Virus record (IMG/VR): IMGVR_UViG_3300045256_000857 | Location: 1 to 60,488 of that record | Direction: 5' to 3' (one strand) | DNA: 60,488 nucleotides | Source: a virus | Shown: in pieces, positions 1-60,488 of the stretch | Layout: every line of letters begins with the position of its first letter | Position numbering within the stretch: the stretch's first letter is position 1 | Program-made: the position numbers and the translations under genes | The notes under the pieces: generated by a model | Seen by the model: only the letters and a program-made list of their open reading frames with translations | The model's database searches: none | What the model was told of the DNA's origin: nothing

Positions 1-429
1 TCAGTTGACCTTGGCCGCCCTGTCTCGCCGCGAGCGCGGACGCAAGTAACGACCTTCCACCCAGATGTATTCCAAGGGCTTCCCTCGCGGTTTTTTGTGC
101 GCGGCTTCGCTGATCGGGTACACTGGCACGCGCATAAACTGCACGTTGAATTGCACGTCGGCGCGACGCCCGGCGGCAACGCCCTCGAGCTTCACCGCGA
201 GGTCATGCACCATGCCGGGGGTCGCGTCGGTGCTGACGCGTACCTGGAAGCTGTACTCGTCGCGGATGCCACCGAAGTCTGTGTGTCGTCCGGCGTGGAA
301 GCTCGAGAGTTGCGCGCCGTCCCAGCGTCGCCAGAGCATCGCGGCGTCCGTCAATGCTTCTTCGTCTTCGCGGCGGATGTCTTCGAGGGTCACGGTGTGG
401 AATCGCGCACTGTCAGAATCATAGAGCAT
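1..429 (-). CDS. Hypothetical phage protein, last gene of left arm
   Basis: 142-residue acidic-to-neutral soluble protein with no signal peptide or membrane segment and no domain I recognise. The middle (about residues 55-105) has an alternating beta-strand pattern and the C-terminus is very basic (RPRSRRDRAAK). It is separated from the upstream gene by a hairpin (465-492) and probably has its own promoter: a TATCAT -10 ends 6 nt before the ATG, which would give a leaderless message. It lies at the edge of the window. Confidence 0.6.
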   Translation of the reverse strand: MLYDSDSARFHTVTLEDIRREDEEALTDAAMLWRRWDGAQLSSFHAGRHTDFGGIRDEYSFQVRVSTDATPGMVHDLAVKLEGVAAGRRADVQFNVQFMRVPVYPISEAAHKKPRGKPLEYIWVEGRYLRPRSRRDRAAKVN

Positions 430-435
430 ATTCTG

Positions 436-463
436 ATGATAGCAGAATCGTGTTACAGTGAAA
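436..463 (-). promoter_or_regulatory. Putative leaderless promoter for the first gene
   Basis: On the minus strand TTTCAC (458-463), 16 bp, then TATCAT (436-441), only 6 nt before the ATG at 427-429. No Shine-Dalgarno fits between them. The -10 to ATG distance matches other apparently leaderless starts here (24,907, 11,827, 30,324). Confidence 0.4.
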
Positions 464-464
464 T

Positions 465-492
465 GCCCCTCGAGACCTCCCGCTCGAGGGGC
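465..492 (-). terminator. Hairpin built on CTCGAG between two leftward genes
   Basis: A 10-bp perfect stem, GCCCCTCGAG (465-474) with CTCGAGGGGC (483-492), and an 8-nt loop, lies downstream of the 520-897 gene. On the minus strand it is followed by ATTTC, a weak T tract, so termination may be partial. Confidence 0.5.
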
Positions 493-519
493 GCTTTGAT
501 GCCGGGAATTCCTGGTGGC

Positions 520-897
520 TTACCACTCCGGGTCGTCGGTCCAATGCGGCAGGGGGCAAGTACGTCCGGTCGCGTTGGGTTCACCATCGCGGGCCTGTGG
601 GCATTGCTCGTGGTTGCAATCGCCATCACGCCCTGCCTTGCAACTGGTCAACGGCTTCTCTTGCGCCTTCAGAGTCTCGAGATAACTCGTGACCTCATCC
701 TCGTGGAACAGCGCACCTTGCAAAGCTGTACCTGGCGTCATCCCGTGATCGCGCTCGAGGCCTTGTGCCCATTCCACCTTGATGAGTTGAATCATCCGCC
801 CGTACCCAATGCCTTTGCATGACCGTACAGCTTGCATGAAATCTCGCTCGGTCACGTTCTGGGCCTCCATGCGCTTTAGTAACTTGTCGAGCTTCAT
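520..897 (-). CDS. Hypothetical protein with Cys-rich C-terminus
   Basis: 125 residues. The N-terminal 75 residues look alpha-helical (GYGRMIQLIKVEW region). The C-terminal 45 residues carry four Cys and one His (CKAGRDGDCNHEQC and a later RTCPLPHW), suggesting a small zinc site. Similar short tails occur in unnamed phage proteins. Its start overlaps the upstream stop in an ATGA, so translation is probably coupled. Function unknown. Confidence 0.65.
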   Translation of the reverse strand: MKLDKLLKRMEAQNVTERDFMQAVRSCKGIGYGRMIQLIKVEWAQGLERDHGMTPGTALQGALFHEDEVTSYLETLKAQEKPLTSCKAGRDGDCNHEQCPQARDGEPNATGRTCPLPHWTDDPEW

Positions 898-1265
898 GAA
901 GTCACCTGCTCTTTTGCTTTTGCCACAAAGCGCCTATAGCTCGTGTCCGAGAGGATGCGATGCACGGCGATCAGCCATGCCTGCTGGCGGTTGACATACC
1001 ACTGATCCAATCCGGCAACGCGGGCTTCAGCGTTGAAGCGTTCGTAGGGGTTAGTCATTGAACGCGCGGCTTCGACGGCTTGGCGGTGTGGTTCAACGGT
1101 TTCCTCGTATTCGCGTCGCGCGGCCTGCTCAACGTTCAAATCGAACTCGAGCATGTGAACCGCGTGCGGACCCGTGTGAATGATGCAATCGCAGTCCTGA
1201 CGCTCGAGCTTCAAGCGTGGAACTGCTGCGCGCAGGGCATCCATTAACCGAGCTTCGTTCACCAC
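894..1265 (-). CDS. Hypothetical protein of left early operon
   Basis: 123 residues, mostly helical and charged, with one Cys pair in CDC near residue 25. No membrane segment or known motif. It overlaps both neighbours by a few bases (ATGA at 894-897; 1259-1265 upstream), as expected in a tightly packed phage operon. Function not recognised. Confidence 0.6.
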   Translation of the reverse strand: MVNEARLMDALRAAVPRLKLERQDCDCIIHTGPHAVHMLEFDLNVEQAARREYEETVEPHRQAVEAARSMTNPYERFNAEARVAGLDQWYVNRQQAWLIAVHRILSDTSYRRFVAKAKEQVTS

Positions 1266-1783
1266 GCCACCTCGCCGTCATGGGCGGCGGCGTACTGGTC
1301 TGCGACCTGCACCGCTGCCCAGTCCGGTACGGTCCACAACTTCTGCGCGCCTGGACACTGCACGGGAACCGGCAGGAAGAACACGTCCTCGAGCCGCCAC
1401 GCCCACTGCCCTCGCGCTGCCCACGGGTCAGGATCGCCCCGGAAAAACGACGCGAGGCGCGCGGTCGCAAAGATACCGGGACGACAACTGCTCTCGAGGT
1501 CAGGCTGTCCTCGCTGGTCAAGCCACGCCTGCAACGCGGCACGGTCTGCGGGGCTGGCGGCAAGCCGCCGCTCGTTACAGCCTTTGATGATCCACTCGAG
1601 GTCATCCAAGGCTTCGTCCTCCTCGTAATCCTCGTACTTCGTCACGGGCTTACCGCCGTGCAGGGCGATGGTCTTACCGACCATCTGGCGCGGGGGCGGC
1701 CACGTGCGGTTCTCCACGCGCTTACCGCAAATCCAGATCGCCCACGGCCACGGGTGGCGCAGGGTTAACGCGACCAGGCTCAT
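1259..1783 (-). CDS. ASCH-domain protein 1
   Basis: 174 residues. The start (LTLRHPWPWAIWICGKRVENRTW) is the classic ASCH signature, with hydrophobic strand, PW, and KRVENR. ASCH domains are PUA-like beta-barrels thought to bind RNA or modified nucleotides. An in-frame ORF runs further upstream, but the ATG at 1781-1783 forms an ATGA overlap with the DUF5131 gene and begins exactly at the domain. It pairs with a second ASCH gene at 2630-3154. Precise role unknown; it could act on nucleotides or on RNA. Confidence 0.8.
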   Translation of the reverse strand: MSLVALTLRHPWPWAIWICGKRVENRTWPPPRQMVGKTIALHGGKPVTKYEDYEEDEALDDLEWIIKGCNERRLAASPADRAALQAWLDQRGQPDLESSCRPGIFATARLASFFRGDPDPWAARGQWAWRLEDVFFLPVPVQCPGAQKLWTVPDWAAVQVADQYAAAHDGEVAW

Positions 1784-2586
1784 CGCGGGAATTCCTGAAT
1801 CTGCAAGCGCCAAGGCCATTCCTCGAGGTCTTCGCCCTTCTTGTGCTTCAGCCCAAGCTCCTGGGCGAGGACCACGCCGGTTTGTTTCATAAACACGGCT
1901 GCGCTCGAGCGCATGGTCACGTCGTTGATGATCTTGTCCGCCCACTCGAGCGCCATAGGACGCGCCCCGTGACCGCTCTCCCCGCCGATGATGAGCCACT
2001 CCACGCCGTTGCGCCAAGGCGCGTGACGCGGATCGTCGGCAGCAAAGTGAGGGATGATGTACGGGGTGACATCCAGCGGGCCGAGCAGTGGCTCGAGGCT
2101 GAGAAAGCGCACTTTCACATCGAACGACAGCAGCACCGGGGCGCGTTGCTCGAGCCACGTTTGATTCTCCGCGCTCGCCCCGAGCCAGACGTTGCCGGGC
2201 AGCGATTCACGCCCGATCTCGAGCAGTCTTGTGCGCACCGCTCCGATGCGCTTGGTCAGCAGCAACCAATCGAGGTTGGGCGTGGCTTCGACCAAGTTCA
2301 TGAAATCCGCGAACACCTGACTTGGAACCTCGAGATCGAACGGGTCGCACATCGAAGGAAAAATCTTGCGGCGCACGCCAGCGGCTCGAGCTTGCTTGTC
2401 CCAGGTGACGGGTTGCCGCCAGTTCGCGGTGACACGCCGAGGCTTCCCCACACCCCAGTTGTCGTGTCCCCAGCGGTGGTTCAAGGTGTCCGCGTAACAG
2501 AATTTGCAGCCGTCGCTGACCTTGGTGCAGCCGATCCACGGCGACCACGTGTGATCGGTCCAGGCGATCCCTGTTTCGATACCCAT
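1780..2586 (-). CDS. Phage Gp37/Gp68 family (DUF5131) protein
   Basis: 268 residues. The N-terminus GIAWTDHTWSPWIGC and the cluster CTKVSDGCKFCYAD (CX6CX2C near residues 20-30) are diagnostic of this family, which appears to be a divergent radical-SAM-like fold binding an iron-sulfur cluster. Later motifs (LLLTKR, VWLGASAENQ, FLSLEPLLGPLD, WLIIGGESG) also fit. Substrate unknown. It sits between two ASCH genes, suggesting a joint role in nucleic-acid or nucleotide processing. A 43-nt gap separates it from the upstream gene. Confidence 0.88.
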   Translation of the reverse strand: MGIETGIAWTDHTWSPWIGCTKVSDGCKFCYADTLNHRWGHDNWGVGKPRRVTANWRQPVTWDKQARAAGVRRKIFPSMCDPFDLEVPSQVFADFMNLVEATPNLDWLLLTKRIGAVRTRLLEIGRESLPGNVWLGASAENQTWLEQRAPVLLSFDVKVRFLSLEPLLGPLDVTPYIIPHFAADDPRHAPWRNGVEWLIIGGESGHGARPMALEWADKIINDVTMRSSAAVFMKQTGVVLAQELGLKHKKGEDLEEWPWRLQIQEFPR

Positions 2587-2629
2587 AACTGCTCCTTTTT
2601 AAATCGTGACCAACAACGTCGGCAGAGTG

Positions 2630-3154
2630 TTAGTGCATCACCATCAGGTACGGCGGCATGGTGGGCTCGAGGCGCGCACGCTGAGTCACCTCATAGGCTT
2701 TGAGGACAGCCGTGAACGTCTCTGGCGGCAGCTTCCACCAACCCAACGCACCTCGAGCGACGGGCACAGGCTCCAGCAGGCACACCGGCTCCGACAACGC
2801 GATCCCGTAGCGCCCGAAGTACCAAGCACTTTGATCGGCGTGCGAAGCCGGGAGTGGCGCAGGATGCTCGTAGACGCCTTCGACCAGTGACACGCCGACG
2901 ATCAAGCCGGGTCTACTCATCTCGAGTTCTGTCCTCGAGTACCCGAGCCGCATCATGTGGACAGCGCCGTTGTGATCGAAGCTCTTGGCGGTGTGCCAGG
3001 CGATGTAATTCCCGATGAGGTAGTTAGGGCTTGAGCGCCAGTCACGGTTTTCAACCCGTTTAGGAATGCGCGTGCTCGAATCGTCGCGGTTGTCCATCAT
3101 GGCGATGTCCCACGGGCGCGTCAGGCTGAGCGCGCGAAGGGTAGGGGCGCTCAC
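2630..3154 (-). CDS. ASCH-domain protein 2
   Basis: 174 residues, opening with LRALSLTRPWDIAMM and RIPKRVENRDW, again the ASCH signature. The similar length but divergent sequence relative to the 1259-1783 gene suggests an old duplication or two specialised copies. The start forms an ATGA overlap with the stop of the ParB-like gene (3151-3154). Expected role is RNA or modified-nucleotide recognition; no catalytic motif is evident. Confidence 0.78.
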   Translation of the reverse strand: MSAPTLRALSLTRPWDIAMMDNRDDSSTRIPKRVENRDWRSSPNYLIGNYIAWHTAKSFDHNGAVHMMRLGYSRTELEMSRPGLIVGVSLVEGVYEHPAPLPASHADQSAWYFGRYGIALSEPVCLLEPVPVARGALGWWKLPPETFTAVLKAYEVTQRARLEPTMPPYLMVMH

Positions 3155-5925
3155 GCGCCCTCCTCGTCGTCATCCCAATCCAGCGCATCGTCCGGCGTGC
3201 CTGCTTGTACGGGCTGCTCTGGCTCGAGGTCGGTATCGTTCAGCTCCTCGTCGTCGGCATCATCGTCCGGGCGCTCGAGGTTGCCGTCATCATCGCCTTC
3301 GTCGTCCGGTGCAATGATGTCCTCGAGCCATTGCGGGGGTTGCGTGGCGAGTTCCAGCGCTCGAGCGAGGGCGGTTTGCAACCGCGCAAGGTCAACGCCG
3401 GGTTGGAACACGCGGACGATCTCGTCTTCCGGGTCGGTGTGACTGAACTGTTGCACCCGCTCGAATTGCGGCTCGTCTTTGGTCTCGAGCCAGAGCGTCG
3501 CGCCGTTTTCAACCAAGGTCATGCGCGCTTCTGCGCCCAGAAAGTACGTCCGCGCGGTGAGATCGCCACCCATGAGCGCTTGCTCGAGCCTGAAATCCCG
3601 CACGCGCTCGGTCAGGTTGTGAATCGCACTTTCGAGCTTTACGCCCTTGAGTGCGGCGCACAGTTTCTCGGAAACGATGCAGGACAACCCTGGGTGCTCG
3701 GCGTCCAACGCCCGTTGCAACTCCTCCACGGTGAACAGGGCGACCTTGGGCGCGGCATCCTGCGCCTTCTGGGGCTTCACCGCCACGTAATCGCGGTACA
3801 CCTTGACTTCGAGCGAACCGGGTTTGAAGTGGATGATCGCGCCCTTCGGTAGCGTGTCGTCGTCCTTCGCGGCGCGGTGCGTCAAGCCGTTGATCGCGCG
3901 GTACTCCGGGTAGAAGTAATCCTCCCGCACCACTTCCACCCATTTGAACTCGCCTTTCAGTTGCTCCTCGAGCCGTTCCACGCCCTGCGCTTGCAACTCG
4001 CGCACCTGCTCGGTGTCCAAGAAGTACGAGTTGTCCGGCTCGAACAGGTCTTCGACAATTTCGCCCTTGTACCACTCGAGCGGGAAGACGGCGACGTTGA
4101 CGCGGATGTGCTTGTTGCTCATCTCCGCCCGGATCGTGCCTTCGTGCAGCATGTACGGGCTCTTGGCGGCTTTCTTGATGAACGCCGCCTGACGCTCGAA
4201 GCTCCCGCCGGTGAACGCCTGCGCCGCCGCCAGCGTGATTTTGTCCTCGAGCAGCAGCGCCTTGGCTTCGGGCGCGAGGCGCTGCGCCAAGCCCACGCGC
4301 TGCTTCACCGTCTGCAAGCTCTTGCCGACCTTGAGCGCCAGGCTCTCGAGGTCCGCACCCAGTTGCAGCGCTGCTGCGAACGCCTCGGCCTCTTCCATCG
4401 GGTGCATGTCGCTGCGCTGCACGTTCTCGCTGATCGCCAACTCGAGCAGTTCGCGGTCATCGAGTGCCTGGACGCGCACGGGCATCGGGTAGTCGGAGGT
4501 CACGCGCTCCTGCTGCACGAGCAGCGACACTGCGCGCCAGCGACGCTCACCGGCGGCGATCTCGAATGTGTCGCCGTCCACCGGGCGCGCGACCAGGTTT
4601 TGCAACACGCCCTTCTCGAGGATGCTGGCCGCCAACTCCTCGAGCTTCACCGCATCGAAGCTCTTGCGTGGATTCAGCGGTGAGGGCTTGAGCTTGTAGA
4701 AGGGGATGGTTTGCACCGCACTCGAGGGTTGCGAGGGCTCGGGGCGGGTGTCCGGCTCCTCGATGACGACCGGCGCTGCCAGGTCAAACGTTGGCATGGT
4801 CCCGAGCACCGCTTCCAAGTTCTCAGGCTTGCCAAGGTCGTCGGCGGCTGGCAAAGGTTCGGTTTGAACAAGTTCGCGCCGGGTGATTCCAGGCTCGAGC
4901 GTGTTCCACTCGCCGTCCGTCCAGCGGATGTTCACGGTTTCGTCTGCGTTGATCGCTACCAGTTCCTCAAGCGCTGCCCGCACCGCGCTACGCAGATCGG
5001 GGAACGCCTCCGACGAGACAGCGCCCTTGGAAGGCAACTGATACGAGTAGCCGCCTGCATCCGCGCGAATCCAAGCGGAAGAGTGACTCGAGGTGTTGAA
5101 GAATAATTCGTAGGCGTTGTGACCGCCGCTGTTCGTGACCCTGAACGCCTTGGCGGGTTGAAGCATCCGGCGTTCAGGCAGATGCGGCCCTGCCTTATCC
5201 CCGACCGCTGGCTTGACGACTTCCACCTGGAGTTCAGACGCGATACTGCCGTTCGGCAGTATCGCGTCCTGGGTTTTGTGCAGGACGGTGGTGTTCCCGC
5301 CCCACAACGTCACCTCAACATCCTCGTCGGGTCGCACGATGCCCAGCCCCTCGAGCATGGAGCGCGCAGCGTTGGCGACACTGGCGTGCTTCTGCGCCAT
5401 CTTCTCGCCGTTCGCAGGCACGCAGCGGTACGCACCTCCTACACGGATGATCTTGCCCAGTTCCTCGTCAACGCGCAGCACGTGGTACGTCTCGAGGGCG
5501 CTCTCCGTGATGCGGATGCTAGCGGGCGCGCGGTCCTCCACGAGCTCCCCGCTGTAGCGGTGCACCGCGTTCCCGAGCGTCACGCCTTCGACGGTCATGA
5601 CGCCGGTTTGCGTGGTCCCGGCTTTGTCGGTGAAGGCGACGGTGACGCGCTCGAGCTTCTGGGGCTCGAGCAAGCGCTCTACCGCGTTGCCAACGACGCT
5701 CCACAAGTTCTCGCCTTCGGTTTTGACGCTGTTGAAGACGTGCCGGAAAAGTGGAGCGTTCACGACTTTGGTCAGGTCGGCGATGCTGCCCGCGTACTCG
5801 CCGCGCCAGTGCATGCGGTAGCCGCATCCGTCGCTGTCGCCGGACTGGAACAACTCGAGGTCAGGTTTGACCGCGAAGGGCTCGAGGGTGGCGATGGGGG
5901 CGGACTTACTTGATTTTCTGGGCAT
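3151..5925 (-). CDS. Very large ParB/Spo0J-domain protein
   Basis: 924 residues from the ATG at 5925, chosen because TTGGAGG precedes it (an in-frame ORF continues upstream without a ribosome site). Residues about 1-390 form an unrecognised region. Residues about 403-510 are a ParB N-terminal domain (LKPSPLNPRKSF, AAGERRWRA, ISENVQRSDMHPMEEAEAF). Residues about 520-575 are the KorB-type HTH. The tail is strongly acidic. Typical ParB is about 300 residues, so this is a fusion. It may act in DNA processing, anti-restriction or transcription rather than partition; no ParA neighbour is seen. Confidence 0.8.
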   Translation of the reverse strand: MPRKSSKSAPIATLEPFAVKPDLELFQSGDSDGCGYRMHWRGEYAGSIADLTKVVNAPLFRHVFNSVKTEGENLWSVVGNAVERLLEPQKLERVTVAFTDKAGTTQTGVMTVEGVTLGNAVHRYSGELVEDRAPASIRITESALETYHVLRVDEELGKIIRVGGAYRCVPANGEKMAQKHASVANAARSMLEGLGIVRPDEDVEVTLWGGNTTVLHKTQDAILPNGSIASELQVEVVKPAVGDKAGPHLPERRMLQPAKAFRVTNSGGHNAYELFFNTSSHSSAWIRADAGGYSYQLPSKGAVSSEAFPDLRSAVRAALEELVAINADETVNIRWTDGEWNTLEPGITRRELVQTEPLPAADDLGKPENLEAVLGTMPTFDLAAPVVIEEPDTRPEPSQPSSAVQTIPFYKLKPSPLNPRKSFDAVKLEELAASILEKGVLQNLVARPVDGDTFEIAAGERRWRAVSLLVQQERVTSDYPMPVRVQALDDRELLELAISENVQRSDMHPMEEAEAFAAALQLGADLESLALKVGKSLQTVKQRVGLAQRLAPEAKALLLEDKITLAAAQAFTGGSFERQAAFIKKAAKSPYMLHEGTIRAEMSNKHIRVNVAVFPLEWYKGEIVEDLFEPDNSYFLDTEQVRELQAQGVERLEEQLKGEFKWVEVVREDYFYPEYRAINGLTHRAAKDDDTLPKGAIIHFKPGSLEVKVYRDYVAVKPQKAQDAAPKVALFTVEELQRALDAEHPGLSCIVSEKLCAALKGVKLESAIHNLTERVRDFRLEQALMGGDLTARTYFLGAEARMTLVENGATLWLETKDEPQFERVQQFSHTDPEDEIVRVFQPGVDLARLQTALARALELATQPPQWLEDIIAPDDEGDDDGNLERPDDDADDEELNDTDLEPEQPVQAGTPDDALDWDDDEEGA

Positions 5926-6277
5926 TTGCTTCCTCCAAGTGCGTGCGATACGCTTCCCAGCCGTGTTTGTGGATGTACACCAGACGCACCATGACGGTCT
6001 CGTGCATCGCCCCGGTCGCGCCATAAGGCTCAGCGGCATCAATCACGACGCGCTCGAGCACCCTGGCGTCGTCCGTGCCGCTCTCGAGATAGCCATAAAT
6101 GCCTGGCGTGGTGGCGACCTCGAGCACCGCATCGGGGTGCGCCTCGAGCCACTTGCAGCCCACCTCGAGCATGTCCTGACAGGTCTGCTCGTAGCGTTCG
6201 CCGCCTTCGATGCCACTCCGGGCGAAGCCGCTGATCTCGCCCATGTCGGGTGTGTGCCGGTACACGCGTTCGCTCAT
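5906..6277 (-). CDS. Hypothetical protein
   Basis: 123 residues, helical, with RYEQTCQDMLEVGCKWLEAH in the centre and a C-terminal helix ending HLEEANAQKIK. The start at 6277 overlaps the upstream stop (ATGA). Its own end overlaps the start of the ParB-like gene by 20 nt. No recognised domain. The N-terminal segment resembles small phage proteins of unknown function. Confidence 0.6.
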   Translation of the reverse strand: MSERVYRHTPDMGEISGFARSGIEGGERYEQTCQDMLEVGCKWLEAHPDAVLEVATTPGIYGYLESGTDDARVLERVVIDAAEPYGATGAMHETVMVRLVYIHKHGWEAYRTHLEEANAQKIK

Positions 6278-7158
6278 GGGCGGCGCGCGAGTTGCAATTG
6301 ACGACGGATTGCGTCCCCGTCGCCCTCTGGGATGCTTACGATGTTCGGACCGTCCTTGACGACCAGGGTGTACGTGGCATTCGCCGTCCAGAACAAACCG
6401 ACGATGTTGTCCAGGTTGATCGTGCTCCCCTGAACGGTGACGAACTGCGGGCGGCGCTCGAGCGATTCGCGGATCTGCGCGGTGATCGCTCGAGTCACCG
6501 GGGCGGACAGGTTGACGGTCTTGCGGTTCACAGGCTGCCAACCGTTCTTTTCGTGTACGTAGGCGCGGTCGGCGGCTTCCTGAGGATCCAGATCAACGGG
6601 CGGGAATTCGTCGCTATCACTTGCGTCCGGTCTCGGTGCTTCCGGCCACACGGCGTCCACGATGAAACCTCGAGCCTCCATCTCGTCATTCAGCTCTTGG
6701 ATGTCCACTGGAACTTTGTGCATCTCGATCAACCGCTGGGCTTCTGGCATCGTTGAACCAGTCGGCGCAGGGACCGTGGTGCAGTCAGGCAGGCTCAACT
6801 CGAGGTTTTGCCTCGAGTCGTTGGGCAGGTTCAAGCCCAGCAGCGCGAACACGTCCGCGTGCGGGTTACGCAGCGGCTTGCCGTCCACCAGGAAGCGCTC
6901 CATGAACTCATGGCGCTCCGCAATCTCCGCCGCGAGGTAGGCGGTGTTCATAACCTCGCTGTCGGTGGCGTGCGGCGACACGTACCACTTGCGGCAGCCT
7001 TGCAGGTGTAGCGCGGTGTCCGACGCGTCGGTGTTGTCGGTTTCAAAGAAGCGCCACTGCAAGAAGAAGCCTTCGCCCATCTCACCAATACGAAGCCGCC
7101 AATTTTTGTACTCGACGCGGCAGAGCAGCGCCAAGAGTGATTCTGAGGTTTGCAACAT
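6274..7158 (-). CDS. Hypothetical phage protein with two domains
   Basis: 294 residues. The ATG at 7158 follows CGGAG at good spacing and lies 2 nt after the upstream stop. Residues 1-95 match a widespread phage domain of unknown function (KWYVSPHATDSEVMNTAYLA, then FLVDGKPLRNPHADVFALL). The rest is a Pro/Asp-rich linker followed by a basic segment and a beta-rich C-terminus. Function not known. Confidence 0.65.
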   Translation of the reverse strand: MLQTSESLLALLCRVEYKNWRLRIGEMGEGFFLQWRFFETDNTDASDTALHLQGCRKWYVSPHATDSEVMNTAYLAAEIAERHEFMERFLVDGKPLRNPHADVFALLGLNLPNDSRQNLELSLPDCTTVPAPTGSTMPEAQRLIEMHKVPVDIQELNDEMEARGFIVDAVWPEAPRPDASDSDEFPPVDLDPQEAADRAYVHEKNGWQPVNRKTVNLSAPVTRAITAQIRESLERRPQFVTVQGSTINLDNIVGLFWTANATYTLVVKDGPNIVSIPEGDGDAIRRQLQLARRP

Positions 7159-7160
7159 CG

Positions 7161-8009
7161 TTACTCCGTCTCGAGCGAGAAAATAGATTCCTGTGCCCGC
7201 AGCAGTTGCTCGAGTTGCTGCGAAGCGCGCAAGTTGACGACCGGACGCGGCTCGGGTTGCGGCGGTGCTGGCGTTGACTCGGTGGCGTCTGGAGCGCCGT
7301 GTGCGAGTGGGTAGAAGGGCGTGTAGTACGTATTCCAGACCTCGAGGCTGAGCGTGTTCCCGCGAATCACTCGCGCGGGGACGCCGTGCAGCGTCAGGTT
7401 GATGAGCGCCATGTCCACGGCCGCCGCGCTGACATCCCACGCCTCGAGCCGAATGCGGGTGCTGTTCAAGCCGCGCTCGTGCATCCACTCCACGAGCGCA
7501 AGCACCAGTTGCCCGGAGCCGCACGCGGGTTCCTGGATCGTCACGGGTTCGGGCTTGTCGAAGATCGTGGCGTCACCACACAACCCGAACGCCATGAGCC
7601 TCGAGATTTCGTAGGGCGTGTGGAACTCGCCGCCCCATTGCTGTCCTTTTTTGCCGAGCCATTCCTGGTGGACGGGTCCGAGCACGTCGCGGTAGGTGTG
7701 CTCGCCCGCTTCGATCATCATTTGCGCCATCGCGTGAGAGAACAGCGTCATGCTCTCCGCGTCCCAGCGCTGGCGCTCCGCCTCGAATTCCGCTTCGCGG
7801 TCGGGCAGACTGGCAATTCGGCTCCAGCCGCGCATGCCGCGCTCCATCGCGTCCAGCGTGACCGCGCGTTGCATGTCGGGTCCGACGATGCAGCACGAGG
7901 ACAGGCGCAGGAAAGCGGGCCAGACCTCGTGAAGGCGATACCCGGTGTTCGCGGAGATCGTCTCGAGGTGCTTGGTGTATTCGAGGCGGAGGGAGCCGAA
8001 GGTGGGCAT
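7161..8009 (-). CDS. N6-adenine methylase-like protein, NPPY motif not seen
   Basis: 282 residues. Residues about 128-172 hold HsdM-type motifs: GGEFHTPYEISRLMA and the SAM loop EPACGSGQLVLALVEWM. A second Rossmann strand pair (LEAWDVSAAAVDMALINLTL) follows. The catalytic N/D-PP-Y/F motif expected after it is absent; the nearest stretch is GNTLSLEVWNTYYTPF. The protein may bind SAM or DNA without methylating, or be a variant enzyme. It starts 3 nt after the upstream stop. Confidence 0.7.
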   Translation of the reverse strand: MPTFGSLRLEYTKHLETISANTGYRLHEVWPAFLRLSSCCIVGPDMQRAVTLDAMERGMRGWSRIASLPDREAEFEAERQRWDAESMTLFSHAMAQMMIEAGEHTYRDVLGPVHQEWLGKKGQQWGGEFHTPYEISRLMAFGLCGDATIFDKPEPVTIQEPACGSGQLVLALVEWMHERGLNSTRIRLEAWDVSAAAVDMALINLTLHGVPARVIRGNTLSLEVWNTYYTPFYPLAHGAPDATESTPAPPQPEPRPVVNLRASQQLEQLLRAQESIFSLETE

Positions 8010-8012
8010 GGC

Positions 8013-8759
8013 TTAGCGCGTCGGGAAACGCCCTTCCAAGTACTTAAGGACGCGCGGACGCGCGTCCCATTCCAAATTTTTGAGTTTGCTGACGCAGGCA
8101 TCTATCGCTCGAGCCTCGGGGTCAACGAGGTCGTCGGTTGAGGGGTTTGACGTTGTTGGAGCGAGCGGCGCGGGTTGCACGTCAGTCGGCGCGGGGGCGA
8201 CGGAGATACTGGGTTCAGCGCGCTCCTCTTGGGGCGCTTGAAACACTTCGGTGCGACCGTAGAGCTTCGCGGCTGTCTTGCCCGTGCCGCTCGAGCGGCA
8301 AACGATGACCTTGTCCTCGAGCAACCCTTTAAGTGCGTAGTCAATCTTGTGGCGCAACTCGCCGGTCAACTCCAGCAAGTCGCTCACGGTCAGCGGTTCC
8401 GTTGCCTCGGCAAATTCGTTGGCGAGACGGTCATAAACGGTGATTTCTCGGATGGGTGGGTCCATGGGTGTTTCCTCCTCGGGTGTCGCACGCTCGAGTT
8501 CAGGGGTCTCGGGCGCGGCTAGGGGCGTCGGGTCGGGTTGCCGGATGGGTTTGGCGGTGGTGGGTTGACGCGTGTTAGCGACGACCTTCCCGGCTTCGGT
8601 GATGTCCACGAAGCCGGTGAAGTCGCGCGAGATCAGGCGGCGCTCGAGCGCGTCGTCCATGACCACGCCGTAACGCGTGTAAAGGTCGAGCCAGATGCGT
8701 TTCTGGATGTTCTCGCGGTTGGCGCTCAGGTGATCGAGCAGGTTTTGCAGCGTGAGCAT
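8013..8759 (-). CDS. Hypothetical protein with winged-helix-like centre
   Basis: 248 residues. N-terminal helices (residues 1-60), a Pro/Thr-rich linker, then residues about 105-170 resembling a winged helix (VYDRLANEFAEATEPLTVSDLLELTGELRHKIDYALKGLLEDKVIV as separate segments), and a second disordered linker. The ATG is directly preceded by the tandem element CTAGGGGAATAGGGGACT, whose purine blocks would serve as ribosome site. May be a DNA-binding accessory factor. Confidence 0.55.
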   Translation of the reverse strand: MLTLQNLLDHLSANRENIQKRIWLDLYTRYGVVMDDALERRLISRDFTGFVDITEAGKVVANTRQPTTAKPIRQPDPTPLAAPETPELERATPEEETPMDPPIREITVYDRLANEFAEATEPLTVSDLLELTGELRHKIDYALKGLLEDKVIVCRSSGTGKTAAKLYGRTEVFQAPQEERAEPSISVAPAPTDVQPAPLAPTTSNPSTDDLVDPEARAIDACVSKLKNLEWDARPRVLKYLEGRFPTR

Positions 8760-8760
8760 A

Positions 8761-8778
8761 GTCCCCTATTCCCCTAGG
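8761..8778 (-). repeat. CTAGGGGA tandem element, copy 1
   Basis: The minus strand reads CCTAGGGGAATAGGGGAC, two CTAGGGGA-like units. Its first TAG is the stop codon of the helicase gene, and its last bases abut the ATG at 8759. It therefore joins stop codon, Shine-Dalgarno-like purines and start codon in about 20 bp. Confidence 0.8.
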
Positions 8779-10333
8779 ATGCTGGCGCGGTGGGTTTGGC
8801 GGGCGCGTTGTCGGTCGCGCCGGGCGTTTGCACGATGTACAACTCGCGCATCGCGCGCGTCACCGCGACGTACTCGAGGTTCTTCTCCTGCGCTCGAGCC
8901 TGGCTGGATTTGGCCATCGGATGCGGGAGCTTTTCCGGGCAGAGGATGAAGACGCGCTCCGCCTCGAGCCCCTTGCTGCGGTGGATGGTGCTGAGCAGGA
9001 TCGTGCCGCGCTCCGGGTCGTCGGCGAACAGGTCTTGAATGTGGGCACGCACGTCCGCCAGCGACTGCGCTCCGGCGCGTCGCGCGTGCTCGTACACCGC
9101 CAGCACGCTCTCGGTCTTGTCGTTGATGCTGATGACCAGTTGCTCCGGGTCGGGGCGTTTCATGGCCTGCTTGATCTGGAATTCGCTCCACTGCCAGATC
9201 GCGTCCTCGAGCCGCTCGAACGTCGCGCCCTTCCACCCGCCGACCTCATCGAGAACCTTGAGCAGTTGCGCGCCGATGTCCCTGCCCTTGACCTTGGCGC
9301 GTTTGCCCTGGCGGATGAGCCAGAACGCCATGCCGATCAGCGGCGCGGTCACGCGGCACAGCACCATGTCGCGCTCGGTGACCTGGTGCGTGAACCAAGC
9401 CTCCTCGACCAGCTCGACCTTGCCGCGCGGCGCGTCGTCGCGGGCTTGCAGGTGCGGCACGATCTCCTGGGCGCGTTGCACGACGCTCCCGGCGCAGCGG
9501 TAACAGATTGAGAGCGGCAATTGCAGGGCGCGGGTGCGCTCGCCGATGCGCTCGAAAGAATCGTTGTTTGCCCCGGCAAAAGCGTAGATCGCTTGAAAAG
9601 GATCACCGACGAAGACCTTGCGACCCTGCGGATGCGTGCTGCGCAGGATCAACTCGAGTTGCGCGCTCGAGAGGTCTTGGCATTCGTCCACGAGCACGGT
9701 GCGGTACTGTTTCGGTGTCAAGTTGAGCGCCACCGGCAGGTAGACCATGTCGTCAAAGTCAATGATTCGCTCTGGACCGAACTCCTTGGAGTCAACCCCA
9801 AGACGCAGGATCACCGGCAATGCCTCGAGCATCAACTCGGGTTCCGGCAGGTCCACGTCGTAATCGGTGGCGATCTTCAGCACCGCGTCGGTCGTGGGCG
9901 GGGTCAGGGTCACGCGGACGATGTGCGCGAGCTTGTACAGGGCTTCCTTGGCTTCGCGCAGCTTCGGGTACTTCTCCGCCGCGCTCGAGCCGTAGAGGTC
10001 GTTCAGCGTCCAGTAGTGGTCAATGATCTTGTGGAACTTGCGGTTGTCCACGTTCAGGCGACCGAAGCGCGCGGCGAGGGCGGCGTACCCGACGCCGTGG
10101 ATGGTCTTGACGGTGACACCCCTGGGCGCGCGCTCCTCGAGCACCTTGGCGATTTCTTTGTTGAACGCGCAGAACAGCGTGTCCTCCAGGGTCGCCTGCG
10201 GTTGGCGTTTGAGCAGTTCCACAAGCGTCGTGGTCTTGCCGCTGCCCGCGACGGCGTTGACCTGAATGCTGCCGCCCGGCTCGAGCGCGTCGAAGCCGGT
10301 GAAGACCGCCGTCTGGTACTTGCTGGGCGTCAC
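8774..10333 (-). CDS. UvrD/Rep-like superfamily 1 DNA helicase
   Basis: 519 residues from a GTG that forms a GTGA overlap with the upstream stop. Walker A is near residues 25-34 (NAVAGSGKTT), Walker B is LVDECQDLS, and later come FVGDPFQAIYAFAGA (motif III), a TIHRSKGLEAERVF motif V and a YVAVTRAM motif VI. It lacks the long 1B/2B domains of full UvrD (about 720 residues). It probably unwinds DNA during phage replication or recombination. Inference on polarity is not possible. Confidence 0.9.
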   Translation of the reverse strand: MTPSKYQTAVFTGFDALEPGGSIQVNAVAGSGKTTTLVELLKRQPQATLEDTLFCAFNKEIAKVLEERAPRGVTVKTIHGVGYAALAARFGRLNVDNRKFHKIIDHYWTLNDLYGSSAAEKYPKLREAKEALYKLAHIVRVTLTPPTTDAVLKIATDYDVDLPEPELMLEALPVILRLGVDSKEFGPERIIDFDDMVYLPVALNLTPKQYRTVLVDECQDLSSAQLELILRSTHPQGRKVFVGDPFQAIYAFAGANNDSFERIGERTRALQLPLSICYRCAGSVVQRAQEIVPHLQARDDAPRGKVELVEEAWFTHQVTERDMVLCRVTAPLIGMAFWLIRQGKRAKVKGRDIGAQLLKVLDEVGGWKGATFERLEDAIWQWSEFQIKQAMKRPDPEQLVISINDKTESVLAVYEHARRAGAQSLADVRAHIQDLFADDPERGTILLSTIHRSKGLEAERVFILCPEKLPHPMAKSSQARAQEKNLEYVAVTRAMRELYIVQTPGATDNAPAKPTAPAS

Positions 10334-10581
10334 GGCTGCACCTCGCTCAACAAGAGCGCCTGGTACACCTTGACTCGAGCGCGGGCAAGTGCCAGTTCGC
10401 TCTCGGCAAACTCGCTTTCCGCCTGCCGGTGACGCACGGTGGTCTCGAGGGTAAACAAACCGTGCCTGGCTTGCTCGAGGTCGTCGTGAGCGCCGCTCAG
10501 TTCGCGCTTTGCAACCCTGGCGTTTCGGGTCGCCGCGTCCAGCACCTCGAGCGCTTCGGTCAACTGTTGGGCAATGTTCAT
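10330..10581 (-). CDS. Small coiled-coil protein, first gene of left operon
   Basis: 83 residues, almost entirely a charged helix with heptad-like spacing, ending in ARARVKVYQALLLSEVQP. AAAGGAG precedes the ATG. It is the promoter-proximal gene of the roughly 10-kb leftward operon, immediately downstream of the operator-promoter at 10,592-10,629. Function unknown; the position matches early regulatory or host-takeover genes of lambdoid left operons. Confidence 0.65.
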   Translation of the reverse strand: MNIAQQLTEALEVLDAATRNARVAKRELSGAHDDLEQARHGLFTLETTVRHRQAESEFAESELALARARVKVYQALLLSEVQP

Positions 10582-10591
10582 CCTGTCTCCT

Positions 10592-10629
10592 TTGGTTATG
10601 AGTATATTGGTTATAACCTATACTGTCAA
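10592..10629 (-). promoter_or_regulatory. Left early promoter with repressor operators
   Basis: Minus strand: TTGACA (10,624-10,629), 17 bp, TATACT (10,601-10,606). The spacer contains the perfect palindrome GGTTATAACC (10,609-10,618). The 19-mer TTGGTTATGAGTATATTGG (10,592-10,610 on the plus strand) overlaps the -10 and start point. The same 19-mer pattern recurs at 11,809-11,827 and 59,186-59,204. Confidence 0.85.
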
Positions 10630-10644
10630 ACATCACAAAGAAGC

Positions 10645-10672
10645 GCCCGCGCAGGGTGAACACGGCGCGGGC
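10645..10672 (-). terminator. Rho-independent terminator of the RHH gene
   Basis: Stem GCCCGCGC (10,645-10,652) with GCGCGGGC (10,665-10,672). On the minus strand it is followed by TTCTTTGT. It lies downstream of the 10,712-10,906 gene and separates the immunity region from the left promoter. Confidence 0.65.
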
Positions 10673-10711
10673 AGATGGACGAACTATGTAACGGGCATGT
10701 AATTCGAGCGG

Positions 10712-10906
10712 CTAATCCTCTATCGCATCCTCGAGCACGGTGCTCAAGTATTCGCTGAGCCGCATGCCCTTTTTGACCGCCGCGATTCGCGCCCGCTCCG
10801 CCAGTTCCTCGGGCACTTGAATGTTGAGTTGCGCCAAGCCCAGACGCTTGCGGTACTCGGCTGCCGACTCGAACGGCTGATGGGTGACTTGGCTGCGCTT
10901 GGGCAT
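10712..10906 (-). CDS. Ribbon-helix-helix (Arc/CopG-like) protein
   Basis: 64 residues. After a 25-residue basic N-terminus it shows the RHH pattern: a beta strand (AQLNIQVP), then EELAERARIAAVKKGMRLSEYLSTVLEDAI. Such proteins dimerise and bind operators through the strand. It lies downstream of the repressor gene on the same strand, so it may be expressed in lysogens. Its ATG is preceded by a degenerate CTAGGGGA element. It could be an antitoxin-type protein, but no toxin partner is adjacent. Confidence 0.75.
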   Translation of the reverse strand: MPKRSQVTHQPFESAAEYRKRLGLAQLNIQVPEELAERARIAAVKKGMRLSEYLSTVLEDAIED

Positions 10907-10930
10907 CTCTAGACCTCTTGTCCCCTAGAC
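10907..10930 (-). repeat. Degenerate CTAGGGGA element
   Basis: The minus strand reads TCTAGGGGACAAGAGG and then TCTAGAG before the ATG. One unit is intact (CTAGGGGA) and the second is altered. The position upstream of a start codon matches the good copies. Confidence 0.5.
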
Positions 10931-10943
10931 GCTCGAGCGCCGG

Positions 10944-11705
10944 TCACAACGCGCGCCTCGAGACGACCTCGACCGCACGACCGACGACGACCGCTTCGTC
11001 CGGCGCGTAGGGTGGATACGCGGTGTTGTCGCTGGTGAGCATCACACCGACCGGATCCGGGTAGAGCCGCACACGCTTCAAGACACTGCCTACCCCGTCC
11101 ACACGCACGACGTAGATGCGGCGGTCGCGCGGCTCGAGGTCGGTGGTGTCTACCAGCACCACGTCGCCGTCGCGGATGTCGTTGGGACTGCCGGTGCTCA
11201 TGCTGTCGCCCATCACGCGCACCGCTTCGATGCCGGGACGCGCGAGGCTGCGCGGGATGCTGACCGCGCCGAAGTCGTGCGATTCAATCGGTAAGCCGTT
11301 CCCGGCGGCGGCGATGTCGCGCACGCGGACCATCACCCAGTCTTCGAGGTTGGTGGTGAACCCGCCGCGCTCGAGCGTTTCGGGCGTCAGTTCCTCGAGC
11401 GGGCGATTGCCTTTGAGGTACGGCACGCCCAGCGCGGCGAGCATCTCCTGCACGCTCCACTTGTAATGGGGTGCGTTGCGCTCGAACCAATCGAGGTTGT
11501 AGTTAGCGATGTTCTCGAAGCCCGCCTCGAGCCGCGACAGGTGCGCTTGGCTGACGTTCATTCGCCGCGCCATCGCGGTCTGCGTGCGCTCCCCGCTCGG
11601 GGTGTCGGGCAAGTTTTCGCGCCGGTCACGCAGCACGTCACCTTGCTTGATCCACGGGCCCGGCTCGCCTTTTCGCACCCGTGTCGTCGCCCCCTCAAGC
11701 GTCAT
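10944..11705 (-). CDS. CI/LexA-like phage repressor (HTH plus S24 peptidase)
   Basis: 253 residues. The HTH covers about residues 40-66 (AMARRMNVSQAHLSRLEAGF). The LexA-type domain has a likely self-cleavage site Ala134-Gly135 (IAAAGNG), nucleophile Ser168 (GDSM) and Lys210. It would maintain lysogeny and be inactivated by RecA after DNA damage. It is divergent from the Cro-like gene. The 40-residue N-terminal extension before the HTH is unusual; an internal start is possible. No strong Shine-Dalgarno is seen. Confidence 0.93.
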   Translation of the reverse strand: MTLEGATTRVRKGEPGPWIKQGDVLRDRRENLPDTPSGERTQTAMARRMNVSQAHLSRLEAGFENIANYNLDWFERNAPHYKWSVQEMLAALGVPYLKGNRPLEELTPETLERGGFTTNLEDWVMVRVRDIAAAGNGLPIESHDFGAVSIPRSLARPGIEAVRVMGDSMSTGSPNDIRDGDVVLVDTTDLEPRDRRIYVVRVDGVGSVLKRVRLYPDPVGVMLTSDNTAYPPYAPDEAVVVGRAVEVVSRRAL

Positions 11706-11739
11706 GGCGTCCAGAGTGACACCCTGGGCACTGTCCTGT

Positions 11740-11827
11740 CACATAAGTTATAGGGTATAACCAAAGTCCCGGTACAACGTGACCAATAGTTGACCCTATA
11801 GGCTCTGACCAATATACTGATAACCAA
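11740..11827. promoter_or_regulatory. Immunity switch: rightward promoter and operators
   Basis: Rightward: TTGACC (11,790-11,795), 17 bp, TATACT (11,813-11,818), then only 8 nt to the ATG, so the cro message is probably leaderless. Operator-like sites are CCAATATACTGATAACCAA (11,809-11,827, inverted copy of the shared 19-mer), GGCTCTGACC in the spacer, ACCAATAGTTGACC (11,782-11,795) and GGGTATAACCAAAG (11,753-11,766). Leftward, a TATAAC-like -10 near 11,747-11,752 may serve the repressor. Confidence 0.8.
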
Positions 11828-12051
11828 TGGCACTAAGTCAAGTCTTGCAGCAACTCAACCTCGAGACCGGACTTCGCGTCAAGGAGGTCTCCGACCTCTC
11901 CGGCATCCGCCAGAGCGAGGTGAGCGAAATCCTCAACGGCCACAACACCAACCCGAAGCTCAACACCCTGCGCGCCTTGGCGCTCGCGTATGGCTTGCGT
12001 CTGGACGAATTCGTCACGCGGATGTGTGCGCTCGAGGACGGCAAGCGATGA
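11827..12051 (+). CDS. Cro-like HTH regulator
   Basis: 74 residues containing little beyond an XRE-type HTH: LRVKEVSDLSGIRQSEVSEI at about residues 13-33, then LNGHNTNPKLNTLRALALAYG. Expected to bind the same operators as the divergent repressor and favour lytic growth. The -10 ends 8 nt before its ATG. A tail (RMCALEDGKR) overlaps the next gene in an ATGA. Confidence 0.85.
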   Translation: MALSQVLQQLNLETGLRVKEVSDLSGIRQSEVSEILNGHNTNPKLNTLRALALAYGLRLDEFVTRMCALEDGKR

Positions 12052-12260
12052 CCGCGCTCGAGCCGCGCACCTGCAACCCGCAAGAGTTCGCCGCCGCCAT
12101 CGGCACGAGTGCCGAACGCGTGCGCGACCTGTGCCACGCAGGCGAAATCGCTCACGTGCGCTACGGGCGTCACATCAAGATCCCCCTGTCCGAAGTGGAC
12201 GACTACCTCACGCGGGAGAGCCGCAAACGGCTCAAGAGCCCTCTGGACTCGAGACAATAA
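12048..12260 (+). CDS. Excisionase/MerR-type HTH protein
   Basis: 70 residues from the ATG at 12,048, chosen for the ATGA overlap with cro. The core (CNPQEFAAAIGTSAERVRDL, GEIAHVRYGRHIKIPLSEVDDYL) is the helix-turn-helix_17 pattern seen in Xis proteins and DNA-binding adaptors. It may serve excision together with the integrase at the right end, or act as a CII-like early regulator. A terminator follows directly. Confidence 0.7.
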   Translation: MTALEPRTCNPQEFAAAIGTSAERVRDLCHAGEIAHVRYGRHIKIPLSEVDDYLTRESRKRLKSPLDSRQ

Positions 12261-12298
12261 AAAACCCGCGTGGGGCGCGGGAAACCTCGAGGTTTTTT
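12259..12298 (+). terminator. Terminator after the cro-xis-like pair
   Basis: AAAAAACC (12,259-12,266) pairs with GGTTTTTT (12,291-12,298). It encloses CCCGCG/CGCGGG and the palindrome AACCTCGAGGTT, and ends in a T run. It lies just after the stop at 12,260. Early transcription into the replication genes may need read-through or a second promoter. Confidence 0.75.
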
Positions 12299-12316
12299 GA
12301 TTTGGAAAGGAACGAA

Positions 12317-12670
12317 ATGGAGCATAGCAAGGTTTCGTCGTCGCCGCAAGAGGTCCTGCACCGCGCGCTCCAGGACGGACGGCTCGCGCCGGAGTTGCGC
12401 GACGCCGCCCGTGACGCGCTGGGGCTCACGTCCAAACGCGACCTCGAGGAACGCGAGCAGCGCTCGCGGGACGAACAACTCATCCGCGCTGCCGACGGCG
12501 TGGTGACGATCAGCGCGGCGTCGCTGCGCGAACTGCTCGACATCGCCCAGACCGCGTCTTGGCTGGTCAACGGCATTGTCGAAACAAGGCACTTGCCCGC
12601 CGACGCTCGAGCCGCGCTCGTGCGCTGCGGGATGCTCGAGACCGCCAGGGGGGTGCAGCGCCGTGGGTGA
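12317..12670 (+). CDS. Hypothetical early protein
   Basis: 117 residues starting at the ATG after GGAAAGGAACGAA. Residues 1-55 look helical and Ala/Arg-rich. A C-terminal half (VTISAASLRELLDIAQTASWL) may form a small helical bundle. It overlaps the Rad52-like gene by 8 nt and so is the first gene of the rightward replication operon. No known domain. Confidence 0.6.
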   Translation: MEHSKVSSSPQEVLHRALQDGRLAPELRDAARDALGLTSKRDLEEREQRSRDEQLIRAADGVVTISAASLRELLDIAQTASWLVNGIVETRHLPADARAALVRCGMLETARGVQRRG

Positions 12671-13418
12671 ACCGTTCAACCCGAAAGATCACCTCATCAA
12701 GTCCAAAGGGCAGAAGGACTACCTCGAGGTCAAGTGGAGGATGGTCTGGCTGTGCGAAAAGGAACCCAAGTACCGCATCCGCACACAGATCGTCCCCAGT
12801 CCGACCGGCGTCAAGGGCATCACCGCTCGAGCCGAGGTGGACATCTTGGACGACGCCGGGAACGTCGTGCGCTCTGCCGAGGCGCACAAGAGCAGCAACG
12901 GCTTTGCGGGCGGCGACATGGAGAAAGCCGAGACCGGCGCGATTGGTCGCGCGCTGGCGCTGCTCGGTTACGGCACGCAGTTCGCGCTCGAGTTCGACGG
13001 CGACGACCCCGACGAGTCGCCTGTGGACAGTCCTGTGGACAACGGCACGCAGACTGTGGACAAGCTCAAAGCGAGCGGCGCGGTCAAACCGGCCAGCCAG
13101 GTCGGTGCGCCGACGAACGCGCGCAAACCCTACCAACCTGACGCGAGTTTGGACGAACTGCCCAAGTACGAGCACGACGACGTGCCCGCCGAGGACGTGG
13201 TGAACAAACCTACCCTCGCCAAGTTGCGCTCGGTGGGCAAGGCGCTGTTCAACCTCACCGGCACGGACCTCGACCTGCGCCTCGTGGACGGCTCGAGCAA
13301 GATCCTCAAGATGCGCGTGCAGCGACTCGAGGCATTGCACCGCCAAGATGCCGCCGACGTGCTCGAGCAGATTACCGAAACAGCGGTCAAGCGCGGGGTT
13401 TGGCAGGCGAAGGCATGA
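12663..13418 (+). CDS. Rad52-like single-strand annealing protein (putative)
   Basis: 251 residues from GTG 12,663, with GGGGGGTG upstream. Residues about 20-110 show the annealing-protein pattern: strands YLEVKWRMVWL, a helical MEKAETGAIGRALALLGYG signature, and FALEF. The C-terminal region (about residues 165-245) is helical and might bind an SSB or exonuclease partner. Such proteins pair homologous strands in phage recombination and replication. No exonuclease gene is obvious beside it. Family assignment rests on pattern recognition only. Confidence 0.55.
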   Translation: MGEPFNPKDHLIKSKGQKDYLEVKWRMVWLCEKEPKYRIRTQIVPSPTGVKGITARAEVDILDDAGNVVRSAEAHKSSNGFAGGDMEKAETGAIGRALALLGYGTQFALEFDGDDPDESPVDSPVDNGTQTVDKLKASGAVKPASQVGAPTNARKPYQPDASLDELPKYEHDDVPAEDVVNKPTLAKLRSVGKALFNLTGTDLDLRLVDGSSKILKMRVQRLEALHRQDAADVLEQITETAVKRGVWQAKA

Positions 13419-13720
13419 CGTTTAAGATCGCCGATTTTCAAGCCTGGCTCGAGGCTCAGCCTGCTGAGGCAGTCGTTGGGTTGCCGCGCAGCAACGACCA
13501 CTGCCCCATCGCGTCTTGGCTGTCCGACACCCTGTCCGTCACCGTCACGGTCTCCTCGATAGCGTTTCGCGTCCAGGGCTACTTGCACGAGTTACCACGC
13601 TGGGCGCAGCTCTTCGTGCTGTTCGTGGATCAGCAGGGGAATGCCGAGATTAACGCGTCCCAAGCGCTGCAACTACTCGAGCGCGCGAGGATCGTGAAGG
13701 CTGACGCGGTGATCGTATGA
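13415..13720 (+). CDS. Hypothetical protein
   Basis: 101 residues, joined to both neighbours by ATGA overlaps (13,415-13,418 and 13,717-13,720). Mixed alpha/beta; residues 22-40 include PRSNDHCPIASWLSD, followed by strand-rich and helical parts. The CPIAxWL pattern occurs in small phage proteins of unknown function. No enzyme motif. Confidence 0.6.
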   Translation: MTFKIADFQAWLEAQPAEAVVGLPRSNDHCPIASWLSDTLSVTVTVSSIAFRVQGYLHELPRWAQLFVLFVDQQGNAEINASQALQLLERARIVKADAVIV

Positions 13721-14265
13721 GCGACGCCGTGGAGAAGTTCGCGCAGTTCCTCGAGTTTTGCGCTGAATCGGCTCGAGGTCAGGCGGTGTCGTTTCGCAAG
13801 CAAGCCGACCACTGGGAGCGCCAAGCCGAAGCGCTGACGACCAGCGCCGCGCAGGTCCGCGAGCGCGGGGCGCGGCTCGAGCCGCTGCTGGCCACCGACC
13901 CGCTGCAAACGATGTTCGACCAGTTGCCCAGCGCGACCGCCAAGGACGCCGCGCCGACTCCAAAGCAAGACCTCCTGCCCCTCGAGCCGTCGCAACCTAG
14001 GGGACTAGGGGATTACGACCACGACGCAGTGCAACCCGGCGACGCCACGCCGGAGAACACGCGCCGCCGCCTCTACCAGATCGCCGGTCTGCTCTGGCCC
14101 GAACTCAAGGGCGGCGAAACCCGCGACGCGCTGCTCGAGTTCGCCTCCACGGTGCTCGGGCAGCGCGTTCAACACACCAGCAAACTGCGTCGTCGTGACG
14201 CCTGGCGGGTCTGTCAGGAACTCGAGGCGCAAGCTGCCAAACAGGGGATAGGAGAACTCGCATGA
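13717..14265 (+). CDS. Hypothetical protein carrying an in-frame CTAGGGGA element
   Basis: 182 residues. Residues 1-55 are a charged helix, likely coiled coil. A Pro-rich linker follows; in it the repeat element is translated as PRGLG near residues 94-98. Residues about 112-175 form a helical domain (LYQIAGLLWPELKGGETRDAL). The gene lies between the recombination and replication genes with ATGA overlaps on both sides. Function unknown; replication accessory is plausible by position only. Confidence 0.6.
   Translation: MSDAVEKFAQFLEFCAESARGQAVSFRKQADHWERQAEALTTSAAQVRERGARLEPLLATDPLQTMFDQLPSATAKDAAPTPKQDLLPLEPSQPRGLGDYDHDAVQPGDATPENTRRRLYQIAGLLWPELKGGETRDALLEFASTVLGQRVQHTSKLRRRDAWRVCQELEAQAAKQGIGELA
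13996..14012 (+). repeat. CTAGGGGA tandem element, copy 2 (intragenic)
   Basis: CCTAGGGGACTAGGGGA is perfect and lies in the linker-coding part of the 13,717-14,265 gene, read without a stop. It is the only copy clearly inside a gene. Confidence 0.85.
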
Positions 14266-15203
14266 TCCATCGTCGCCGCCGGGATCGCGGCTTTTTTCAG
14301 ATGTCCAACCGCCCGGCTCAGGACAAAACCCTGAGCCTCGAGGCCAAGGGGCTGCTCGCGGTGATGATGTGCCGCCCCGAGGACTGGCAGTTCTCCATGA
14401 CCTGGCTCGAGGCGCAGAGCGACAACGGTACGCACGCGCATCAGCGGGCTCTCGCCGAACTCGAGCGGCACGGTTACGTCGTGCGCGGGCAGCGGCGCGA
14501 CTCGAACAACCGCATCACGGGCGTCGAGTGGGTCGTGGACGACGAACCCATGAAGGCCAGTGAGGTGCTTGGTGAATACGGGCTGACACCGCTGCCTCGA
14601 GCGAAAACCCGAAAGGGCACTGTCCCAGACGCGAAGTTTCCAGACGGCGGTTTTTCAGTGACTGGAAATCCCGGACGCGGGAAATCCGGGAGTACTAATA
14701 CGGGAACTTCACTAACACGTGAGGACAAAGACACCCCCTTACCCCCTGCGGGGGCTGGAGGGGCGCAGGCGGTCGAAGGTGAGAGTCCGCCCGAGGAACC
14801 CCCTTCGGACGCCGGTGAACGTGACCCTGTTGAACCGGGCAGGCCGGGCCGTGCCGGGAAGACGCGCACAGGTGGGAAGGATCTTCCGCGCGGCGCGGCG
14901 CGCAAAAATCCTGCGTGGGACGCGTTCTGTGCCGAGAACCCCGTGCCTGAGTGGTTGGATTTAACACACTGGGACAAGTGGCTCAAGGACTTGGGCGAGC
15001 GCCGCGTAAAGATGACCACCGGACGCATCGAGGCGCAACTCGAAGCCCTCGAGACGCTCGTTAAGGCGGGCGAGACGCAGGCGGCGATCATCAAGCGCAG
15101 CATCGGGCGCGGCTGGCAGAGCTTCTACCCGGAGCGCGGCGCACCTTCAGCGGGTGACGCGAAGTCCGAAGCGAGCGATCAGTACTCGAGGTTTCGCCGA
15201 TGA
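14262..15203 (+). CDS. Replication initiator-like protein
   Basis: 313 residues. The N-terminal 95 residues form a winged-helix domain typical of phage replication proteins (LSLEAKGLLAVMM, WLEAQSDNGTHAHQRALAEL, GYVVRG). A long Pro/Gly/Thr linker follows, then a C-terminal domain (about residues 225-300) ending IGRGWQSFYPE, a common C-terminal signature of phage replisome organisers. It precedes a DnaC-like loader in an ATGA overlap, as in lambda O-P or DnaD-DnaC pairs. It probably binds the phage origin. Confidence 0.8.
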   Translation: MIHRRRRDRGFFQMSNRPAQDKTLSLEAKGLLAVMMCRPEDWQFSMTWLEAQSDNGTHAHQRALAELERHGYVVRGQRRDSNNRITGVEWVVDDEPMKASEVLGEYGLTPLPRAKTRKGTVPDAKFPDGGFSVTGNPGRGKSGSTNTGTSLTREDKDTPLPPAGAGGAQAVEGESPPEEPPSDAGERDPVEPGRPGRAGKTRTGGKDLPRGAARKNPAWDAFCAENPVPEWLDLTHWDKWLKDLGERRVKMTTGRIEAQLEALETLVKAGETQAAIIKRSIGRGWQSFYPERGAPSAGDAKSEASDQYSRFRR

Positions 15204-16147
15204 CGCGCGACATCCCGATTCCGCGCTTCGACGAAGAGGGCAAGTTCGTCGGATACGTCGGAGCGCGCACCGTGGAGGTGCTTGAGCCGACCCCCGTGAC
15301 CCCGCCGCTCGCCGCACGGCTCGAGGGCGAACTCGTTGCCCTGGCAAAACGCCCGCGACGAGTGCGCGACATTGACCCCGAACTGCCCGTGTGCCCGGTG
15401 TGCGGCGCTCGAGACGACGCGGGCGACGTGCTGCGCGGCGGTGCGTACCGGACCGACTGGCGCGACCTGTACGACCTCGAGCACGACTGCGATTGCGGCG
15501 TGAAGCACCCCGACGCTTACGACGCGGGTTTGGTCGCGCTGTGGCAGGCTCGAGGGCGGCGCAAAGCGTTCATGCTCAGCGTGCCCGAGCGCTTCCACGA
15601 CGCGCGACTGACCAATTACCGTCAGCAACCGGGCAACGTGGACGCCTACCGCGCCGCTCGAGCGCTCGAACTGGGCTCGAGCCTCTACATTCACGGCGAC
15701 CCCGGCAACGGTAAGACACACCTCGCGGTCGCCGCCGCGCTGCGCCTGACCGCGCGCGGCACGGCGCGTTACCAGAGTTGCGCGACCCTGCGCGGCGACG
15801 TGATGGACGCCATTCGCGCCAAGGGCGAGAAACCCGATTGGCTCACGCCGGACGTGCTGATCCTGGACGACATGGACAAGGCCGCGCCGGGCGAGTTCGT
15901 CTTTGAACTCGTCTTCAGTGCCCTGGACATGCGTTGGTCGCGCGGCAAGACGACCATCGTCACCGCGAACCACGCGCCCGGTTGGGTGGCGGACCGAATC
16001 GCGGTCATTAAACAGGGCGACGCGCTGGTGCGTGACCGACCGAGCGCGAACGCGTTGCTCTCGAGGTTGACCAGCGGCGTCACAGTGGAGGTCGTCGCGC
16101 CCGATCAGCGCATCGGGCGCGACGGAAAGGACAGTCATGGCGAGTGA
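15200..16147 (+). CDS. DnaC-like AAA+ helicase loader
   Basis: 315 residues. A zinc-type CPVCGARDD plus CDCG lies near residues 65-100. Walker A (GDPGNGKTHL) is near 165-174, Walker B (VLILDDMD) near 217-224, followed by ANHAPGW and SRLTSG (sensor/arginine-finger region). It should load the host replicative helicase at the origin bound by the preceding protein. Length and order fit phage DnaC/DnaI families. Confidence 0.85.
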   Translation: MTRDIPIPRFDEEGKFVGYVGARTVEVLEPTPVTPPLAARLEGELVALAKRPRRVRDIDPELPVCPVCGARDDAGDVLRGGAYRTDWRDLYDLEHDCDCGVKHPDAYDAGLVALWQARGRRKAFMLSVPERFHDARLTNYRQQPGNVDAYRAARALELGSSLYIHGDPGNGKTHLAVAAALRLTARGTARYQSCATLRGDVMDAIRAKGEKPDWLTPDVLILDDMDKAAPGEFVFELVFSALDMRWSRGKTTIVTANHAPGWVADRIAVIKQGDALVRDRPSANALLSRLTSGVTVEVVAPDQRIGRDGKDSHGE

Positions 16148-16409
16148 GAAGACAAGGCAGATGGCAGCGATTGCAGGAGCCCCGTATGCAGGCGGCAAGG
16201 TGCGACCGCGGCGGTTGATTCCGCTGTTCCGGTACTACGCCAAAGACGGCAAGCCGCTGGTCAAGGGTTTGAGCGTCGTGCAGATCGAGCAGTGGCGGCA
16301 CGTACCGAACGGCGGGTTGCTGCTGCTGCGCCTCAAAAACGAGTTCGCGCAGCGCCCGGACTTGTTCCCGCAGTTGAACCGACCGGCACGCTCGAGGGCG
16401 CGGCGGTGA
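16137..16409 (+). CDS. Small basic hypothetical protein
   Basis: 90 residues, strongly basic, overlapping the loader gene by 11 nt. Contains KVRPRRLIPLFRYYAKDGKP and a basic C-terminus. No known domain; nucleic-acid binding is possible from charge alone. It shares a GTGA overlap with the next gene. Confidence 0.55.
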   Translation: MASEKTRQMAAIAGAPYAGGKVRPRRLIPLFRYYAKDGKPLVKGLSVVQIEQWRHVPNGGLLLLRLKNEFAQRPDLFPQLNRPARSRARR

Positions 16410-16789
16410 ATCCGGCGGCCACGCCGCAACCTGCTCCCCAGCCCGGAAAGCAAATCGTCGTGGAAGCCGTGCTCGAGTCAATCCGGGTCAACTTCATCCA
16501 CCCCGCCTCGCTCAAGCATCTCATCATGGACGACTTGTCCGAGCGTGCAGCGGTCGGGTTGCAGAAGTACGGCAGGCTTCTCGAGACACACAACGGGCGC
16601 GATGCGCTGATGGACCTCTACCAGGAAGCCTTGGACGGTGTGATGTATGCCGCTCAGTACCTGCTCGAGGCGGCTCAAGACACCCCTGAATACGAAGAGC
16701 GTCTGTTCGTCTTCGGACATGCTCAGGTGCTCTTGTTTTCCGTGGCAGGACGCGTCGCCGACAGGAGCGCAAATGAACTTATCCCCTGA
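16406..16789 (+). CDS. Helical MazG-like phage protein (putative)
   Basis: 127 residues from a GTG in a GTGA overlap. The core (LSERAAVGLQKYGRLLETHNGRDALMDLYQEALDGVMYAAQYLLEA as separate helices) matches a common phage family with an E-rich helical pattern reminiscent of all-alpha NTP pyrophosphatases (MazG/dUTPase-like). If so it would adjust nucleotide pools, but metal ligands cannot be assigned with certainty. Confidence 0.55.
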   Translation: MNPAATPQPAPQPGKQIVVEAVLESIRVNFIHPASLKHLIMDDLSERAAVGLQKYGRLLETHNGRDALMDLYQEALDGVMYAAQYLLEAAQDTPEYEERLFVFGHAQVLLFSVAGRVADRSANELIP

Positions 16790-17465
16790 AACCCAAATCC
16801 TTTGCGAGCGCCTGCGCGTCCTCAACCGCCAAGGGCTCGAGGCGATGCTCTCCCAGGCGGTGGTGGTCCTCGAACTCGAGGGGCGTCCCGACGTGGAGCG
16901 GATCGGCGTACTCGCCTTCTGCGCGGGCGACGAGCACCTGCGCTGGTCGCACTGGACGACGAGCACGCGCCTCACTGTGGGCACGTACCTCACGCGTCCC
17001 CTGGGGCTCGAGCGCGTCTTGGGTGCGCGCTTCTCCGAGTTCCGCGTCGCGTACCGCGCTGCCCAGCACGCCAAACGCTTGCTTCTCGGGCGTGACCGCT
17101 ACACGCCCAGCGCGGCGGCAGAGGCGGCGCTCGAGCTGTTCAAACCCTTGCGCCGCGACGAGGCCGAAGAACTGCACAACCGCCTCAAAGCAGAGAATTT
17201 CGAGCCTGTAGCCGTTGACCTGGGCATCACCGCGCCCGTCGTCTCCGAGGCGTTCACGATGGGCTTCGCGCGCTTCGAGGCGATCACCGGCAACTCGCGC
17301 ACGCAGGCGCTAGAGCGCATCGGCGGCATCCTCAACGACTTTGACGACCTGACCCTGCGCGCGCTGGACGCGGCTGCGGTCGCCGGTGTTCACGACCTTG
17401 CGGGCGTCGTGCGGATCGCCCTTGACCTACTCGAGACCGAGCCCGGGCATACCCTAGTCACCTGA
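16773..17465 (+). CDS. Hypothetical helical protein, end of replication operon
   Basis: 230 residues, start at the ATG after CAGGAGCGCAA, overlapping the previous gene by 17 nt. Predominantly helical throughout with no transmembrane segment. It includes EHLRWSHWTTSTRLTVGTYL and a C-terminal helical repeat. No recognised family. A promoter-like region with a repeat element follows its stop. Confidence 0.6.
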   Translation: MNLSPETQILCERLRVLNRQGLEAMLSQAVVVLELEGRPDVERIGVLAFCAGDEHLRWSHWTTSTRLTVGTYLTRPLGLERVLGARFSEFRVAYRAAQHAKRLLLGRDRYTPSAAAEAALELFKPLRRDEAEELHNRLKAENFEPVAVDLGITAPVVSEAFTMGFARFEAITGNSRTQALERIGGILNDFDDLTLRALDAAAVAGVHDLAGVVRIALDLLETEPGHTLVT

Positions 17466-17509
17466 TGCGGACCTGATACAATCCTAATCCTAGGGGACTA
17501 GGGGAACAG
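17466..17509 (+). promoter_or_regulatory. Promoter-like region with CTAGGGGA element copy 3
   Basis: A TACAAT -10-like hexamer (17,476-17,481) is preceded at 16 bp by TAGTCA (17,454-17,459, inside the previous gene). Perfect CCTAGGGGACTAGGGGA (17,489-17,505) lies between it and the GTG at 17,510, where AGGGGA serves as a ribosome site 5 nt away. Confidence 0.55.
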
Positions 17510-18007
17510 GTGACGCGACTCGAGCAGAGCGGGTTGGTAACACGCGGGGCGATCATGCTCCTCGGGCGCGATGATCGCCCCGCCCTCTCGTACATCCCCG
17601 GCTGTCACTGGCCCGGCGTGGACAACGTACCCGACGACGGCTACACGGTGGACTACCTTCCCGGAACCGAGATTGAACCTGTGACCGACAATTTCGAGCT
17701 GGAAACCGCGAACGTTCGTAATATGCTCTGGCATGCCGCCTGGCGTGCCCACGAACACACGTACCGCGTGCTCATGGCGCTCGACGCGACCGGAGACGTG
17801 CATGTCTCGAGGGTCAGTTACGCCCCGGTCGTGGGTCTGGGCAGGGAGTGGTTTATTCGCACGTTGACCAAACTCGACGCCCTGGGCTACATCACGCGCA
17901 GCCGCGAGAGCATCGCGCTGCGCCCCGAGTGGCGCGGGTTCTTCTGGGATTTCCTGGCAGACAAAAGAGCGGGGGCGGCTCGAGCCGCCCCGTTGGAGAT
18001 CGCGTGA
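17510..18007 (+). CDS. Winged-helix-type regulator (putative)
   Basis: 165 residues from GTG. The N-terminal 80 residues are unrecognised and beta-rich. Residues about 82-150 (HTYRVLMALDATGDVHVSRVSYAPVVGLGREWFIRTLTKLDALGYITRSRESIAL, read as helices plus wing) resemble a winged helix. It is the first gene of the segment leading to the TPR regulator, so it may control or be controlled with it. Partner DNA unknown. Confidence 0.5.
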   Translation: MTRLEQSGLVTRGAIMLLGRDDRPALSYIPGCHWPGVDNVPDDGYTVDYLPGTEIEPVTDNFELETANVRNMLWHAAWRAHEHTYRVLMALDATGDVHVSRVSYAPVVGLGREWFIRTLTKLDALGYITRSRESIALRPEWRGFFWDFLADKRAGAARAAPLEIA

Positions 18008-18018
18008 CCGCGCCGCGT

Positions 18019-18135
18019 TCAGCAGCCCTTGCTGCAAAGACCACCGCTGCCCGACGTGCCGTCGGCGTGGGCGACGGGTGCGCTGGCGGCGAACAAGGTC
18101 AGGGCGAGCAGCACGAGCTTCAACAAGTTCTTCAT
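18019..18135 (-). CDS. Tiny secreted peptide precursor (38 residues)
   Basis: Reading the minus strand from the ATG at 18,133-18,135 gives a textbook Sec signal peptide: basic MKNLLK, hydrophobic core LVLLALTLFAA, and an AHA cleavage site. The predicted mature peptide is DGTSGSGGLCSKGC (14 residues, two Cys). AAGGAGG lies 5 nt before the ATG. It faces the TPR regulator. Its codons are exactly antisense to a possible N-terminal extension of that gene, so the two readings compete; the signal peptide plus ribosome site favour this one. A signalling role is inferred from context, not shown. Confidence 0.65.
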   Translation of the reverse strand: MKNLLKLVLLALTLFAASAPVAHADGTSGSGGLCSKGC

Positions 18136-18153
18136 ACGTCCTCCTTGTCGGCC

Positions 18154-19587
18154 GTGCCCGCGCTGATCTTGCAGCGACGGTTCGCCGACGCCCAAAGGGT
18201 ACTAAGCCAGCACGAAGCCCGGAGTGAACTAGTGCAACGCTGGGACGCGATGCTCGTCTTACAGCAGGGCAACGCGCAAGCGGCAGCGGCAGGGCTCGAG
18301 CGCCTGTGGGCGGCGGGCGACGTGGATGCGACCGGGTTGCTCGCGTGCGCGCAGCGCCAACTTGGGGAGCCCCGCGCGTACCTGATGGCGGTCTCGAGCG
18401 AGGACAGCGCGCGCATGACTCCGGCGATGCGCGCCTACTACGAGCGCGAACGCGGACTGCTGCACCAGGAGCGCGAGGAGTGGCATCACGCCGCGCACTG
18501 GTTCGAGCGCGCTTGGAACACCTGCCAGCACAGCGACCTGCGCGCCTATCAACTTGCGCCCATCGGGCAGGACTTCGCGCAGATGCTCGAGCGACTGGGC
18601 GAAGACGCCCGCGCCGTGCAAGTGCTCGAGGCCTACCTGAGTGCGGCGACCGACGACCGCCGCCTCGTCGCGCTCGCGCGGCTGCACCTGTGCCTGACCC
18701 GCCTGGGTCGCCTGAGCGACGCCGCTGCGCTCGAGCCGGGCGCAGGTGTCGCCTGGGCGTATGCGCGCATGGTCTTCGAGCGTTACTCGGGACGCCCGAA
18801 CGCCGCGTTGCTGCTGGGCGCTGATCGCCTGGTCTTCCCGCCGGGCGAACACATGGCTCAAGCCGATTACCGCTGGTTCGTGTTCTACCAGGCGGTGCTG
18901 GCGACCCGCGAGCGCTCGAGCGGCGACGCCAACAACCTCTTGGCGATGACCTTCCTGCGCGACAATGCCGACACCGAGCGCGAACGCGCGTTCCTGTCCC
19001 TGCTCGAGGCGCGCGAGTGCCTGCACACGAACAACGTGAAAAGCGCCGAGTTTCGCACGTCCGAAGCCATCGCGCGCTTCGCGTATCAGCAACTCCGGCG
19101 TGAGGAAGCCTTAGCGCACCTCGTCATGGTCGAGGTCTGCGAGCGCATCGGGGAACCCTTGCGCGCTCAGCGCTCGCTCGAGCGCGCCCTCGAGATCGCC
19201 ACGCCGCGCGGCTTGGGCTTCTTTCTCGAGTGCGAAGCCCGCGCCCTGCCGCGCGCCCGCGAACTGCTGGCGCGCAGTAACCCGCGCGACTCGAGCGCCG
19301 AAGCCAACGTCATCACCGTCTACGACGAGCATCTGACCGTCAACGGCAAACCGCTCAGGCTGCGCTACAAGGGCGCGGCGCGCCTGTTCAAGTACGTCGT
19401 CGCCAACCCCGAGTTCACGATGGAAGCGGTGTGCGTTGCCCTCGAGTACTTCGACGCGAACTGGATCCATCAACTCAAGCACGCCCTGTGCCGCGAGGTT
19501 CCGGGCTTGAGCATCGAGTACGACCGCGAACAAAAGCGCTACACCACGCGCCTCGAGAACGCTGTCGTGCGCTACGCGGACGTTTGA
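18154..19587 (+). CDS. TPR protein with C-terminal winged-helix DNA-binding domain
   Basis: 477 residues from GTG 18,154. Alternatives are TTG 18,145, or GTG 18,004, which has GGAG upstream and a GTGA overlap but would encode a low-complexity extension over the peptide gene. Residues about 1-380 are helical TPR-like repeats (e.g. YYERERGLLHQEREEWHHAAHWFERA region, RAQRSLERALEIA). The last 95 residues look like an OmpR/SARP-type winged helix (DEHLTVNGKPLRLRYKGAARLFKYVV). TPR arrays in RRNPP regulators bind secreted peptides. Here the DNA-binding domain is C-terminal instead. Confidence 0.75.
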   Translation: MPALILQRRFADAQRVLSQHEARSELVQRWDAMLVLQQGNAQAAAAGLERLWAAGDVDATGLLACAQRQLGEPRAYLMAVSSEDSARMTPAMRAYYERERGLLHQEREEWHHAAHWFERAWNTCQHSDLRAYQLAPIGQDFAQMLERLGEDARAVQVLEAYLSAATDDRRLVALARLHLCLTRLGRLSDAAALEPGAGVAWAYARMVFERYSGRPNAALLLGADRLVFPPGEHMAQADYRWFVFYQAVLATRERSSGDANNLLAMTFLRDNADTERERAFLSLLEARECLHTNNVKSAEFRTSEAIARFAYQQLRREEALAHLVMVEVCERIGEPLRAQRSLERALEIATPRGLGFFLECEARALPRARELLARSNPRDSSAEANVITVYDEHLTVNGKPLRLRYKGAARLFKYVVANPEFTMEAVCVALEYFDANWIHQLKHALCREVPGLSIEYDREQKRYTTRLENAVVRYADV

Positions 19588-19626
19588 TAAGTGTCTTAGC
19601 AGGCCTATCACGGTAGAACTACGCCT

Positions 19627-20127
19627 GTGATCGTCCTGGCGTTCGACCCCGGCCCGCACAGCACCGCGTTCGCCCTCGTGCAGGGCGACGAGCGTCAGCA
19701 GCAGGTCGTGGAATCGGGCAAGGTGCTGAGCGCCGCGCCGGAGTTGAAAGCGCTGCTCGTGCGCGTGGCGACACGGGACGCGCGGCTCCTGGTCGCCGTG
19801 GAGACCGTCGCCGGGTACTTGGCGCACCCGGCTCGAGCCGCCAGCCTGTTCGAGACCGCCAGGGTCGCCGGGTTGATTCTCGGACTCGCGCATCCGTGCC
19901 CGACGTTCACCTTGCCCGCGAACGCGACCGGCAGTGCCGACTCGTGGCGCTTGCGGCTGTGCCGCAACCCCCGAGCCGGTGACGCACAGGTGCGTCGCGC
20001 GCTGACGGATCGCCGCGTGCGCGTGCGGGGTTTGAGCACGCACGAGCGGGACGCCGTGGGGCTCGGGGTGGTGACGCTGCTCTCGAGCCGCGTGATTCGC
20101 CGCCTGTACAACCTGGAGGCCGCGTGA
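19627..20127 (+). CDS. RuvC-like RNase H-fold nuclease
   Basis: 166 residues from GTG. The start LAFDPGPHSTAFAL gives the first acidic residue (Asp7), VAVETVAGYL the second, and STHERDAVGLG the third, as in RuvC-type Holliday junction resolvases. Length matches RuvC (about 170). It overlaps QueD by a GTGA and so heads the modification operon. It may resolve recombination intermediates before packaging. Confidence 0.75.
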   Translation: MIVLAFDPGPHSTAFALVQGDERQQQVVESGKVLSAAPELKALLVRVATRDARLLVAVETVAGYLAHPARAASLFETARVAGLILGLAHPCPTFTLPANATGSADSWRLRLCRNPRAGDAQVRRALTDRRVRVRGLSTHERDAVGLGVVTLLSSRVIRRLYNLEAA

Positions 20128-20540
20128 ACGCCCCGCTCGTCACCGTCACGCGCGAGGCGAAGTTCGACGCCGCGCACTCGATCCCCGGTTATCCCGGCAA
20201 GTGCCGTGAGACCCACGGTCACACCTGGCTGCTGGCGATCAGCGTCACGGGCCCGGTGATGGACCTCGAGCCGTGGCGTGCCGAGCGCGGGATGGTCGTG
20301 GACATGGGGGCGATCAAGGACTGGCTGGCGCTGCTTACTGCCGAGCTTGACCACTCGCTCTTGAACAACGTCGTCACCTGCCCCACAACCGAGCGCGTGC
20401 TGCTCTACATCGCTGCTCGAGCGCAGGCGGAGTTGAACCCGGCGCTGCCCGACGGCTGCTGGGTTTCCAAGGTCGCCCTGTCCGAGCAGCCGTTGACCCC
20501 ACGCTTCTGGGCGGAGGTCGTGCTCGATCCGACCCGATAG
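20124..20540 (+). CDS. queD: QueD, 6-carboxy-tetrahydropterin synthase
   Basis: 138 residues from GTG. Zinc ligands His18 (FDAAHS), His31 and His33 and catalytic Cys27 appear in the diagnostic CX3HGH (CRETHGH), with a later ELDHSLLN and PTTERVLLYIA. It converts dihydroneopterin triphosphate to 6-carboxy-tetrahydropterin, step two of 7-deazaguanine synthesis. It sits with queE, folE and a dpdA-like gene, so its product probably feeds DNA rather than tRNA modification. Confidence 0.92.
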   Translation: MNAPLVTVTREAKFDAAHSIPGYPGKCRETHGHTWLLAISVTGPVMDLEPWRAERGMVVDMGAIKDWLALLTAELDHSLLNNVVTCPTTERVLLYIAARAQAELNPALPDGCWVSKVALSEQPLTPRFWAEVVLDPTR

Positions 20541-20612
20541 CATTTCTGTGCGAGCAAAGTCTAGCGAATTGTTTACGTTTCGTGCATAATCGAAGGGAGC
20601 CGCGAAGGAACG
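20541..20612 (+). promoter_or_regulatory. Possible promoter for queE
   Basis: A 72-nt gap, AT-richer than its surroundings. CATAAT (20,585-20,590) could be a -10, but no convincing -35 lies 17 bp upstream. GAAGGAA precedes the ATG. It would allow queE-folE-dpdA to be expressed apart from queD. Confidence 0.4.
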
Positions 20613-21305
20613 ATGTCCACCTACCCCGTACACGAACTCTTTGCATCCTGGCAGGGCGAGGGCATCCACACCGGCACGCCCGCCTTCTTCGTGCGCCTGT
20701 ACGGCTGCCCGCTGCATTGCCCGTGGTGCGACGCCGCCGGGACATGGCATCCCGAACACGTGCCGCACCGCCTCGAGCGCCATAGCGCCGCCCGCCTCGC
20801 CGGACTCGCGCGAGAAAGCGGGCGCGAACTGGTCGTCGTCACCGGCGGCGAGCCGTGCATCCACGACCTGAACGACCTCGCCTACGCGCTGCGCTTCGAG
20901 GGCTTGCGCGCACACCTCGAGACCAGCGGCGCGTACCCGATTCGCGGTGAATGGGACAGCATCTGCGTCTCCCCCAAGTGGAATGTCAAACCGCTGCCCG
21001 CAAACCTCGAGCGCGCCACGGAGTGGAAGCTGATCGTCGAGGACGCCTCGAGCATCCGCGAGTGGTGGCGCGTCCTCGAACCGCACCACCGCGGTCAACC
21101 TGTGTGGTTGCAGGTGGAATGGTCGCAGCGCGGCGACCGGGCGACGTGGGACAGCATCTACACCTGGAGCGCGCAGCACCCGCGCACGTTCCGCCTCGGG
21201 TATCAGATGCACAAGGTTTGGGGCGCGAACGAACTGACCGACGCCCGCGACCCGCGCAGCGCCGCACCCGTGCCGTTGGGCGGAGACCCGAGCCGTGGTT
21301 ACTAA
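20613..21305 (+). CDS. queE: QueE, 7-carboxy-7-deazaguanine synthase (radical SAM)
   Basis: 230 residues. The radical-SAM cluster CPLHCPWCD (CX3CX2C; Cys32, Cys36, Cys39) follows [20 protein letters not shown], typical of Que[10 protein letters not shown] binds SAM, and [15 protein letters not shown] and EWKLIVED complete the family signature. It contracts the pterin ring to 7-carboxy-7-deazaguanine (CDG). folE overlaps its last 11 nt. Confidence 0.93.
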
Positions 21306-21873
21306 CCCCGGTCACGACGCCGTGCGCGCCCTGCTCGTCGCCATCGGCGAGAACCCCGACCGCGAGGGCTTGCGCGATACACCCAAGCGTGTGTACAACG
21401 CCCTGCTCGAGATGACCCAGGGTGCGCGCACCGACCCCCGCGCGCACCTCGAGACCACCTTCGACCTCGCCGACGCGAATGGCGAGCACACGCGTTACGG
21501 CGACCTGATCCTCTCGAGCGCCCTGCCGTTCACCAGCCTGTGCGAACATCACCTGCTCGGCTTCTCCGGCGAAGCGCACATCGCCTACATTCCCGGTGCT
21601 GGCGGGCGCGTCGTCGGCTTGTCCAAACTCGCGCGCCTCCTGGAGGGTTACGCGCAGCGCCTCCAAGTCCAGGAGCGCCTGACCGTGCAGATCGCCGAAG
21701 CGCTCGAGCACGCCCTCGAGCCCGCCGGGGTCGCCGTGCTCATCCGCGCTCAGCACTCGTGTCAAGCGTGTCGCGGCGTGCGCAAACCTGGCGTGATGCT
21801 CACCCTTCAAACCCGTGGGCAACTGGCGACCGCCGAAGCTCGAGGCGAGTTCCTGCGCCTGTGCGGGTTTTGA
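21295..21873 (+). CDS. folE: GTP cyclohydrolase I (FolE)
   Basis: 192 residues from GTG. The signature [20 protein letters not shown] has zinc ligands Cys83 and His86; [23 protein letters not shown] follows; Cys156 in HSCQACRGV is the third ligand. It makes dihydroneopterin triphosphate from GTP, the entry step for QueD. A phage-borne copy removes dependence on host folate enzymes and fits a high demand for deazaguanine. Confidence 0.95.
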
Positions 21874-21886
21874 CGCGGGCAAAACG

Positions 21887-22705
21887 ATGCACGTCCACCT
21901 TGCCGACGCCGCCAAACCCGCCGTGACCATCCGCGCCGCGCGGCTCGAGCCGACCCACGCCAAGTACCTGATCTCCTACGCCTACCGCGCCGGGCTCGAG
22001 GACGGATACGGCGCGCTTATCCGTGACTTCGCCGCGCGCGGCGTGCGTGCCCGCTTGCTGCTCGACAGCGGCGCGTTTACTGCGTTCACCACCGGCAGAC
22101 GCTTTACCGTCGAAGGCTACGCGGACTGGGTGTGGACGGTCAAAGCCGCCCTGGGTACGCACCTCGAGTCACTGGAGTACCTGAACCTCGACGTGATCGG
22201 CGATCAAGCCGCGACCTGGGCGAACCAGACCGCGCTCGAGCGCCTGGGCTTGAACCCCGTGCCGATCCTCACGCACACCAGCACCGACCACGACCTCGAG
22301 CGCATTCTCGGACGCCCCTACCCGTACTTCGCCCTGGGCGGACTGGTCGCCCTGCGCGGTGACAAAGAAGCCGTGACCACCTGGCTCGACCGCGTGTACA
22401 AACGTCTGCTCGAGCACCGCCGGAAAAGCGGCACGCTCGTCAAAACGCACCTCCTGGGCTGCACCTGGCAGTGGCTGTTGATGCGCTACCCGGCGTACTC
22501 GAGTGATTCCAGCACGTGGATGCACCCGATTCGCTACGGCAAACACGCCAACTCGCGCCTGCCGTTCATCCCCAAAGCCCGCGTGGACGGCGACCTCACC
22601 CCGCAGATCCACGCGCTGCGGTGCGAAATCCAAACCGTCAAAACGCTGGAGAGCGACACCACGCGGCTGTGGGAGGCGCGCGGCATCACCTGGAGGCAGC
22701 CATGA
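21887..22705 (+). CDS. dpdA: DpdA-like deazaguanine DNA transglycosylase
   Basis: 272 residues from the ATG at 21,887 (an earlier in-frame ATG at 21,815 would overlap folE by 59 nt). Tgt-like barrel signature DSGAFTAF at residues 60-67, then LEYLNLDVIGD near 100-112 and PILTHTSTDHD; later YFALGGLVAL. Phage DpdA proteins exchange guanine in DNA for a 7-deazaguanine base. The gene ends in an ATGA overlap with a ParB-like gene. The preferred base cannot be read from sequence. Confidence 0.85.
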   Translation: MHVHLADAAKPAVTIRAARLEPTHAKYLISYAYRAGLEDGYGALIRDFAARGVRARLLLDSGAFTAFTTGRRFTVEGYADWVWTVKAALGTHLESLEYLNLDVIGDQAATWANQTALERLGLNPVPILTHTSTDHDLERILGRPYPYFALGGLVALRGDKEAVTTWLDRVYKRLLEHRRKSGTLVKTHLLGCTWQWLLMRYPAYSSDSSTWMHPIRYGKHANSRLPFIPKARVDGDLTPQIHALRCEIQTVKTLESDTTRLWEARGITWRQP

Positions 22706-23502
22706 CCGATCTGAACGCGACCGCCGTCCTCACCGCGCATCACCTGCCCGTGGACCTGAACACCACTGACGAGGGCTTGCGGGTCAACATGCACGTCATC
22801 CCCCTCGCCAAAATCCACCCCAACCCGTGGAACCCGAATAAGCAGGACGACCCGACGTTCCAAGCGCTCGAGGAGAGCCTGTCCGAATTCGGTGACTTCG
22901 ACCCGATCACCGTGCGCGCTCACCCGGAACTCGAGGGCGAATACCAGATCGTGGACGGCGAGCACCGCCACCGCGCCCGCACCGCCAAGGGCTACAAGTT
23001 TGCCCTGGCAAATGTGCTGGACCTCTCCGACGACGAGGCGCGCAAGCTGACCGCCGTCACGCTCGAGGATCGCGGTAGACCCGACAAGATTCTGCTGGCG
23101 AAACTGCTCTCAGAACTGGACGACAACGGCGTGGATCTCGAGACCAGTCTGCCCTACGACCCCAGCGAACTCGAAGAACTCCTGAAGCTCGCTCAGACCG
23201 ACTGGGAAGGCGAGTACGAACGCAAGCAGGAACAAAAGGAACCCAGCGCGCCGCCCCCACCCTCCAAAGAGCCGCCCGCCGCCCCCGGCGAGTGGGTGAC
23301 GTTCACCGCGCGCATGACCTTCGAGGATCACCAGGCGTTCCTTGATGCGTACAAGCTCATCCACGACGGGACGAAGCTCAGTGACAAGGTGGAAATCGCC
23401 AACGGGCAGGTCATTCACTCGCTCGCGGCGGAGTACTTGGCGGGCGCGAATTACGCTCGAGACGAGGGCGACGAGGAAGATCGGGAAAATCCTAACGACT
23501 GA
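22702..23502 (+). CDS. ParB-like nuclease-domain protein coupled to dpdA
   Basis: 266 residues. Residues about 30-100 are a ParB/Srx fold (IPLAKIHPNPWNPNKQDDP, VDGEHRHRARTAKG). A helical middle and Pro-rich linker follow, then a C-terminal helical segment (MTFEDHQAFLDAYKLI). ParB-like ATPase/nuclease domains occur with DNA methylases and deazaguanine systems in phages. The ATGA overlap suggests it works with DpdA, perhaps in site choice or DNA binding. Independent of the giant ParB protein at 3151-5925. Confidence 0.78.
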   Translation: MTDLNATAVLTAHHLPVDLNTTDEGLRVNMHVIPLAKIHPNPWNPNKQDDPTFQALEESLSEFGDFDPITVRAHPELEGEYQIVDGEHRHRARTAKGYKFALANVLDLSDDEARKLTAVTLEDRGRPDKILLAKLLSELDDNGVDLETSLPYDPSELEELLKLAQTDWEGEYERKQEQKEPSAPPPPSKEPPAAPGEWVTFTARMTFEDHQAFLDAYKLIHDGTKLSDKVEIANGQVIHSLAAEYLAGANYARDEGDEEDRENPND

Positions 23503-23521
23503 ACGCGCGTGGACTTAGGAT

Positions 23522-24010
23522 TTATCCGACCTCACGCTTCAAAACGAACACGCCAGAATCGGGGATAGCCTCCTCGAGTTCACCCGGCATCGTGTCCAAT
23601 CGAAAGCGCATGTCTGCGCGGTACGCGGAGGCGCTTACCACTGGCATTGTTTGAAAGTCCACCGGAAGCCGCAAAGTGCGCCACGCCTCACGCGAGCGTT
23701 TCACGTTTTCGTCCGCCCAACGCCAGCGAGCTTCATGCCATTTACCCGTCAACCCATCGTGAGCCCACTCCCCCAGCGCTCCGAAACGCATCTCGAAATC
23801 CTCGTTGGGTAACACCACACGAATATCCCAGTCCCGAGGCCTCGAGTTGCTCGGTAAGAGCACGCTTCCGACGAGCCAGACGGGTTGACCGTAGTATCCC
23901 GCGAGCCCGTTCGCAAACTTGCGTAAACCCTCGAGATAGTCGCAGACGTGTTCAGGCAGTTCGTCTACTTCAATTTCAGGCACGGTGCTCCAGTCGTTCC
24001 GCTTGAGCAT
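23522..24010 (-). CDS. Nucleotidyltransferase-like protein
   Basis: 162 residues from the ATG at 24,010. Residues about 45-65 show the polymerase-beta-type pattern VWLVGSVLLPSNSRPRDWDI (GS, then D-x-D). The remaining catalytic acid is uncertain. Standalone MNT-like proteins can be antitoxins or modify nucleic acid. It is transcribed leftward, convergent with the modification operon, and overlaps the next gene by 35 nt. Confidence 0.55.
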   Translation of the reverse strand: MLKRNDWSTVPEIEVDELPEHVCDYLEGLRKFANGLAGYYGQPVWLVGSVLLPSNSRPRDWDIRVVLPNEDFEMRFGALGEWAHDGLTGKWHEARWRWADENVKRSREAWRTLRLPVDFQTMPVVSASAYRADMRFRLDTMPGELEEAIPDSGVFVLKREVG

Positions 24011-24212
24011 CCAAGCGCTGACGCATCCACTGTTCCGCGTGCGCAGCACTGCCAGGCGCAGGGAATAGTGCGTCTATTTCAGTGTGCGAGATCTCGAAGC
24101 TGAAGTTGGCGGAGAGTTGCCCGTAGTCAATGGTCAGCGGCTCCGTGGAGTCTTCGACGCGGATGTCCGTCACGCCCTCGACCTCGAGCCCGTTGATAAA
24201 CAGCTTGGTCAT
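23976..24212 (-). CDS. Hypothetical protein
   Basis: 78 residues starting MTKLFINGLEVEG; the first half looks beta-stranded and the second half helical with several His/Glu. The longer in-frame reading upstream has no coding character. It begins 5 nt after the upstream stop. No domain recognised. Confidence 0.55.
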   Translation of the reverse strand: MTKLFINGLEVEGVTDIRVEDSTEPLTIDYGQLSANFSFEISHTEIDALFPAPGSAAHAEQWMRQRLDAQAERLEHRA

Positions 24213-24217
24213 GGTGG

Positions 24218-24580
24218 TCAGTAGCGGTCGCCCGTGATGCCCTTGCGAATGCTCTCCGCGATTTCGCCGATCATCTTGCTTCGGAATTCTTCGCCTTGCA
24301 GCTTCAGCCAGGCTTCTTGGACAAGAGCAGCGATGGAGTCCTGCCATGCCTTGTCGTTCTCCAAATGCTCCGCGACGACCTTGTTGGCGTAGTTCGAGAT
24401 GGCGGTGTCAAACGCGACTTGCAAGGGCGAACGGTTGCCCCAACCGCTGGACTTTTGCAGCACGCTCTCGAGTGCGTATTTGAGGAGCTTTTCACGGGCT
24501 TCCTCCGTCAACGCACTGAAGATCGCTTCGTTCAACCGTGCCTGAAAATCGCCGCCCAAGCTTTGAATCGTCAATTCCAT
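24218..24580 (-). CDS. Hypothetical helical protein
   Basis: 120 residues from the ATG preceded by ACGGAG. Nearly all helix, amphipathic, with EAREKLLKYALESVL and EAWLKLQGEEFRSKM. Composition is AT-richer than neighbours and only one CTCGAG occurs in it, hinting at recent acquisition. Similar short helical proteins occur in many phages without known role. Confidence 0.6.
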   Translation of the reverse strand: MELTIQSLGGDFQARLNEAIFSALTEEAREKLLKYALESVLQKSSGWGNRSPLQVAFDTAISNYANKVVAEHLENDKAWQDSIAALVQEAWLKLQGEEFRSKMIGEIAESIRKGITGDRY

Positions 24581-24599
24581 ACACACTCCGTTTCTTTCG

Positions 24600-24616
24600 T
24601 CCCCTAGTCCCCTAGG
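24600..24616 (-). repeat. CTAGGGGA tandem element, copy 4
   Basis: The minus strand reads CCTAGGGGACTAGGGGA. Its first TAG is the stop codon of the 24,612-24,863 gene. The element lies 20 nt before the ATG of the next gene, which has its own GGAG. Confidence 0.85.
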
Positions 24617-24863
24617 AATGACCAGGCAAAGCATACAGGTGCGGCGACTCGAGCACACCATCGCCGGAGCGCACGACTTTCCCTACAGCCAGCAAACGCT
24701 TCAAGGCCATGTACACCGACTCGAGTTCACAACCCATGCGATCCGCCAGCATCGGCAGGGTCAGGCCCACACCTGCTTGCTCGAGCGTTGCTAATACCGC
24801 GCTTGCTTGTATGCTTGTCGGCGGTGCGAGTGTGCCGTGTGAACTCCAATAGCTTTGGCGCAT
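24612..24863 (-). CDS. Small winged-helix protein
   Basis: 83 residues. After 15 residues, SIQASAVLATLEQAGVGLTL, PMLADRMGCELESVYMALKR and LLAVGKVVRSGDGVL form three helices and a wing, an MarR/ArsR-like pattern. It is divergent from the terminase operon across 43 nt containing a repeat element and a -10, so it may control late transcription by binding there. Confidence 0.6.
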   Translation of the reverse strand: MRQSYWSSHGTLAPPTSIQASAVLATLEQAGVGLTLPMLADRMGCELESVYMALKRLLAVGKVVRSGDGVLESPHLYALPGHS

Positions 24864-24875
24864 GAATACTTCAAT

Positions 24876-24899
24876 CCTAGGGGACTAGGGGAATATACT
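24876..24899 (+). promoter_or_regulatory. Late promoter: CTAGGGGA element copy 5 plus TATACT
   Basis: CCTAGGGGACTAGGGGA (24,876-24,892) is followed by TATACT (24,894-24,899), 7 nt before the terminase ATG (24,907), so the message is probably leaderless. The -35 zone (TTCAAT) is weak. The element occupies the spacer, where an activator or special sigma factor could bind. Confidence 0.65.
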
Positions 24900-24906
24900 C
24901 AACCGC

Positions 24907-25542
24907 ATGTCAGAACGCCCCCAGTGGTTCCGTCTCGAGGGCGAATCCCCGAAGGCCTACGAAGCCTTCCAGCACTACCTGTTCATGGACTCGAGCATCC
25001 GCACGATTGACCGAGCGTGGCGGGCGGCTCGAGGGCAGCAGGACAGCAGCAAACGAGCGCCCGGTGCGTGGACGGAGTGGAGCAGCCAGAACAACTGGGT
25101 GGCTCGAGCGACGGCTTACGACGATCACCTGACCGCGCAGCGCTTCATTGCCGAGCAGGATGAGATCGTTTCCAGGGCGCGCAAACTCGCGCTCGAGCGC
25201 GACGGGCACAACACGAGGATCAAAGAGTTGAGCCAAGGGCTTCTGGGCAAGGCGGAGGAGATGCTGAAGTGGCCCGTCTCGAGGAAGCGCGTCGAAGCGC
25301 AGCACGAGGACGGCAAGCCGCACATCACGATCATCGAACCCACGAAGTGGAAACCCAGCACCATCGCCAATTACATCCAAGTCGCGGATAAGGTCATCCG
25401 CTTGTCCTTGGGGATGCACACGGACGCCACTCGAGTGGACGTGAACCAAGTCATGGACGACGCCGTGCAGTACTTCCTCGGGGTCGCCGAGCGCACGCTC
25501 GAGCCAGAGGATTATGAACGTCTCGCAAACGCGCTCGAGTAA
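24907..25542 (+). CDS. Terminase small subunit (putative)
   Basis: 211 residues, directly upstream of and overlapping the large subunit by 29 nt. The N-terminal region has an HTH-like segment with SSIRTIDRAWRAARGQQ and GAWTEWSSQNNWVARATAYDDHL, a pattern common in terminase small subunits. A long central helix and a C-terminal segment follow. It would recognise pac or cos DNA. First gene of the late operon. Confidence 0.65.
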   Translation: MSERPQWFRLEGESPKAYEAFQHYLFMDSSIRTIDRAWRAARGQQDSSKRAPGAWTEWSSQNNWVARATAYDDHLTAQRFIAEQDEIVSRARKLALERDGHNTRIKELSQGLLGKAEEMLKWPVSRKRVEAQHEDGKPHITIIEPTKWKPSTIANYIQVADKVIRLSLGMHTDATRVDVNQVMDDAVQYFLGVAERTLEPEDYERLANALE

Positions 25543-27109
25543 CGACACGCCGGTCGCAGCGGCGTTCTCGAGGGGCGTCAAACGCAAACGCGCAGCCGCG
25601 CAGGTGGACGTGCGCCCGAACGGGTTGTACGCGTTCGTCCTCGCGTTTTGGAACGTCATCGAAGCCGAGGACTTCACGCCGGGGCGTCACCTCGAAGAGG
25701 TCTGCGCGCACCTCGAAGCCGTCTCGAGGGGCGAGATTTCACTCCTCATCATCAACATCCCGCCGGGGCACACCAAGAGCGCCCTGGTCAACGTGTTCTG
25801 GCCCGCGTGGGAATGGGCGGAGGTGGACGCCAGCCTGCGCTACCTGTGCTCGAGCCACCGCGAGGACTTGAGCATCCGCGACAGCGTGAAGATGCGCCGC
25901 CTGATCGAAAGCCCCGCGTACCGCAAGCTGTACGGCGCACGCTTCGACCTGACCGGCGATCAGAACGCCAAAACACGCTACGAGAACACCGAGAAGGGCT
26001 ACCGCCTCGTCGTCCCGATGGCTCGAGCCACCGGCGAACGCGTAGACCGCGTGCTCTTGGACGACCCGAACAGCTTGGAGAGCGTGACCAGCGGCGCGGA
26101 GCGTCAACACGTCATCACCGCGTACCGCGACGGTTTGATCCTGCGCAAAGGTAAGCGCGAGCGCTTCGCCGTCGTCATCGTCATGCAGCGCCTACACGAA
26201 GACGACCTGAGCGGTCACGTGCTTGCCAAAGACCCCAAAGCGGTCCACGTCTGCCTGCCGGAGAAGTTCGACCCCGCGCACCCGCGCCCGTACAAAACCG
26301 CGTGGGGCGCGGAATGGCGCACCGAACCCGGCGCGCTGCTGTGGCCCGAACGCAACACCCTCGAGGATGTCAACGCGGAAAACGCGATCATGAGCAGCTT
26401 CGCCGTTGCCGGGCAGAAGCAGCAGAACCCCGCGCCGCTCGAGGGCGGCGTCTTCGCCCGCGCGAAACTCCGGTACTGGGTTCCCAGGGACCGCCCCGAC
26501 CTCGCGCGCAAACCTGTGCGCCTGCCCGACGGCACGGACGTTCTGCCCGAAGTCATCCCGTTCACGCTCGAGGAAATCCGGCGCGGGCTGGGCTTCGACG
26601 TGCAACTCCAGTCCTGGGACATGGCGGAAAAGGACAAGATCACCAGCGCCTACACCGTGGGACAGGTGTGGGGCGCGGAAGGCGCGAACCGCTACCTTTT
26701 GCACCTCGAGCGGGGCCGCTGGGCGTACAGCGTCATCCTCGAGCGCATCGCCGCTTTCACCACGCTTTTCCCAGCGGCGACCGCCAAGTACATCGAAGAG
26801 AAAGCCCTGGGCATCGTCGCCGTGCAGCAACTCCGCGACCACCTCACCGGCATCATCGGCATTGAACCCGACGGCAGCAAACTCGCCCGCGCTTACGCCG
26901 TGGAACCCGTCGTCACCGCCGAACAAGTCTACCTGCCGCACCCCGACCTGTTCCCGTGGGTCGAAGACTTCATCCTCGAGATGACCACCTTCCCGGCGAG
27001 CACCTACGCCGATCAGGTGGACACCGCCACGCAAGCCCTGCGCGTCCTCTTGCAACATTCCGGGGACGCCGACAGTGACCGCATCATCGGCAACCGCCGC
27101 AGGAGGTAG
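25514..27109 (+). CDS. Terminase large subunit
   Basis: 531 residues. Residues about 78-90 (LLIINIPPGHTKSAL) are the ATPase Walker A variant; VDRVLLDDPNS is the Walker B region; SAYTVGQVWG and the nuclease fold (QSWDMAEKDK; KYIEEKALG) follow. It pumps DNA into the procapsid and cuts it. Size fits the Mu-like/headful class. Confidence 0.92.
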   Translation: MNVSQTRSSNDTPVAAAFSRGVKRKRAAAQVDVRPNGLYAFVLAFWNVIEAEDFTPGRHLEEVCAHLEAVSRGEISLLIINIPPGHTKSALVNVFWPAWEWAEVDASLRYLCSSHREDLSIRDSVKMRRLIESPAYRKLYGARFDLTGDQNAKTRYENTEKGYRLVVPMARATGERVDRVLLDDPNSLESVTSGAERQHVITAYRDGLILRKGKRERFAVVIVMQRLHEDDLSGHVLAKDPKAVHVCLPEKFDPAHPRPYKTAWGAEWRTEPGALLWPERNTLEDVNAENAIMSSFAVAGQKQQNPAPLEGGVFARAKLRYWVPRDRPDLARKPVRLPDGTDVLPEVIPFTLEEIRRGLGFDVQLQSWDMAEKDKITSAYTVGQVWGAEGANRYLLHLERGRWAYSVILERIAAFTTLFPAATAKYIEEKALGIVAVQQLRDHLTGIIGIEPDGSKLARAYAVEPVVTAEQVYLPHPDLFPWVEDFILEMTTFPASTYADQVDTATQALRVLLQHSGDADSDRIIGNRRRR

Positions 27110-27110
27110 A

Positions 27111-28604
27111 ATGGCCACCACGAAGAAACTCAACGTGCTCGAGGTTGTCGAGCCGAACACGCGCAACTTCGTGGAGTGGACGCCCGATTCCCTGCGCATC
27201 GCACGCCTGAGCGCCGCCGGAGGCAACCTCAAACTCGCCGCCGACCTGTGCAACGATTTCCACGGTGACGACCGCATCCCCGGCGCGCTCGAGACCCGCA
27301 TCAAAGGTTTGCTCGGTTTGCCGTTCTCCTTCGCCCCGGCGGACGGAGCCAAGCGCCGCACGCCTATTGTCAAAGCGGCTGAGACCGACTGGGTCAAAGC
27401 CAACCCCGAAGACCAGTTGTACAACCTGATGATGTGGGGCATCCTCCTCGGCGTCGGCTTGGGCGAGATCATCCCCACCGAAAGCAAAGACGGACGGCTC
27501 CTGCCGCGCCTGAAAACGTGGAATCCGCGCTGGCTGCGCTGGGACTTCACCTCGAGAAGCTGGAAGCTGCAAACCGAGGGCGGCGACGTGGACATCACGC
27601 CCGGCGACGGCAAGTGGATCCTCTACACGCCCTACGGACCCTCGAGACCGTGGGAACGCGGCAAGTGGCTGAGCTTGAGCCTGTGGTGGCTCGCCAAGCG
27701 CTTCGCCGTGACCGATTGGAGCCGCTACGGGGAGAAGCACGGCTCGCCAATCACCGCCGGGACGATGCCGGACAACAAAGCGGGCGACAAGCAAGCCCGC
27801 AAAGACCTCGCCGCTGACCTGGACAACCTCGGTGCGAACGCCTCGGTTGCCCTACCGCCCGGGTACGACCTGAAGCTCGTGGAAGCCACCGCGAACACCT
27901 GGGGCACGTTCCAGGCGCAGATCAACATGGCCAACTCCGGTATTGCCATCGCCATCAACGGGCAGAACCTGACCACCGAGGTCAAAGAGGGGTCTCGAGC
28001 CGCCGCGACGGTGCACGAAGCGGTCAAGCAAGACCTGATCGAAGCCGACGCCGAGACCGCCAGCACCACGCTGCACGAGCAAAGCTGGACGTGGTGGGCG
28101 ACGTGGAACTACGGCGACGCGCGCCTCACACCGTGGCCCCAATGGGACACCACGCCGCCCGAGGACCGCACCAAAACCGCCGAAACCCTGTCCAAGATCA
28201 GCCCGCAACTCGACACCCTCGAGCGTCACGGCGTGGATGTCAAAGCGCTGCTCGAGCGCTACGGCCTGCCGATGATGCAGGACGTGACGCAGCAAAAACG
28301 CAGCGTTATGCAACTGCTCTCCGGCGCTGATCCGTCCACGAAGCCCAGCGCCCGCGAGTTCCTGAACGGGCAACTATACGCCGACCGCATCGCCGACCAA
28401 GCCATCAGGCTCGGACGCGACCTGCACCGCGCCGACCTCGACCGCGTGCTCACCGCCGCCTTGAGCGGCACGGACTTCGAAAGCATCCGCCGCAAACTGC
28501 TCGAGGTCTACGACGACCTCAGCCCAGATGAGATCGCGGAGAAGACCGAGCAGGCGCTGATCCTCAGTGAGTTCGCCGGACGGTACGCCGCTCGAGACGG
28601 CTAA
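27111..28604 (+). CDS. Portal protein, Mu gp29-like (DUF935)
   Basis: 497 residues from the ATG after AGGAGGTAGA. DUF935 features include LAADLCNDFHGDDRIPGALETR near residue 45, MMWGILLGVGLGEI, WLRWDF, GPSRPWERG and a Ser/Thr-rich central part. It forms the dodecameric vertex through which DNA enters and to which the tail attaches. Order terminase-portal-gpF is Mu-like. Confidence 0.9.
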   Translation: MATTKKLNVLEVVEPNTRNFVEWTPDSLRIARLSAAGGNLKLAADLCNDFHGDDRIPGALETRIKGLLGLPFSFAPADGAKRRTPIVKAAETDWVKANPEDQLYNLMMWGILLGVGLGEIIPTESKDGRLLPRLKTWNPRWLRWDFTSRSWKLQTEGGDVDITPGDGKWILYTPYGPSRPWERGKWLSLSLWWLAKRFAVTDWSRYGEKHGSPITAGTMPDNKAGDKQARKDLAADLDNLGANASVALPPGYDLKLVEATANTWGTFQAQINMANSGIAIAINGQNLTTEVKEGSRAAATVHEAVKQDLIEADAETASTTLHEQSWTWWATWNYGDARLTPWPQWDTTPPEDRTKTAETLSKISPQLDTLERHGVDVKALLERYGLPMMQDVTQQKRSVMQLLSGADPSTKPSAREFLNGQLYADRIADQAIRLGRDLHRADLDRVLTAALSGTDFESIRRKLLEVYDDLSPDEIAEKTEQALILSEFAGRYAARDG

Positions 28605-28607
28605 CGC

Positions 28608-29807
28608 GTGCCGTACCGCGCGCCAACGGACTTTGACGCCGCCCTCGCCTGGTGGCGCGAACGCGTGCCGATGCTCGAGAGCGACTTTTACGCCCTCAGT
28701 GCACGGGCGCGCCGCAAAGCCTTCACCGTCGCCGGAGTCGCCCAGCTTGACCTCGTGACCGACGTGTACCGTTCGCTCGAGCGCGCCATTGCCGAAGGCA
28801 AAAGCCTGACCGATTGGAAGCTCGAGGTCGGCGAGCGCCTGCGCAACGCCTGGGCGGGCACGGTCCGCAAGCCCGGACATCGCCTCGAGACGATCTACCG
28901 CACGAACGTTCAACTCGCCTACGGCGCGGGACGCTACTACGCGATGACCGGGGATAGCGCCCTCGAGGCACGCCCGATCTGGGTTTTCGACGCGGTGCTG
29001 GACTCGAGGACCACCGTGGGTTGCCGCGCGCTGGACGGCGTGACCCTGCGCTGGGACGACCCCTTCTGGACGCGCAACTACCCGCCCCGGCATTTCCGGT
29101 GCAGGAGCGGTGTCCGGGCCTTGCCCGAGTCGGACGTGACGCTCACCGACATGAGCACCCGTTCCCGAGTCCAAGCCGACCCCGGCTTCGGACGCCTCCC
29201 CGACAGCGACGAGTACACCTTCACCCCCGACCCGTTCAAGTACCCGGCGGAACTGTGGCGCGGCTACCTCAAACACCAGGCAGCCGCGGACGAACGCTCG
29301 CTCGAGCGCACCGGCAAGATCAACCAAAAGACTGCGCTCAAAGAGGCGCGCAAGCTCACGAAGCGCGCCGGTTTCGAGTTGGTCGTCCACGACGGCAACA
29401 GCGCGCGATTCAAAACCAGGGACCGCCGCAGCGTCTTCGCGGAGTACGACGAACTGGACGGCAAGATTCACCTGAACCTCGTCAACCCGTTCTGGAAGGA
29501 CGTGCAAGCCGCCAGCGCCGCGTTCTTCGAGGACCGTTACTTCTCGACTCCCGACCCGTACCACGTCGTTCACCACGAGATCGGGCACGCCCGCCAGATC
29601 GTCGCCGCAGGCTTGGCGTTAAACCGCTTTTCTTTCCCGCCTGGTTTCCCGCAGGAACTCGAGGCGCTGGTCAGCACGCGCGCCACGGTCTCCCCGACCG
29701 AATGGGTTGCCGAGGTCTACGCCGCGCTCGCCGTGGGGCGAACCTTCGGCGACAAGCACGAGGATGTTGTAAAATACTTCTTGGAGATGAAAGGGGTGAT
29801 GCCGTGA
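28608..29807 (+). CDS. Minor head protein (Mu gpF/SPP1 gp7) fused to a zincin domain
   Basis: 399 residues from GTG. Residues 1-185 are the head-morphogenesis domain (ETIYRTNVQLAYGAGRYYAM, WVFDAVLDSRTTVGCRALDG, YPPRHFRCRSGVRAL). The C-terminal 200 residues include HHEIGHARQ, an HEXXH zinc motif near residue 324, followed by EWVAEVYAALAVG with a possible third ligand. Such C-terminal additions to gpF are often toxins or enzymes carried in the capsid. Injection into the host is inferred. Confidence 0.85.
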   Translation: MPYRAPTDFDAALAWWRERVPMLESDFYALSARARRKAFTVAGVAQLDLVTDVYRSLERAIAEGKSLTDWKLEVGERLRNAWAGTVRKPGHRLETIYRTNVQLAYGAGRYYAMTGDSALEARPIWVFDAVLDSRTTVGCRALDGVTLRWDDPFWTRNYPPRHFRCRSGVRALPESDVTLTDMSTRSRVQADPGFGRLPDSDEYTFTPDPFKYPAELWRGYLKHQAAADERSLERTGKINQKTALKEARKLTKRAGFELVVHDGNSARFKTRDRRSVFAEYDELDGKIHLNLVNPFWKDVQAASAAFFEDRYFSTPDPYHVVHHEIGHARQIVAAGLALNRFSFPPGFPQELEALVSTRATVSPTEWVAEVYAALAVGRTFGDKHEDVVKYFLEMKGVMP

Positions 29808-30016
29808 AAGGTTGGTCCTGTACGTTCTGCAAACACAAGACGCCCGGTGAAACGACCTGCGCGGCGTTCCCGCAAGGCATTCCGGCGGCGATCATCGCCG
29901 GTGATGACCAGCACCTCGAGCCGTACCCCGGCGACGGCGGCATTCGCTACGAAGCCAGCCCCAAAGCCGTCGTGCTGGGCTTCGATTTGCGCGCCCCCGA
30001 ACCCGCGTTCGCCTGA
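29804..30016 (+). CDS. Small zinc-ribbon-like protein
   Basis: 70 residues from a GTG in a GTGA overlap with the gpF-zincin gene. CTFCKHKTPGETTC gives a CX2C and a later Cys; the rest (FPQGIPAAIIAGDDQHLEPYPGDGGIRYE) matches a short family found near phage and toxin genes. Tight coupling to the zincin fusion suggests it may be that domain's partner or inhibitor; this is inference. Confidence 0.6.
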   Translation: MKGWSCTFCKHKTPGETTCAAFPQGIPAAIIAGDDQHLEPYPGDGGIRYEASPKAVVLGFDLRAPEPAFA

Positions 30017-30024
30017 ACCGACCG

Positions 30025-30315
30025 CTAATCCTCCCAGCGCACCTCGAGCACTTCATCCAACGTCACGCGACGCCCGAGGATGATCTCCAACGCGCTCAGA
30101 ACCCGCTCGAGGGTGTCGAACTTGACCCCTCGAGCCTTGCTTTTCACCAAGTCCTCGTAGATTGTCGCGCGGTGCAAGTCCGCTTGCGCGGCGAGGACGT
30201 ACCCGCTGATGCCCTCACGCTCGAGCAGGGGCTTAATGTTCCAGCGGACCTTTGCGGGCACGAACGCGAACCTAACGCGCGCCCTCGAGCGCGTAGTTCT
30301 ACCCGAGTAGTACAC
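30025..30315 (-). CDS. XRE-family HTH protein
   Basis: 96 residues from GTG 30,315; a later GTG (KVRWNIKPLL region) may be the true start since the first 20 residues are basic and unstructured. The HTH (ISGYVLAAQADLHRATIYEDLVKSKARGVKFDTLERVLSALEIILGR in parts) resembles HigA/SinR types. Divergent from the 30,324 gene with 8 nt between them, it may repress both. Confidence 0.65.
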   Translation of the reverse strand: MYYSGRTTRSRARVRFAFVPAKVRWNIKPLLEREGISGYVLAAQADLHRATIYEDLVKSKARGVKFDTLERVLSALEIILGRRVTLDEVLEVRWED

Positions 30316-30323
30316 TCGAGGGC

Positions 30324-30590
30324 ATGACGAACCTCAGTGTCACCCCGGTTTCCGCGCGTCCCTTCGTGATGGCTACGCTTGCCCAACCGCTCGCCAGCGA
30401 CGTGGTGCATGCGCGTTTGAATGGGCTTGTAGGGGATGGGGTGAGCATCGTGGACAATGAAGTCACTGTGTATCTGCCGCATGCCTCGAGCCTGGTGAGC
30501 TTGGCGCGCGTGGTGGAGGCGCTCGAGCCGATCAGTGATCGCGTGGTGGTCAGCCTTTCGAGTTCGACGCTTGACATTCTAGGGGACTAG
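30324..30590 (+). CDS. Hypothetical protein, divergent from HTH gene
   Basis: 88 residues, beta-rich, no recognised domain (VTVYLPHASSLVSLARVVEAL near the centre). A TACACT -10 (30,311-30,316) ends 7 nt before the ATG, implying a leaderless message. Its last codons, ILGD then TAG, are encoded by a CTAGGGGACTAG element. The inverted repeat GAGTAGTACACTC at the -10 could be the operator for the divergent HTH protein. Confidence 0.5.
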   Translation: MTNLSVTPVSARPFVMATLAQPLASDVVHARLNGLVGDGVSIVDNEVTVYLPHASSLVSLARVVEALEPISDRVVVSLSSSTLDILGD

Positions 30591-30601
30591 GGTTCTATAC
30601 T
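30571..30601 (+). promoter_or_regulatory. Strong promoter with CTAGGGGA element copy 6
   Basis: TTGACA (30,571-30,576), 19 bp, TATACT (30,596-30,601). The spacer holds CTAGGGGACTAGGG (30,579-30,592), which also contains the stop codon of the upstream gene. It points at a non-coding stretch with a tRNA-like gene, not directly at an ORF. Confidence 0.65.
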
Positions 30602-30718
30602 CTCTCGAGAGCAAACCTTGCGTGAGCGGGCTGATGTACCGCCGAAGTGAGGCTCGAGCAGGGCACGGATTGAAGTTGGCTCGAGGCAGGAATGCCGAGA
30701 GGATCACCTGGAAGTCAA
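30602..30718 (+). other. Leader between promoter and tRNA-like gene
   Basis: 117 nt with no ORF I can support. It contains a small hairpin GCGGGCTGATGTACCGC (30,628-30,644) whose loop resembles an anticodon loop, but I could not close a full cloverleaf around it. Confidence 0.35.
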
Positions 30719-30794
30719 GGCGGGTAATTGCCCCAGTGGGCAGGCGAGGCTCATAACCTCGAGGCGCGTGGTGCAACTCCATGACCCGCAACCA
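30719..30794 (+). tRNA. tRNA with CAT anticodon (Met/Ile2-type)
   Basis: A 76-nt cloverleaf can be drawn: acceptor GGCGGGT with ACCCGCA (six pairs, G1-A72 mismatch), a 4-bp D stem, anticodon stem CGAGG/CCTCG with loop CTCATAA (anticodon CAT), a 5-nt variable loop, T arm CGTGG-TGCAACT-CCATG, discriminator A and encoded CCA. Oddities are A at position 8, an atypical D loop and G55. It could be an elongator Met, an Ile2 after lysidine modification, or a tRNA mimic. Downstream of a strong promoter. Confidence 0.7.
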
Positions 30795-31172
30795 AAGGCC
30801 AACGCTTTGAGCAACGGCCTTGACACTGCGGGGTCGTTAAATCCGCCGAGCACAGAGGCCACTGCTCGCTAAATCCCGCCTCACCTTTCGATCCCTCTTT
30901 AGGGGCGGCTGCCTTCAATGGCGAGTGAGACGGGTTCTCGGGCTGACGAGTTGCAGGGAATCAGCCCCACGCAGAGATAAGTGCAACTCCACGCCGCCCC
31001 GCCACGTTAATCCCGAGGATTAGAGCAGGACGGCAGTGACTCGCGCTGTTATCCGTCCCCTGCGAAACACCCGGCGCGAGGCGCTGAAGATCGCAGACCT
31101 ACTGCAAAGCGAGACGGCGAATCTCGAGACAGGGCGGTTGATCCCCGCCCTGATGCCGTTCAAAGGAGCCCC
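30795..31172 (+). ncRNA. Structured non-coding stretch after the tRNA
   Basis: About 380 nt. First a hairpin AAGGCC...GGCCTT (30,795-30,822 region). Then GAGCA...TGCTC. Then 30,902-31,004, where GGGGCGG pairs perfectly with CCGCCCC followed by G-CCA, and an inner 7-bp stem GGGCTGA/TCAGCCC. GTGCAACTCCA from the tRNA T arm is repeated at 30,981-30,991, but no T stem forms. A decayed tRNA or an unrecognised structured RNA are both possible. One short overlapping reading frame from 31,036 has weak support. Confidence 0.4.
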
Positions 31173-31409
31173 GTGGAACAGCAACCTAGCATTGGCAGAG
31201 TCGTCCATTACGTCGCTTTCGGCACGCCCAAAGGCGAGTACTTGCCCGAGCATCGCGCGGCGATCATCACCGCCGTCTCGGGCGACGACAGCCAAACCGT
31301 GAGCCTGTGCGTGCTCAACCCGACCGGCATGTTCTTCAATCAGGGTTGCCACTTTGACAGTTCCAGCGAGCCTGCTGGCGGCACGTGGCACTGGCCCGAA
31401 CGCGTCTAA
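31173..31409 (+). CDS. Small conserved phage protein
   Basis: 78 residues from GTG with AAAGGAG upstream. GRVVHYVAFGTPKGEYLPEHRAAIIT and VSLCVLNPTGMFFNQGCHFD are typical of a short protein family common in phages of high-GC hosts, function unknown; probably a small beta barrel. A rho-independent terminator follows, so the unit promoter-tRNA-this gene seems self-contained. Confidence 0.7.
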   Translation: MEQQPSIGRVVHYVAFGTPKGEYLPEHRAAIITAVSGDDSQTVSLCVLNPTGMFFNQGCHFDSSSEPAGGTWHWPERV

Positions 31410-31429
31410 CCTTCGAGACCCTAAGCAGC

Positions 31430-31484
31430 GCCCCTTGAGCCCCTGAGACCGCGACTCAGCGCGGACGGCTCGAGGGGCTTTTTT
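31430..31484 (+). terminator. Rho-independent terminator
   Basis: GCCCCTTGAG (31,430-31,439) pairs with CTCGAGGGGC (31,469-31,478); CTGAG/CTCAG forms an inner stem; TTTTTT follows (31,479-31,484). It ends the 31,173-31,409 transcript and overlaps the stop of the convergent membrane-protein gene. Confidence 0.8.
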
Positions 31485-31647
31485 ATTCCCCACCTGCCTT
31501 TGTCCAGACCCACATGCCGCCTGCCCAGATCAACCCGGCAACGACCAAGCCGCTCGCGTCCTGCATCATGCGCTGCGACCACACCAGCAGCGTGACGACC
31601 ACAGTCCACAGCACCATCAGGACCACTCGCACCGGCTCGAGCTTCAT
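31483..31647 (-). CDS. Small two-helix membrane protein, GhoT-like candidate
   Basis: 54 residues. Two hydrophobic helices: VRVVLMVLWTVVVTLLVW (residues 6-23) and SGLVVAGLIWAGGMWVW (32-48), joined by QRMMQDA. No clear Shine-Dalgarno; it starts 11 nt after the GhoS-like stop, so translation may be coupled. GhoT of E. coli is a 57-residue two-helix membrane toxin encoded just after GhoS; size, topology and gene order match, sequence does not allow proof. It could instead be a superinfection-exclusion protein. Confidence 0.6.
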   Translation of the reverse strand: MKLEPVRVVLMVLWTVVVTLLVWSQRMMQDASGLVVAGLIWAGGMWVWTKAGGE

Positions 31648-31658
31648 GCGCGGTTTCG

Positions 31659-32012
31659 TCACCGCTTGTCTGCTATTGCAGACCGCAGTGTCTTCAAAGC
31701 CTCTTTCATTTTCACGTTTGCTGTTGTGGGAAGGTTATATGACCAGATTTCGTCAGCTTTGGTGAGCAAAATCATGTACTTCTTACCTGTGCTTTCCGCT
31801 GCTGTATGACCTAACTCAAACACGTCTTTCGAGGTGTAATTACCTTCGATGTTGTACTCAGCAGTCGGAAGATGACGTAAAACTGGTGTTTTGTTCCCAA
31901 TTTGGAAAAACATCGCACGAGCAAAGCCCAGAACCTCCATTGCTTCGTGCAAAGTGTCGTAATCACTTGAATCGGCGTCGTGTAACTCGACTCGGACAAT
32001 GAAGTTTGCCAT
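31659..32012 (-). CDS. GhoS-like (DUF2622) protein
   Basis: 117 residues: FIVRVELHDADSSDYDTLHEAMEVLGF, then LPTAEYNIEG and GKKYMILLTKADEIW. This is the pattern I associate with DUF2622, the family of the endoribonuclease antitoxin GhoS (type V toxin-antitoxin). AT-rich relative to neighbours and without CTCGAG, indicating recent transfer. A TTAGACT -10-like sequence just before the ATG suggests a leaderless start. Family name from memory of the motif, so moderate confidence. Confidence 0.55.
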   Translation of the reverse strand: MANFIVRVELHDADSSDYDTLHEAMEVLGFARAMFFQIGNKTPVLRHLPTAEYNIEGNYTSKDVFELGHTAAESTGKKYMILLTKADEIWSYNLPTTANVKMKEALKTLRSAIADKR

Positions 32013-32110
32013 GAGGTGAGTCTAAGAGGTGGACTGGCGCAACTTGGGTTTTTTGAGCGTCGTGACTCAGCACAACGCTCGAGTGAACCGCGCAAACGCA
32101 CAATCAGCGC

Positions 32111-33373
32111 GTGCTCGAACGCATCACCCTCAGCGCAAGCTTGTACGGCGGCGGCGTCATCCGCAACGCGGACGGCATCCCCACCGACATCCGCCTGTTG
32201 GATCGCGGCGTCAACCGTTCGACCAAGGGTGACTTGCTGTACAGCGACCAAAGCGCGTCGCTCATCAAAACCGAAAGCCAGGACTGGGGCAACGAGTACT
32301 TCTTTGACTACGACCACGCCACCTTCGACGAGAAGAACACCGCGCCCGACAAAGGCATCAGCGCCGGGTGGTACAAGCTCGAGGATCGCGCGGACGGGTT
32401 GTGGGCGGTCGGCATCTCTTGGACGCCCCGCGCGCTCGAGTACCTGAAGAACAAGGAATACAAATACTTCTCCCCGACGTTCTTCTACAACAAGAGCAGC
32501 AAGGAATTCGTCGGGTACGTCAACACCGCGCTCACCAATTACCCCGCGCGCAAGAACCTCGAGCCGCTCGTGCTGAACAACCACGAGCAACCCGAGGACG
32601 CACGCTTCGAGGGTCGCAGCGCGGATCGTCACAGCATCAGCCTCGATCAACTCTGCTCGTCGCTCGAGCGCCTGCTCGAAACCCTGTTCCCCAACTGCTG
32701 GATCAGCGAAGTATTCAACGACTACGCCGTGTTCCGCTTCAACAGCCGCACTTGGAGCGTCCCCTACGTCATCGAATCCGACCAACCGCGCCTCACGGGG
32801 GATGCGGTCGAAGTCGTCCGCACCTACGTCCCCGTGAGTGGAGGAACCACCATGAAGGTACTGCTGAACGCCCTTGGCCTCAAAGACGACGCATCCGAAG
32901 CTCAAGCCGTGGAGCGCTTCAACGCGTTCCAAGCCCAAAACCGCGAGCTGCTCGCCCTCACCGGCAAGGACAGCCTGCCCGAAGCCTTGGGCGTCATCCA
33001 AGGCTGGAAGCAGGGCGCGGCGGCGACCGCGACCGCTCAGGCGCGTATCGCGGAACTCGAGGGTGCGGTCAAGACCGGCGAGTTGAACGCGCTGATCGAA
33101 GAAGGCAAGAAGAACGGCAAGCTCACCCCGGCGCTCGAGGCGTGGGCCCGCACGCAGGAAGCCCCGGCGCTCAAGGCGTTCCTCGAGGTCGCCCCGGTCG
33201 CGGTGCAGAAAACCGAGCACAAGGAACCGGGCGGTAGCTCGAGCAGCAGCGCCGAAGGCGTGCTGATGCACAAGGGCAAGACCTGGGATCAACTCGACGG
33301 CACGGAAAAGCACAACCTTTACCACGACGACAACGCCCTCTACCGCGCGATGCGTGACGCCTCCGGCAACTGA
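32111..33373 (+). CDS. Mu gpI-like head protease with scaffold tail
   Basis: 420 residues from GTG. Residues 1-150 resemble Mu gpI (GISAGWYKLEDRADGLWAVGISWTPRALEYL, YKYFSPTFFYN, NTALTNYPA). Residues about 175-245 (LCSSLERLLETLFPNCWISEVF...) look like an insertion. The C-terminal 170 residues are helical and Ala/Glu-rich, as in scaffolds. It would mature the procapsid and template assembly. Position before the capsid gene fits. Confidence 0.8.
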   Translation: MLERITLSASLYGGGVIRNADGIPTDIRLLDRGVNRSTKGDLLYSDQSASLIKTESQDWGNEYFFDYDHATFDEKNTAPDKGISAGWYKLEDRADGLWAVGISWTPRALEYLKNKEYKYFSPTFFYNKSSKEFVGYVNTALTNYPARKNLEPLVLNNHEQPEDARFEGRSADRHSISLDQLCSSLERLLETLFPNCWISEVFNDYAVFRFNSRTWSVPYVIESDQPRLTGDAVEVVRTYVPVSGGTTMKVLLNALGLKDDASEAQAVERFNAFQAQNRELLALTGKDSLPEALGVIQGWKQGAAATATAQARIAELEGAVKTGELNALIEEGKKNGKLTPALEAWARTQEAPALKAFLEVAPVAVQKTEHKEPGGSSSSSAEGVLMHKGKTWDQLDGTEKHNLYHDDNALYRAMRDASGN

Positions 33374-33381
33374 GCCCGTTT

Positions 33382-33398
33382 CCTAGGGGACTAGGGGA
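33382..33398 (+). repeat. CTAGGGGA tandem element, copy 7
   Basis: Perfect CCTAGGGGACTAGGGGA in the 61-nt gap between protease and capsid genes. No TATACT follows. A separate GAAAGGAAG ribosome site serves the capsid gene. Confidence 0.85.
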
Positions 33399-33434
33399 AC
33401 GCTCCGACCGCCTCACTGAAAGGAAGACCAGCAC

Positions 33435-34583
33435 ATGCCACAAATGAAGCGTGCAGACGCGATCATCCCGGAAATCCTCTTGGACGCCACCGTAGGCGCG
33501 TTCAAGGGCATGAAAGCGCTCGCGGGCACGGCCGCCGCCAGCATTCAAGTCGGTTTGCCGAACGGCTCGAGGGGCGGGGATCGCGTCAAAGTCCCGTACT
33601 TCGACATCCTCGGTGAGTTCGAGGACCTGCCGGACGACGAAGGCGGCGCGGGCAACTTGCCCAAGCTCACCCCGCAGAAGCTCACCATGAGCGCCGACAC
33701 CGCGGTCGTGCGGCACAGCGGTAAGGCGTTCGAGACCTCGGTTTGGGCGCAGCTCGCCGCGAAGTACGCCGATCCCTACGCGGAAGCCGCGCGTCAGCTT
33801 GCCATCGGCTTGCAACGCCGCGCCGACCGCGCGCTGATCGAAGAGGCGCTCACCACGGACCTGAGCATGGACGTGTACAACTTCTCCACGCCGCGCCGCT
33901 TGGATTACGACCTGATGGTGGACGCGCGGGCCCTGTGGGGCGACGAGGACGCGGATATCGCCCTCGCGGTTTGCCACAGCAAAGTGCGCGCGGACCTCTT
34001 GAAGCAAAAAGACGGGCAGGGTCGCCCGCTGTTCCTGGATGCCACCCAGGGGCAACTGACGACCGTGGGCGGCGTGCCGATCATCGCCTCCGACCGTGCG
34101 CCGATTGACTTCCCGAACATCACCGCGACCGGCACGACCCCGCCCGCCGTGACCGTCTCCGGGCGCACGACCCTGGCGGTGGACCGCTTGCGCGTCGAAG
34201 TCACGACCGGCGGCGCTCGAGGAACGGCCGTGGTGCGTTACAGCTTCGACGGCGGCGCGACCTACGCGCAAAGCGCGGTGCTGACCGCCGCGACCGTGCA
34301 GGTGCTGACCGCGCAGGGCGACCCCACCGGCTTGACCTTGAACTTCGCCACCGGCACGTACGCCACGGACAACCTGTACGTCGGTACGCCGCGCTTCACC
34401 ACGCTCGTCGCCAAGCGCAACGCGCTCGTCGTGTGGATGAACGACACGCCGACCGTGAAGAGCTTCGAGGACGTGCTGGCGGACAGCGAGCAAGCGGCGT
34501 TGCACGTCTACTGGTGCGCGCACCGTTACCGCAAGGTCAACGGCACGACCCGCACGGGCGTCGTCGCCCTGCGCCACAACTAA
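33435..34583 (+). CDS. Major capsid protein with inserted beta domain
   Basis: 382 residues. Placement after protease/scaffold, the N-terminal strand-helix pattern, SVWAQLAAKYADPYAEAARQLAIGLQRRAD (spine helix) and PLFLDATQGQLTTVGGVPIIASDRAP are typical of Mu-type HK97-fold capsids. Residues about 232-318 are an extra beta domain (YSFDGGATY, GLTLNFATGTY...D) that also occurs in the tail sheath. A terminator follows, as is common after the most abundant protein. Confidence 0.85.
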   Translation: MPQMKRADAIIPEILLDATVGAFKGMKALAGTAAASIQVGLPNGSRGGDRVKVPYFDILGEFEDLPDDEGGAGNLPKLTPQKLTMSADTAVVRHSGKAFETSVWAQLAAKYADPYAEAARQLAIGLQRRADRALIEEALTTDLSMDVYNFSTPRRLDYDLMVDARALWGDEDADIALAVCHSKVRADLLKQKDGQGRPLFLDATQGQLTTVGGVPIIASDRAPIDFPNITATGTTPPAVTVSGRTTLAVDRLRVEVTTGGARGTAVVRYSFDGGATYAQSAVLTAATVQVLTAQGDPTGLTLNFATGTYATDNLYVGTPRFTTLVAKRNALVVWMNDTPTVKSFEDVLADSEQAALHVYWCAHRYRKVNGTTRTGVVALRHN

Positions 34584-34602
34584 GCCGCCCTCGAGCGACC
34601 AG

Positions 34603-34627
34603 GACCGGGCTGTGTGCCCGGTCTTTT
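34603..34627 (+). terminator. Terminator after the capsid gene
   Basis: GACCGGGC (34,603-34,610), loop TGTGT, GCCCGGTC (34,616-34,623), TTTT. Perfect 8-bp stem. Confidence 0.85.
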
Positions 34628-34682
34628 CGTGTCGTGACTTGCCCGCACGTTCAAATGTTTGCCCTGCGCGACGATTGCACCC

Positions 34683-35435
34683 ATGACCACCGCGCGCCGC
34701 CATTACTTCCGGCAAACCCGCCTCAGCATCGCCAGCGCCGACCGAGCCGGTGAGTTCATGTGGCGCGGCAAGCAACTCGAGGAACCGGGCACGCCCCTGC
34801 CCGTGAACATCCCTAGCCGCAAGCAACTCATGGCGGCGGGTGCGACCACGCTGCACGACCTCGAGGGTGCGACCGTGGAAGAGTTGCAGGACCTGCCCGG
34901 CATCAGTCCCGGATCGGCGGAGCGCATCCTCGCGGCGCTCGAGGCTGCACGCGCGGCGCGCGGGGAGGGCAGCACCAGCATTCACGCGAGCTTCCCGGCG
35001 TTCCCGACGCTCGAGGCGAACGGGTACACGACCCTCGAGAGCCTGGCGGGGCACAGCGAGAAGCTTTTGAAAAGCATCGGGCTCGTTGACGCCGACGCGA
35101 AACGCGTGTTCGTGCGCGTCGCTTACGACCGCCTGCCCGAAGCGTTCCCAAGTCGCGCGGCGCTCGAGGCGGCGGCGTTTTACACCAAGGAAAGCCTGCT
35201 CGAGGAAGCCAGCACCGTGGAATTGCTCACCGCGATTCCCGGTGTGGACACGGCTGCTGCGAACGCGATTCTCGCGGCGCTCGAGGCTGCACGCGCGGCG
35301 CGCGGGGAGGGCAGCACCAGCATTCACGCGAGCTTCCCGGCGTTCCCGACGCTCGAGGCGAACGGGTACACGACCTCAGGAGGAAGTGAGCATGTTCCTA
35401 ACCAAGTCCACACCCGTGAAATTCGTCGCGCCTGA
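34683..35435 (+). CDS. HhH-repeat protein with internal duplication, C-terminus rearranged
   Basis: 250 residues from the ATG at 34,683. Helix-hairpin-helix-like units: VEELQDLPGISPGSAERILAALEAARAARG and VELLTAIPGVDTAAANAILAALEAARAARG. A perfect 105-bp repeat encodes the end of each unit plus a 20-residue linker. After the second copy the frame runs through the ribosome site and start of the next gene, so the C-terminal 20 residues look accidental and the gene appears truncated by recombination. Capsid-associated role by position only. Confidence 0.65.
   Translation: MTTARRHYFRQTRLSIASADRAGEFMWRGKQLEEPGTPLPVNIPSRKQLMAAGATTLHDLEGATVEELQDLPGISPGSAERILAALEAARAARGEGSTSIHASFPAFPTLEANGYTTLESLAGHSEKLLKSIGLVDADAKRVFVRVAYDRLPEAFPSRAALEAAAFYTKESLLEEASTVELLTAIPGVDTAAANAILAALEAARAARGEGSTSIHASFPAFPTLEANGYTTSGGSEHVPNQVHTREIRRA
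34929..35033 (+). repeat. 105-bp direct repeat, copy A
   Basis: Identical over 105 bp to 35,271-35,375; start-to-start distance is 342 bp (114 codons), same frame. Begins CTCGCGGCGCTCGAGG and ends GGGTACACGACC. Confidence 0.97.
35271..35375 (+). repeat. 105-bp direct repeat, copy B
   Basis: Second perfect copy; it ends 4 nt before the AGGAGG of the next gene. Perfect identity at synonymous positions implies a recent event. Confidence 0.97.
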
Positions 35436-35832
35436 CGGTGTGACTTACCCGGCAGAGGTCACGCATATCTGGAGTGCGCGTTGTGTCAACCTCAAATACA
35501 CCGTAGGCGACGAGGAGAAAGCTGCCTCGAGCGTGATGCACGGCAGTTACTTCCCCGGCGCGACGGTCAACTGCTGGCTCGAGACCGGCGACCTCTGGTA
35601 TCAGTGGACTGCGCCGTCGCCCGCGAAGATCAAGGACGGCATCTACCCGTTGGCGACCCTCGAGCGACCCACGGGCGTGATCGCGCAGATCTACCGCGAC
35701 GGCGACGAGTTCAAAGTCGCCACGTTGGGCAAGCCCGGCCAACCCTTTGCGGACGACCCCGCGCTGCTCGAGGACGGCGACGTGCAAACCGTCATCTCCT
35801 GGCTGCGCGACGGCGGCAATCAACCCATCTGA
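35392..35832 (+). CDS. Hypothetical head protein
   Basis: 146 residues, ATG after AGGAGGAAGTGAGC. Beta-rich: KFVAPDGVTYPAEVTHIWSARCVNLKY, HGSYFPGATVNCWLE, with a C-terminal helix. Lies between capsid and connector genes and joins the next gene by TGATG, so a capsid decoration or head-completion role is possible. Confidence 0.6.
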   Translation: MFLTKSTPVKFVAPDGVTYPAEVTHIWSARCVNLKYTVGDEEKAASSVMHGSYFPGATVNCWLETGDLWYQWTAPSPAKIKDGIYPLATLERPTGVIAQIYRDGDEFKVATLGKPGQPFADDPALLEDGDVQTVISWLRDGGNQPI

Positions 35833-36254
35833 TGCGCTACGCCGAAGCCAGCGACCTCGAGAGTCCGTCCCTCGGCTTACCCCCGAGGGCGCTCGAGGAT
35901 GTAGACCCCGACGACACGCGCCGCGCGCTCGAGGACGCCTCGAGCCTGGCGAGCGGGTACTTGGGTCGCCGCTTCACCCTGCCGCTCATCGCCTGGGGCA
36001 ACGACCTCAAAGGCTGCGTGTGCAAGATCGCCGCGTACAACCTGCTCACCGGCTTGGGCTTCAACCCGATCAGCGGTTCGGCCGACGAACAGGTGCGCCT
36101 GCGCTACGAGGACGCGATGCGTTGGCTGACCGACGTGAGCAAAGGCATCGTCTACCCGGACGGCTTGACCGACTCGAGCCCGCCGGACGACTCGAGCGAC
36201 GACGATTTCGGCACGCCGGAATTCAACGGGTATGCCCGAAGGAACTGGCGATGA
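35832..36254 (+). CDS. Mu gp36-like head-tail connector (DUF1320)
   Basis: 140 residues. RYAEASDLES, then TRRALEDASSLASGYLGRRFTLPLI, a helix LKGCVCKIAAYNLLTG, and RYEDAMRWLTDVSKGIVYP match DUF1320. It forms a ring on the portal. Acidic Ser/Asp-rich tail. TGATG start overlap and ATGA end overlap. Confidence 0.85.
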   Translation: MRYAEASDLESPSLGLPPRALEDVDPDDTRRALEDASSLASGYLGRRFTLPLIAWGNDLKGCVCKIAAYNLLTGLGFNPISGSADEQVRLRYEDAMRWLTDVSKGIVYPDGLTDSSPPDDSSDDDFGTPEFNGYARRNWR

Positions 36255-36409
36255 GGGCGAGCCGTGCGATTGCCTCCATGCTGCTGCTCGCCGCGCTCGC
36301 CTCGAGCAACCAACCCGCGCTGGGCGGCGGTCGCTTCCAGTACCACGAGCCCAACTGGAACGCGCCCGACCCGAACCACCCCGCGAACCGGCGACGGAGG
36401 AAACGGTAG
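36251..36409 (+). CDS. Small secreted protein inside the connector operon
   Basis: 52 residues, too small for usual gene finders. MRASRAIASMLLLAALASS is a signal peptide; the likely mature part is about 30 residues (GGGRFQYHEPNWNAPDPNHP and a basic end RRRRKR). It begins in an ATGA overlap and its stop overlaps the next GTG. Role unknown; a secreted product here is unexpected. Confidence 0.55.
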   Translation: MRASRAIASMLLLAALASSNQPALGGGRFQYHEPNWNAPDPNHPANRRRRKR

Positions 36410-36891
36410 TGGTCATCAAAGGACTTGACCCGATGCTGGCGTATTTGAATCGTATTGCCAGCGGCAAAACCCAAGCGGACATGCTCGAGGCGGTCGGGAG
36501 CGCCCTCGTGGACGTGACCGCCGGGCGCTTCGCCAGCGAAACCGACCCCAGCGGTCGCCCGTGGGTCAAAAGCCAACGCGCGCTCGAGCAGGGCGGGCAG
36601 ACCTTGAGCGACAACGCCACACTGCGTCGCTCCTTTCGTTACCTTGTCGTCTCGAGCGACGCCGTGAGCTACGGCACGCCCGTCTGGTACGCCAAGGTGC
36701 ATCAAGACGGCATGGTCATCCAAGCCAAGCGCGGCAAGGCGTTGCGCTGGAACCAGGGCGGCACGCAACGCTTCGCGCGCAAAGTGACCATCCCCGAGCG
36801 CCGGATGCTGCCCGAGAACGAAGAACCCGAGGAGTACCAGCGCGCGGCCCGAGCCGCCGTTGGCGTCGTGCTGCTGAAAGGCGTGCCGTGA
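36409..36891 (+). CDS. Mu gpG-like virion morphogenesis protein
   Basis: 160 residues from GTG after GGAGGAAACGGTA. ADMLEAVGSALVDVTAGRFASETDPSGRPW and LRRSFRYLVVSSDAVSYGT fit phage virion morphogenesis (tail completion) proteins. A C-terminal KVTIPERRMLP is typical. Likely head-tail joining. Confidence 0.8.
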   Translation: MVIKGLDPMLAYLNRIASGKTQADMLEAVGSALVDVTAGRFASETDPSGRPWVKSQRALEQGGQTLSDNATLRRSFRYLVVSSDAVSYGTPVWYAKVHQDGMVIQAKRGKALRWNQGGTQRFARKVTIPERRMLPENEEPEEYQRAARAAVGVVLLKGVP

Positions 36892-37394
36892 TCCAAGAGT
36901 ATTTTGAGGCGCTCAAGGCTGAACTGGATACGGTCAGCGGCGGGGACTTCCCGGTCGAACTCAGTGCGCGCTTCCTGCACCGCCACGACGCGCCCCCTCG
37001 AGTCGTTCTCGTGCCGATGCAGGGCAACTGGACGGAGCCGAGCATCAGCACCATCGAAGACGAGGACAGCGACGACGGCTTGATAGCCGGTCAGATCAGT
37101 GACACGAGCTTCGACCGCAAAGTCAACATCCTTCATTACATCCTCGAAGCCGACCTTCAAAAAGCCGAGGCGCTGCTCGAGCAGATTGCCGGGGTGATTC
37201 AACGCATCGCCGGGGGACGGATCGAGAGCCTGTTCGAGGACTGGACGGTCGGGCAGCGCGATCAACTCGTGACCAAAGGCGAGGTCGTGACTTTGCACGT
37301 CACACTCAAAACCACCCTCCGCGATAGTGACGCGGACGCGAAGACGATTTTTGCCGATGTCATCACGCGCTGCGCCACCCTGCCCAACCCCTAG
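36888..37394 (+). CDS. Mu gp37-like tail terminator (DUF1834-like)
   Basis: 168 residues from GTG in a GTGA overlap. Alpha/beta with an N-terminal helix (YFEALKAELDTV), ILHYILEADLQKAEALLEQI, and strands in the second half (VVTLHVTLKTTL). Position just before the sheath matches the tail-terminator of Mu-like phages; motif evidence is modest. Confidence 0.6.
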   Translation: MIQEYFEALKAELDTVSGGDFPVELSARFLHRHDAPPRVVLVPMQGNWTEPSISTIEDEDSDDGLIAGQISDTSFDRKVNILHYILEADLQKAEALLEQIAGVIQRIAGGRIESLFEDWTVGQRDQLVTKGEVVTLHVTLKTTLRDSDADAKTIFADVITRCATLPNP

Positions 37395-37417
37395 GCGCGG
37401 CTGTCACGAGGAGAGCC

Positions 37418-37786
37418 ATGACCCAAAGAGCATCCAAAGCCGACAAGCTCGAGACCACCGCTGCGGACACCGGCAAACTTGGCACGACGCTGCAACTCGA
37501 GCCGCCCGTTACCCCCGCAGGCGAGACCGTCGTGACCGACCCGGAAACGACCACGACGACGGTTGTTGAGACGCAGACGACCACGACGACAACCACCGAG
37601 ACGAACGACGACACCACCGACGCCGACAAGCTCGAGCCGTTCGAGGTCTGGGCGGAGCGCGCGGGCACACCCAGCGACACCCTCGCGGGCGTCGTCTACC
37701 AGCAGCAATGGCCGGTCGGACGCGAGATGAAGCGCGCGGACTTCGACGCGGCGGTCACGGCGTTCCTCGAGACGCCCGTCGGCTAA
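37418..37786 (+). CDS. Thr-rich protein upstream of sheath (Mu gp38-like position)
   Basis: 122 residues. A low-complexity Thr/Glu/Val stretch (residues about 42-67, encoded by ACGACC-type repeats at 37,549-37,610) links a polar N-terminus to a compact C-terminal part (FEVWAERAGTPSDTLAGVVYQQQWP). The same gene position in Mu holds a small protein of unknown role. Preceded by GAGGAGAG. Confidence 0.6.
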   Translation: MTQRASKADKLETTAADTGKLGTTLQLEPPVTPAGETVVTDPETTTTTVVETQTTTTTTTETNDDTTDADKLEPFEVWAERAGTPSDTLAGVVYQQQWPVGREMKRADFDAAVTAFLETPVG

Positions 37787-37801
37787 AAGGAGACCTGACC
37801 C

Positions 37802-39241
37802 ATGCCTAAAGGACCACTGCCCGACGCGTTCATTGACCTCTTGGACGGTCGCCTCGGCACGCTGCCCCCCAGCCTCGACGGTATTCACGCCAAGGTCGGC
37901 GTCTCGAGTCTCGGTGCGACCAACAGCGTCGTCACCATCACCAGCTTGGACGACGTGACCGCCAAGCTCGGCACGGGCCCGCTGGCGGAGAAGTGCGCCG
38001 CGACCCTGCAAATGGGCTTGCGTCCGATCTACGCCGTACCCGCCGGGGTGGGCACGGCTGGCAGCAACAGCACCGTCACCGTGACCCGCGCGAGCACGCC
38101 CGGCACGGCCAACCTCACCGTCTCCGGCACGCCCAGGGACGATTACGACGTGATCGTGCGCATCACCCGCGCGGCGGCGAACCTCGCCGCGAACCTCGCG
38201 GCGTTCCAGTTCTCCCTCGACGGCGGCGATAACTGGAGCCTCGAGACCAGCGTGCCCGTCGGTGGGGCGTACAACGTCCTCGCGGCGGAGACGGGTCTGA
38301 CGCTGACCTTCGTAGACGGCACGTTCGTCGTCGATGAGACCTTCGCTTTCCGCTCCACGGGTCCCGTGATGAGCGCGGGCACGATGGGCACGGCCGTGGA
38401 TGCGGTCATCGGCAGCATCTACGGTTTCGAGGCGATTCACGTCGTCGGCTCGTGCCCGGCTGCGGTCGCCGTCGCCTTCGACGCCAAGCTCGTCGCCGCG
38501 AGGAACGCGTTCAAGTACCTGTGCGGCATCGTGGAAACGCGCATGCCGACGGCTGCGGAAACCGTGGATCAGTGGAAGACGGCGATTGCCACCGACTACG
38601 TGAACTTCTCCAGCAAGTTCGTCAGCGTCGTCGCCGCGTGGGGCGAGGTCGTCAGCCAACTCACCGGGCGTCAGAACCGCGCTAACCTCGGTGCGCAGTT
38701 CGTCGGGTGGAGCTTGCAGGGCGACGTGTCCGCGAGCCCCGGCGAGGTCATCCGCGGCGGCGTGCCGCAGATCGTCTCTCTCGGGCACAACGAGTACCTC
38801 AGCCCCGGACTGGACGCCGCGCGCTTCGTCACCTTCCGCACGTACGACGGCATCAACGGCTTCTACATCACGAACTGGATGAGCGCCGCCGGGGTGCTCA
38901 GCGACTTCCAATTCGGCGAGCGTGGACGCACCATCAACAAAGTCTGCCGCCTCGAGCGCCTGGCCGCGCTGCGCTTCGTCCACAGCAAGGTGCGCGTCAC
39001 CCGTGACGGCAAACTCGACCCGCGCGACCTGGGACCGATCCAGGCGTACCTCGAGAACCCGCTCAACGAGATGCAAGCGCGCAACGAGATCAGCAACTTC
39101 ACCGTCACCATCAACCCCGACCAGAACATCCTCAGCACCAGCACCATCTTCGTGGACATCGCCGTCGTGCCCGTGGGCATCGCCCGCTGGATCGGCATGA
39201 CCATCGGCTTCGCCAACCCGCGCCTCCAAGTCGCGGCTTAA
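37802..39241 (+). CDS. Tail sheath protein (Mu gpL-like)
   Basis: 479 residues after AAAAGGAGACCTG. Sheath hallmarks: PLPDAFIDLLDGRLGTLPP, a C-terminal domain with YDGINGFYITNWMSA, RTINKVCRLERLAALRF and VPVGIARWIGMTIGFANP. Residues about 82-185 are an inserted beta domain (FSLDGGDNWS, GLTLTFVDGTF) like that in the capsid protein. It establishes a contractile tail. Confidence 0.9.
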   Translation: MPKGPLPDAFIDLLDGRLGTLPPSLDGIHAKVGVSSLGATNSVVTITSLDDVTAKLGTGPLAEKCAATLQMGLRPIYAVPAGVGTAGSNSTVTVTRASTPGTANLTVSGTPRDDYDVIVRITRAAANLAANLAAFQFSLDGGDNWSLETSVPVGGAYNVLAAETGLTLTFVDGTFVVDETFAFRSTGPVMSAGTMGTAVDAVIGSIYGFEAIHVVGSCPAAVAVAFDAKLVAARNAFKYLCGIVETRMPTAAETVDQWKTAIATDYVNFSSKFVSVVAAWGEVVSQLTGRQNRANLGAQFVGWSLQGDVSASPGEVIRGGVPQIVSLGHNEYLSPGLDAARFVTFRTYDGINGFYITNWMSAAGVLSDFQFGERGRTINKVCRLERLAALRFVHSKVRVTRDGKLDPRDLGPIQAYLENPLNEMQARNEISNFTVTINPDQNILSTSTIFVDIAVVPVGIARWIGMTIGFANPRLQVAA

Positions 39242-39255
39242 AGGAGGCGTGACTC

Positions 39256-39717
39256 ATGGCTAAAAGCAATCAGGGCGCATTCGTCAACGGTCAGTTTTAC
39301 AACTGGGCGAGGACGGAATGGAGCCTCGGCGGAGACCGCGTCGTCGCCATCAAGAGCATGGACTGGGACGACGAACTCGAGCGCGAAATGGTCTACGGCG
39401 CGGGCAACCAACCGCTGGGCACGGCGGAAGGCAACTACAAAGCCTCGTGGAAGGCGACCGTCTACCTCGAGGACTTCCAGGACATCGTCGCGCCGAAGCT
39501 CGGCAATATCCTCTACGAGCACGACCCGTTCGACGTGACCGTGATGTACGCCAAGCCCGGCGGGCCCACGGTGCGCCGCGACATCAAAGGCATTCGCATC
39601 ACGAAGATCACTGAGAAAGGCGCGCAGAACGACAAGGAAGCCGTCGTGGAAATCGAGGGGATGCCGACGGCGATCTGGCGCGACGGTAAGAAACCCGTCC
39701 GCGTCGGCTCGAGCTAA
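39256..39717 (+). CDS. Tail tube protein
   Basis: 153 residues, beta-rich, immediately after the sheath: FVNGQFYNWARTEWSLGGDRV, SMDWDDELEREMVYGAG, NYKASWKATVYLEDF, GIRITKITEKGAQNDKEAVVEI. This pattern and order identify the inner tube of contractile tails. Ribosome site AAGGAGG. Confidence 0.88.
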   Translation: MAKSNQGAFVNGQFYNWARTEWSLGGDRVVAIKSMDWDDELEREMVYGAGNQPLGTAEGNYKASWKATVYLEDFQDIVAPKLGNILYEHDPFDVTVMYAKPGGPTVRRDIKGIRITKITEKGAQNDKEAVVEIEGMPTAIWRDGKKPVRVGSS

Positions 39718-39736
39718 GCCCTAACCCTGGTACGAC

Positions 39737-39760
39737 CAGCCGCTCCCCAGGGGGCGGCTG
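39737..39760 (+). terminator. Weak terminator-like hairpin after the tube gene
   Basis: CAGCCGC (39,737-39,743) with GCGGCTG (39,754-39,760), followed by TATTTC. Probably an attenuator or mRNA-stability hairpin lowering expression beyond the abundant tube gene. Confidence 0.45.
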
Positions 39761-39781
39761 TATTTCAAAGCGGAGGAACGC

Positions 39782-40093
39782 ATGGAAATCCCGAAGGAAA
39801 CCGTCCAGCAACTCAAAACCGAGCACCCCGGCGTGCAACTGTACCGCGTCACCAACTCGAAGCTCGAGTTCATCCTTCGTCCGCCCACCGAAGCCGAATT
39901 CAAGCGCTGGCAGGACACGAACAAGAACGACCCGCTCGCCGGTGATCGCCTCGTGACCGACTGCGTACTGTACCCGAGCGCCGACGACTTCAAGGGGTTG
40001 GTCAGCCTCAAACCCGCGCTCGTCGCCAGCCTGGGTGAAAAGGTGCTCGAGATCGCCGGGTTCGACCAGAACGCACGGGTGGAAGAACTGTAG
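39782..40093 (+). CDS. Tail assembly chaperone, upstream (G) part
   Basis: 103 residues: IPKETVQQLKTEHPGVQLYRVT, LEFILRPPTEAEFKRWQD, a pattern typical of chaperones located between tube and tape measure. GGAGGAACG precedes the ATG. An open -1 frame continues beyond its stop (to 40,254), as expected for a gpG/gpGT frameshift pair. Confidence 0.8.
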   Translation: MEIPKETVQQLKTEHPGVQLYRVTNSKLEFILRPPTEAEFKRWQDTNKNDPLAGDRLVTDCVLYPSADDFKGLVSLKPALVASLGEKVLEIAGFDQNARVEEL

Positions 40094-40254
40094 CCCTCCT
40101 GCGCCGCGCCCGCGAGGACGACGACCTCCTCGCCGCGCGGTGTCTCCTCGCTGCCCGACGTGGCGAGGAAACAATGGAGGGCATCGTCGGGGCGCTGTTG
40201 GAACTTGACCACTGGCGCACAGTGGAAGCGGTCGCCAAAGCGCTCGCGGAGTGA
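40094..40254 (+). CDS. Tail chaperone frameshift extension (T part, -1 frame)
   Basis: The -1 frame is open across the stop and encodes VALLRRAREDDDLLAARC and ETMEGIVGALLELDHW and TVEAVAKALAE, a helical domain with real coding character. A run GAAAAGG at 40,037-40,043 in the upstream gene is a possible slip site (single-codon AAG slip); no canonical X-XXY-YYZ heptamer was seen, so the exact fusion point is unknown. Alternatively translated from ATG 40,172. Confidence 0.6.
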
Positions 40255-40469
40255 GTTGGGGGGCTTCTGCGCTCCCGTGCAGCCCGCACTTTCATCCCCA
40301 AACCCATGTGGGGCGGGTCGCTCCGACGGTGTAGCGCGCACCGCAAGCGCAGACGCGCCGCTGACCTCGAGACGGTCAACTCCCCGCCCGGCTGTGTTTG
40401 GGCGGGTCAATTTTTGGCGTAGCCTCGAGTGACGCACCGGGTCACGCGCGCACGCGACGATGCGCGGGT
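40255..40469 (+). other. Non-coding gap before the tape measure
   Basis: 215 nt without a supported gene. Contains a terminator (40,383-40,415) and CTCGAG sites. Nothing else recognised; no strong promoter for the tape-measure gene was found. Confidence 0.5.
40383..40415 (+). terminator. Terminator between chaperone and tape measure
   Basis: CCCGCCC (40,383-40,389) with GGGCGGG (40,400-40,406), followed by TCAATTTTTGG. Confidence 0.7.
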
Positions 40470-43400
40470 ATGGCGTTCAGCATCGAAGCCCTGTTCTTCC
40501 TGCGCGACCGTGCGTCGGGACCGGCGCGGGGCATCGCGGCGGCGGCGCAGGCGGCCGGAACGCGACTCAAGGGCGCGGGCGCGCAAGGGCAGGCGGCCGG
40601 AACGAAGATCGGCGTTGCGGCCCAGGCGGCCGGTACAAAACTGCGCGGTGCGGGCGGTGCGGCTCAGGCTGCTGGCGCGCAGATCAGCGGTGCGGCGCAA
40701 ACGGCGGGCACGAAACTCAAGGGCTTGGGCGCGCAGGCCCAGGGCGCAGCCGACAAGCTCGAGGTGCTGAAACGCCAGGCGCTCGCCGCCGGAGTTGCAG
40801 CGGACAAGCTCAACGGGGCGTACATCAACGCGGGCGGCAAACTCGTGGATGCCAGCGGGCGCTTCCTCCAAGTGACGCGGCAAGCCCAGGGCGCGACGCG
40901 CGCCATGACCGGCTTCGGCGGGGTTGCCGCTCGAGCGCTCGAGCGCGCACGGACCACCGCGCAGCGCTTCGGTCAGGACCTCGAGCGCATCGGTCAGATC
41001 AGCGGTCGCGTCGCCGTCGCCTTGGGTGTGCTCGGGGCAGCCACTATCTTCACAGGCAAGAGCATCGTGGATGCAGTCGGCTTCAAAGAGCAAACCCTGA
41101 TCGGCTTTGAAACGCAGTTGGGCAGCAGCACGAAGGCGCTCAATACGTACCGCTTCGCGTTGGCGTTCGCCGCGCGCACGCCGTTCGAGACGCCGGAGAT
41201 CATCAGCGCGACGCAGCGCCTGATGGCCTTCAATTTCACCGGACGGCAAATCCCTCGAGTACTCGAAGCAGCGGGCAATGCCGCCAGCGGCTTGGGCAAA
41301 GGGTCGTTCGGCATGGATCGCATCCTGACCACGCTCGGGCAGATCAAAGCCAAGGGGCGCTTACAGGGCGACGAGCTACTCCAACTCTCGGAGATCGGCG
41401 TGAACGCCCGCACGATGCTCGAGCAAGCCTACGGCGTGACCGGCAAGGCGATGGACAAGCTCATCAGCAACGGCGCGATCAGCGCGGACACCGCCATCGG
41501 CATCATCGTGCGCGGGATGGAGAAGAAATTCCCGAAGATGATGGACAAGCAGTCCAAGAGCATCTTCGGACTGGTCAGCACGCTCAAGTCGCGTCCGTTT
41601 GAACTGTTCCAGAGCCTCGACGCGAACAAGGAACTCGAGCCGTTCAAGCGCGTGCTCCAGAACCTCGCGGCGATCACCGACTTCGACAACAACCCCGTCG
41701 GGAAACGCATCCGCAAACGCTTCCTCTCGAGCGTTGGCGGCTTGTTCCAGAGCGTCTTCGGGCGCATCGCGGACTTCACCGACCCCAAGGCGATGGAGCG
41801 CACCGTGAACCGCGCCTTCGACACGCTGGACCGTTTCAGCGCGTGGATTGCCCGCGAGGGGCCGGTCATCGTCCGCGGCGTTCAGGATTTCGGCGCGGGT
41901 GTGCGCGACGGCTTTGCCGCCGTCAAAAGCGCCTACGAGTTCGTGCGTCCGTTCCTCGAGGGTGCGGCGGGATTGCTTCAGAAGATCATCCCGCAGGGCG
42001 ATGGGGGCGGCTCGAGCCTGGCGCGACTCGCCGGGCAGGTCCTCGCCTTGGGCGGCGCGCTGAAGCTCCTCAACGTCGTCACACTGGGCGCGAGCGGGTC
42101 ACTGACGCGTTTCCTCTTGCAAAGCGTGGGGCGCGTGGTCAGCGTGCCCGTGCGCTTCGTTGGCAGAGCGGCGGGCGGGTTGCTGTCGAGGGCAGCGCAG
42201 AGCGCGGTGCAGCGCTCCCCAGTGTTGAACCTCGGACGGCGCGCGGTGCAAGGCGTGCGCGGCGTGGGGCGCGATGTGCTCGGGAACATGCGTGAAGCCG
42301 GGCGCGGCGCGGTGAGTTTCGTCCGCGAACGCATCCCCGTCGCTCGAGCCGCAGCCACTCGAGGGGCGCGGTCACTGTTGACGCGCGTGGTCAGCACGAC
42401 CAAAACAGTCGGCATCAACATCCTGACGCGCGGTGTCGGGGCGCTCAGAACCGGCGTGGGCGTCGTGAAGAGCGTCGGACTCGCCGCGCTGCGCGCCGGA
42501 GGGCAGTTGCTGCTCATCACCGCTCGAGCCGGGCTCGGGTTGCTGCGCCTGGCCGCCCAGGGCTTGCTGATGGGCGCGCGACTCGCGGCGGCGTGGCTGA
42601 TCGGCATGGGGCCCATCGGTTGGATCATCGGCGGTATCGCGCTGATCGGCGCGGGGTTGGTGCTGGTGTACAACCGCGTCGGGTGGTTCAGGGATGGTGT
42701 GAACGCCGCGTGGTCGTGGATCAAACAGGCAACCAGCGACACCGCCGCGTGGATCGGCACAGCGTTCACGAATGCGGTTAACTTCGTGGGCACATTACCG
42801 GGCAAGATCGCCGGGTTCTTCTCCGGCTTGCCCGACCGCATCGCTGGCTTCCTGCGCACGCTGCCCGACAAGCTACTCGGCATCGGTCAAGCGGTGCTGG
42901 ACGCCGTGATTCCCAAGGGCATCCGCGACGCGATAGGCGGGGCGGTGTCGTGGGTCGGGGATACCGCCAAGAACGCCGCGAACGCGTTCAACAACGCGGT
43001 GGGCAACGGCGCGAACGGCGCGCAGGCAGCGGGTGCGCGCTTGGCTCGAGGAGCGGCGCAGGGTACAGCCGGGGCGTTGCAGATTCGTTCGCCGTCACGG
43101 GTGATGACGGGGTACGGCGTGAACGCGGGCTCGAGCTTCGCCGGGGGCATGGACCGCACCGCGCGCAGCGTGTCCCGAGCCGCGCAGCGCCTCGCCCGAG
43201 CCGCCGCGCCCAGTGTCCAGCGTCGCGCCGCGCCGCGAGCAGCCGTCGTCCCGACGCCGCTGGCGCAGCGGGCAGCGCAACCCGTGAACCCCGCACCGCT
43301 GCAAGCCCCTCGCCTCGAGCCGCGCGTGATCGCCCCGAAACCGCTGGAGCGGGTCACGCCGAGGGTAGAGGTTGTTTCACCGCCCGCGCCGGTCGCCCGC

Positions 43401-43604
43401 GTGCTGCCCCAAGCGCCCGCGCCGAGCATGACACCCGCACCGCGCACCTCGAGCCCGGTGACGTTCGCCGCCGGAAGCATCGTCATTCAAGTCGCTGCCG
43501 CAGCGCAGCAAAGCCCGCGCGAGGTCGCCGCCGAGGTCGCGGACATCCTCGAGGAACGCCTCGAGTTGACCGCGTTGCGCATGGGCGCGGCGCTGCAAGG
43601 ATAA
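40470..43604 (+). CDS. Tape measure protein
   Basis: 1044 residues from the ATG at 40,470. Ala/Gly-rich coiled repeats (AAQAAGTKLRGAG type, residues about 20-110), the tape-measure domain (QTLIGFETQLGSSTKALNTYRFALAFAARTPFETPEI region; GRLQGDELLQLSEIG), hydrophobic segments near 680-750, a C-terminal assembly part (SPSRVMTGYGVNAGSSFAGGM) and a Pro-rich tail. At about 1.5 angstrom per residue the tail would be near 155 nm. Confidence 0.93.
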   Translation: MAFSIEALFFLRDRASGPARGIAAAAQAAGTRLKGAGAQGQAAGTKIGVAAQAAGTKLRGAGGAAQAAGAQISGAAQTAGTKLKGLGAQAQGAADKLEVLKRQALAAGVAADKLNGAYINAGGKLVDASGRFLQVTRQAQGATRAMTGFGGVAARALERARTTAQRFGQDLERIGQISGRVAVALGVLGAATIFTGKSIVDAVGFKEQTLIGFETQLGSSTKALNTYRFALAFAARTPFETPEIISATQRLMAFNFTGRQIPRVLEAAGNAASGLGKGSFGMDRILTTLGQIKAKGRLQGDELLQLSEIGVNARTMLEQAYGVTGKAMDKLISNGAISADTAIGIIVRGMEKKFPKMMDKQSKSIFGLVSTLKSRPFELFQSLDANKELEPFKRVLQNLAAITDFDNNPVGKRIRKRFLSSVGGLFQSVFGRIADFTDPKAMERTVNRAFDTLDRFSAWIAREGPVIVRGVQDFGAGVRDGFAAVKSAYEFVRPFLEGAAGLLQKIIPQGDGGGSSLARLAGQVLALGGALKLLNVVTLGASGSLTRFLLQSVGRVVSVPVRFVGRAAGGLLSRAAQSAVQRSPVLNLGRRAVQGVRGVGRDVLGNMREAGRGAVSFVRERIPVARAAATRGARSLLTRVVSTTKTVGINILTRGVGALRTGVGVVKSVGLAALRAGGQLLLITARAGLGLLRLAAQGLLMGARLAAAWLIGMGPIGWIIGGIALIGAGLVLVYNRVGWFRDGVNAAWSWIKQATSDTAAWIGTAFTNAVNFVGTLPGKIAGFFSGLPDRIAGFLRTLPDKLLGIGQAVLDAVIPKGIRDAIGGAVSWVGDTAKNAANAFNNAVGNGANGAQAAGARLARGAAQGTAGALQIRSPSRVMTGYGVNAGSSFAGGMDRTARSVSRAAQRLARAAAPSVQRRAAPRAAVVPTPLAQRAAQPVNPAPLQAPRLEPRVIAPKPLERVTPRVEVVSPPAPVARVLPQAPAPSMTPAPRTSSPVTFAAGSIVIQVAAAAQQSPREVAAEVADILEERLELTALRMGAALQG

Positions 43605-43606
43605 CC

Positions 43607-44179
43607 ATGCCCAACATCGGACTTCCTCAACGCAACCCCGCCGTGTGGCAGACGCTCGAATTGGACGGCAAACCGTTGCCGGGCGTGATTCAAAAGGCGC
43701 GCATCGGCGGCAACCTCTTGATGCAGCAGGAGCAGATCAGCGGGCAGAACGGCACACTGCTCGCCAACGCACAGTGGAGCGAGGACAGCGCCACGTTCGT
43801 GCTCAAGGTCAGCACCGAAGCCGAGATCAAACGCCTGGGCGAGTTCCGCACCGCGTACAAGAACCGCCCTGGTCAAAACCCGCGCGTGGTCAGCGTGCGT
43901 CACCCGGTGCTGCAACTCTTTGGGGTGTACCAGATGATCGTCAGCGGCATCGAACTCGAGTACGAACCGGAGACGTGGAAGAACATCATCGTCGCCACCA
44001 TCACCCTGACCAACATCACGCCGAAGGTCGAGAAGAAAAAGACCGATGGGACCTCGAGCGCCAAACCTGCGATCAAGCCCGGCGACGCGGCGAGCTTCGA
44101 CGATTACAACGCGTCCTTCGACATCACCGAACCCCCGCCCGCCAAACCCAGCGCCACGCCGCCGCCGGTGAAGCCGTGA
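43607..44179 (+). CDS. Baseplate/tail-end protein after tape measure
   Basis: 190 residues. Beta-rich start (WQTLELDGKPLPGVIQKARI, GQNGTLLANAQWSEDSATFVLKV) and a Pro/Lys-rich tail. Position corresponds to a tube-initiator or LysM-type protein of Mu-like phages (region of gpN), but no LysM motif is seen. Starts 3 nt after the tape-measure stop. Confidence 0.6.
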   Translation: MPNIGLPQRNPAVWQTLELDGKPLPGVIQKARIGGNLLMQQEQISGQNGTLLANAQWSEDSATFVLKVSTEAEIKRLGEFRTAYKNRPGQNPRVVSVRHPVLQLFGVYQMIVSGIELEYEPETWKNIIVATITLTNITPKVEKKKTDGTSSAKPAIKPGDAASFDDYNASFDITEPPPAKPSATPPPVKP

Positions 44180-44847
44180 CGCTCGCGGTCATCAACCGCA
44201 TCCCCGTGGTGCGTTTGAGCGTCGTGCGTCGTCGCAGCGGTCGCGCGTCGGTGCAAGCGACCCTGGGCGTGGGACTCGAGGACGCCGGGTTGAGCCTCGA
44301 GGCTCCGGTCGCGCTGGAGATCGGCGGTGTGACCGCGTTCGAGGGCAGCACGTGGCGCTTAGGGCGCGCGGGCGGGTTAGCGGTGCTCACGGCCCGTGAC
44401 GGCGCGGGACTCGAGGCTGTGCTGCCGCCGAAGTACTACAAGGACACCACGTTCAACCTCGTCGCCACGGACATCCTGCGCGAAGCGGGTGAGCGCGGCG
44501 TGGTCAACCTGCCCGGCGAATTCGCGCGTTACTCGCGCCTCGAAGCTCCCGGCTACCGCGCCTTGCAAGCGCTGTTGTTCGAGCAGATCGGCGCGAATTG
44601 GCGCACGCGCTTGGACGGGTCACTCGTCGTCGGTGCGCACGACCCCGGCGCGGCGAGCCTCGAGTGGGGCGAGGATTTGCTCGGCAGCAACCCGGAGCGC
44701 AACCGCTTCGAGGCACTGATCTCCCCAAGCCTCGAGCCGGGCATGACCCTCACCGTCAACCCCTACGGCGAGGCGCGCACGGGCGTGTTGCAGATGCTCG
44801 AGCACTGCATAGACGGCGCGCGTTCGAGGACGTACCTGTGGCTCTAG
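44176..44847 (+). CDS. Baseplate hub protein (Mu gpP/gp44-like)
   Basis: 223 residues from GTG in a GTGA overlap. Strand-rich N-terminus (VVRLSVVRRRSGRASVQATL), ATDILREAGERGVVNLP, ALQALLFEQIGANWRTRLDGSLVVG and NRFEALISPSLEPGMTLTV fit hub proteins resembling gp27/gpD. Would anchor the spike. Confidence 0.65.
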   Translation: MTLAVINRIPVVRLSVVRRRSGRASVQATLGVGLEDAGLSLEAPVALEIGGVTAFEGSTWRLGRAGGLAVLTARDGAGLEAVLPPKYYKDTTFNLVATDILREAGERGVVNLPGEFARYSRLEAPGYRALQALLFEQIGANWRTRLDGSLVVGAHDPGAASLEWGEDLLGSNPERNRFEALISPSLEPGMTLTVNPYGEARTGVLQMLEHCIDGARSRTYLWL

Positions 44848-45551
44848 ACCGCTTCTGGGCGGCGATCCAGGACCTCGTGCGCTCGAGCGTGCCGGTCGTG
44901 GATTACTTCGCTGCGTACCCCGCGACGGTGCTGATCTGCCACGGTGACAACACCCTGGACGTGCGCCCGGACAGTCCGCGCCTGGCGGACCTGACCGACG
45001 TACCGCTGCGCGGCTTCGTGCCCGGCGCACTGGTCAAGGTCAAAAAAGGCGCGCGGGTCCTCTTGCACTTTGACGAGGGCGACCGCGCCAAGCCATTCGT
45101 GCGCCCCGACTGGGATGCGGGTGCGCTCGAATACCTGATGATTCCCACGGGTTTGGGACAGCGCTTCATCCTGGACGACGACCGCGACGGTGGGTACGCC
45201 AACCCCATCGTGCGGCTCGAGAACCACATGGGCGAGAAGCTCGAGTTCTTGGCGACGCCGAAGATCGCGCGTTTCCAGGGGCGCGACGGCGAGAAGCTCG
45301 AGATTGACGAGAACGCCAAAACCTTGAAACTCATCGCCGGAACCGAGGTCATCACCTTGGACAAGGTTGCCAAGACCATCACGATCACCAGCCTGCTCGG
45401 GGTGACGATCAACACGACCGCCGGAGACACGACGATCAACGCGAGCGGGCAGGTGCTCCTGGGTGGCGGTGGCGCTCCGGTCGCTCGAGTGGGTGACACG
45501 GTGAGCGGTGGCGTCATCACCAGCGGCTCGAGCAAGGTTCGCGCGGGGTGA
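44838..45551 (+). CDS. Baseplate spike protein (gpV/Mu gp45-like)
   Basis: 237 residues from GTG, overlapping the hub gene by 10 nt. N-terminal OB-type region (LRGFVPGALVKVKKGARVLLHFDEGDRAKPFV), then repeated strands (GEKLEFLATPKIARFQGRDGEKLEI) forming a beta-helix, ending GGGGAPVARVGDTVSGGVI, a PAAR-like or spike tip. It pierces the outer layers on contraction. Confidence 0.8.
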   Translation: MALDRFWAAIQDLVRSSVPVVDYFAAYPATVLICHGDNTLDVRPDSPRLADLTDVPLRGFVPGALVKVKKGARVLLHFDEGDRAKPFVRPDWDAGALEYLMIPTGLGQRFILDDDRDGGYANPIVRLENHMGEKLEFLATPKIARFQGRDGEKLEIDENAKTLKLIAGTEVITLDKVAKTITITSLLGVTINTTAGDTTINASGQVLLGGGGAPVARVGDTVSGGVITSGSSKVRAG

Positions 45552-45587
45552 CGCGGCGAGACGCACCCGGCACGCTCAGACAGGACG

Positions 45588-45989
45588 ATGGACGGCAGCA
45601 TGGCTTCTGTCGTTGACCCGTACACCTGGGCTGACCTGACCGCGCTGCCCGACCTGGACAACCGCGTCGTGCGCGGCCCTCGAGTGCTTTTGGAGGCGCT
45701 CGCGCGGCGGCTTATCACGCCCCGAGGCGGCTTGTGGTACGACGCGAGTTACGGCTTCGACCTGCGCACGTACCTGCACAGCCGCGACCTACCCGCCGTG
45801 CGCTACGCGATTGAAACCGGCGTCGAAGCCCAGGTTCTCCTAGACCCGCGCGTGCTCGAGGCGAACTGCACCGTCGTTCGCCTGGTGCGCGACACGCTGG
45901 AATGCACGCTGACGCTCGAGACGACCATCGGACCGTGGGCAGGCATCGTCAAGGTCAGCGACCTGACCGTGGAGATCCTCGATGGCTAA
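45588..45989 (+). CDS. Baseplate wedge protein (gpW/gp25-like)
   Basis: 133 residues; a second ATG at 45,600 is possible. VVRGPRVLLEALARRLITPRGGLWYDASYGFDLRTYL and LECTLTLETTIGPWAG are the gpW/gp25 lysozyme-like wedge signature. It links to gpJ, whose start overlaps its end by 8 nt. Confidence 0.85.
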   Translation: MDGSMASVVDPYTWADLTALPDLDNRVVRGPRVLLEALARRLITPRGGLWYDASYGFDLRTYLHSRDLPAVRYAIETGVEAQVLLDPRVLEANCTVVRLVRDTLECTLTLETTIGPWAGIVKVSDLTVEILDG

Positions 45990-47091
45990 CCTCGCCGCGC
46001 TGCTCATTCCCAAAACCGCGACGCAGGTCAAGCAGCGCGTGATTAATGGCATTCAACTCGAGGGCGGGGCGAACGCCGCGGTCAGCGCGATCAACGACTG
46101 GGTGAACGGCGGCGTCGTGGAGACGCTGATTCAAAACGACGCGGACGTGCTCACCGACCTGTACGCGAACGTGCCGGTGATCGCCAGGAGCGGCTTCCTC
46201 GAGACCTCTGAAGGCGAGTGGACGGATGTCAACGCCGAAGACCAGTACCAACTCTCGCGCCTGCCCAGCCTGTTCGCGCGCTACCAACTCACCCTGACCG
46301 CGCAAGCGGGCAGCGGTCCGTACACGATCCAGCCCAATCAACTCTGGGCGACGACCGCCAGCGGCTTGCGGTACAACAACACGAACGGCGGCACGATCCC
46401 CGCAGGCGGGTCGCTGATCCTCACCTTCGTCGCGGAGAACCCCGGCGCGGCGTACAACGTCGCCACGGGACAGATCAACGCCCTGGTCACACCCCTCTCC
46501 GGCGTCACCGTCACGAACACCGGCAGCGCCCTGTTGAGTGCCGGGCGCGACGTGGAAACCGACGACAGCCTGCGCTCGAGATGCCGTCTGCAATGGGCGG
46601 AACTCGGCACGGGCTCGAGCCGCGACGCGTATGAAAGTTGGGCGCGCAAGGGCAGTCAGGCGGTCTCGAGGGTGCTCATCCGCGACCAGCACCCGCGCGG
46701 TCAAGGCACGGTGGACGTGGTGGTCTGGGGCGAGGGCGGCATCGGCACGGCGGACGTGGCAGCGGTCAACTCCTACGTCCAAGCACGCAAGCCGGGCGTG
46801 AGCGACGTGGCGGTCACGGCGGCGGTCGCGCAGACGGTGACGGTCACGGCGACTGTGTATGTGCGCGCTGCGAACCTCGCGGCGGCCCAGGCAGCGGTCG
46901 CCTTGAACTTCGTTGCCTTGGCAAAAAACACGCCCATCGAAGGCACGATTTACACCGACGCGATCAACGCCGCGATTCAAAACGCGCCCGGCGTGCGCAA
47001 CAACGACCTCTCCGCGCCCGCCGCCGATTTCAACCTCAACGCCTCGAGCGCTGCCCAGTACGTCCCTAACCTGACGTGGGTGACGATATGA
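45982..47091 (+). CDS. Baseplate protein J (Mu gp47-like)
   Basis: 369 residues: LIPKTATQVKQRVINGIQL, SEGEWTDVNAEDQY, a long beta domain, then GRDVETDDSLRSRCRLQWAEL, SRVLIRDQHPRGQGTVDVVVWG and a C-terminal VTVTATVYVRA. All are baseplate J hallmarks. Overlaps gpW and the following gpI-like gene (ATGA). Confidence 0.92.
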   Translation: MANLAALLIPKTATQVKQRVINGIQLEGGANAAVSAINDWVNGGVVETLIQNDADVLTDLYANVPVIARSGFLETSEGEWTDVNAEDQYQLSRLPSLFARYQLTLTAQAGSGPYTIQPNQLWATTASGLRYNNTNGGTIPAGGSLILTFVAENPGAAYNVATGQINALVTPLSGVTVTNTGSALLSAGRDVETDDSLRSRCRLQWAELGTGSSRDAYESWARKGSQAVSRVLIRDQHPRGQGTVDVVVWGEGGIGTADVAAVNSYVQARKPGVSDVAVTAAVAQTVTVTATVYVRAANLAAAQAAVALNFVALAKNTPIEGTIYTDAINAAIQNAPGVRNNDLSAPAADFNLNASSAAQYVPNLTWVTI

Positions 47092-47669
47092 CCCAGCGCA
47101 CCGACTACAAAACCCTGCAAGCCAAGCTCAGCCCGACGTGGCTGCGCAAGCCCGTTGCGCAAGGCTACCTGCGCGGACTTGGACGCAGCAAAGACGAACT
47201 CGTCGCGGAACTCGCGGACGCCGTGCGCATCAAATTCTTGCGCTTCATGGACGATGATGCACTTGCACTCAAAGGCGCGGAACGGTCGCTCGAGCGCTTC
47301 CCCGGCGAGGACACCGAGCGTTACCGCGCCAGGCTCCTGCGCGCGTGGGAGTTCTGGCGGCAGGCGGGCACGACGCTGGGCATTCAAGCCGCGCTGAGCG
47401 CGCTGGGGTACAACAGCGACATTCGCCCCGTGCGCGTGTACGACCCCGCGCGCTGGGCGGAGTTCGACGTGTGGCTCTACCCCGGCTCGAGGACGTACCC
47501 GAACACGCCGGAAGAGGCAGCGCTGATTCGCCGCGTCATCAACAAGTTCAAGACCGCGCACGAGAAGATCGGCAGCATCCGTTACGTCAGCAACACCCTG
47601 ACGTGGAACCCGCCGCTGAACTGGAACCCCGCTGGCGTCACCTGGGGCGACGCGCCGATCACGATTTAG
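47088..47669 (+). CDS. Tail protein gpI-like (Mu gp48)
   Basis: 193 residues from the ATG in the ATGA overlap. KFLRFMDDDALALKGAERSLERFPGEDTERYRARLLRAWEFW, TTLGIQAALSALGY and WAEFDVWLYPGS match the gpI/DUF2313-like family that connects baseplate and fibres. Confidence 0.8.
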   Translation: MTQRTDYKTLQAKLSPTWLRKPVAQGYLRGLGRSKDELVAELADAVRIKFLRFMDDDALALKGAERSLERFPGEDTERYRARLLRAWEFWRQAGTTLGIQAALSALGYNSDIRPVRVYDPARWAEFDVWLYPGSRTYPNTPEEAALIRRVINKFKTAHEKIGSIRYVSNTLTWNPPLNWNPAGVTWGDAPITI

Positions 47670-47681
47670 AGGACACTCACC

Positions 47682-49535
47682 ATGCCCAAGACCCTGACCG
47701 CCGTAGACGCGTTCCTGACCAGCTTGCCGTCGTTCCCGATCAGCGGCAATGCGGAACCGCTGTCCATTGACAACCTCGAGCCGACGTTTCAACGCCTCTT
47801 AAACAACACCTTGCACCTGCACAACCGCACCTCGAGCCTCGAGAGCGGCGTGCGGCGCATCCGCCAGGTCGCGGGCATCGCCAACCTCTCGAGCCTGAGC
47901 ATCGTTGATGGCGAAGAGATCTTCGTCTCGCGCATCGGCATCTACGAGTACGTCGCGGGCAGCAGCACCACGGCGGACGGCTTGTGGATCGTCAACGGTC
48001 CGGGTGGCGTGGGGCGGTACTTCCATGAGTTGGCGGACACCAAGGGCGCGAACAACGGACTGGCAACCCTCACGTCGGCGGGAAGAGTCGCGCAGAACCC
48101 AGTGGATGGCAGCATCGTCACCGCGCACCTTGCTGATGCAAGTGTCACCAGCGCGAAAATTGCGGACGGCGCTGTCGGAAGCCCCAAACTCGCCGCGGGC
48201 TCGGTGATCGCGCATCTTGGATACACTCCTGTAAACCGTATCGGCGACACAATGACAGGCACGTTGTTCGGCACGCAATTCGTCACACGGCTTGGCACGG
48301 GCAATGTGGACGTGGTGCTGCAAACAGCGGGTGGGTCAACACGTTGGGGCATTTACAAGGAAGTAACCGAAGCTGCTGGAGACATCGGAAACGACCTCTG
48401 GGTTAATCGCTACAGCAACACTCAAGTTCTGCTCGGCACACCTGTCAAAATCAGACGTTCCGACGGATTGGTCACGCTCGAGAACGCACTCACTGTAGGG
48501 GGATTGAGCACGTTCAACGGCGGATTCTCGGGTACGTCGGGCATTCTGTCCGGCGCGCTCAACTTGGACAGCGCCCCTGGAGCCATCAAAGTTGCCCTGC
48601 GCACGGCGGCGGGCAACCAACGCTGGGTCATGGCATTGGAAAACTCGGAAGCTGGCGGCAACATCGGAAACGATTGGGCACTGTTACGCTATGACAATAC
48701 GAACGCGTTTTTGTCGCGCCCAATCCGCATTCCCCGCAACACGGGCATCCCTGTCTTCGACGCGGGTTTCTCTTCCCCCGGCGTTCCAACGTTCGACGCT
48801 GGTGGCATTGCCGCACAGTTTCGCGCGTCAGCAGCAAACAACTTCGTCGGGGTCGGCCTTTACGGTGACAACTCGAATTTGACCACGCGTCACGCGTACA
48901 TCGGACAGCCCTCGCCAGGCGTGCGTGACCTCGTGATTCTCAATGACGTGCTAAACGCGAATATCTCGCTAAGCACGACAGGCACAGGCGTTGTGCAGGT
49001 CAATGGAAATACGATTTGGCACGCGGGAAACTTCACGCCTTCAAACTACGCGACCTTGGCGGGCACACCAAACTTCACTGGCACACCGACGATTCAAGGG
49101 CAAACCATCTGGCGCTCTGGTAACTTCGATCCCTCTAGCTACCTGACCACGGCCACAGCGGCGAGCACCTACGTCGCTTTGACCGGCGCGCAAACCGTCG
49201 CTGGCGTGAAAAACTTTTCCTCGATACCTACTATCTCCAGTCAGCCGGTCCCGCGTCGTACTGGCTCCGTATCAACGACGACGAGTGCATTCTCGATCCC
49301 GGCGAACGGTCAAGTCTCAACAACCATTGCACTAGGTGTTTCGGCAGGCACGGGAAGCATGTTGTGCATCAACAGACTGTCAGCCCAGTCATTGAATTCG
49401 GCCGACCAACTCGCTCTAAGAGCATGGGCATGGACTGGTACTGATCTCACTGTGATCGTGTCGAATCTTCGCTCGGTAGCGACTGGAACCGATGTGCAAG
49501 TCACCCTGGAATGCGAAATCCTCAAATACAACTGA
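47682..49535 (+). CDS. Tail fibre protein with recently acquired distal part
   Basis: 617 residues after GAGGACACTCACC. The first 150 residues (TVDAFLTSLPSFPISGNAEP-type start, ADGLWIVNGPGGVGRYFHEL) join the baseplate. The remainder has fibre repeats: WRSGNFDPSSYLTT, NTIWHAGNFTPSNYATLAG, and NIGNDLWVNRYSN. From about 48,100 on base composition is more AT-rich and CTCGAG almost vanishes, indicating horizontal exchange of the host-binding part. Confidence 0.85.
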   Translation: MPKTLTAVDAFLTSLPSFPISGNAEPLSIDNLEPTFQRLLNNTLHLHNRTSSLESGVRRIRQVAGIANLSSLSIVDGEEIFVSRIGIYEYVAGSSTTADGLWIVNGPGGVGRYFHELADTKGANNGLATLTSAGRVAQNPVDGSIVTAHLADASVTSAKIADGAVGSPKLAAGSVIAHLGYTPVNRIGDTMTGTLFGTQFVTRLGTGNVDVVLQTAGGSTRWGIYKEVTEAAGDIGNDLWVNRYSNTQVLLGTPVKIRRSDGLVTLENALTVGGLSTFNGGFSGTSGILSGALNLDSAPGAIKVALRTAAGNQRWVMALENSEAGGNIGNDWALLRYDNTNAFLSRPIRIPRNTGIPVFDAGFSSPGVPTFDAGGIAAQFRASAANNFVGVGLYGDNSNLTTRHAYIGQPSPGVRDLVILNDVLNANISLSTTGTGVVQVNGNTIWHAGNFTPSNYATLAGTPNFTGTPTIQGQTIWRSGNFDPSSYLTTATAASTYVALTGAQTVAGVKNFSSIPTISSQPVPRRTGSVSTTTSAFSIPANGQVSTTIALGVSAGTGSMLCINRLSAQSLNSADQLALRAWAWTGTDLTVIVSNLRSVATGTDVQVTLECEILKYN

Positions 49536-49538
49536 GTT

Positions 49539-49997
49539 TCAAGGTTTCACGTCTCGAGGGTTTGGGATACACGGCGCGTCGTACAACAGGGGATTGAACG
49601 ACTCGCCGCAGGCGACTGTGTAGGCTCGAGCAAACGCCTCCGCGAATCCTTCGTGCGGGCTCGAGTAATACTCTCCAAACGCTGCACCCTCATCATGCCA
49701 ACCGTTGTGCGTCCAACCAAGCTCGAGCCGGTCCAGGCAGTGTCCTACTTCGTGCGCCACGATGTGCCCGAAGGCAGGTGTCGGCAAGTAATTGCGATGC
49801 ACATGAACAATGCACTCACCGACCGTTGTCGCAAAGCCGCTCATGTCAGCGGGTCCACCCGTGTACAGCTTGAGCGTGATCGAGTGCCCACGAACCCGTA
49901 ATTGCGACTGCTCTCCGGTCAATCGCACAGACATGAACGCCAGTTGATTGCATGAAGCGAGCACACAAACCAGTAATGCACCAATGATAATTTTCAT
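49539..49997 (-). CDS. Lipoprotein zinc metallopeptidase
   Basis: 152 residues. Signal with lipobox LLVCVLASC (lipidation at Cys16). Zinc motif HEVGH in HIVAHEVGHCLDRLELGW near residues 80-86, and a downstream EGFAEAFARAY likely giving the third ligand and SxxE/F helix. GGAGG precedes the ATG. Transcribed against the late operon, so probably a lysogeny-expressed moron acting at the cell surface. Substrate unknown. Confidence 0.8.
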   Translation of the reverse strand: MKIIIGALLVCVLASCNQLAFMSVRLTGEQSQLRVRGHSITLKLYTGGPADMSGFATTVGECIVHVHRNYLPTPAFGHIVAHEVGHCLDRLELGWTHNGWHDEGAAFGEYYSSPHEGFAEAFARAYTVACGESFNPLLYDAPCIPNPRDVKP

Positions 49998-50067
49998 GTC
50001 GTAGCGCCTCCAAGCGCTGCCAGCCCCTCGGACGTGCCACCGTCGCGGGGGGCGCTTACTGCCGAGC

Positions 50068-50095
50068 AGTGTACACGCTCAAAGCAGCTTGCTTG
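50068..50095 (-). promoter_or_regulatory. Possible promoter of the lipoprotein gene
   Basis: The minus strand has TACACT (50,068-50,073), about 70 nt before the ATG; the -35 region (AGCAAG) is weak. The 49,998-50,154 gap holds this site and a plus-strand terminator, nothing else recognised. Confidence 0.3.
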
Positions 50096-50116
50096 GTGCG
50101 AGCGTCACGCAAGTGA

Positions 50117-50149
50117 CCTGAAACGATTCAGCACGCATTCAGGTTTTTT
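50117..50149 (+). terminator. Terminator before the lysis region
   Basis: CCTGAA (50,117-50,122) with TTCAGG (50,138-50,143), then TTTTTT. Would end plus-strand transcripts coming from the tail-fibre gene or antisense to the lipoprotein gene. Confidence 0.65.
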
Positions 50150-50154
50150 ACCGT

Positions 50155-50454
50155 GTGCGCGTGAACGTCACTGGACTTGACCCGTACACCGAAGCCGCCA
50201 CCGACGCGCTCGCTGCGGACGTGGGGCAATACGCCAAGACCAACGCGTTACTGCTCGCGGAAGTGCGCGGGTTGCAAGCGCGACTGGGTGCGTCCGAAGC
50301 CGCCCGCGCCGACCAAGCCCTCGAGATCGAGGTGCTGCGCGACGGCTTGAGCAAGGAGGACCTCGACGCGGTCGCTGCGGAACTCACCAAGCGCCGCGAG
50401 GCTCGAGACGCCGCTCAACGTCAGGCGGTGACGCCCAGTGCCCAGCCGCAATGA
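50155..50454 (+). CDS. Coiled-coil protein of the lysis block
   Basis: 99 residues from GTG. A continuous charged helix (KTNALLLAEVRGLQARLGASEAARADQALEIEV...). No signal peptide or membrane span is visible, so a classical spanin is unlikely. Its end overlaps the endolysin start by 17 nt, which ties it to lysis or tail assembly. Confidence 0.55.
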   Translation: MRVNVTGLDPYTEAATDALAADVGQYAKTNALLLAEVRGLQARLGASEAARADQALEIEVLRDGLSKEDLDAVAAELTKRREARDAAQRQAVTPSAQPQ

Positions 50455-51049
50455 AGCCGACCTGCACCCCGCGCTGCAAGAAGTCTGGCGCGAAGGTCAG
50501 CGCTTGGCCAAAGCGGAGTTGAACACCGACATCTTCTTGACTTGCACGCACCGCAGCAACGAAGAGCAGGGGCAGTTGTGGTTGATCGGACGCGACGGTC
50601 CGAACGACGACCGCCCGACGGTCACCAACGCGCGACCGGGGCAAAGCGCGCACAACGTCGCCCCGCCCGAAGGCGCGCACGCCTTCGACTTCGGTGTCTA
50701 CAACAGCGCGGGTCGCCCGACGTGGGAAGTCAGCCGCTTCATCGCCGTCGCCGCGATCTTCCGACGCTTGGGCGCGGATTGCGGCGCGTTCTGGGAGGAC
50801 TTCACCGACCCGCCGCACGTGCAAATGCCCGGTTGGAGGATCGGCAAGACCTACGGACCGAACTTCCGCTTCATGCCCAGAGGCGTGAAGGCGCGTCCGA
50901 CGCTCGAGCGCAAACCCATGCCGAAATTCGTGCGCGTCATGCGCGCGAGTGACAACGCGGAACTCACGACGGGGACCTTGATCGCGGACAAGGTGTACCT
51001 CGACGAAAACGACCTCAAACGCATCCGCGACGCCAAGGAGTCCACATGA
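50438..51049 (+). CDS. Endolysin, M15 family peptidase
   Basis: 203 residues from GTG. L-alanyl-D-glutamate peptidase motifs: LTCTHRSNEEQ, GQSAHNVAPPEGAHAFDFGVYN (zinc His and Asp), and DPPHVQMPG (zinc His). A C-terminal 50-residue extension (FVRVMRASDNAELTTGTLIAD...) may bind the cell wall. It cleaves peptidoglycan stem peptides at the end of infection. No signal peptide, so holins are needed. Confidence 0.88.
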   Translation: MPSRNEADLHPALQEVWREGQRLAKAELNTDIFLTCTHRSNEEQGQLWLIGRDGPNDDRPTVTNARPGQSAHNVAPPEGAHAFDFGVYNSAGRPTWEVSRFIAVAAIFRRLGADCGAFWEDFTDPPHVQMPGWRIGKTYGPNFRFMPRGVKARPTLERKPMPKFVRVMRASDNAELTTGTLIADKVYLDENDLKRIRDAKEST

Positions 51050-51657
51050 CCACCGCCTTCCAGCAGGATTTCATCGCGCCCGCCCTGGATATTGTCAGCG
51101 TGCTCGAGAACGAAGCCGTTCCGGGGCCGGAGAAGCTCGTCAAGGTCGAGGACAACCTCGTCGTGGTGTTCGAGGCGGGCGACGACCTCGCGGTCAGCGT
51201 CCTGCCGCCCGTGGTGCGCGAGATCGCGCATTTCGCGGTGGACAACCCGGTCGTAGACAACTGGCAACGCGTGCTCGTCGCGCGCCCCGTCGCTGAGATC
51301 GTCGTGCAGGTGTACAAGGCGGCGACCGGCGCGCTCGAGACCGCCAGCGACTTCGTGAAAGGCATCGTCATGCCCGCCCGCGCGGTCATCGTGGAACTCG
51401 CCAGCGATACGCAAATGACCGGCGCGGAGAAGCGCGCGGCACTCGAGGCGCGCATCCTCGCGGTGCTCGAAGGCATTGAAAACATCGTGGATTTCCTGCC
51501 CGGCGGCTTGCGCGACTTCGCGCGGGTGCTGCTCTCGAGCGAGATCGTCAGCAACATCCGCAAAACCATTGCCGGGTTCCTCGGCGAAGTGCTCTACCAA
51601 GTCTGGGCGTTCCTGCACGCCCACCCCAGCGCGCCCGCCGCCGCGTTCGCGCAGTAA
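51046..51657 (+). CDS. Hypothetical protein of lysis block
   Basis: 203 residues, largely hydrophobic-helical but with no long membrane span. VVREIAHFAVDNPVVDNWQRVLVARPVAEI and ILAVLEGIENIVDFLPGGLRDFARVLL may form amphipathic helices. ATGA overlap with the endolysin. Possibly a lysis accessory or tail protein. Confidence 0.5.
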   Translation: MTTAFQQDFIAPALDIVSVLENEAVPGPEKLVKVEDNLVVVFEAGDDLAVSVLPPVVREIAHFAVDNPVVDNWQRVLVARPVAEIVVQVYKAATGALETASDFVKGIVMPARAVIVELASDTQMTGAEKRAALEARILAVLEGIENIVDFLPGGLRDFARVLLSSEIVSNIRKTIAGFLGEVLYQVWAFLHAHPSAPAAAFAQ

Positions 51658-51699
51658 GCCCCTGACCCCTCACTCCCAGGTGACGCCCGGTGACGCAGT

Positions 51700-51996
51700 G
51701 TGAGCCAACAACAACCCCCCAAGGCGACGCGCAAGCGCCGCGCGAAAACACGTCCCCGACCGCACTGGGCTTGGTATCAAACGATCATCGCCGTCGTCGC
51801 CTTCGCCTCGAGCATCGCCATGCTCGCCCTGCTCACCGACTTCCTCGTGTCCGGGCGCGACGTGCCCGAGCGCTTGCTGGAACTGCTGCGCGCGTTCCTG
51901 ACCCTGGTCGGTACAGCTTTGGGCGCGGCACTCGGGGCGCGCACCGTAGCGAGTTTCGGCAAGAAGGACAAAGATGAACCTGACGCTGGCCATTGA
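51700..51996 (+). CDS. Holin-like membrane protein 1
   Basis: 98 residues from GTG. Basic N-terminus, then two membrane helices: YQTIIAVVAFASSIAMLALL and LLRAFLTLVGTALGAALGA, and a charged tail KKDKDE. Size, topology and place beside the endolysin fit a class II holin. Overlaps the next membrane-protein gene by 23 nt. Confidence 0.7.
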   Translation: MSQQQPPKATRKRRAKTRPRPHWAWYQTIIAVVAFASSIAMLALLTDFLVSGRDVPERLLELLRAFLTLVGTALGAALGARTVASFGKKDKDEPDAGH

Positions 51997-52267
51997 ACTG
52001 CTGATGCTGTTCGCCGCACCGATCACAGCGGTGTACGCGACCTACCGGGTGTTCATCGCACTCGTCGGACGGTTTAGGCCGTGGGAGATCGGCTTGCCCG
52101 GTTTCGGCGGGGCGGTGTGGTTGTTCAGCCAAGCGGTTCACGGCGTGGAGTTGTACCTGCGCTCGCAGGGCGACATTGATTACGCCCTAGGGATGGTCGG
52201 AATCATGCTGATGCTCACCCCGAAGGTGGTGGGGATGTTCCGGGCGGCGCAGGGCAATGGCGGATAA
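51974..52267 (+). CDS. Holin-like membrane protein 2
   Basis: 97 residues with about three hydrophobic segments: LTLAIELLMLFAAPITAVYA, FGGAVWLFSQAVHGVEL and YALGMVGIMLMLTPKVVGMF. Could be the holin itself or an antiholin partner of the preceding protein. Overlaps the following gene by 11 nt. Confidence 0.6.
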   Translation: MNLTLAIELLMLFAAPITAVYATYRVFIALVGRFRPWEIGLPGFGGAVWLFSQAVHGVELYLRSQGDIDYALGMVGIMLMLTPKVVGMFRAAQGNGG

Positions 52268-52628
52268 GCCCGTCACGTTGAAGCGTCAACCCGCCCGCTT
52301 GGACCTCGAGGTCTACGCGGGCGACAGCTTCCCGTTCGAGATGACCGTGCCGATGGACTTGAATGGGTACTCGGTGCGGGTGCAGGCGCGCCGCGACAGC
52401 ACCTCGAGCGCGCTGTGGAGCTTCAGCACGGTCAACGCTCGAGTCACCGTGTCGCAAGTCGCGGTGAACCCGGTGAAGTACAAGGTCGCCTTCACGGTCA
52501 ACCCCACGGAAACCCGACTGGTCGGGGACGGACTCGCGTGGGACATGCAACTCGAGGCTCCGAACGGCGACACGCGCACGTGGTTGTGGGGCGAAGTGCG
52601 CAGCAAGGGAGATTACGCCCGTGCCTGA
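52257..52628 (+). CDS. BppU-like baseplate/fibre anchor (putative)
   Basis: 123 residues. LDLEVYAGDSFPFEMTVPMDLNGYSVRVQ and ARRDSTSSALWSFSTVN, then VDGLAWDMQL-like and TRTWLWGEVRSKGDY, resemble small Ig-like proteins placed before collagen-like fibres. It may link the fibre to the baseplate. Joined to the fibre gene by an 8-nt overlap. Confidence 0.6.
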   Translation: MADKPVTLKRQPARLDLEVYAGDSFPFEMTVPMDLNGYSVRVQARRDSTSSALWSFSTVNARVTVSQVAVNPVKYKVAFTVNPTETRLVGDGLAWDMQLEAPNGDTRTWLWGEVRSKGDYARA

Positions 52629-54762
52629 CATCACCGTCAACACCGTGATGATCGAGGCCGTCATTGACGGTCAGACGGTGCTTGTGCCCGTGGAAGTCGG
52701 CATTCAGGGCCCGCCGGGCGGCGGTGCGAACCTCGGTGCGGCGTACAAAGGCGTGTACTCGAGCGCGACCGCTTACATCGGCGGGGATGTCGTCACGCTG
52801 GGCGGCTCGAGCTATGTGGCGCTCGCGCCGACGCAGGGCGTCGCACCACCGGCCGCACCGTGGGGCGTGCTGGTTTTGAAGGGCGATGCTGGCCCGCAAG
52901 GGGCGACGGGCGCGACAGGTCCGCAAGGGGCGACCGGAGCGCAAGGGCCTGCGGGAGCGACGGGGGCTCAGGGCGCGCAAGGGCTTCAAGGCGTCCAGGG
53001 ACCGCAAGGCAACCCCGGACCGCAAGGACCCACGGGCGCACCCGGCTCGAGCATTCGCAGCGGCTCGGGCAACCCGAGCAACGCCCTGGGCGCTGACGGC
53101 GACCTGTACGTCAACACCACGAGCGGCGACGTGTTCAAACGCGCTTCGGGCGTGTACGCCCTGGACGGCAACATTCGCGGCCCGGCGGGCGCGACGGGCC
53201 CAGCGGGGGCGACCGGCGCGACTGGGGCCGCCGGTCCGACCGGGGCCACAGGCGCACAGGGCAACCCTGGAACGCCGGGCAGCGTGTGGCGCTCGAGCGC
53301 CGCAAACCCGAGCAACGCCACGGGCGCGGACGGTGATTACCACCTGAACACCTCGAGCGGCGATGTATTCCGGCGTGTGTCCGGCGTGTACACGCTCGAG
53401 GGCAACATTCGAGGACCGCAAGGGGCGACGGGAGCAGCGGGCGCGACCGGCTCGCAAGGCGTTCAGGGCGCGCAGGGCAACCCCGGCGCACCGGGTTCCG
53501 TGTGGCGCAGTGGCGCAGCAGCGCCCAGCAACGGCACGGGCATTGACGGCGATTACTACCTGAATACGACCACGGGCGATGTCTCACTGCGCTCGAGCGG
53601 TGTGTACAACGTCGTTGGGAACATCCGAGGACCACAGGGGGCGACCGGAGCCACCGGCGGCACGGGGGCCACCGGCGCAACAGGTGCAGCGGGAGCACCC
53701 GGATCGGTGTGGCGCAACGGCTCGGGTGTGCCGAGCAACGCCACAGGCATAGACGGTGACTACTACCTGGACGGTGCGGCGGGCGATGTCTACCGACGTA
53801 ACAGCGGGACGTACAGCATCGTCGCCAACGTTCGCGGGCCCACGGGCGCAACCGGGGCTCAGGGCTTGCAAGGGAACACGGGAGCGCCGGGCAGCGTATG
53901 GCGCAACGGCGCAGGCGCACCCGTCAACGCCACGGGGGTGGACGGCGATTACTGGTTGAACACATCAACCGGCGATGTCTCGCAACGTTCAAGCGGCGTG
54001 TACACGGTGATCGGTAACATCCGAGGGCCGCAGGGTGCGACAGGAGCGACCGGCGCTCAAGGTCTCCAAGGCAACCCGGGCGCGGCAGGCGCGAACGGAA
54101 CCAACGGCGCGACCTGGCGCACGGGCAGCGGTGTGCCGAGCAACGCCCTCGGTGTGGACGGCGACCTCTACCTCGAGACTGCGAGCGCCGACGTGTACCG
54201 CCGTTCAAGCGGTGCGTATTCGGTGATCGCCAACATTCGCGGTGCGACGGGGGCGACCGGCGCGCAGGGAGTTCAAGGCAATCCAGGCGCGACCGGAGCA
54301 ACAGGCGCAGCGGGTGCTCCTGGATCGGTCTGGCGCACTGGTGCAGGCGCGCCCTCGAATGCCCTTGGTGTGGACGGGGATTACTACCTCAACAGCACCA
54401 ACGGCGACGTGCATCTGCGCTCGAGCGGGGCGTATGCCGTGGTCGCTAACATTCGCGGGCCACAAGGTGCGGCGGGTGGCGGCGGGGGCAGCTCGTGGAC
54501 GGAGACCGAGGTGGACTTCGGCTATCCGCCGGTCGCGCAGAAAACCGTGAACCTCGCCGATGCCGCGATCACCGCGAACAGCACCATCGTCGTCGTGCGG
54601 AGCGGCAAGCAGCCCACCGGAAAAGGCACTGACGAGCACGAGATGGAGCCGTTGATCCTCGCGGCTCGAGCCACGGGCGCGGGGCAGATGCGCGTGAGCG
54701 CCACCGCGCACAGCGGCAAGATCGGCGGCCGCGTGCGGATCGCGTATCAGGTTGTGGGCTAG
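52621..54762 (+). CDS. Collagen-like fibre with seven repeated modules
   Basis: 713 residues from GTG. After a 75-residue anchor (carbohydrate-binding-like YKGVYSSATAYIGGDVV) come Gly-X-Y stretches (GPQGATGATGPQGATGAQGP) alternating with seven copies of a roughly 50-residue module: GSVWRxGxGxPSNATG, DGDYYLNT, GDVxxRSSGVYxV, GNIRGPQG. The last 95 residues are a globular tip (VDFGYPPVAQKTVNL, HSGKIGGRVRIAYQV). Probably a host-contact fibre; repeats invite copy-number change. Confidence 0.88.
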   Translation: MPDITVNTVMIEAVIDGQTVLVPVEVGIQGPPGGGANLGAAYKGVYSSATAYIGGDVVTLGGSSYVALAPTQGVAPPAAPWGVLVLKGDAGPQGATGATGPQGATGAQGPAGATGAQGAQGLQGVQGPQGNPGPQGPTGAPGSSIRSGSGNPSNALGADGDLYVNTTSGDVFKRASGVYALDGNIRGPAGATGPAGATGATGAAGPTGATGAQGNPGTPGSVWRSSAANPSNATGADGDYHLNTSSGDVFRRVSGVYTLEGNIRGPQGATGAAGATGSQGVQGAQGNPGAPGSVWRSGAAAPSNGTGIDGDYYLNTTTGDVSLRSSGVYNVVGNIRGPQGATGATGGTGATGATGAAGAPGSVWRNGSGVPSNATGIDGDYYLDGAAGDVYRRNSGTYSIVANVRGPTGATGAQGLQGNTGAPGSVWRNGAGAPVNATGVDGDYWLNTSTGDVSQRSSGVYTVIGNIRGPQGATGATGAQGLQGNPGAAGANGTNGATWRTGSGVPSNALGVDGDLYLETASADVYRRSSGAYSVIANIRGATGATGAQGVQGNPGATGATGAAGAPGSVWRTGAGAPSNALGVDGDYYLNSTNGDVHLRSSGAYAVVANIRGPQGAAGGGGGSSWTETEVDFGYPPVAQKTVNLADAAITANSTIVVVRSGKQPTGKGTDEHEMEPLILAARATGAGQMRVSATAHSGKIGGRVRIAYQVVG

Positions 54763-54769
54763 GAGGCGT

Positions 54770-55021
54770 ATGGAACAAGAATATGAAGTACTCAGCGTCC
54801 CGGACACATTCGGGGTCATCGGTCCTGGAATCCACAGCGGCACGCCCGAGGAAATCGAGGGTCTACGCAGGCTTGGAGCGGTGCTGCGCGTGCGTCCCCG
54901 CGTGCGGATGCTGACCGCGCTCGAGCACAAGGGCGTGCGGTACGAACCGGGCGACGAACGCTGCTTCGATCCCGACATGGTGCGGGCACTCGTCGCGTCC
55001 GGCACGGCGGAGGTCATCTAA
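54770..55021 (+). CDS. Small hypothetical protein after fibre gene
   Basis: 83 residues, ATG after TAGGAGGCGT. EYEVLSVPDTFGVIGPGIHSG and VRYEPGDERCFDPDMVRALVASGTAEVI suggest a small alpha/beta domain; the latter part resembles short head-tail or fibre-associated phage proteins. Stop and next start overlap by one base. Confidence 0.55.
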   Translation: MEQEYEVLSVPDTFGVIGPGIHSGTPEEIEGLRRLGAVLRVRPRVRMLTALEHKGVRYEPGDERCFDPDMVRALVASGTAEVI

Positions 55022-55773
55022 TGGCAACCCTCGAGAAACCCAGCGGCGCAGAGCTTCGCCCGCGCGAGGATATGGTAATTACCGGCAACCTCGCCGCGCT
55101 CAACGCTGAGATCATTCTCGGCGTCGAGGGCGGCTCGGTCGCGGTGATTGACCTGCGCGGCGCGTTCGTCCTGACCGTGACGCTCAGCGGCACGCGCGAC
55201 GGTGTGAACTGGCTGGACATCCCGGTCATTCAGGAGGGCGGCGGTCAGTGGCTCGCCTCGATCACGGCGGTCGGGCTGTACGTGGCGCGCGTCGGCGGCT
55301 TCCTCCAGGTTCGTGCGCGCGTCACCGCGTACACCTCGGGCGCTGCTGCCACAGCGCTGGGCACGAGCTTGAGCACGATTGACCTCATCAACGCCCTGCG
55401 CCTCGAGCCTGCGACGCTCTTGGTGACGACCTACGGCACGGCGAACACAGCCACGACCTTGACCATCCCAGCGGCAGGCGCGGGCTTGTTTCACCAGTTG
55501 ACCAAGTTGATCGTGCGCGCGTTCAACGAATCCGCCTCTGCGATTGCCGCGTCCGCCGTGCTCAATATCACCACCGGCAACCTGCCGGGCACGCTGAACT
55601 TCCGTGCGAGCAACGACTTCCCCGCGTGGGCGATGCGTGAGTTGGTGCGCTTGGACTTCGACGCTGCACCACTACGCTCGAGCGCCGCGAACACCAATAC
55701 CACGGTGCTCGTGCCTGCGCTTGGGGCGGGCGTGCGCGCCGAGATTTTAGCCGTCTACAAAGTCGGTCGCTGA
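55021..55773 (+). CDS. Virion-associated beta-rich protein
   Basis: 250 residues, mostly beta. LNAEIILGVEGGSVAVIDLRGAFVLTVTLSGTRDGVNW and a second half LTIPAAGAGLFHQLTKLIVRAFNES resemble jelly-roll proteins found at fibre tips. The last late gene before convergent leftward genes. Receptor binding or decoration is inferred. Confidence 0.55.
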   Translation: MATLEKPSGAELRPREDMVITGNLAALNAEIILGVEGGSVAVIDLRGAFVLTVTLSGTRDGVNWLDIPVIQEGGGQWLASITAVGLYVARVGGFLQVRARVTAYTSGAAATALGTSLSTIDLINALRLEPATLLVTTYGTANTATTLTIPAAGAGLFHQLTKLIVRAFNESASAIAASAVLNITTGNLPGTLNFRASNDFPAWAMRELVRLDFDAAPLRSSAANTNTTVLVPALGAGVRAEILAVYKVGR

Positions 55774-55780
55774 AAGCGGC

Positions 55781-56209
55781 TTACTCGCAACGATCACCAC
55801 GGATGGCGGTGTAACCGGGCGAGAAGATGTTGGTCAGATCCCCGGTCGCCATCACGCACGACCCCTTGAAAAACCCAGCGCCCACGCGGAAGTACTTCGC
55901 GGCGGGCGCTTCCTTTGCCAGGGTGACGCTCGAGGTTCCAACCACGTCGCGCACGGCGATGCGGGGGTTGCTCAGGCTAATCCACCAGTTGCGCTTGGGG
56001 TTGATCTTCCATGTCGTCACCGTGACCAGTTCGGAGAACTTGAACGTGTAGGCGACGGTGTTGGTCTCACTGGTGCTCGAGTACTGCGAGGGCTTGAACG
56101 CCTTCGCGGGAACGCCGGAGCGCACGAGTTGCTCGAGGATCGCGCTGGGCTTGTCGGCAGCGCTGGCGGTGAGGGCGAGGGTCAAGGCGAGTGCGATGAA
56201 GTGTTTCAC
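55781..56209 (-). CDS. Secreted protein of unknown function
   Basis: 142 residues with a signal peptide (MKHFIALALTLALTASAA) and a beta-rich mature part containing two Cys (KGSCVMATGD, RGDRCE) that may bond. No catalytic motif. It sits beyond the terminator of the right-arm operon, so it probably has its own promoter and is a lysogenic conversion candidate. Confidence 0.65.
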   Translation of the reverse strand: MKHFIALALTLALTASAADKPSAILEQLVRSGVPAKAFKPSQYSSTSETNTVAYTFKFSELVTVTTWKINPKRNWWISLSNPRIAVRDVVGTSSVTLAKEAPAAKYFRVGAGFFKGSCVMATGDLTNIFSPGYTAIRGDRCE

Positions 56210-56260
56210 CGCTCGAGGGTACGGGCTGGGTGCGGCGCGACGTGTGCAAATTGAGCAGAA

Positions 56261-56291
56261 ATTTACCCACGTCGCCCTGACGTGGGTAAAT
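56261..56291 (-). terminator. Long perfect inverted repeat, likely terminator of right-arm operon
   Basis: ATTTACCCACGTC (56,261-56,273), 5-nt loop, GACGTGGGTAAAT (56,279-56,291): 13 bp, perfect. On the minus strand it is followed by TTCTGC after AAAT. It could also be a protein-binding palindrome. Confidence 0.6.
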
Positions 56292-56305
56292 CGTTCCCAT
56301 GTTGT

Positions 56306-56923
56306 TCAACCGACGAGGTTGAACAGTTCGTTCACCCTTGCCTTGAGCGCTTCAGCAGCCTCGAGGCGGTCCACACCCCGAGCGCCCTGGTACTCGAGGT
56401 GCAGGTCAATCACGTCGGACCAACCGAGTGCAGCGACTTCCAACGCGCCCGAATCCTTGAGCAGCCGGTAGATGCGGTCGGCTTTGTCCTCGAGCGCGCT
56501 GAGACCCCACAGACCGTCTTGCCCGCCAACTCGAGCCATCGCGGTCTCGAGGTTTTCGCGTTCGAGCAAGAAAATGAATCCGGTGCTTGGGAATTCGCCG
56601 GGAAGGAGCATCACGCGTCGCGCCTTCCCTGGCGCGATAGTCTTTGGATCCCATGTTTCACTGACAACCTGGAATTCCTCCCACAGCGCGATGCGGTTTC
56701 CTCGCCACGGGAAATGCTCGATCAAGGTGACTGGAATGCTCATGAACAACCATTGCTGCTGCACTTGAGTTCGAGCCAGGTACAACCCAGCACTTTCTCC
56801 AAGACCCTTGCGAACATCTTGCAAAGCAACAGGATGCAAATACAGCCCGGCGACCTTTGCGGGGCTGATGGAACGTAGGACGTGCATCTCGCGCAGCAGC
56901 GCACGGTACGTCAGCTTAGCCAT
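56306..56923 (-). CDS. Hypothetical protein, last gene of right-arm operon
   Basis: 205 residues from the ATG at 56,923. Basic N-terminal helix (LTYRALLREMHVLRSISPAKVAGLYLHPVAL), central part with QQQWLFMSIPVTLIEHFPW and PGKARRVMLLPGEFPSTGFIFLL, then helical C-terminus. AT-richer than neighbours. No family recognised. Confidence 0.6.
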   Translation of the reverse strand: MAKLTYRALLREMHVLRSISPAKVAGLYLHPVALQDVRKGLGESAGLYLARTQVQQQWLFMSIPVTLIEHFPWRGNRIALWEEFQVVSETWDPKTIAPGKARRVMLLPGEFPSTGFIFLLERENLETAMARVGGQDGLWGLSALEDKADRIYRLLKDSGALEVAALGWSDVIDLHLEYQGARGVDRLEAAEALKARVNELFNLVG

Positions 56924-57110
56924 TGCCTTCCAACTCGCGCAGCGCCCGTTGCGCCGCCTCAAGGTGCTGACGGTGCGTCTCGAGGATGAGGAGATCGCCA
57001 GGACGGGTACTGCGGCGCTTGGCGCGCACGACCGCGCGGGCGTGCCGGATGCGGCGCTCGAGGCGCTGCACGGCGTAGGCTTTGGAGTTGTCACCCCTGG
57101 GCTTGTTCAC
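56916..57110 (-). CDS. Small basic coiled-coil protein
   Basis: 64 residues from a GTG in a GTGA overlap. Highly basic helical segments (RLERRIRHARAVVRAKRRS, HRQHLEAAQRALRELEG). Could bind nucleic acid. Overlaps the next gene by 8 nt. Confidence 0.5.
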   Translation of the reverse strand: MNKPRGDNSKAYAVQRLERRIRHARAVVRAKRRSTRPGDLLILETHRQHLEAAQRALRELEGNG

Positions 57111-57289
57111 GGTAACCGTCCAATGCGTGCTCCGGCGCGGAAGAAAAAGAACAGCGGCCACAGCAGGAACATCATAATGACCCTGACCGGGGTCATCATC
57201 CACGGCTGGCGCTCGCTCGAGTACCCGATGAAGGCGACGGCGAAAATGCACCAGAGGAGAAGGGCGGCGATGATCTGTTCTACGGTCAT
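57107..57289 (-). CDS. Small two-span membrane protein
   Basis: 60 residues. Hydrophobic segments IIAALLLWCIFAVAFIGY (residues 6-23) and VRVIMMFLLWPLFFFF (35-50) with a basic end. Begins in an ATGA overlap with the HNH gene. Such proteins in early operons can block superinfection or alter the membrane; no family is recognised. Confidence 0.6.
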   Translation of the reverse strand: MTVEQIIAALLLWCIFAVAFIGYSSERQPWMMTPVRVIMMFLLWPLFFFFRAGARIGRLP

Positions 57290-57792
57290 GGAAGCTCCTT
57301 GGGGAAGTTGAGGATGGCGAACGCGCCGTGAAGTTGCGCGGCGCGCTGGTCGTAAGCTCGAGCGGCGTCCTCGGGGCGGTCGAAGCTGCCCAGTCCGACG
57401 TAGCGCCCGCCCTCGCGGATACGGGCGCGATACCGACCGCTCTTGCCGCCGGTCGGGTACACGCCTCGGTAGGGAATGCCGCTCGAGCGCGGGGGAGACA
57501 AGCGGTACACGGCGTTCTGCGCGGCGGTGCAGGGGCGAAGGTTGGCGCGTTGGCAGTTCAAACCGTTGTGATCGCGGTGATCTACCGCTTGGGCGCTCGA
57601 GAGCGCGCCGAGTACTTCGCGGTGCAGGTAAACCTTGAACGACTTGCCCGCGCGTCGCACGAAGCGGTAGGCGTAGGTCGTGTGTGAGCGTCGCTCGAAG
57701 CTCCAGCGGAAGCGTGCGAGCCGTGCGTGGTCTTGTTCGTCCACGAGGGCGTGCAAGCCGCTCGAGAGTGGGTGCAGGGCGAGGCGCTTCAT
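57286..57792 (-). CDS. HNH endonuclease with AP2 DNA-binding domain
   Basis: 168 residues. The HNH core (AVDHRDHNGLNCQRANLRPCTAAQNAVYR) is at about residues 68-97; the C-terminal 55 residues (YRGVYPTGGKSGRYRARI, GRYVGLGSFDRPEDAARAYD) are an AP2/ERF domain. A homing-endonuclease architecture, here free-standing inside an operon with ATGA overlaps on both sides, so it appears fully integrated. Confidence 0.9.
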   Translation of the reverse strand: MKRLALHPLSSGLHALVDEQDHARLARFRWSFERRSHTTYAYRFVRRAGKSFKVYLHREVLGALSSAQAVDHRDHNGLNCQRANLRPCTAAQNAVYRLSPPRSSGIPYRGVYPTGGKSGRYRARIREGGRYVGLGSFDRPEDAARAYDQRAAQLHGAFAILNFPKELP

Positions 57793-58064
57793 CGCCTGAC
57801 CACCGGGGCGCTGTCGTTGAACAACCGAATCCAGGCGTCGGCGTTGCCGACGGTGATGTCGGAGTCAACGGACTGCGTGAACCCGCCGAAATTGGTGAAA
57901 AACCGGACCGCGACTTCTTCTTGCCCTCGAGCGACGAATGTGAACTTGTTGCCGTAAGCAGTAACGTTGAGGAGCCAGCAATCGAAACCCTCGAGCTTCT
58001 CGCCTCGCTCCACGATCTTGGCGTGCAGCGCGACGAGTTCCTGGCGCATCTCGTCGTAGGTCAT
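57789..58064 (-). CDS. Hypothetical protein
   Basis: 91 residues starting YDEMRQELVALHAKIVERGEKLEGFDCWLL; the second half is beta-stranded (KFTFVARGQEEVAVRFFTNF). ATGA overlaps on both sides. No family recognised. Confidence 0.55.
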   Translation of the reverse strand: MTYDEMRQELVALHAKIVERGEKLEGFDCWLLNVTAYGNKFTFVARGQEEVAVRFFTNFGGFTQSVDSDITVGNADAWIRLFNDSAPVVRR

Positions 58065-58384
58065 GGCGTGCTGCTCCGCACGTACTCCTGGTACGCGCCC
58101 AGGGCTTGCAGCCAGGCTTTGAGCCGCGCAATCGGCAGTTGCACGGGAACGGCTCGAATCCCGGCGTAGATGATGCGGATGGGGTTGCCCTCGAGCTGCT
58201 CGAGCCAGCGGTTCATGGCACGGCGCAGTTCTTCGAGTTGAGCCGCGCCGCTGGTGTTCTCGATGATGATGAGCGCGTTCAGCACGTCGGTCGGGTGGAC
58301 GGGCAACGGCGAGACCAGCGTGCCCCACACGTAACCCAGGGCGTCGAATTGGGGCTTTGAGGCTTGCCTTGGCAAAACGAACAT
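58061..58384 (-). CDS. Hypothetical protein
   Basis: 107 residues, mixed alpha/beta (LNALIIIENTSGAAQLEELRRAMNRWLEQLE; IRIIYAGIRAVPVQLPIARLKAWL). No domain recognised. Its start directly abuts the upstream stop. Confidence 0.55.
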   Translation of the reverse strand: MFVLPRQASKPQFDALGYVWGTLVSPLPVHPTDVLNALIIIENTSGAAQLEELRRAMNRWLEQLEGNPIRIIYAGIRAVPVQLPIARLKAWLQALGAYQEYVRSSTP

Positions 58385-58795
58385 TCAACCTCCTCCTTGC
58401 AGTGCGGTGATCAGGTCGGCGTAACTCACGGGCGGCACGGGTCTCGAGGGCAAAAGAAAGTCGGCGTCCAGGTGCGCGAGGTCGGTCACGGTGTCCGCGA
58501 GGGCGTGCGCGGACCACTCGCACAAGTTCAGGCTCGAGCCGTAGAAACCCAGGAAGACGTGGAACACGGCGCTGTCTTCGAGGACGGGGTGCGCGTGGGC
58601 TTCGACCAGGAAGCACGTCGGGTACTCGAAGCGCTTGAGCTTGGCCATTGCCTCGAGCACCGTGGCTTTGAACGGTTGGCTGGGACGGATCAGGTCGGCG
58701 ATGCGCTCGAGCTTGTCGGACGAAGCGGTTTGCAGCCGGGCGCTGAGGTTCCAGTCCACCGGGACGGAGCGTGATTCGTGGACGACGTGGTTCAT
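58385..58795 (-). CDS. Hypothetical protein
   Basis: 136 residues, alpha/beta, with YPTCFLVEAHAHPVLEDSAVFHVFLGFY in the middle and a helical C-terminus. The start forms ATGA with a 48-residue upstream gene. No family recognised. Confidence 0.55.
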   Translation of the reverse strand: MNHVVHESRSVPVDWNLSARLQTASSDKLERIADLIRPSQPFKATVLEAMAKLKRFEYPTCFLVEAHAHPVLEDSAVFHVFLGFYGSSLNLCEWSAHALADTVTDLAHLDADFLLPSRPVPPVSYADLITALQGGG

Positions 58796-58938
58796 TCCTG
58801 CTCTGCTTTCTGCGCCGCCTCTTGGCGCTGGCGGTGCTGTACGCGCGCCCGCAATTCCTCGAGCGTGATCGGGCGCGGCGGTCGAGGGCGGGCGTAAAAC
58901 ACGCGGTCGGCGATGGCGATGCGTTCGCGGGCGGTCAT
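58792..58938 (-). CDS. Very small basic helical protein
   Basis: 48 residues (TARERIAIADRVFYARPRPP, TLEELRARVQHRQRQEAAQK). Supported by an ATGA overlap downstream and by the CTAGGGGA element immediately before the ATG, which gives AGGGGACTAGG as a ribosome site. Below normal length cut-offs. Confidence 0.5.
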   Translation of the reverse strand: MTARERIAIADRVFYARPRPPRPITLEELRARVQHRQRQEAAQKAEQE

Positions 58939-58960
58939 CCTAGTCCCCTATTCCCCTAGG
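58939..58960 (-). repeat. CTAGGGGA tandem element, copy 8
   Basis: Minus strand CCTAGGGGAATAGGGGACTAGG, immediately before the ATG at 58,938. It encodes the last codons (ILGE) and TAG stop of the upstream gene, so the two genes are joined through the element. Same AATAGGGG variant as copy 1. Confidence 0.85.
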
Positions 58961-59175
58961 ATTTTTGTCGAGCGAACGCCGCCCTTGATGCCTTTACCCG
59001 CGCCCCACGGCGCGATGGTCAGAGTGGGCAGGTCGCGGCGTGGCGGTGGAAACCTGACGGTCTCGAGCGGCGTTCCCGCATCTACCCAGATGCCGCGCGC
59101 GGTGTCGTCGCCGGGGGTCACGAAGACCTTGGAGCCGTCTTTGCTCAAGCGTTTGATTGTCGGAATGTCTGACAT
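58948..59175 (-). CDS. First gene of right-arm leftward operon
   Basis: 75 residues, AAAGGAG upstream, under the shared operator-promoter. SDIPTIKRLSKDGSKVFVTP and TARGIWVDAGTPLETVRFPP resemble a small beta domain. Mirrors the 83-residue first gene of the left operon in position, not in sequence. Function unknown. Confidence 0.6.
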   Translation of the reverse strand: MSDIPTIKRLSKDGSKVFVTPGDDTARGIWVDAGTPLETVRFPPPRRDLPTLTIAPWGAGKGIKGGVRSTKILGE

Positions 59176-59185
59176 AGGTTCTCCT

Positions 59186-59223
59186 TTGGTTAAAAGTATA
59201 TTGGTTTTAGCCTATATAATCAA
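59186..59223. promoter_or_regulatory. Right-arm promoter/operator, divergent to integrase
   Basis: Minus strand: TTGATT (59,218-59,223), 17 bp, TATACT (59,195-59,200). The operator TTGGTTAAAAGTATATTGG (59,186-59,204) and spacer GGTTTTAGCC (59,203-59,212) match the left promoter. On the plus strand TATAAT (59,215-59,220) lies 35 nt before the integrase ATG and could be its -10, so one operator may control both directions. Confidence 0.8.
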
Positions 59224-59255
59224 GCGGTATTCTGACACCCTCGAGAGGACAGCGC

Positions 59256-60488
59256 ATGACGAAACGCAAAAGCGCGAGGACACGCAAGCGGCGCGGCGAC
59301 AACGAGGGCACGCAAGCGTACTGGAACGCGTCCAAAGGCTGCTATCAGATCAATGTCTCGCTCGGACGCGGCGAGGACGGACGGGCGATCCGGCGCAGCA
59401 TCTACGGCGCGACCGAGGAAGAGGTCCAACTCAAACGCAACGAGATGCTCGCCCGGTACGGGCACGGGACGCTTGCCGACCCCGACACCGTGACCCTGGG
59501 CGCGTGGCTGGACCGCTGGCTGGCAATGCAGCGCGCGCACTGGGAACCCACCACCCTGGACAACGCCACGCACGTCCTCAAAACCCTCGGCGCGGGCTTG
59601 CGGAACATGCGCTTGCAGGATGTCAAACGCGCTCACATGCGCGCGCTCGAGCTACGCCTCACCGAAGACGGCTACAGCCTCAGCACGCGCTCCAAGGTCT
59701 TCGGGTACACCCGCGCCGCCCTGAACGAAGCCATCGAGCAGGAATTGATCTACAGCAACCCGACGCAGGGTATTCGCCTGCGCGCCAGTCAAGCCGAAAA
59801 GCAGGCTCGAGCCGATCCGGTGAAAAAAGCGCTGACCGACGAGCAGATGAACACGTTTCTCGAGTACGCTGAAGGCAGCCAGTACTACGCGTTGTTCTAC
59901 ACGATGTTCTCGCTCAGCTTGCGGGTCGGTGAAGCGCTCGGGTTGCGTTGGTCGGACATTGACGCCGCGCGCAAATTCGTCTACCTGCGCCAGCAGGTGC
60001 GCGTGGTGGAAAACCGCCCCCAGGTCGGACCGCTCAAGACCGAGGGCAGCGTCTTTGACATGCCGTGCAGCCAGGACCTGCTGGACGTGCTCGAGGCGCG
60101 ACGGCTCCAGCAAGCCGCGGACCGCGCGAGCGCCAAAGAAGCCTGGACGGACAACGGGCTGGTCTTTACCACCACGCTCGGCACGCTGATTCACCGTAAC
60201 AACGTCAACCGCAGCATCCGGGCGATCATCGCCCTGATAGACGCTGACCTGGCAAAGCTGCCCCAGGCGAACGGCAAGCGCCTGACCTTCAAACAGTTCA
60301 CGAGTCACGCGGCGCGGCACACGGGCATCTCGAGTTGGCGGCGCGACGGGATGTCCCTCGAGCTTGCCCAGACCCTCGCCCGGCACACCGACTCGCGCAC
60401 GACGCTGGGCTACCGCAGCGTGTTCCCCGATGAAATCCGCGAAGCGCTGCCCAGCCTCGAGCGTCGGCGTCGGCGCGCATCGGCGTGA
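59256..60488 (+). CDS. int: Tyrosine-type phage integrase
   Basis: 410 residues. N-terminal AP2-like arm-binding domain (YWNASKGCYQINVSLGRGED), core-binding domain (LGAWLDRWLAMQRAHWEPTT), then the catalytic domain: Arg in SLRVGEALGLRW (near residue 223), HAARHTG (H-x-x-R near 350) and the Tyr nucleophile in TTLGYRSVF (near 385) preceded by HTDS. It inserts the phage at an attB, probably just beyond the window. GAGAGGACAG precedes the ATG. Confidence 0.95.
   Translation: MTKRKSARTRKRRGDNEGTQAYWNASKGCYQINVSLGRGEDGRAIRRSIYGATEEEVQLKRNEMLARYGHGTLADPDTVTLGAWLDRWLAMQRAHWEPTTLDNATHVLKTLGAGLRNMRLQDVKRAHMRALELRLTEDGYSLSTRSKVFGYTRAALNEAIEQELIYSNPTQGIRLRASQAEKQARADPVKKALTDEQMNTFLEYAEGSQYYALFYTMFSLSLRVGEALGLRWSDIDAARKFVYLRQQVRVVENRPQVGPLKTEGSVFDMPCSQDLLDVLEARRLQQAADRASAKEAWTDNGLVFTTTLGTLIHRNNVNRSIRAIIALIDADLAKLPQANGKRLTFKQFTSHAARHTGISSWRRDGMSLELAQTLARHTDSRTTLGYRSVFPDEIREALPSLERRRRRASA

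Follow-up and report, generated by a model that had tools for sequence, protein, structure and literature searches.

The peptide gene and the divergent regulator gene

The window analysed here, i.e. the whole stretch of DNA at its full length, is a 60,488-base virus record from IMG/VR. On its minus strand lies a small gene (18019..18135, stop codon at 18019-18021) which, translated from 18135 to 18019, encodes the 38-aa product MKNLLKLVLLALTLFAASAPVAHADGTSGSGGLCSKGC with a predicted signal peptide (18064-18135) and a predicted mature peptide, DGTSGSGGLCSKGC (18022-18063), of 14 residues including two Cys (CxxxC). According to our own rule for Sec-type features it has a basic n-region, a hydrophobic core and an AxA-type site, cleavage being predicted as MKNLLKLVLLALTLFAASAPVAHA/DGTSGSGGLCSKGC. 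A Shine-Dalgarno sequence AAGGAGG can be read at 18140-18146 on the same strand; it had been placed 5 nt before the ATG by the first-pass annotation, and is indeed present, at a spacing of 4 nt. The GC content by codon position (0.54/0.54/0.87) is coding-like for the viral genome, and past the stop codon a consensus scan found an intrinsic terminator-like stem-loop with 8 G-C pairs and a T-rich tail on the minus strand (17962..17991, stem 17991-17972), two such sites being present in the region versus 0.4 in shuffles. While tblastn with the 38-aa peptide as sole query returned no relatives, the Shine-Dalgarno sequence, the GC3 of 0.87, the terminator and a motif common to the divergent peptides of Deinococcus homologues (see below) confirm at the sequence level that the peptide gene is real, and the minus-strand secreted-peptide gene proposed earlier is thus upheld, also by its recurrence.

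Divergent from it on the plus strand, with the two start codons 18 bp apart, is the gene for a regulator of 477 aa (18154..19587) that consists of a TPR region and a C-terminal winged helix (approximately 19300-19584), after which the protein ends. Its start is GTG 18154, with TTG 18145 as an alternative yielding a slightly longer protein. The window regulator is scarcely recognised by Pfam, PHROGs or NCBIfam, and its single-sequence Pfam TPR match is weak (0.06-0.07), whereas the profile of its family matches many TPR structures with E-values down to 7e-9, including the RRNPP receptor NprR (2e-6), and in its winged-helix part weakly matches EmbR (2fez) and OmpR-type regulators. At this profile level, the TPR resemblance to NprR and other TPR proteins is generic. 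A single-sequence structure model, with a mean pLDDT of 40, was too poor for a fold search. The assignment is based on profile matches, on a tree and on an alignment that covers the whole protein and includes TPR-winged helix-BTAD proteins from Deinococcus, and the alignment and the family profile agree with the first-pass description of a TPR protein of about 477 residues with a C-terminal winged helix opposite the peptide gene.

As the plus-strand frame of the regulator is open upstream to GTG 17848, the peptide frame might in principle be a chance antisense reading frame of a TPR gene starting at GTG 18004, which had been named as the main rival at first pass, or further upstream. However, the segment 18004-18153 has a GC content by codon position of 0.78/0.60/0.62, in contrast to 0.72/0.46/0.86 for the TPR gene proper, it overlaps the 3' end of the 17510-18007 reading frame, and the N-terminal extension it would encode is found in none of the aligned regulator relatives. 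Because the segment is thus non-coding in composition and the extension is missing from the relatives, a peptide gene next to a short TPR gene is the right reading, and the start at 18004 was rejected. The homologues accordingly display the opposite of a conserved extension with a non-conserved signal peptide. Given also the ribosome-binding site, GC3, terminator and family motif of the peptide gene, and the purifying selection on an orthologous pair of peptide genes (D7000 and QL22a, see below), an artefact has in large part already been refuted and is highly improbable.

The neighbouring gene on the plus strand (17510..18007, 165 aa), which is convergent with the peptide gene, has a weak Crp-type helix-turn-helix match under the curated cut-off (Pfam PF13545, 1.7e-4) and its own promoter-like site at 17455-17482; it is not claimed here as part of the peptide-regulator system.

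A regulator family on Deinococcus plasmids

When the regulator was compared by tblastn to a plasmid collection, exclusively Deinococcus proteins were matched, two of the three being annotated as BTAD regulators, and regulator homologues are almost exclusively from Deinococcus. All relatives were taken from plasmid records; scans of a genome contig collection found none. The plasmid relatives align across the full window regulator and are longer (615-656 aa), since their TPR region and winged helix are followed by a BTAD (Pfam PF03704, 4.5e-8 in KNUC1210), which is absent from the window regulator. By sequence, the latter is therefore a member of a Deinococcus family combining TPRs, a SARP-type winged helix and a BTAD, with the phage copy being devoid of the BTAD. 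In the tree, two clades, A and B, split with full support, and the window regulator falls into clade A beside KNUC1210 (84/88), a placement to be taken with caution on account of its long branch. The clade-A peptide of KNUC1210 is also the one most similar to the window peptide, as judged by eye.

Secreted peptides encoded opposite the relatives

Upstream of each regulator homologue, the antisense strand was searched for small secreted peptides (a slash marks the predicted cleavage site). In clade A, the window peptide (...AHA/DGTSGSGGLCSKGC) is joined by those of KNUC1210 (...SLAHA/DPTAGNGGGLGYQTLVTAPLLA), D7000 (...GFAGA/DPSTGHGPGLKPASPPPPPVCTTPCGN), QL22a (...GYVGA/DPSTGHGPGLKPASPPPPPVCTTSCGT), QL22b, where the regulator is broken (...GYAAA/DPSTGHEPSLKPAAGSPPVVTPKSYLW), D. 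taeanensis (...SALA/DPGTVGGGGLKITIPPSAPATSGW) and D. gobiensis (...GQA/EGNHSGGGWSTSTPPVVTVPKE), and clade B contributes two peptides each from D. aetherius (...FASA/GSKDFGQKAPISADGSKDFGDR and ...AQA/GGAHDFGQRAPAQTERTVQPGGGAHDFGQ) and KNUC1210 (...ALA/GGASVGGLERSVNSSTTTVQGTGK and ...VDA/GGVGFPSPERV...NGVGK), so that the type of peptide tracks the clade of the regulator. The near relatives have the motif A/D[PG]..G.GGL in common at the predicted mature N-terminus, and a C-terminal CxxxC is present in the window, D7000 and QL22a peptides. Propeptides of the relatives comprise 43-70 aa, the longest mature parts reaching about 38 residues, and in most paired relatives the start-to-start gap is 17-171 bp. 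None of the clade-A peptides is annotated in the records examined, the gene tables of the plasmid collection being incomplete, and three of the four clade-B peptides are annotated as hypothetical proteins.

The peptide genes of D7000 and QL22a differ in 21 codons, of which 15 are synonymous and 6 non-synonymous, and their 23 base changes are distributed 5/3/15 over the codon positions. As most changes are thus synonymous and fall on third positions, with the mature-peptide core DPSTGHGPGLKPASPPPPPVCTT identical in both, this peptide is translated and under selection.

Both D. aetherius peptides contain internal repeats (GGAHDFGQ and GSKDFG, each twice) which resemble some pheromone precursors. 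In this species a second small reading frame follows the peptide gene on the minus strand at each of two loci, ending in GGAVDFGQR at L201 (2656-2733), similar to GGAHDFGQ of the neighbouring peptide, and in SLDFGDR at L017 (3433-3567), similar to SKDFGDR. Beyond the peptide genes of KNUC1210 (L002, 3722-5044) and D7000 (L004, 3074-4414), genes for secreted-looking S8 and M23 peptidases, respectively, are located on the same strand, possibly encoding processing enzymes or representing regulated targets. Some peptide promoters carry SARP-like direct repeats spaced 21-22 bp, which in D. gobiensis and QL22 were reached in 1 and 10 of 1000 shuffles, respectively; none were found in the window, in KNUC1210, in D. 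taeanensis or in the three clade-B gaps long enough for the test, and since they are present in only some of the promoters they were dropped as evidence.

With respect to the question of whether the pairing exceeds chance, candidates had to start with ATG, comprise 28-75 aa with a charged n-region, a hydrophobic core and a cleavage site, and lie antisense at most 450 bp upstream. A divergent candidate for a secreted peptide was found at 10 of the 16 regulator loci. Among 389 control genes, taken from 799 kb of plasmid DNA of Deinococcus, 12 had one, and these 12 include one regulator locus; the corresponding p-value (1.5e-10, Fisher's exact test) is indicative, because the rules were fixed after the first examples were known and because D7000, QL22a and QL22b are related. 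Under a stricter rule requiring a Shine-Dalgarno sequence, the numbers were 4/13 versus 1/388 non-self controls. The remaining 6/16 loci were without a peptide by the rule used, which misses the D. gobiensis peptide, and at L014 the locus is interrupted by an insertion sequence. Independent of the pairing rule are the codon changes between D7000 and QL22a and the distribution of the motif, which in a scan of all the DNA compared here was found after a hydrophobic stretch mainly at the regulator loci described, the exceptions being one displaced copy (L014, close to the regulator of QL22c) and some matches unlike signal peptides. The displaced copy, in Deinococcus sp. QL22 at about 10290-10460 on the plus strand of L014, encodes an extra peptide of like kind (...SSALA/EGGGAVGGGGLRVKRQCQDNTYVACKIHFPQCSI) in an IS-rich stretch away from the nearby TPR-SARP gene. 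Taken as sequence evidence, these comparisons confirm that the peptide-regulator pairing, as claimed at first pass for the window, is conserved on Deinococcus plasmids beyond chance.

The phage and its surroundings

The window encodes a CI-like repressor with an S24 domain (10944-11705, minus strand), a Cro-like HTH protein (11827-12051), a DnaC-like loader (15200-16147), terminase subunits (24907 and 25514) and a tyrosine integrase (59256 to the window end), and hence represents a temperate phage, whose peptide-regulator pair comes after the replication module and before the packaging (terminase) genes. From the regulator's relatives, a Deinococcota host can be inferred. Viral contigs queried with the regulator sequence, with its alignment and with two DNA patterns for the peptide revealed no second phage with the pair, the pattern matches being due to chance, and the retrieved parts of the best 80 terminase relatives in viral contigs contained no TPR-SARP homologue. 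The pair thus recurs on Deinococcus plasmids, with no second phage case in the viral contigs, and since this leaves a single phage, the notion of phage communication rests on this phage together with the plasmid pairs. Relatives of the gene following the TPR gene (19627-20127) were not found.

Some further features of the phage were noted. An operator-like element, CCTAGGGGACTAGG, occurs at 8765, 13996, 17489, 24603, 24876, 30578, 33382 and 58947, i.e. in eight copies with at most one mismatch versus 0.36 expected. It is often part of a longer form, CCTAGGGGACTAGGGGA, in which CTAGGGGA is repeated in tandem and also makes up an inverted repeat. Several of the eight copies are located at gene starts or promoters, namely of the 17510 gene, the terminase small subunit gene and the 33435 gene, and none in the CI/Cro gap. 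This gap (11706-11826) contains a palindrome, GTTATAGGGTATAAC, and repeats of TGACCAATA, which might be CI operators. Between 20124 and 21873, genes for QueD-like (PTPS, 4.6e-23), QueE-like radical SAM and FolE-like proteins follow in a row, the latter two called by sequence motifs alone, and might constitute a 7-deazaguanine pathway, perhaps for phage DNA modification.

Comparison with known peptide-signalling systems

Like the RRNPP(A) systems (Rap, Rgg, NprR, PlcR, PrgX, AimR), which occur on chromosomes, plasmids and phages, the Deinococcus pair has a small Sec-type propeptide gene adjoining a gene for a TPR receptor-regulator. RRNPP criteria call for a Sec-secreted propeptide of 10-100 aa and a directly adjacent gene for a receptor of 250-500 aa with TPRs, the mature peptide being taken up and bound by these TPRs (PMC10075063). 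The window pair agrees with four of five computable points, i.e. propeptide length (38 aa, and 43-70 aa in the relatives), receptor length (477 aa, the 615-656 aa of the plasmid relatives lying outside the range), TPRs and adjacency; the fifth, Sec secretion, was judged by our own rule. The RRNPP domain order, an N-terminal HTH with C-terminal TPRs, differs: here the TPRs are N-terminal and a SARP/OmpR-type winged helix is C-terminal, so that the reversal of domain order noted at first pass is corroborated by the full-length alignment and the family profile. Moreover, RRNPP systems belong to the Firmicutes and not to the Deinococcota, and the mature peptides here are longer and rich in Gly, Pro and Cys. 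Judged by domain order, type of DNA-binding domain and phylum, the pair is not an RRNPP member, although by analogy it most likely works like RRNPP or arbitrium systems. The 2023 survey of RRNPP systems dropped clusters whose TPRs are N-terminal and accepted only receptors of 250-500 aa (PMC10075063), and these filters would hide the Deinococcus family.

The arbitrium system AimR-AimP of Bacillus phages likewise places a TPR DNA-binding regulator beside a secreted peptide in a temperate phage, but its genes are co-directional and not divergent and its domain order differs, and no AimR family match to the window regulator was found in PHROGs or Pfam. TprA of Streptococcus pneumoniae, which belongs to another phylum, has its DNA-binding domain at the N-terminus. 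In TprA-PhrA and TprA2-PhrA2 the peptide gene lies, as here, on the strand opposite the adjoining TPR regulator gene (PMC5436883). With the SARP/AfsR-EmbR proteins, the Deinococcus plasmid relatives have in common a winged helix followed by a BTAD (Pfam PF03704; EmbR 2fez), which the window regulator lacks, and they differ in the large TPR domain ahead of the winged helix. SARP-type proteins are usually activators, and peptide partners are not known to be characteristic of them. A resemblance to the 11-bp repeat unit of SARPs (PMC5930380) is seen in the 21-22 bp direct repeats that some peptide promoters carry. In searches of an open-access literature library, no description of such a peptide-regulator system in Deinococcus was found.

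A candidate pheromone and its receptor

What the sequence establishes is that a small gene for a Sec-type propeptide accompanies, in divergent orientation, the TPR/winged-helix regulator gene both on plasmids of Deinococcus and in a temperate phage of Deinococcus type. The peptide is probably a pheromone and the TPR/winged-helix protein its cytoplasmic receptor-regulator. On export, cleavage behind Ala would leave D/E-x-...-G-G-L or, in the second clade, G-G-... or G-S-..., and the mature peptide would then return to neighbouring cells or be sensed by the producer. There it may bind the superhelical groove of the TPR domain and so alter the action of the C-terminal winged helix, both at the divergent promoter common to the two genes, as autoregulation, and at the promoters of targets. 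The phage might use the pair to gauge how dense infected or lysogenic cells are, and to adjust its late gene expression or the choice between lysis and lysogeny. Tentatively, and with somewhat less confidence, the pairs might be regarded as a Deinococcota family of peptide-pheromone systems, in which the receptors join N-terminal TPRs to a SARP-type DNA-binding domain and the secreted peptides are divergently encoded. This family would have diversified into at least two clades on plasmids, and a temperate phage would have acquired it as an arbitrium-like cell-density sensor evolved independently of RRNPP.

Against a pheromone it can be held that Deinococcus is diderm, so that the peptide must pass two membranes, and that the pair is known from a single phage. 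Alternatively, the peptide could be a secreted effector, whether antibacterial peptide, protease inhibitor, envelope factor or exclusion factor; the TPR-SARP protein would then be no more than its dedicated transcription factor and sense another cue, in line with SARP regulators elsewhere activating adjacent biosynthetic genes and with the direct repeats in some peptide promoters. The two Cys of the window, D7000 and QL22a peptides and the Pro-rich tails point to folding or modification of the product, mature parts that reach about 38 residues are on the long side for a pheromone, and at two loci a secreted peptidase gene lies past the peptide gene. However, genes for maturation, immunity or export adjoin the peptide neither in the window nor at the plasmid loci examined, and the mature phage peptide has only 14 residues. 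Because two clade-B peptides contain internal repeats and the type of peptide matches the clade of the regulator, signalling is favoured, and an effector is rather unlikely. A peptide acting in or on the producing cell, as a timer or as a sensor of envelope or secretion stress to which the TPR protein responds, would involve no cell-to-cell communication yet predict the same anatomy, and a diderm envelope would make a periplasmic signal plausible; we nevertheless consider this improbable.

Peptide pheromones read by cytoplasmic TPR regulators have been described as a trait of the Firmicutes. The recurrence of the pair in a Deinococcus-type virus and on many Deinococcus plasmids suggests a so far undescribed peptide-signalling system outside this usual group. 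As the peptides are short and mostly unannotated, a pheromone role is directly testable with synthetic peptides. If true, signalling by TPR proteins and peptides, perhaps including that from phage to phage, would have arisen or spread well beyond the Firmicutes, to the diderm Deinococcus and one phage, where the order of domains and the type of DNA-binding domain are different.
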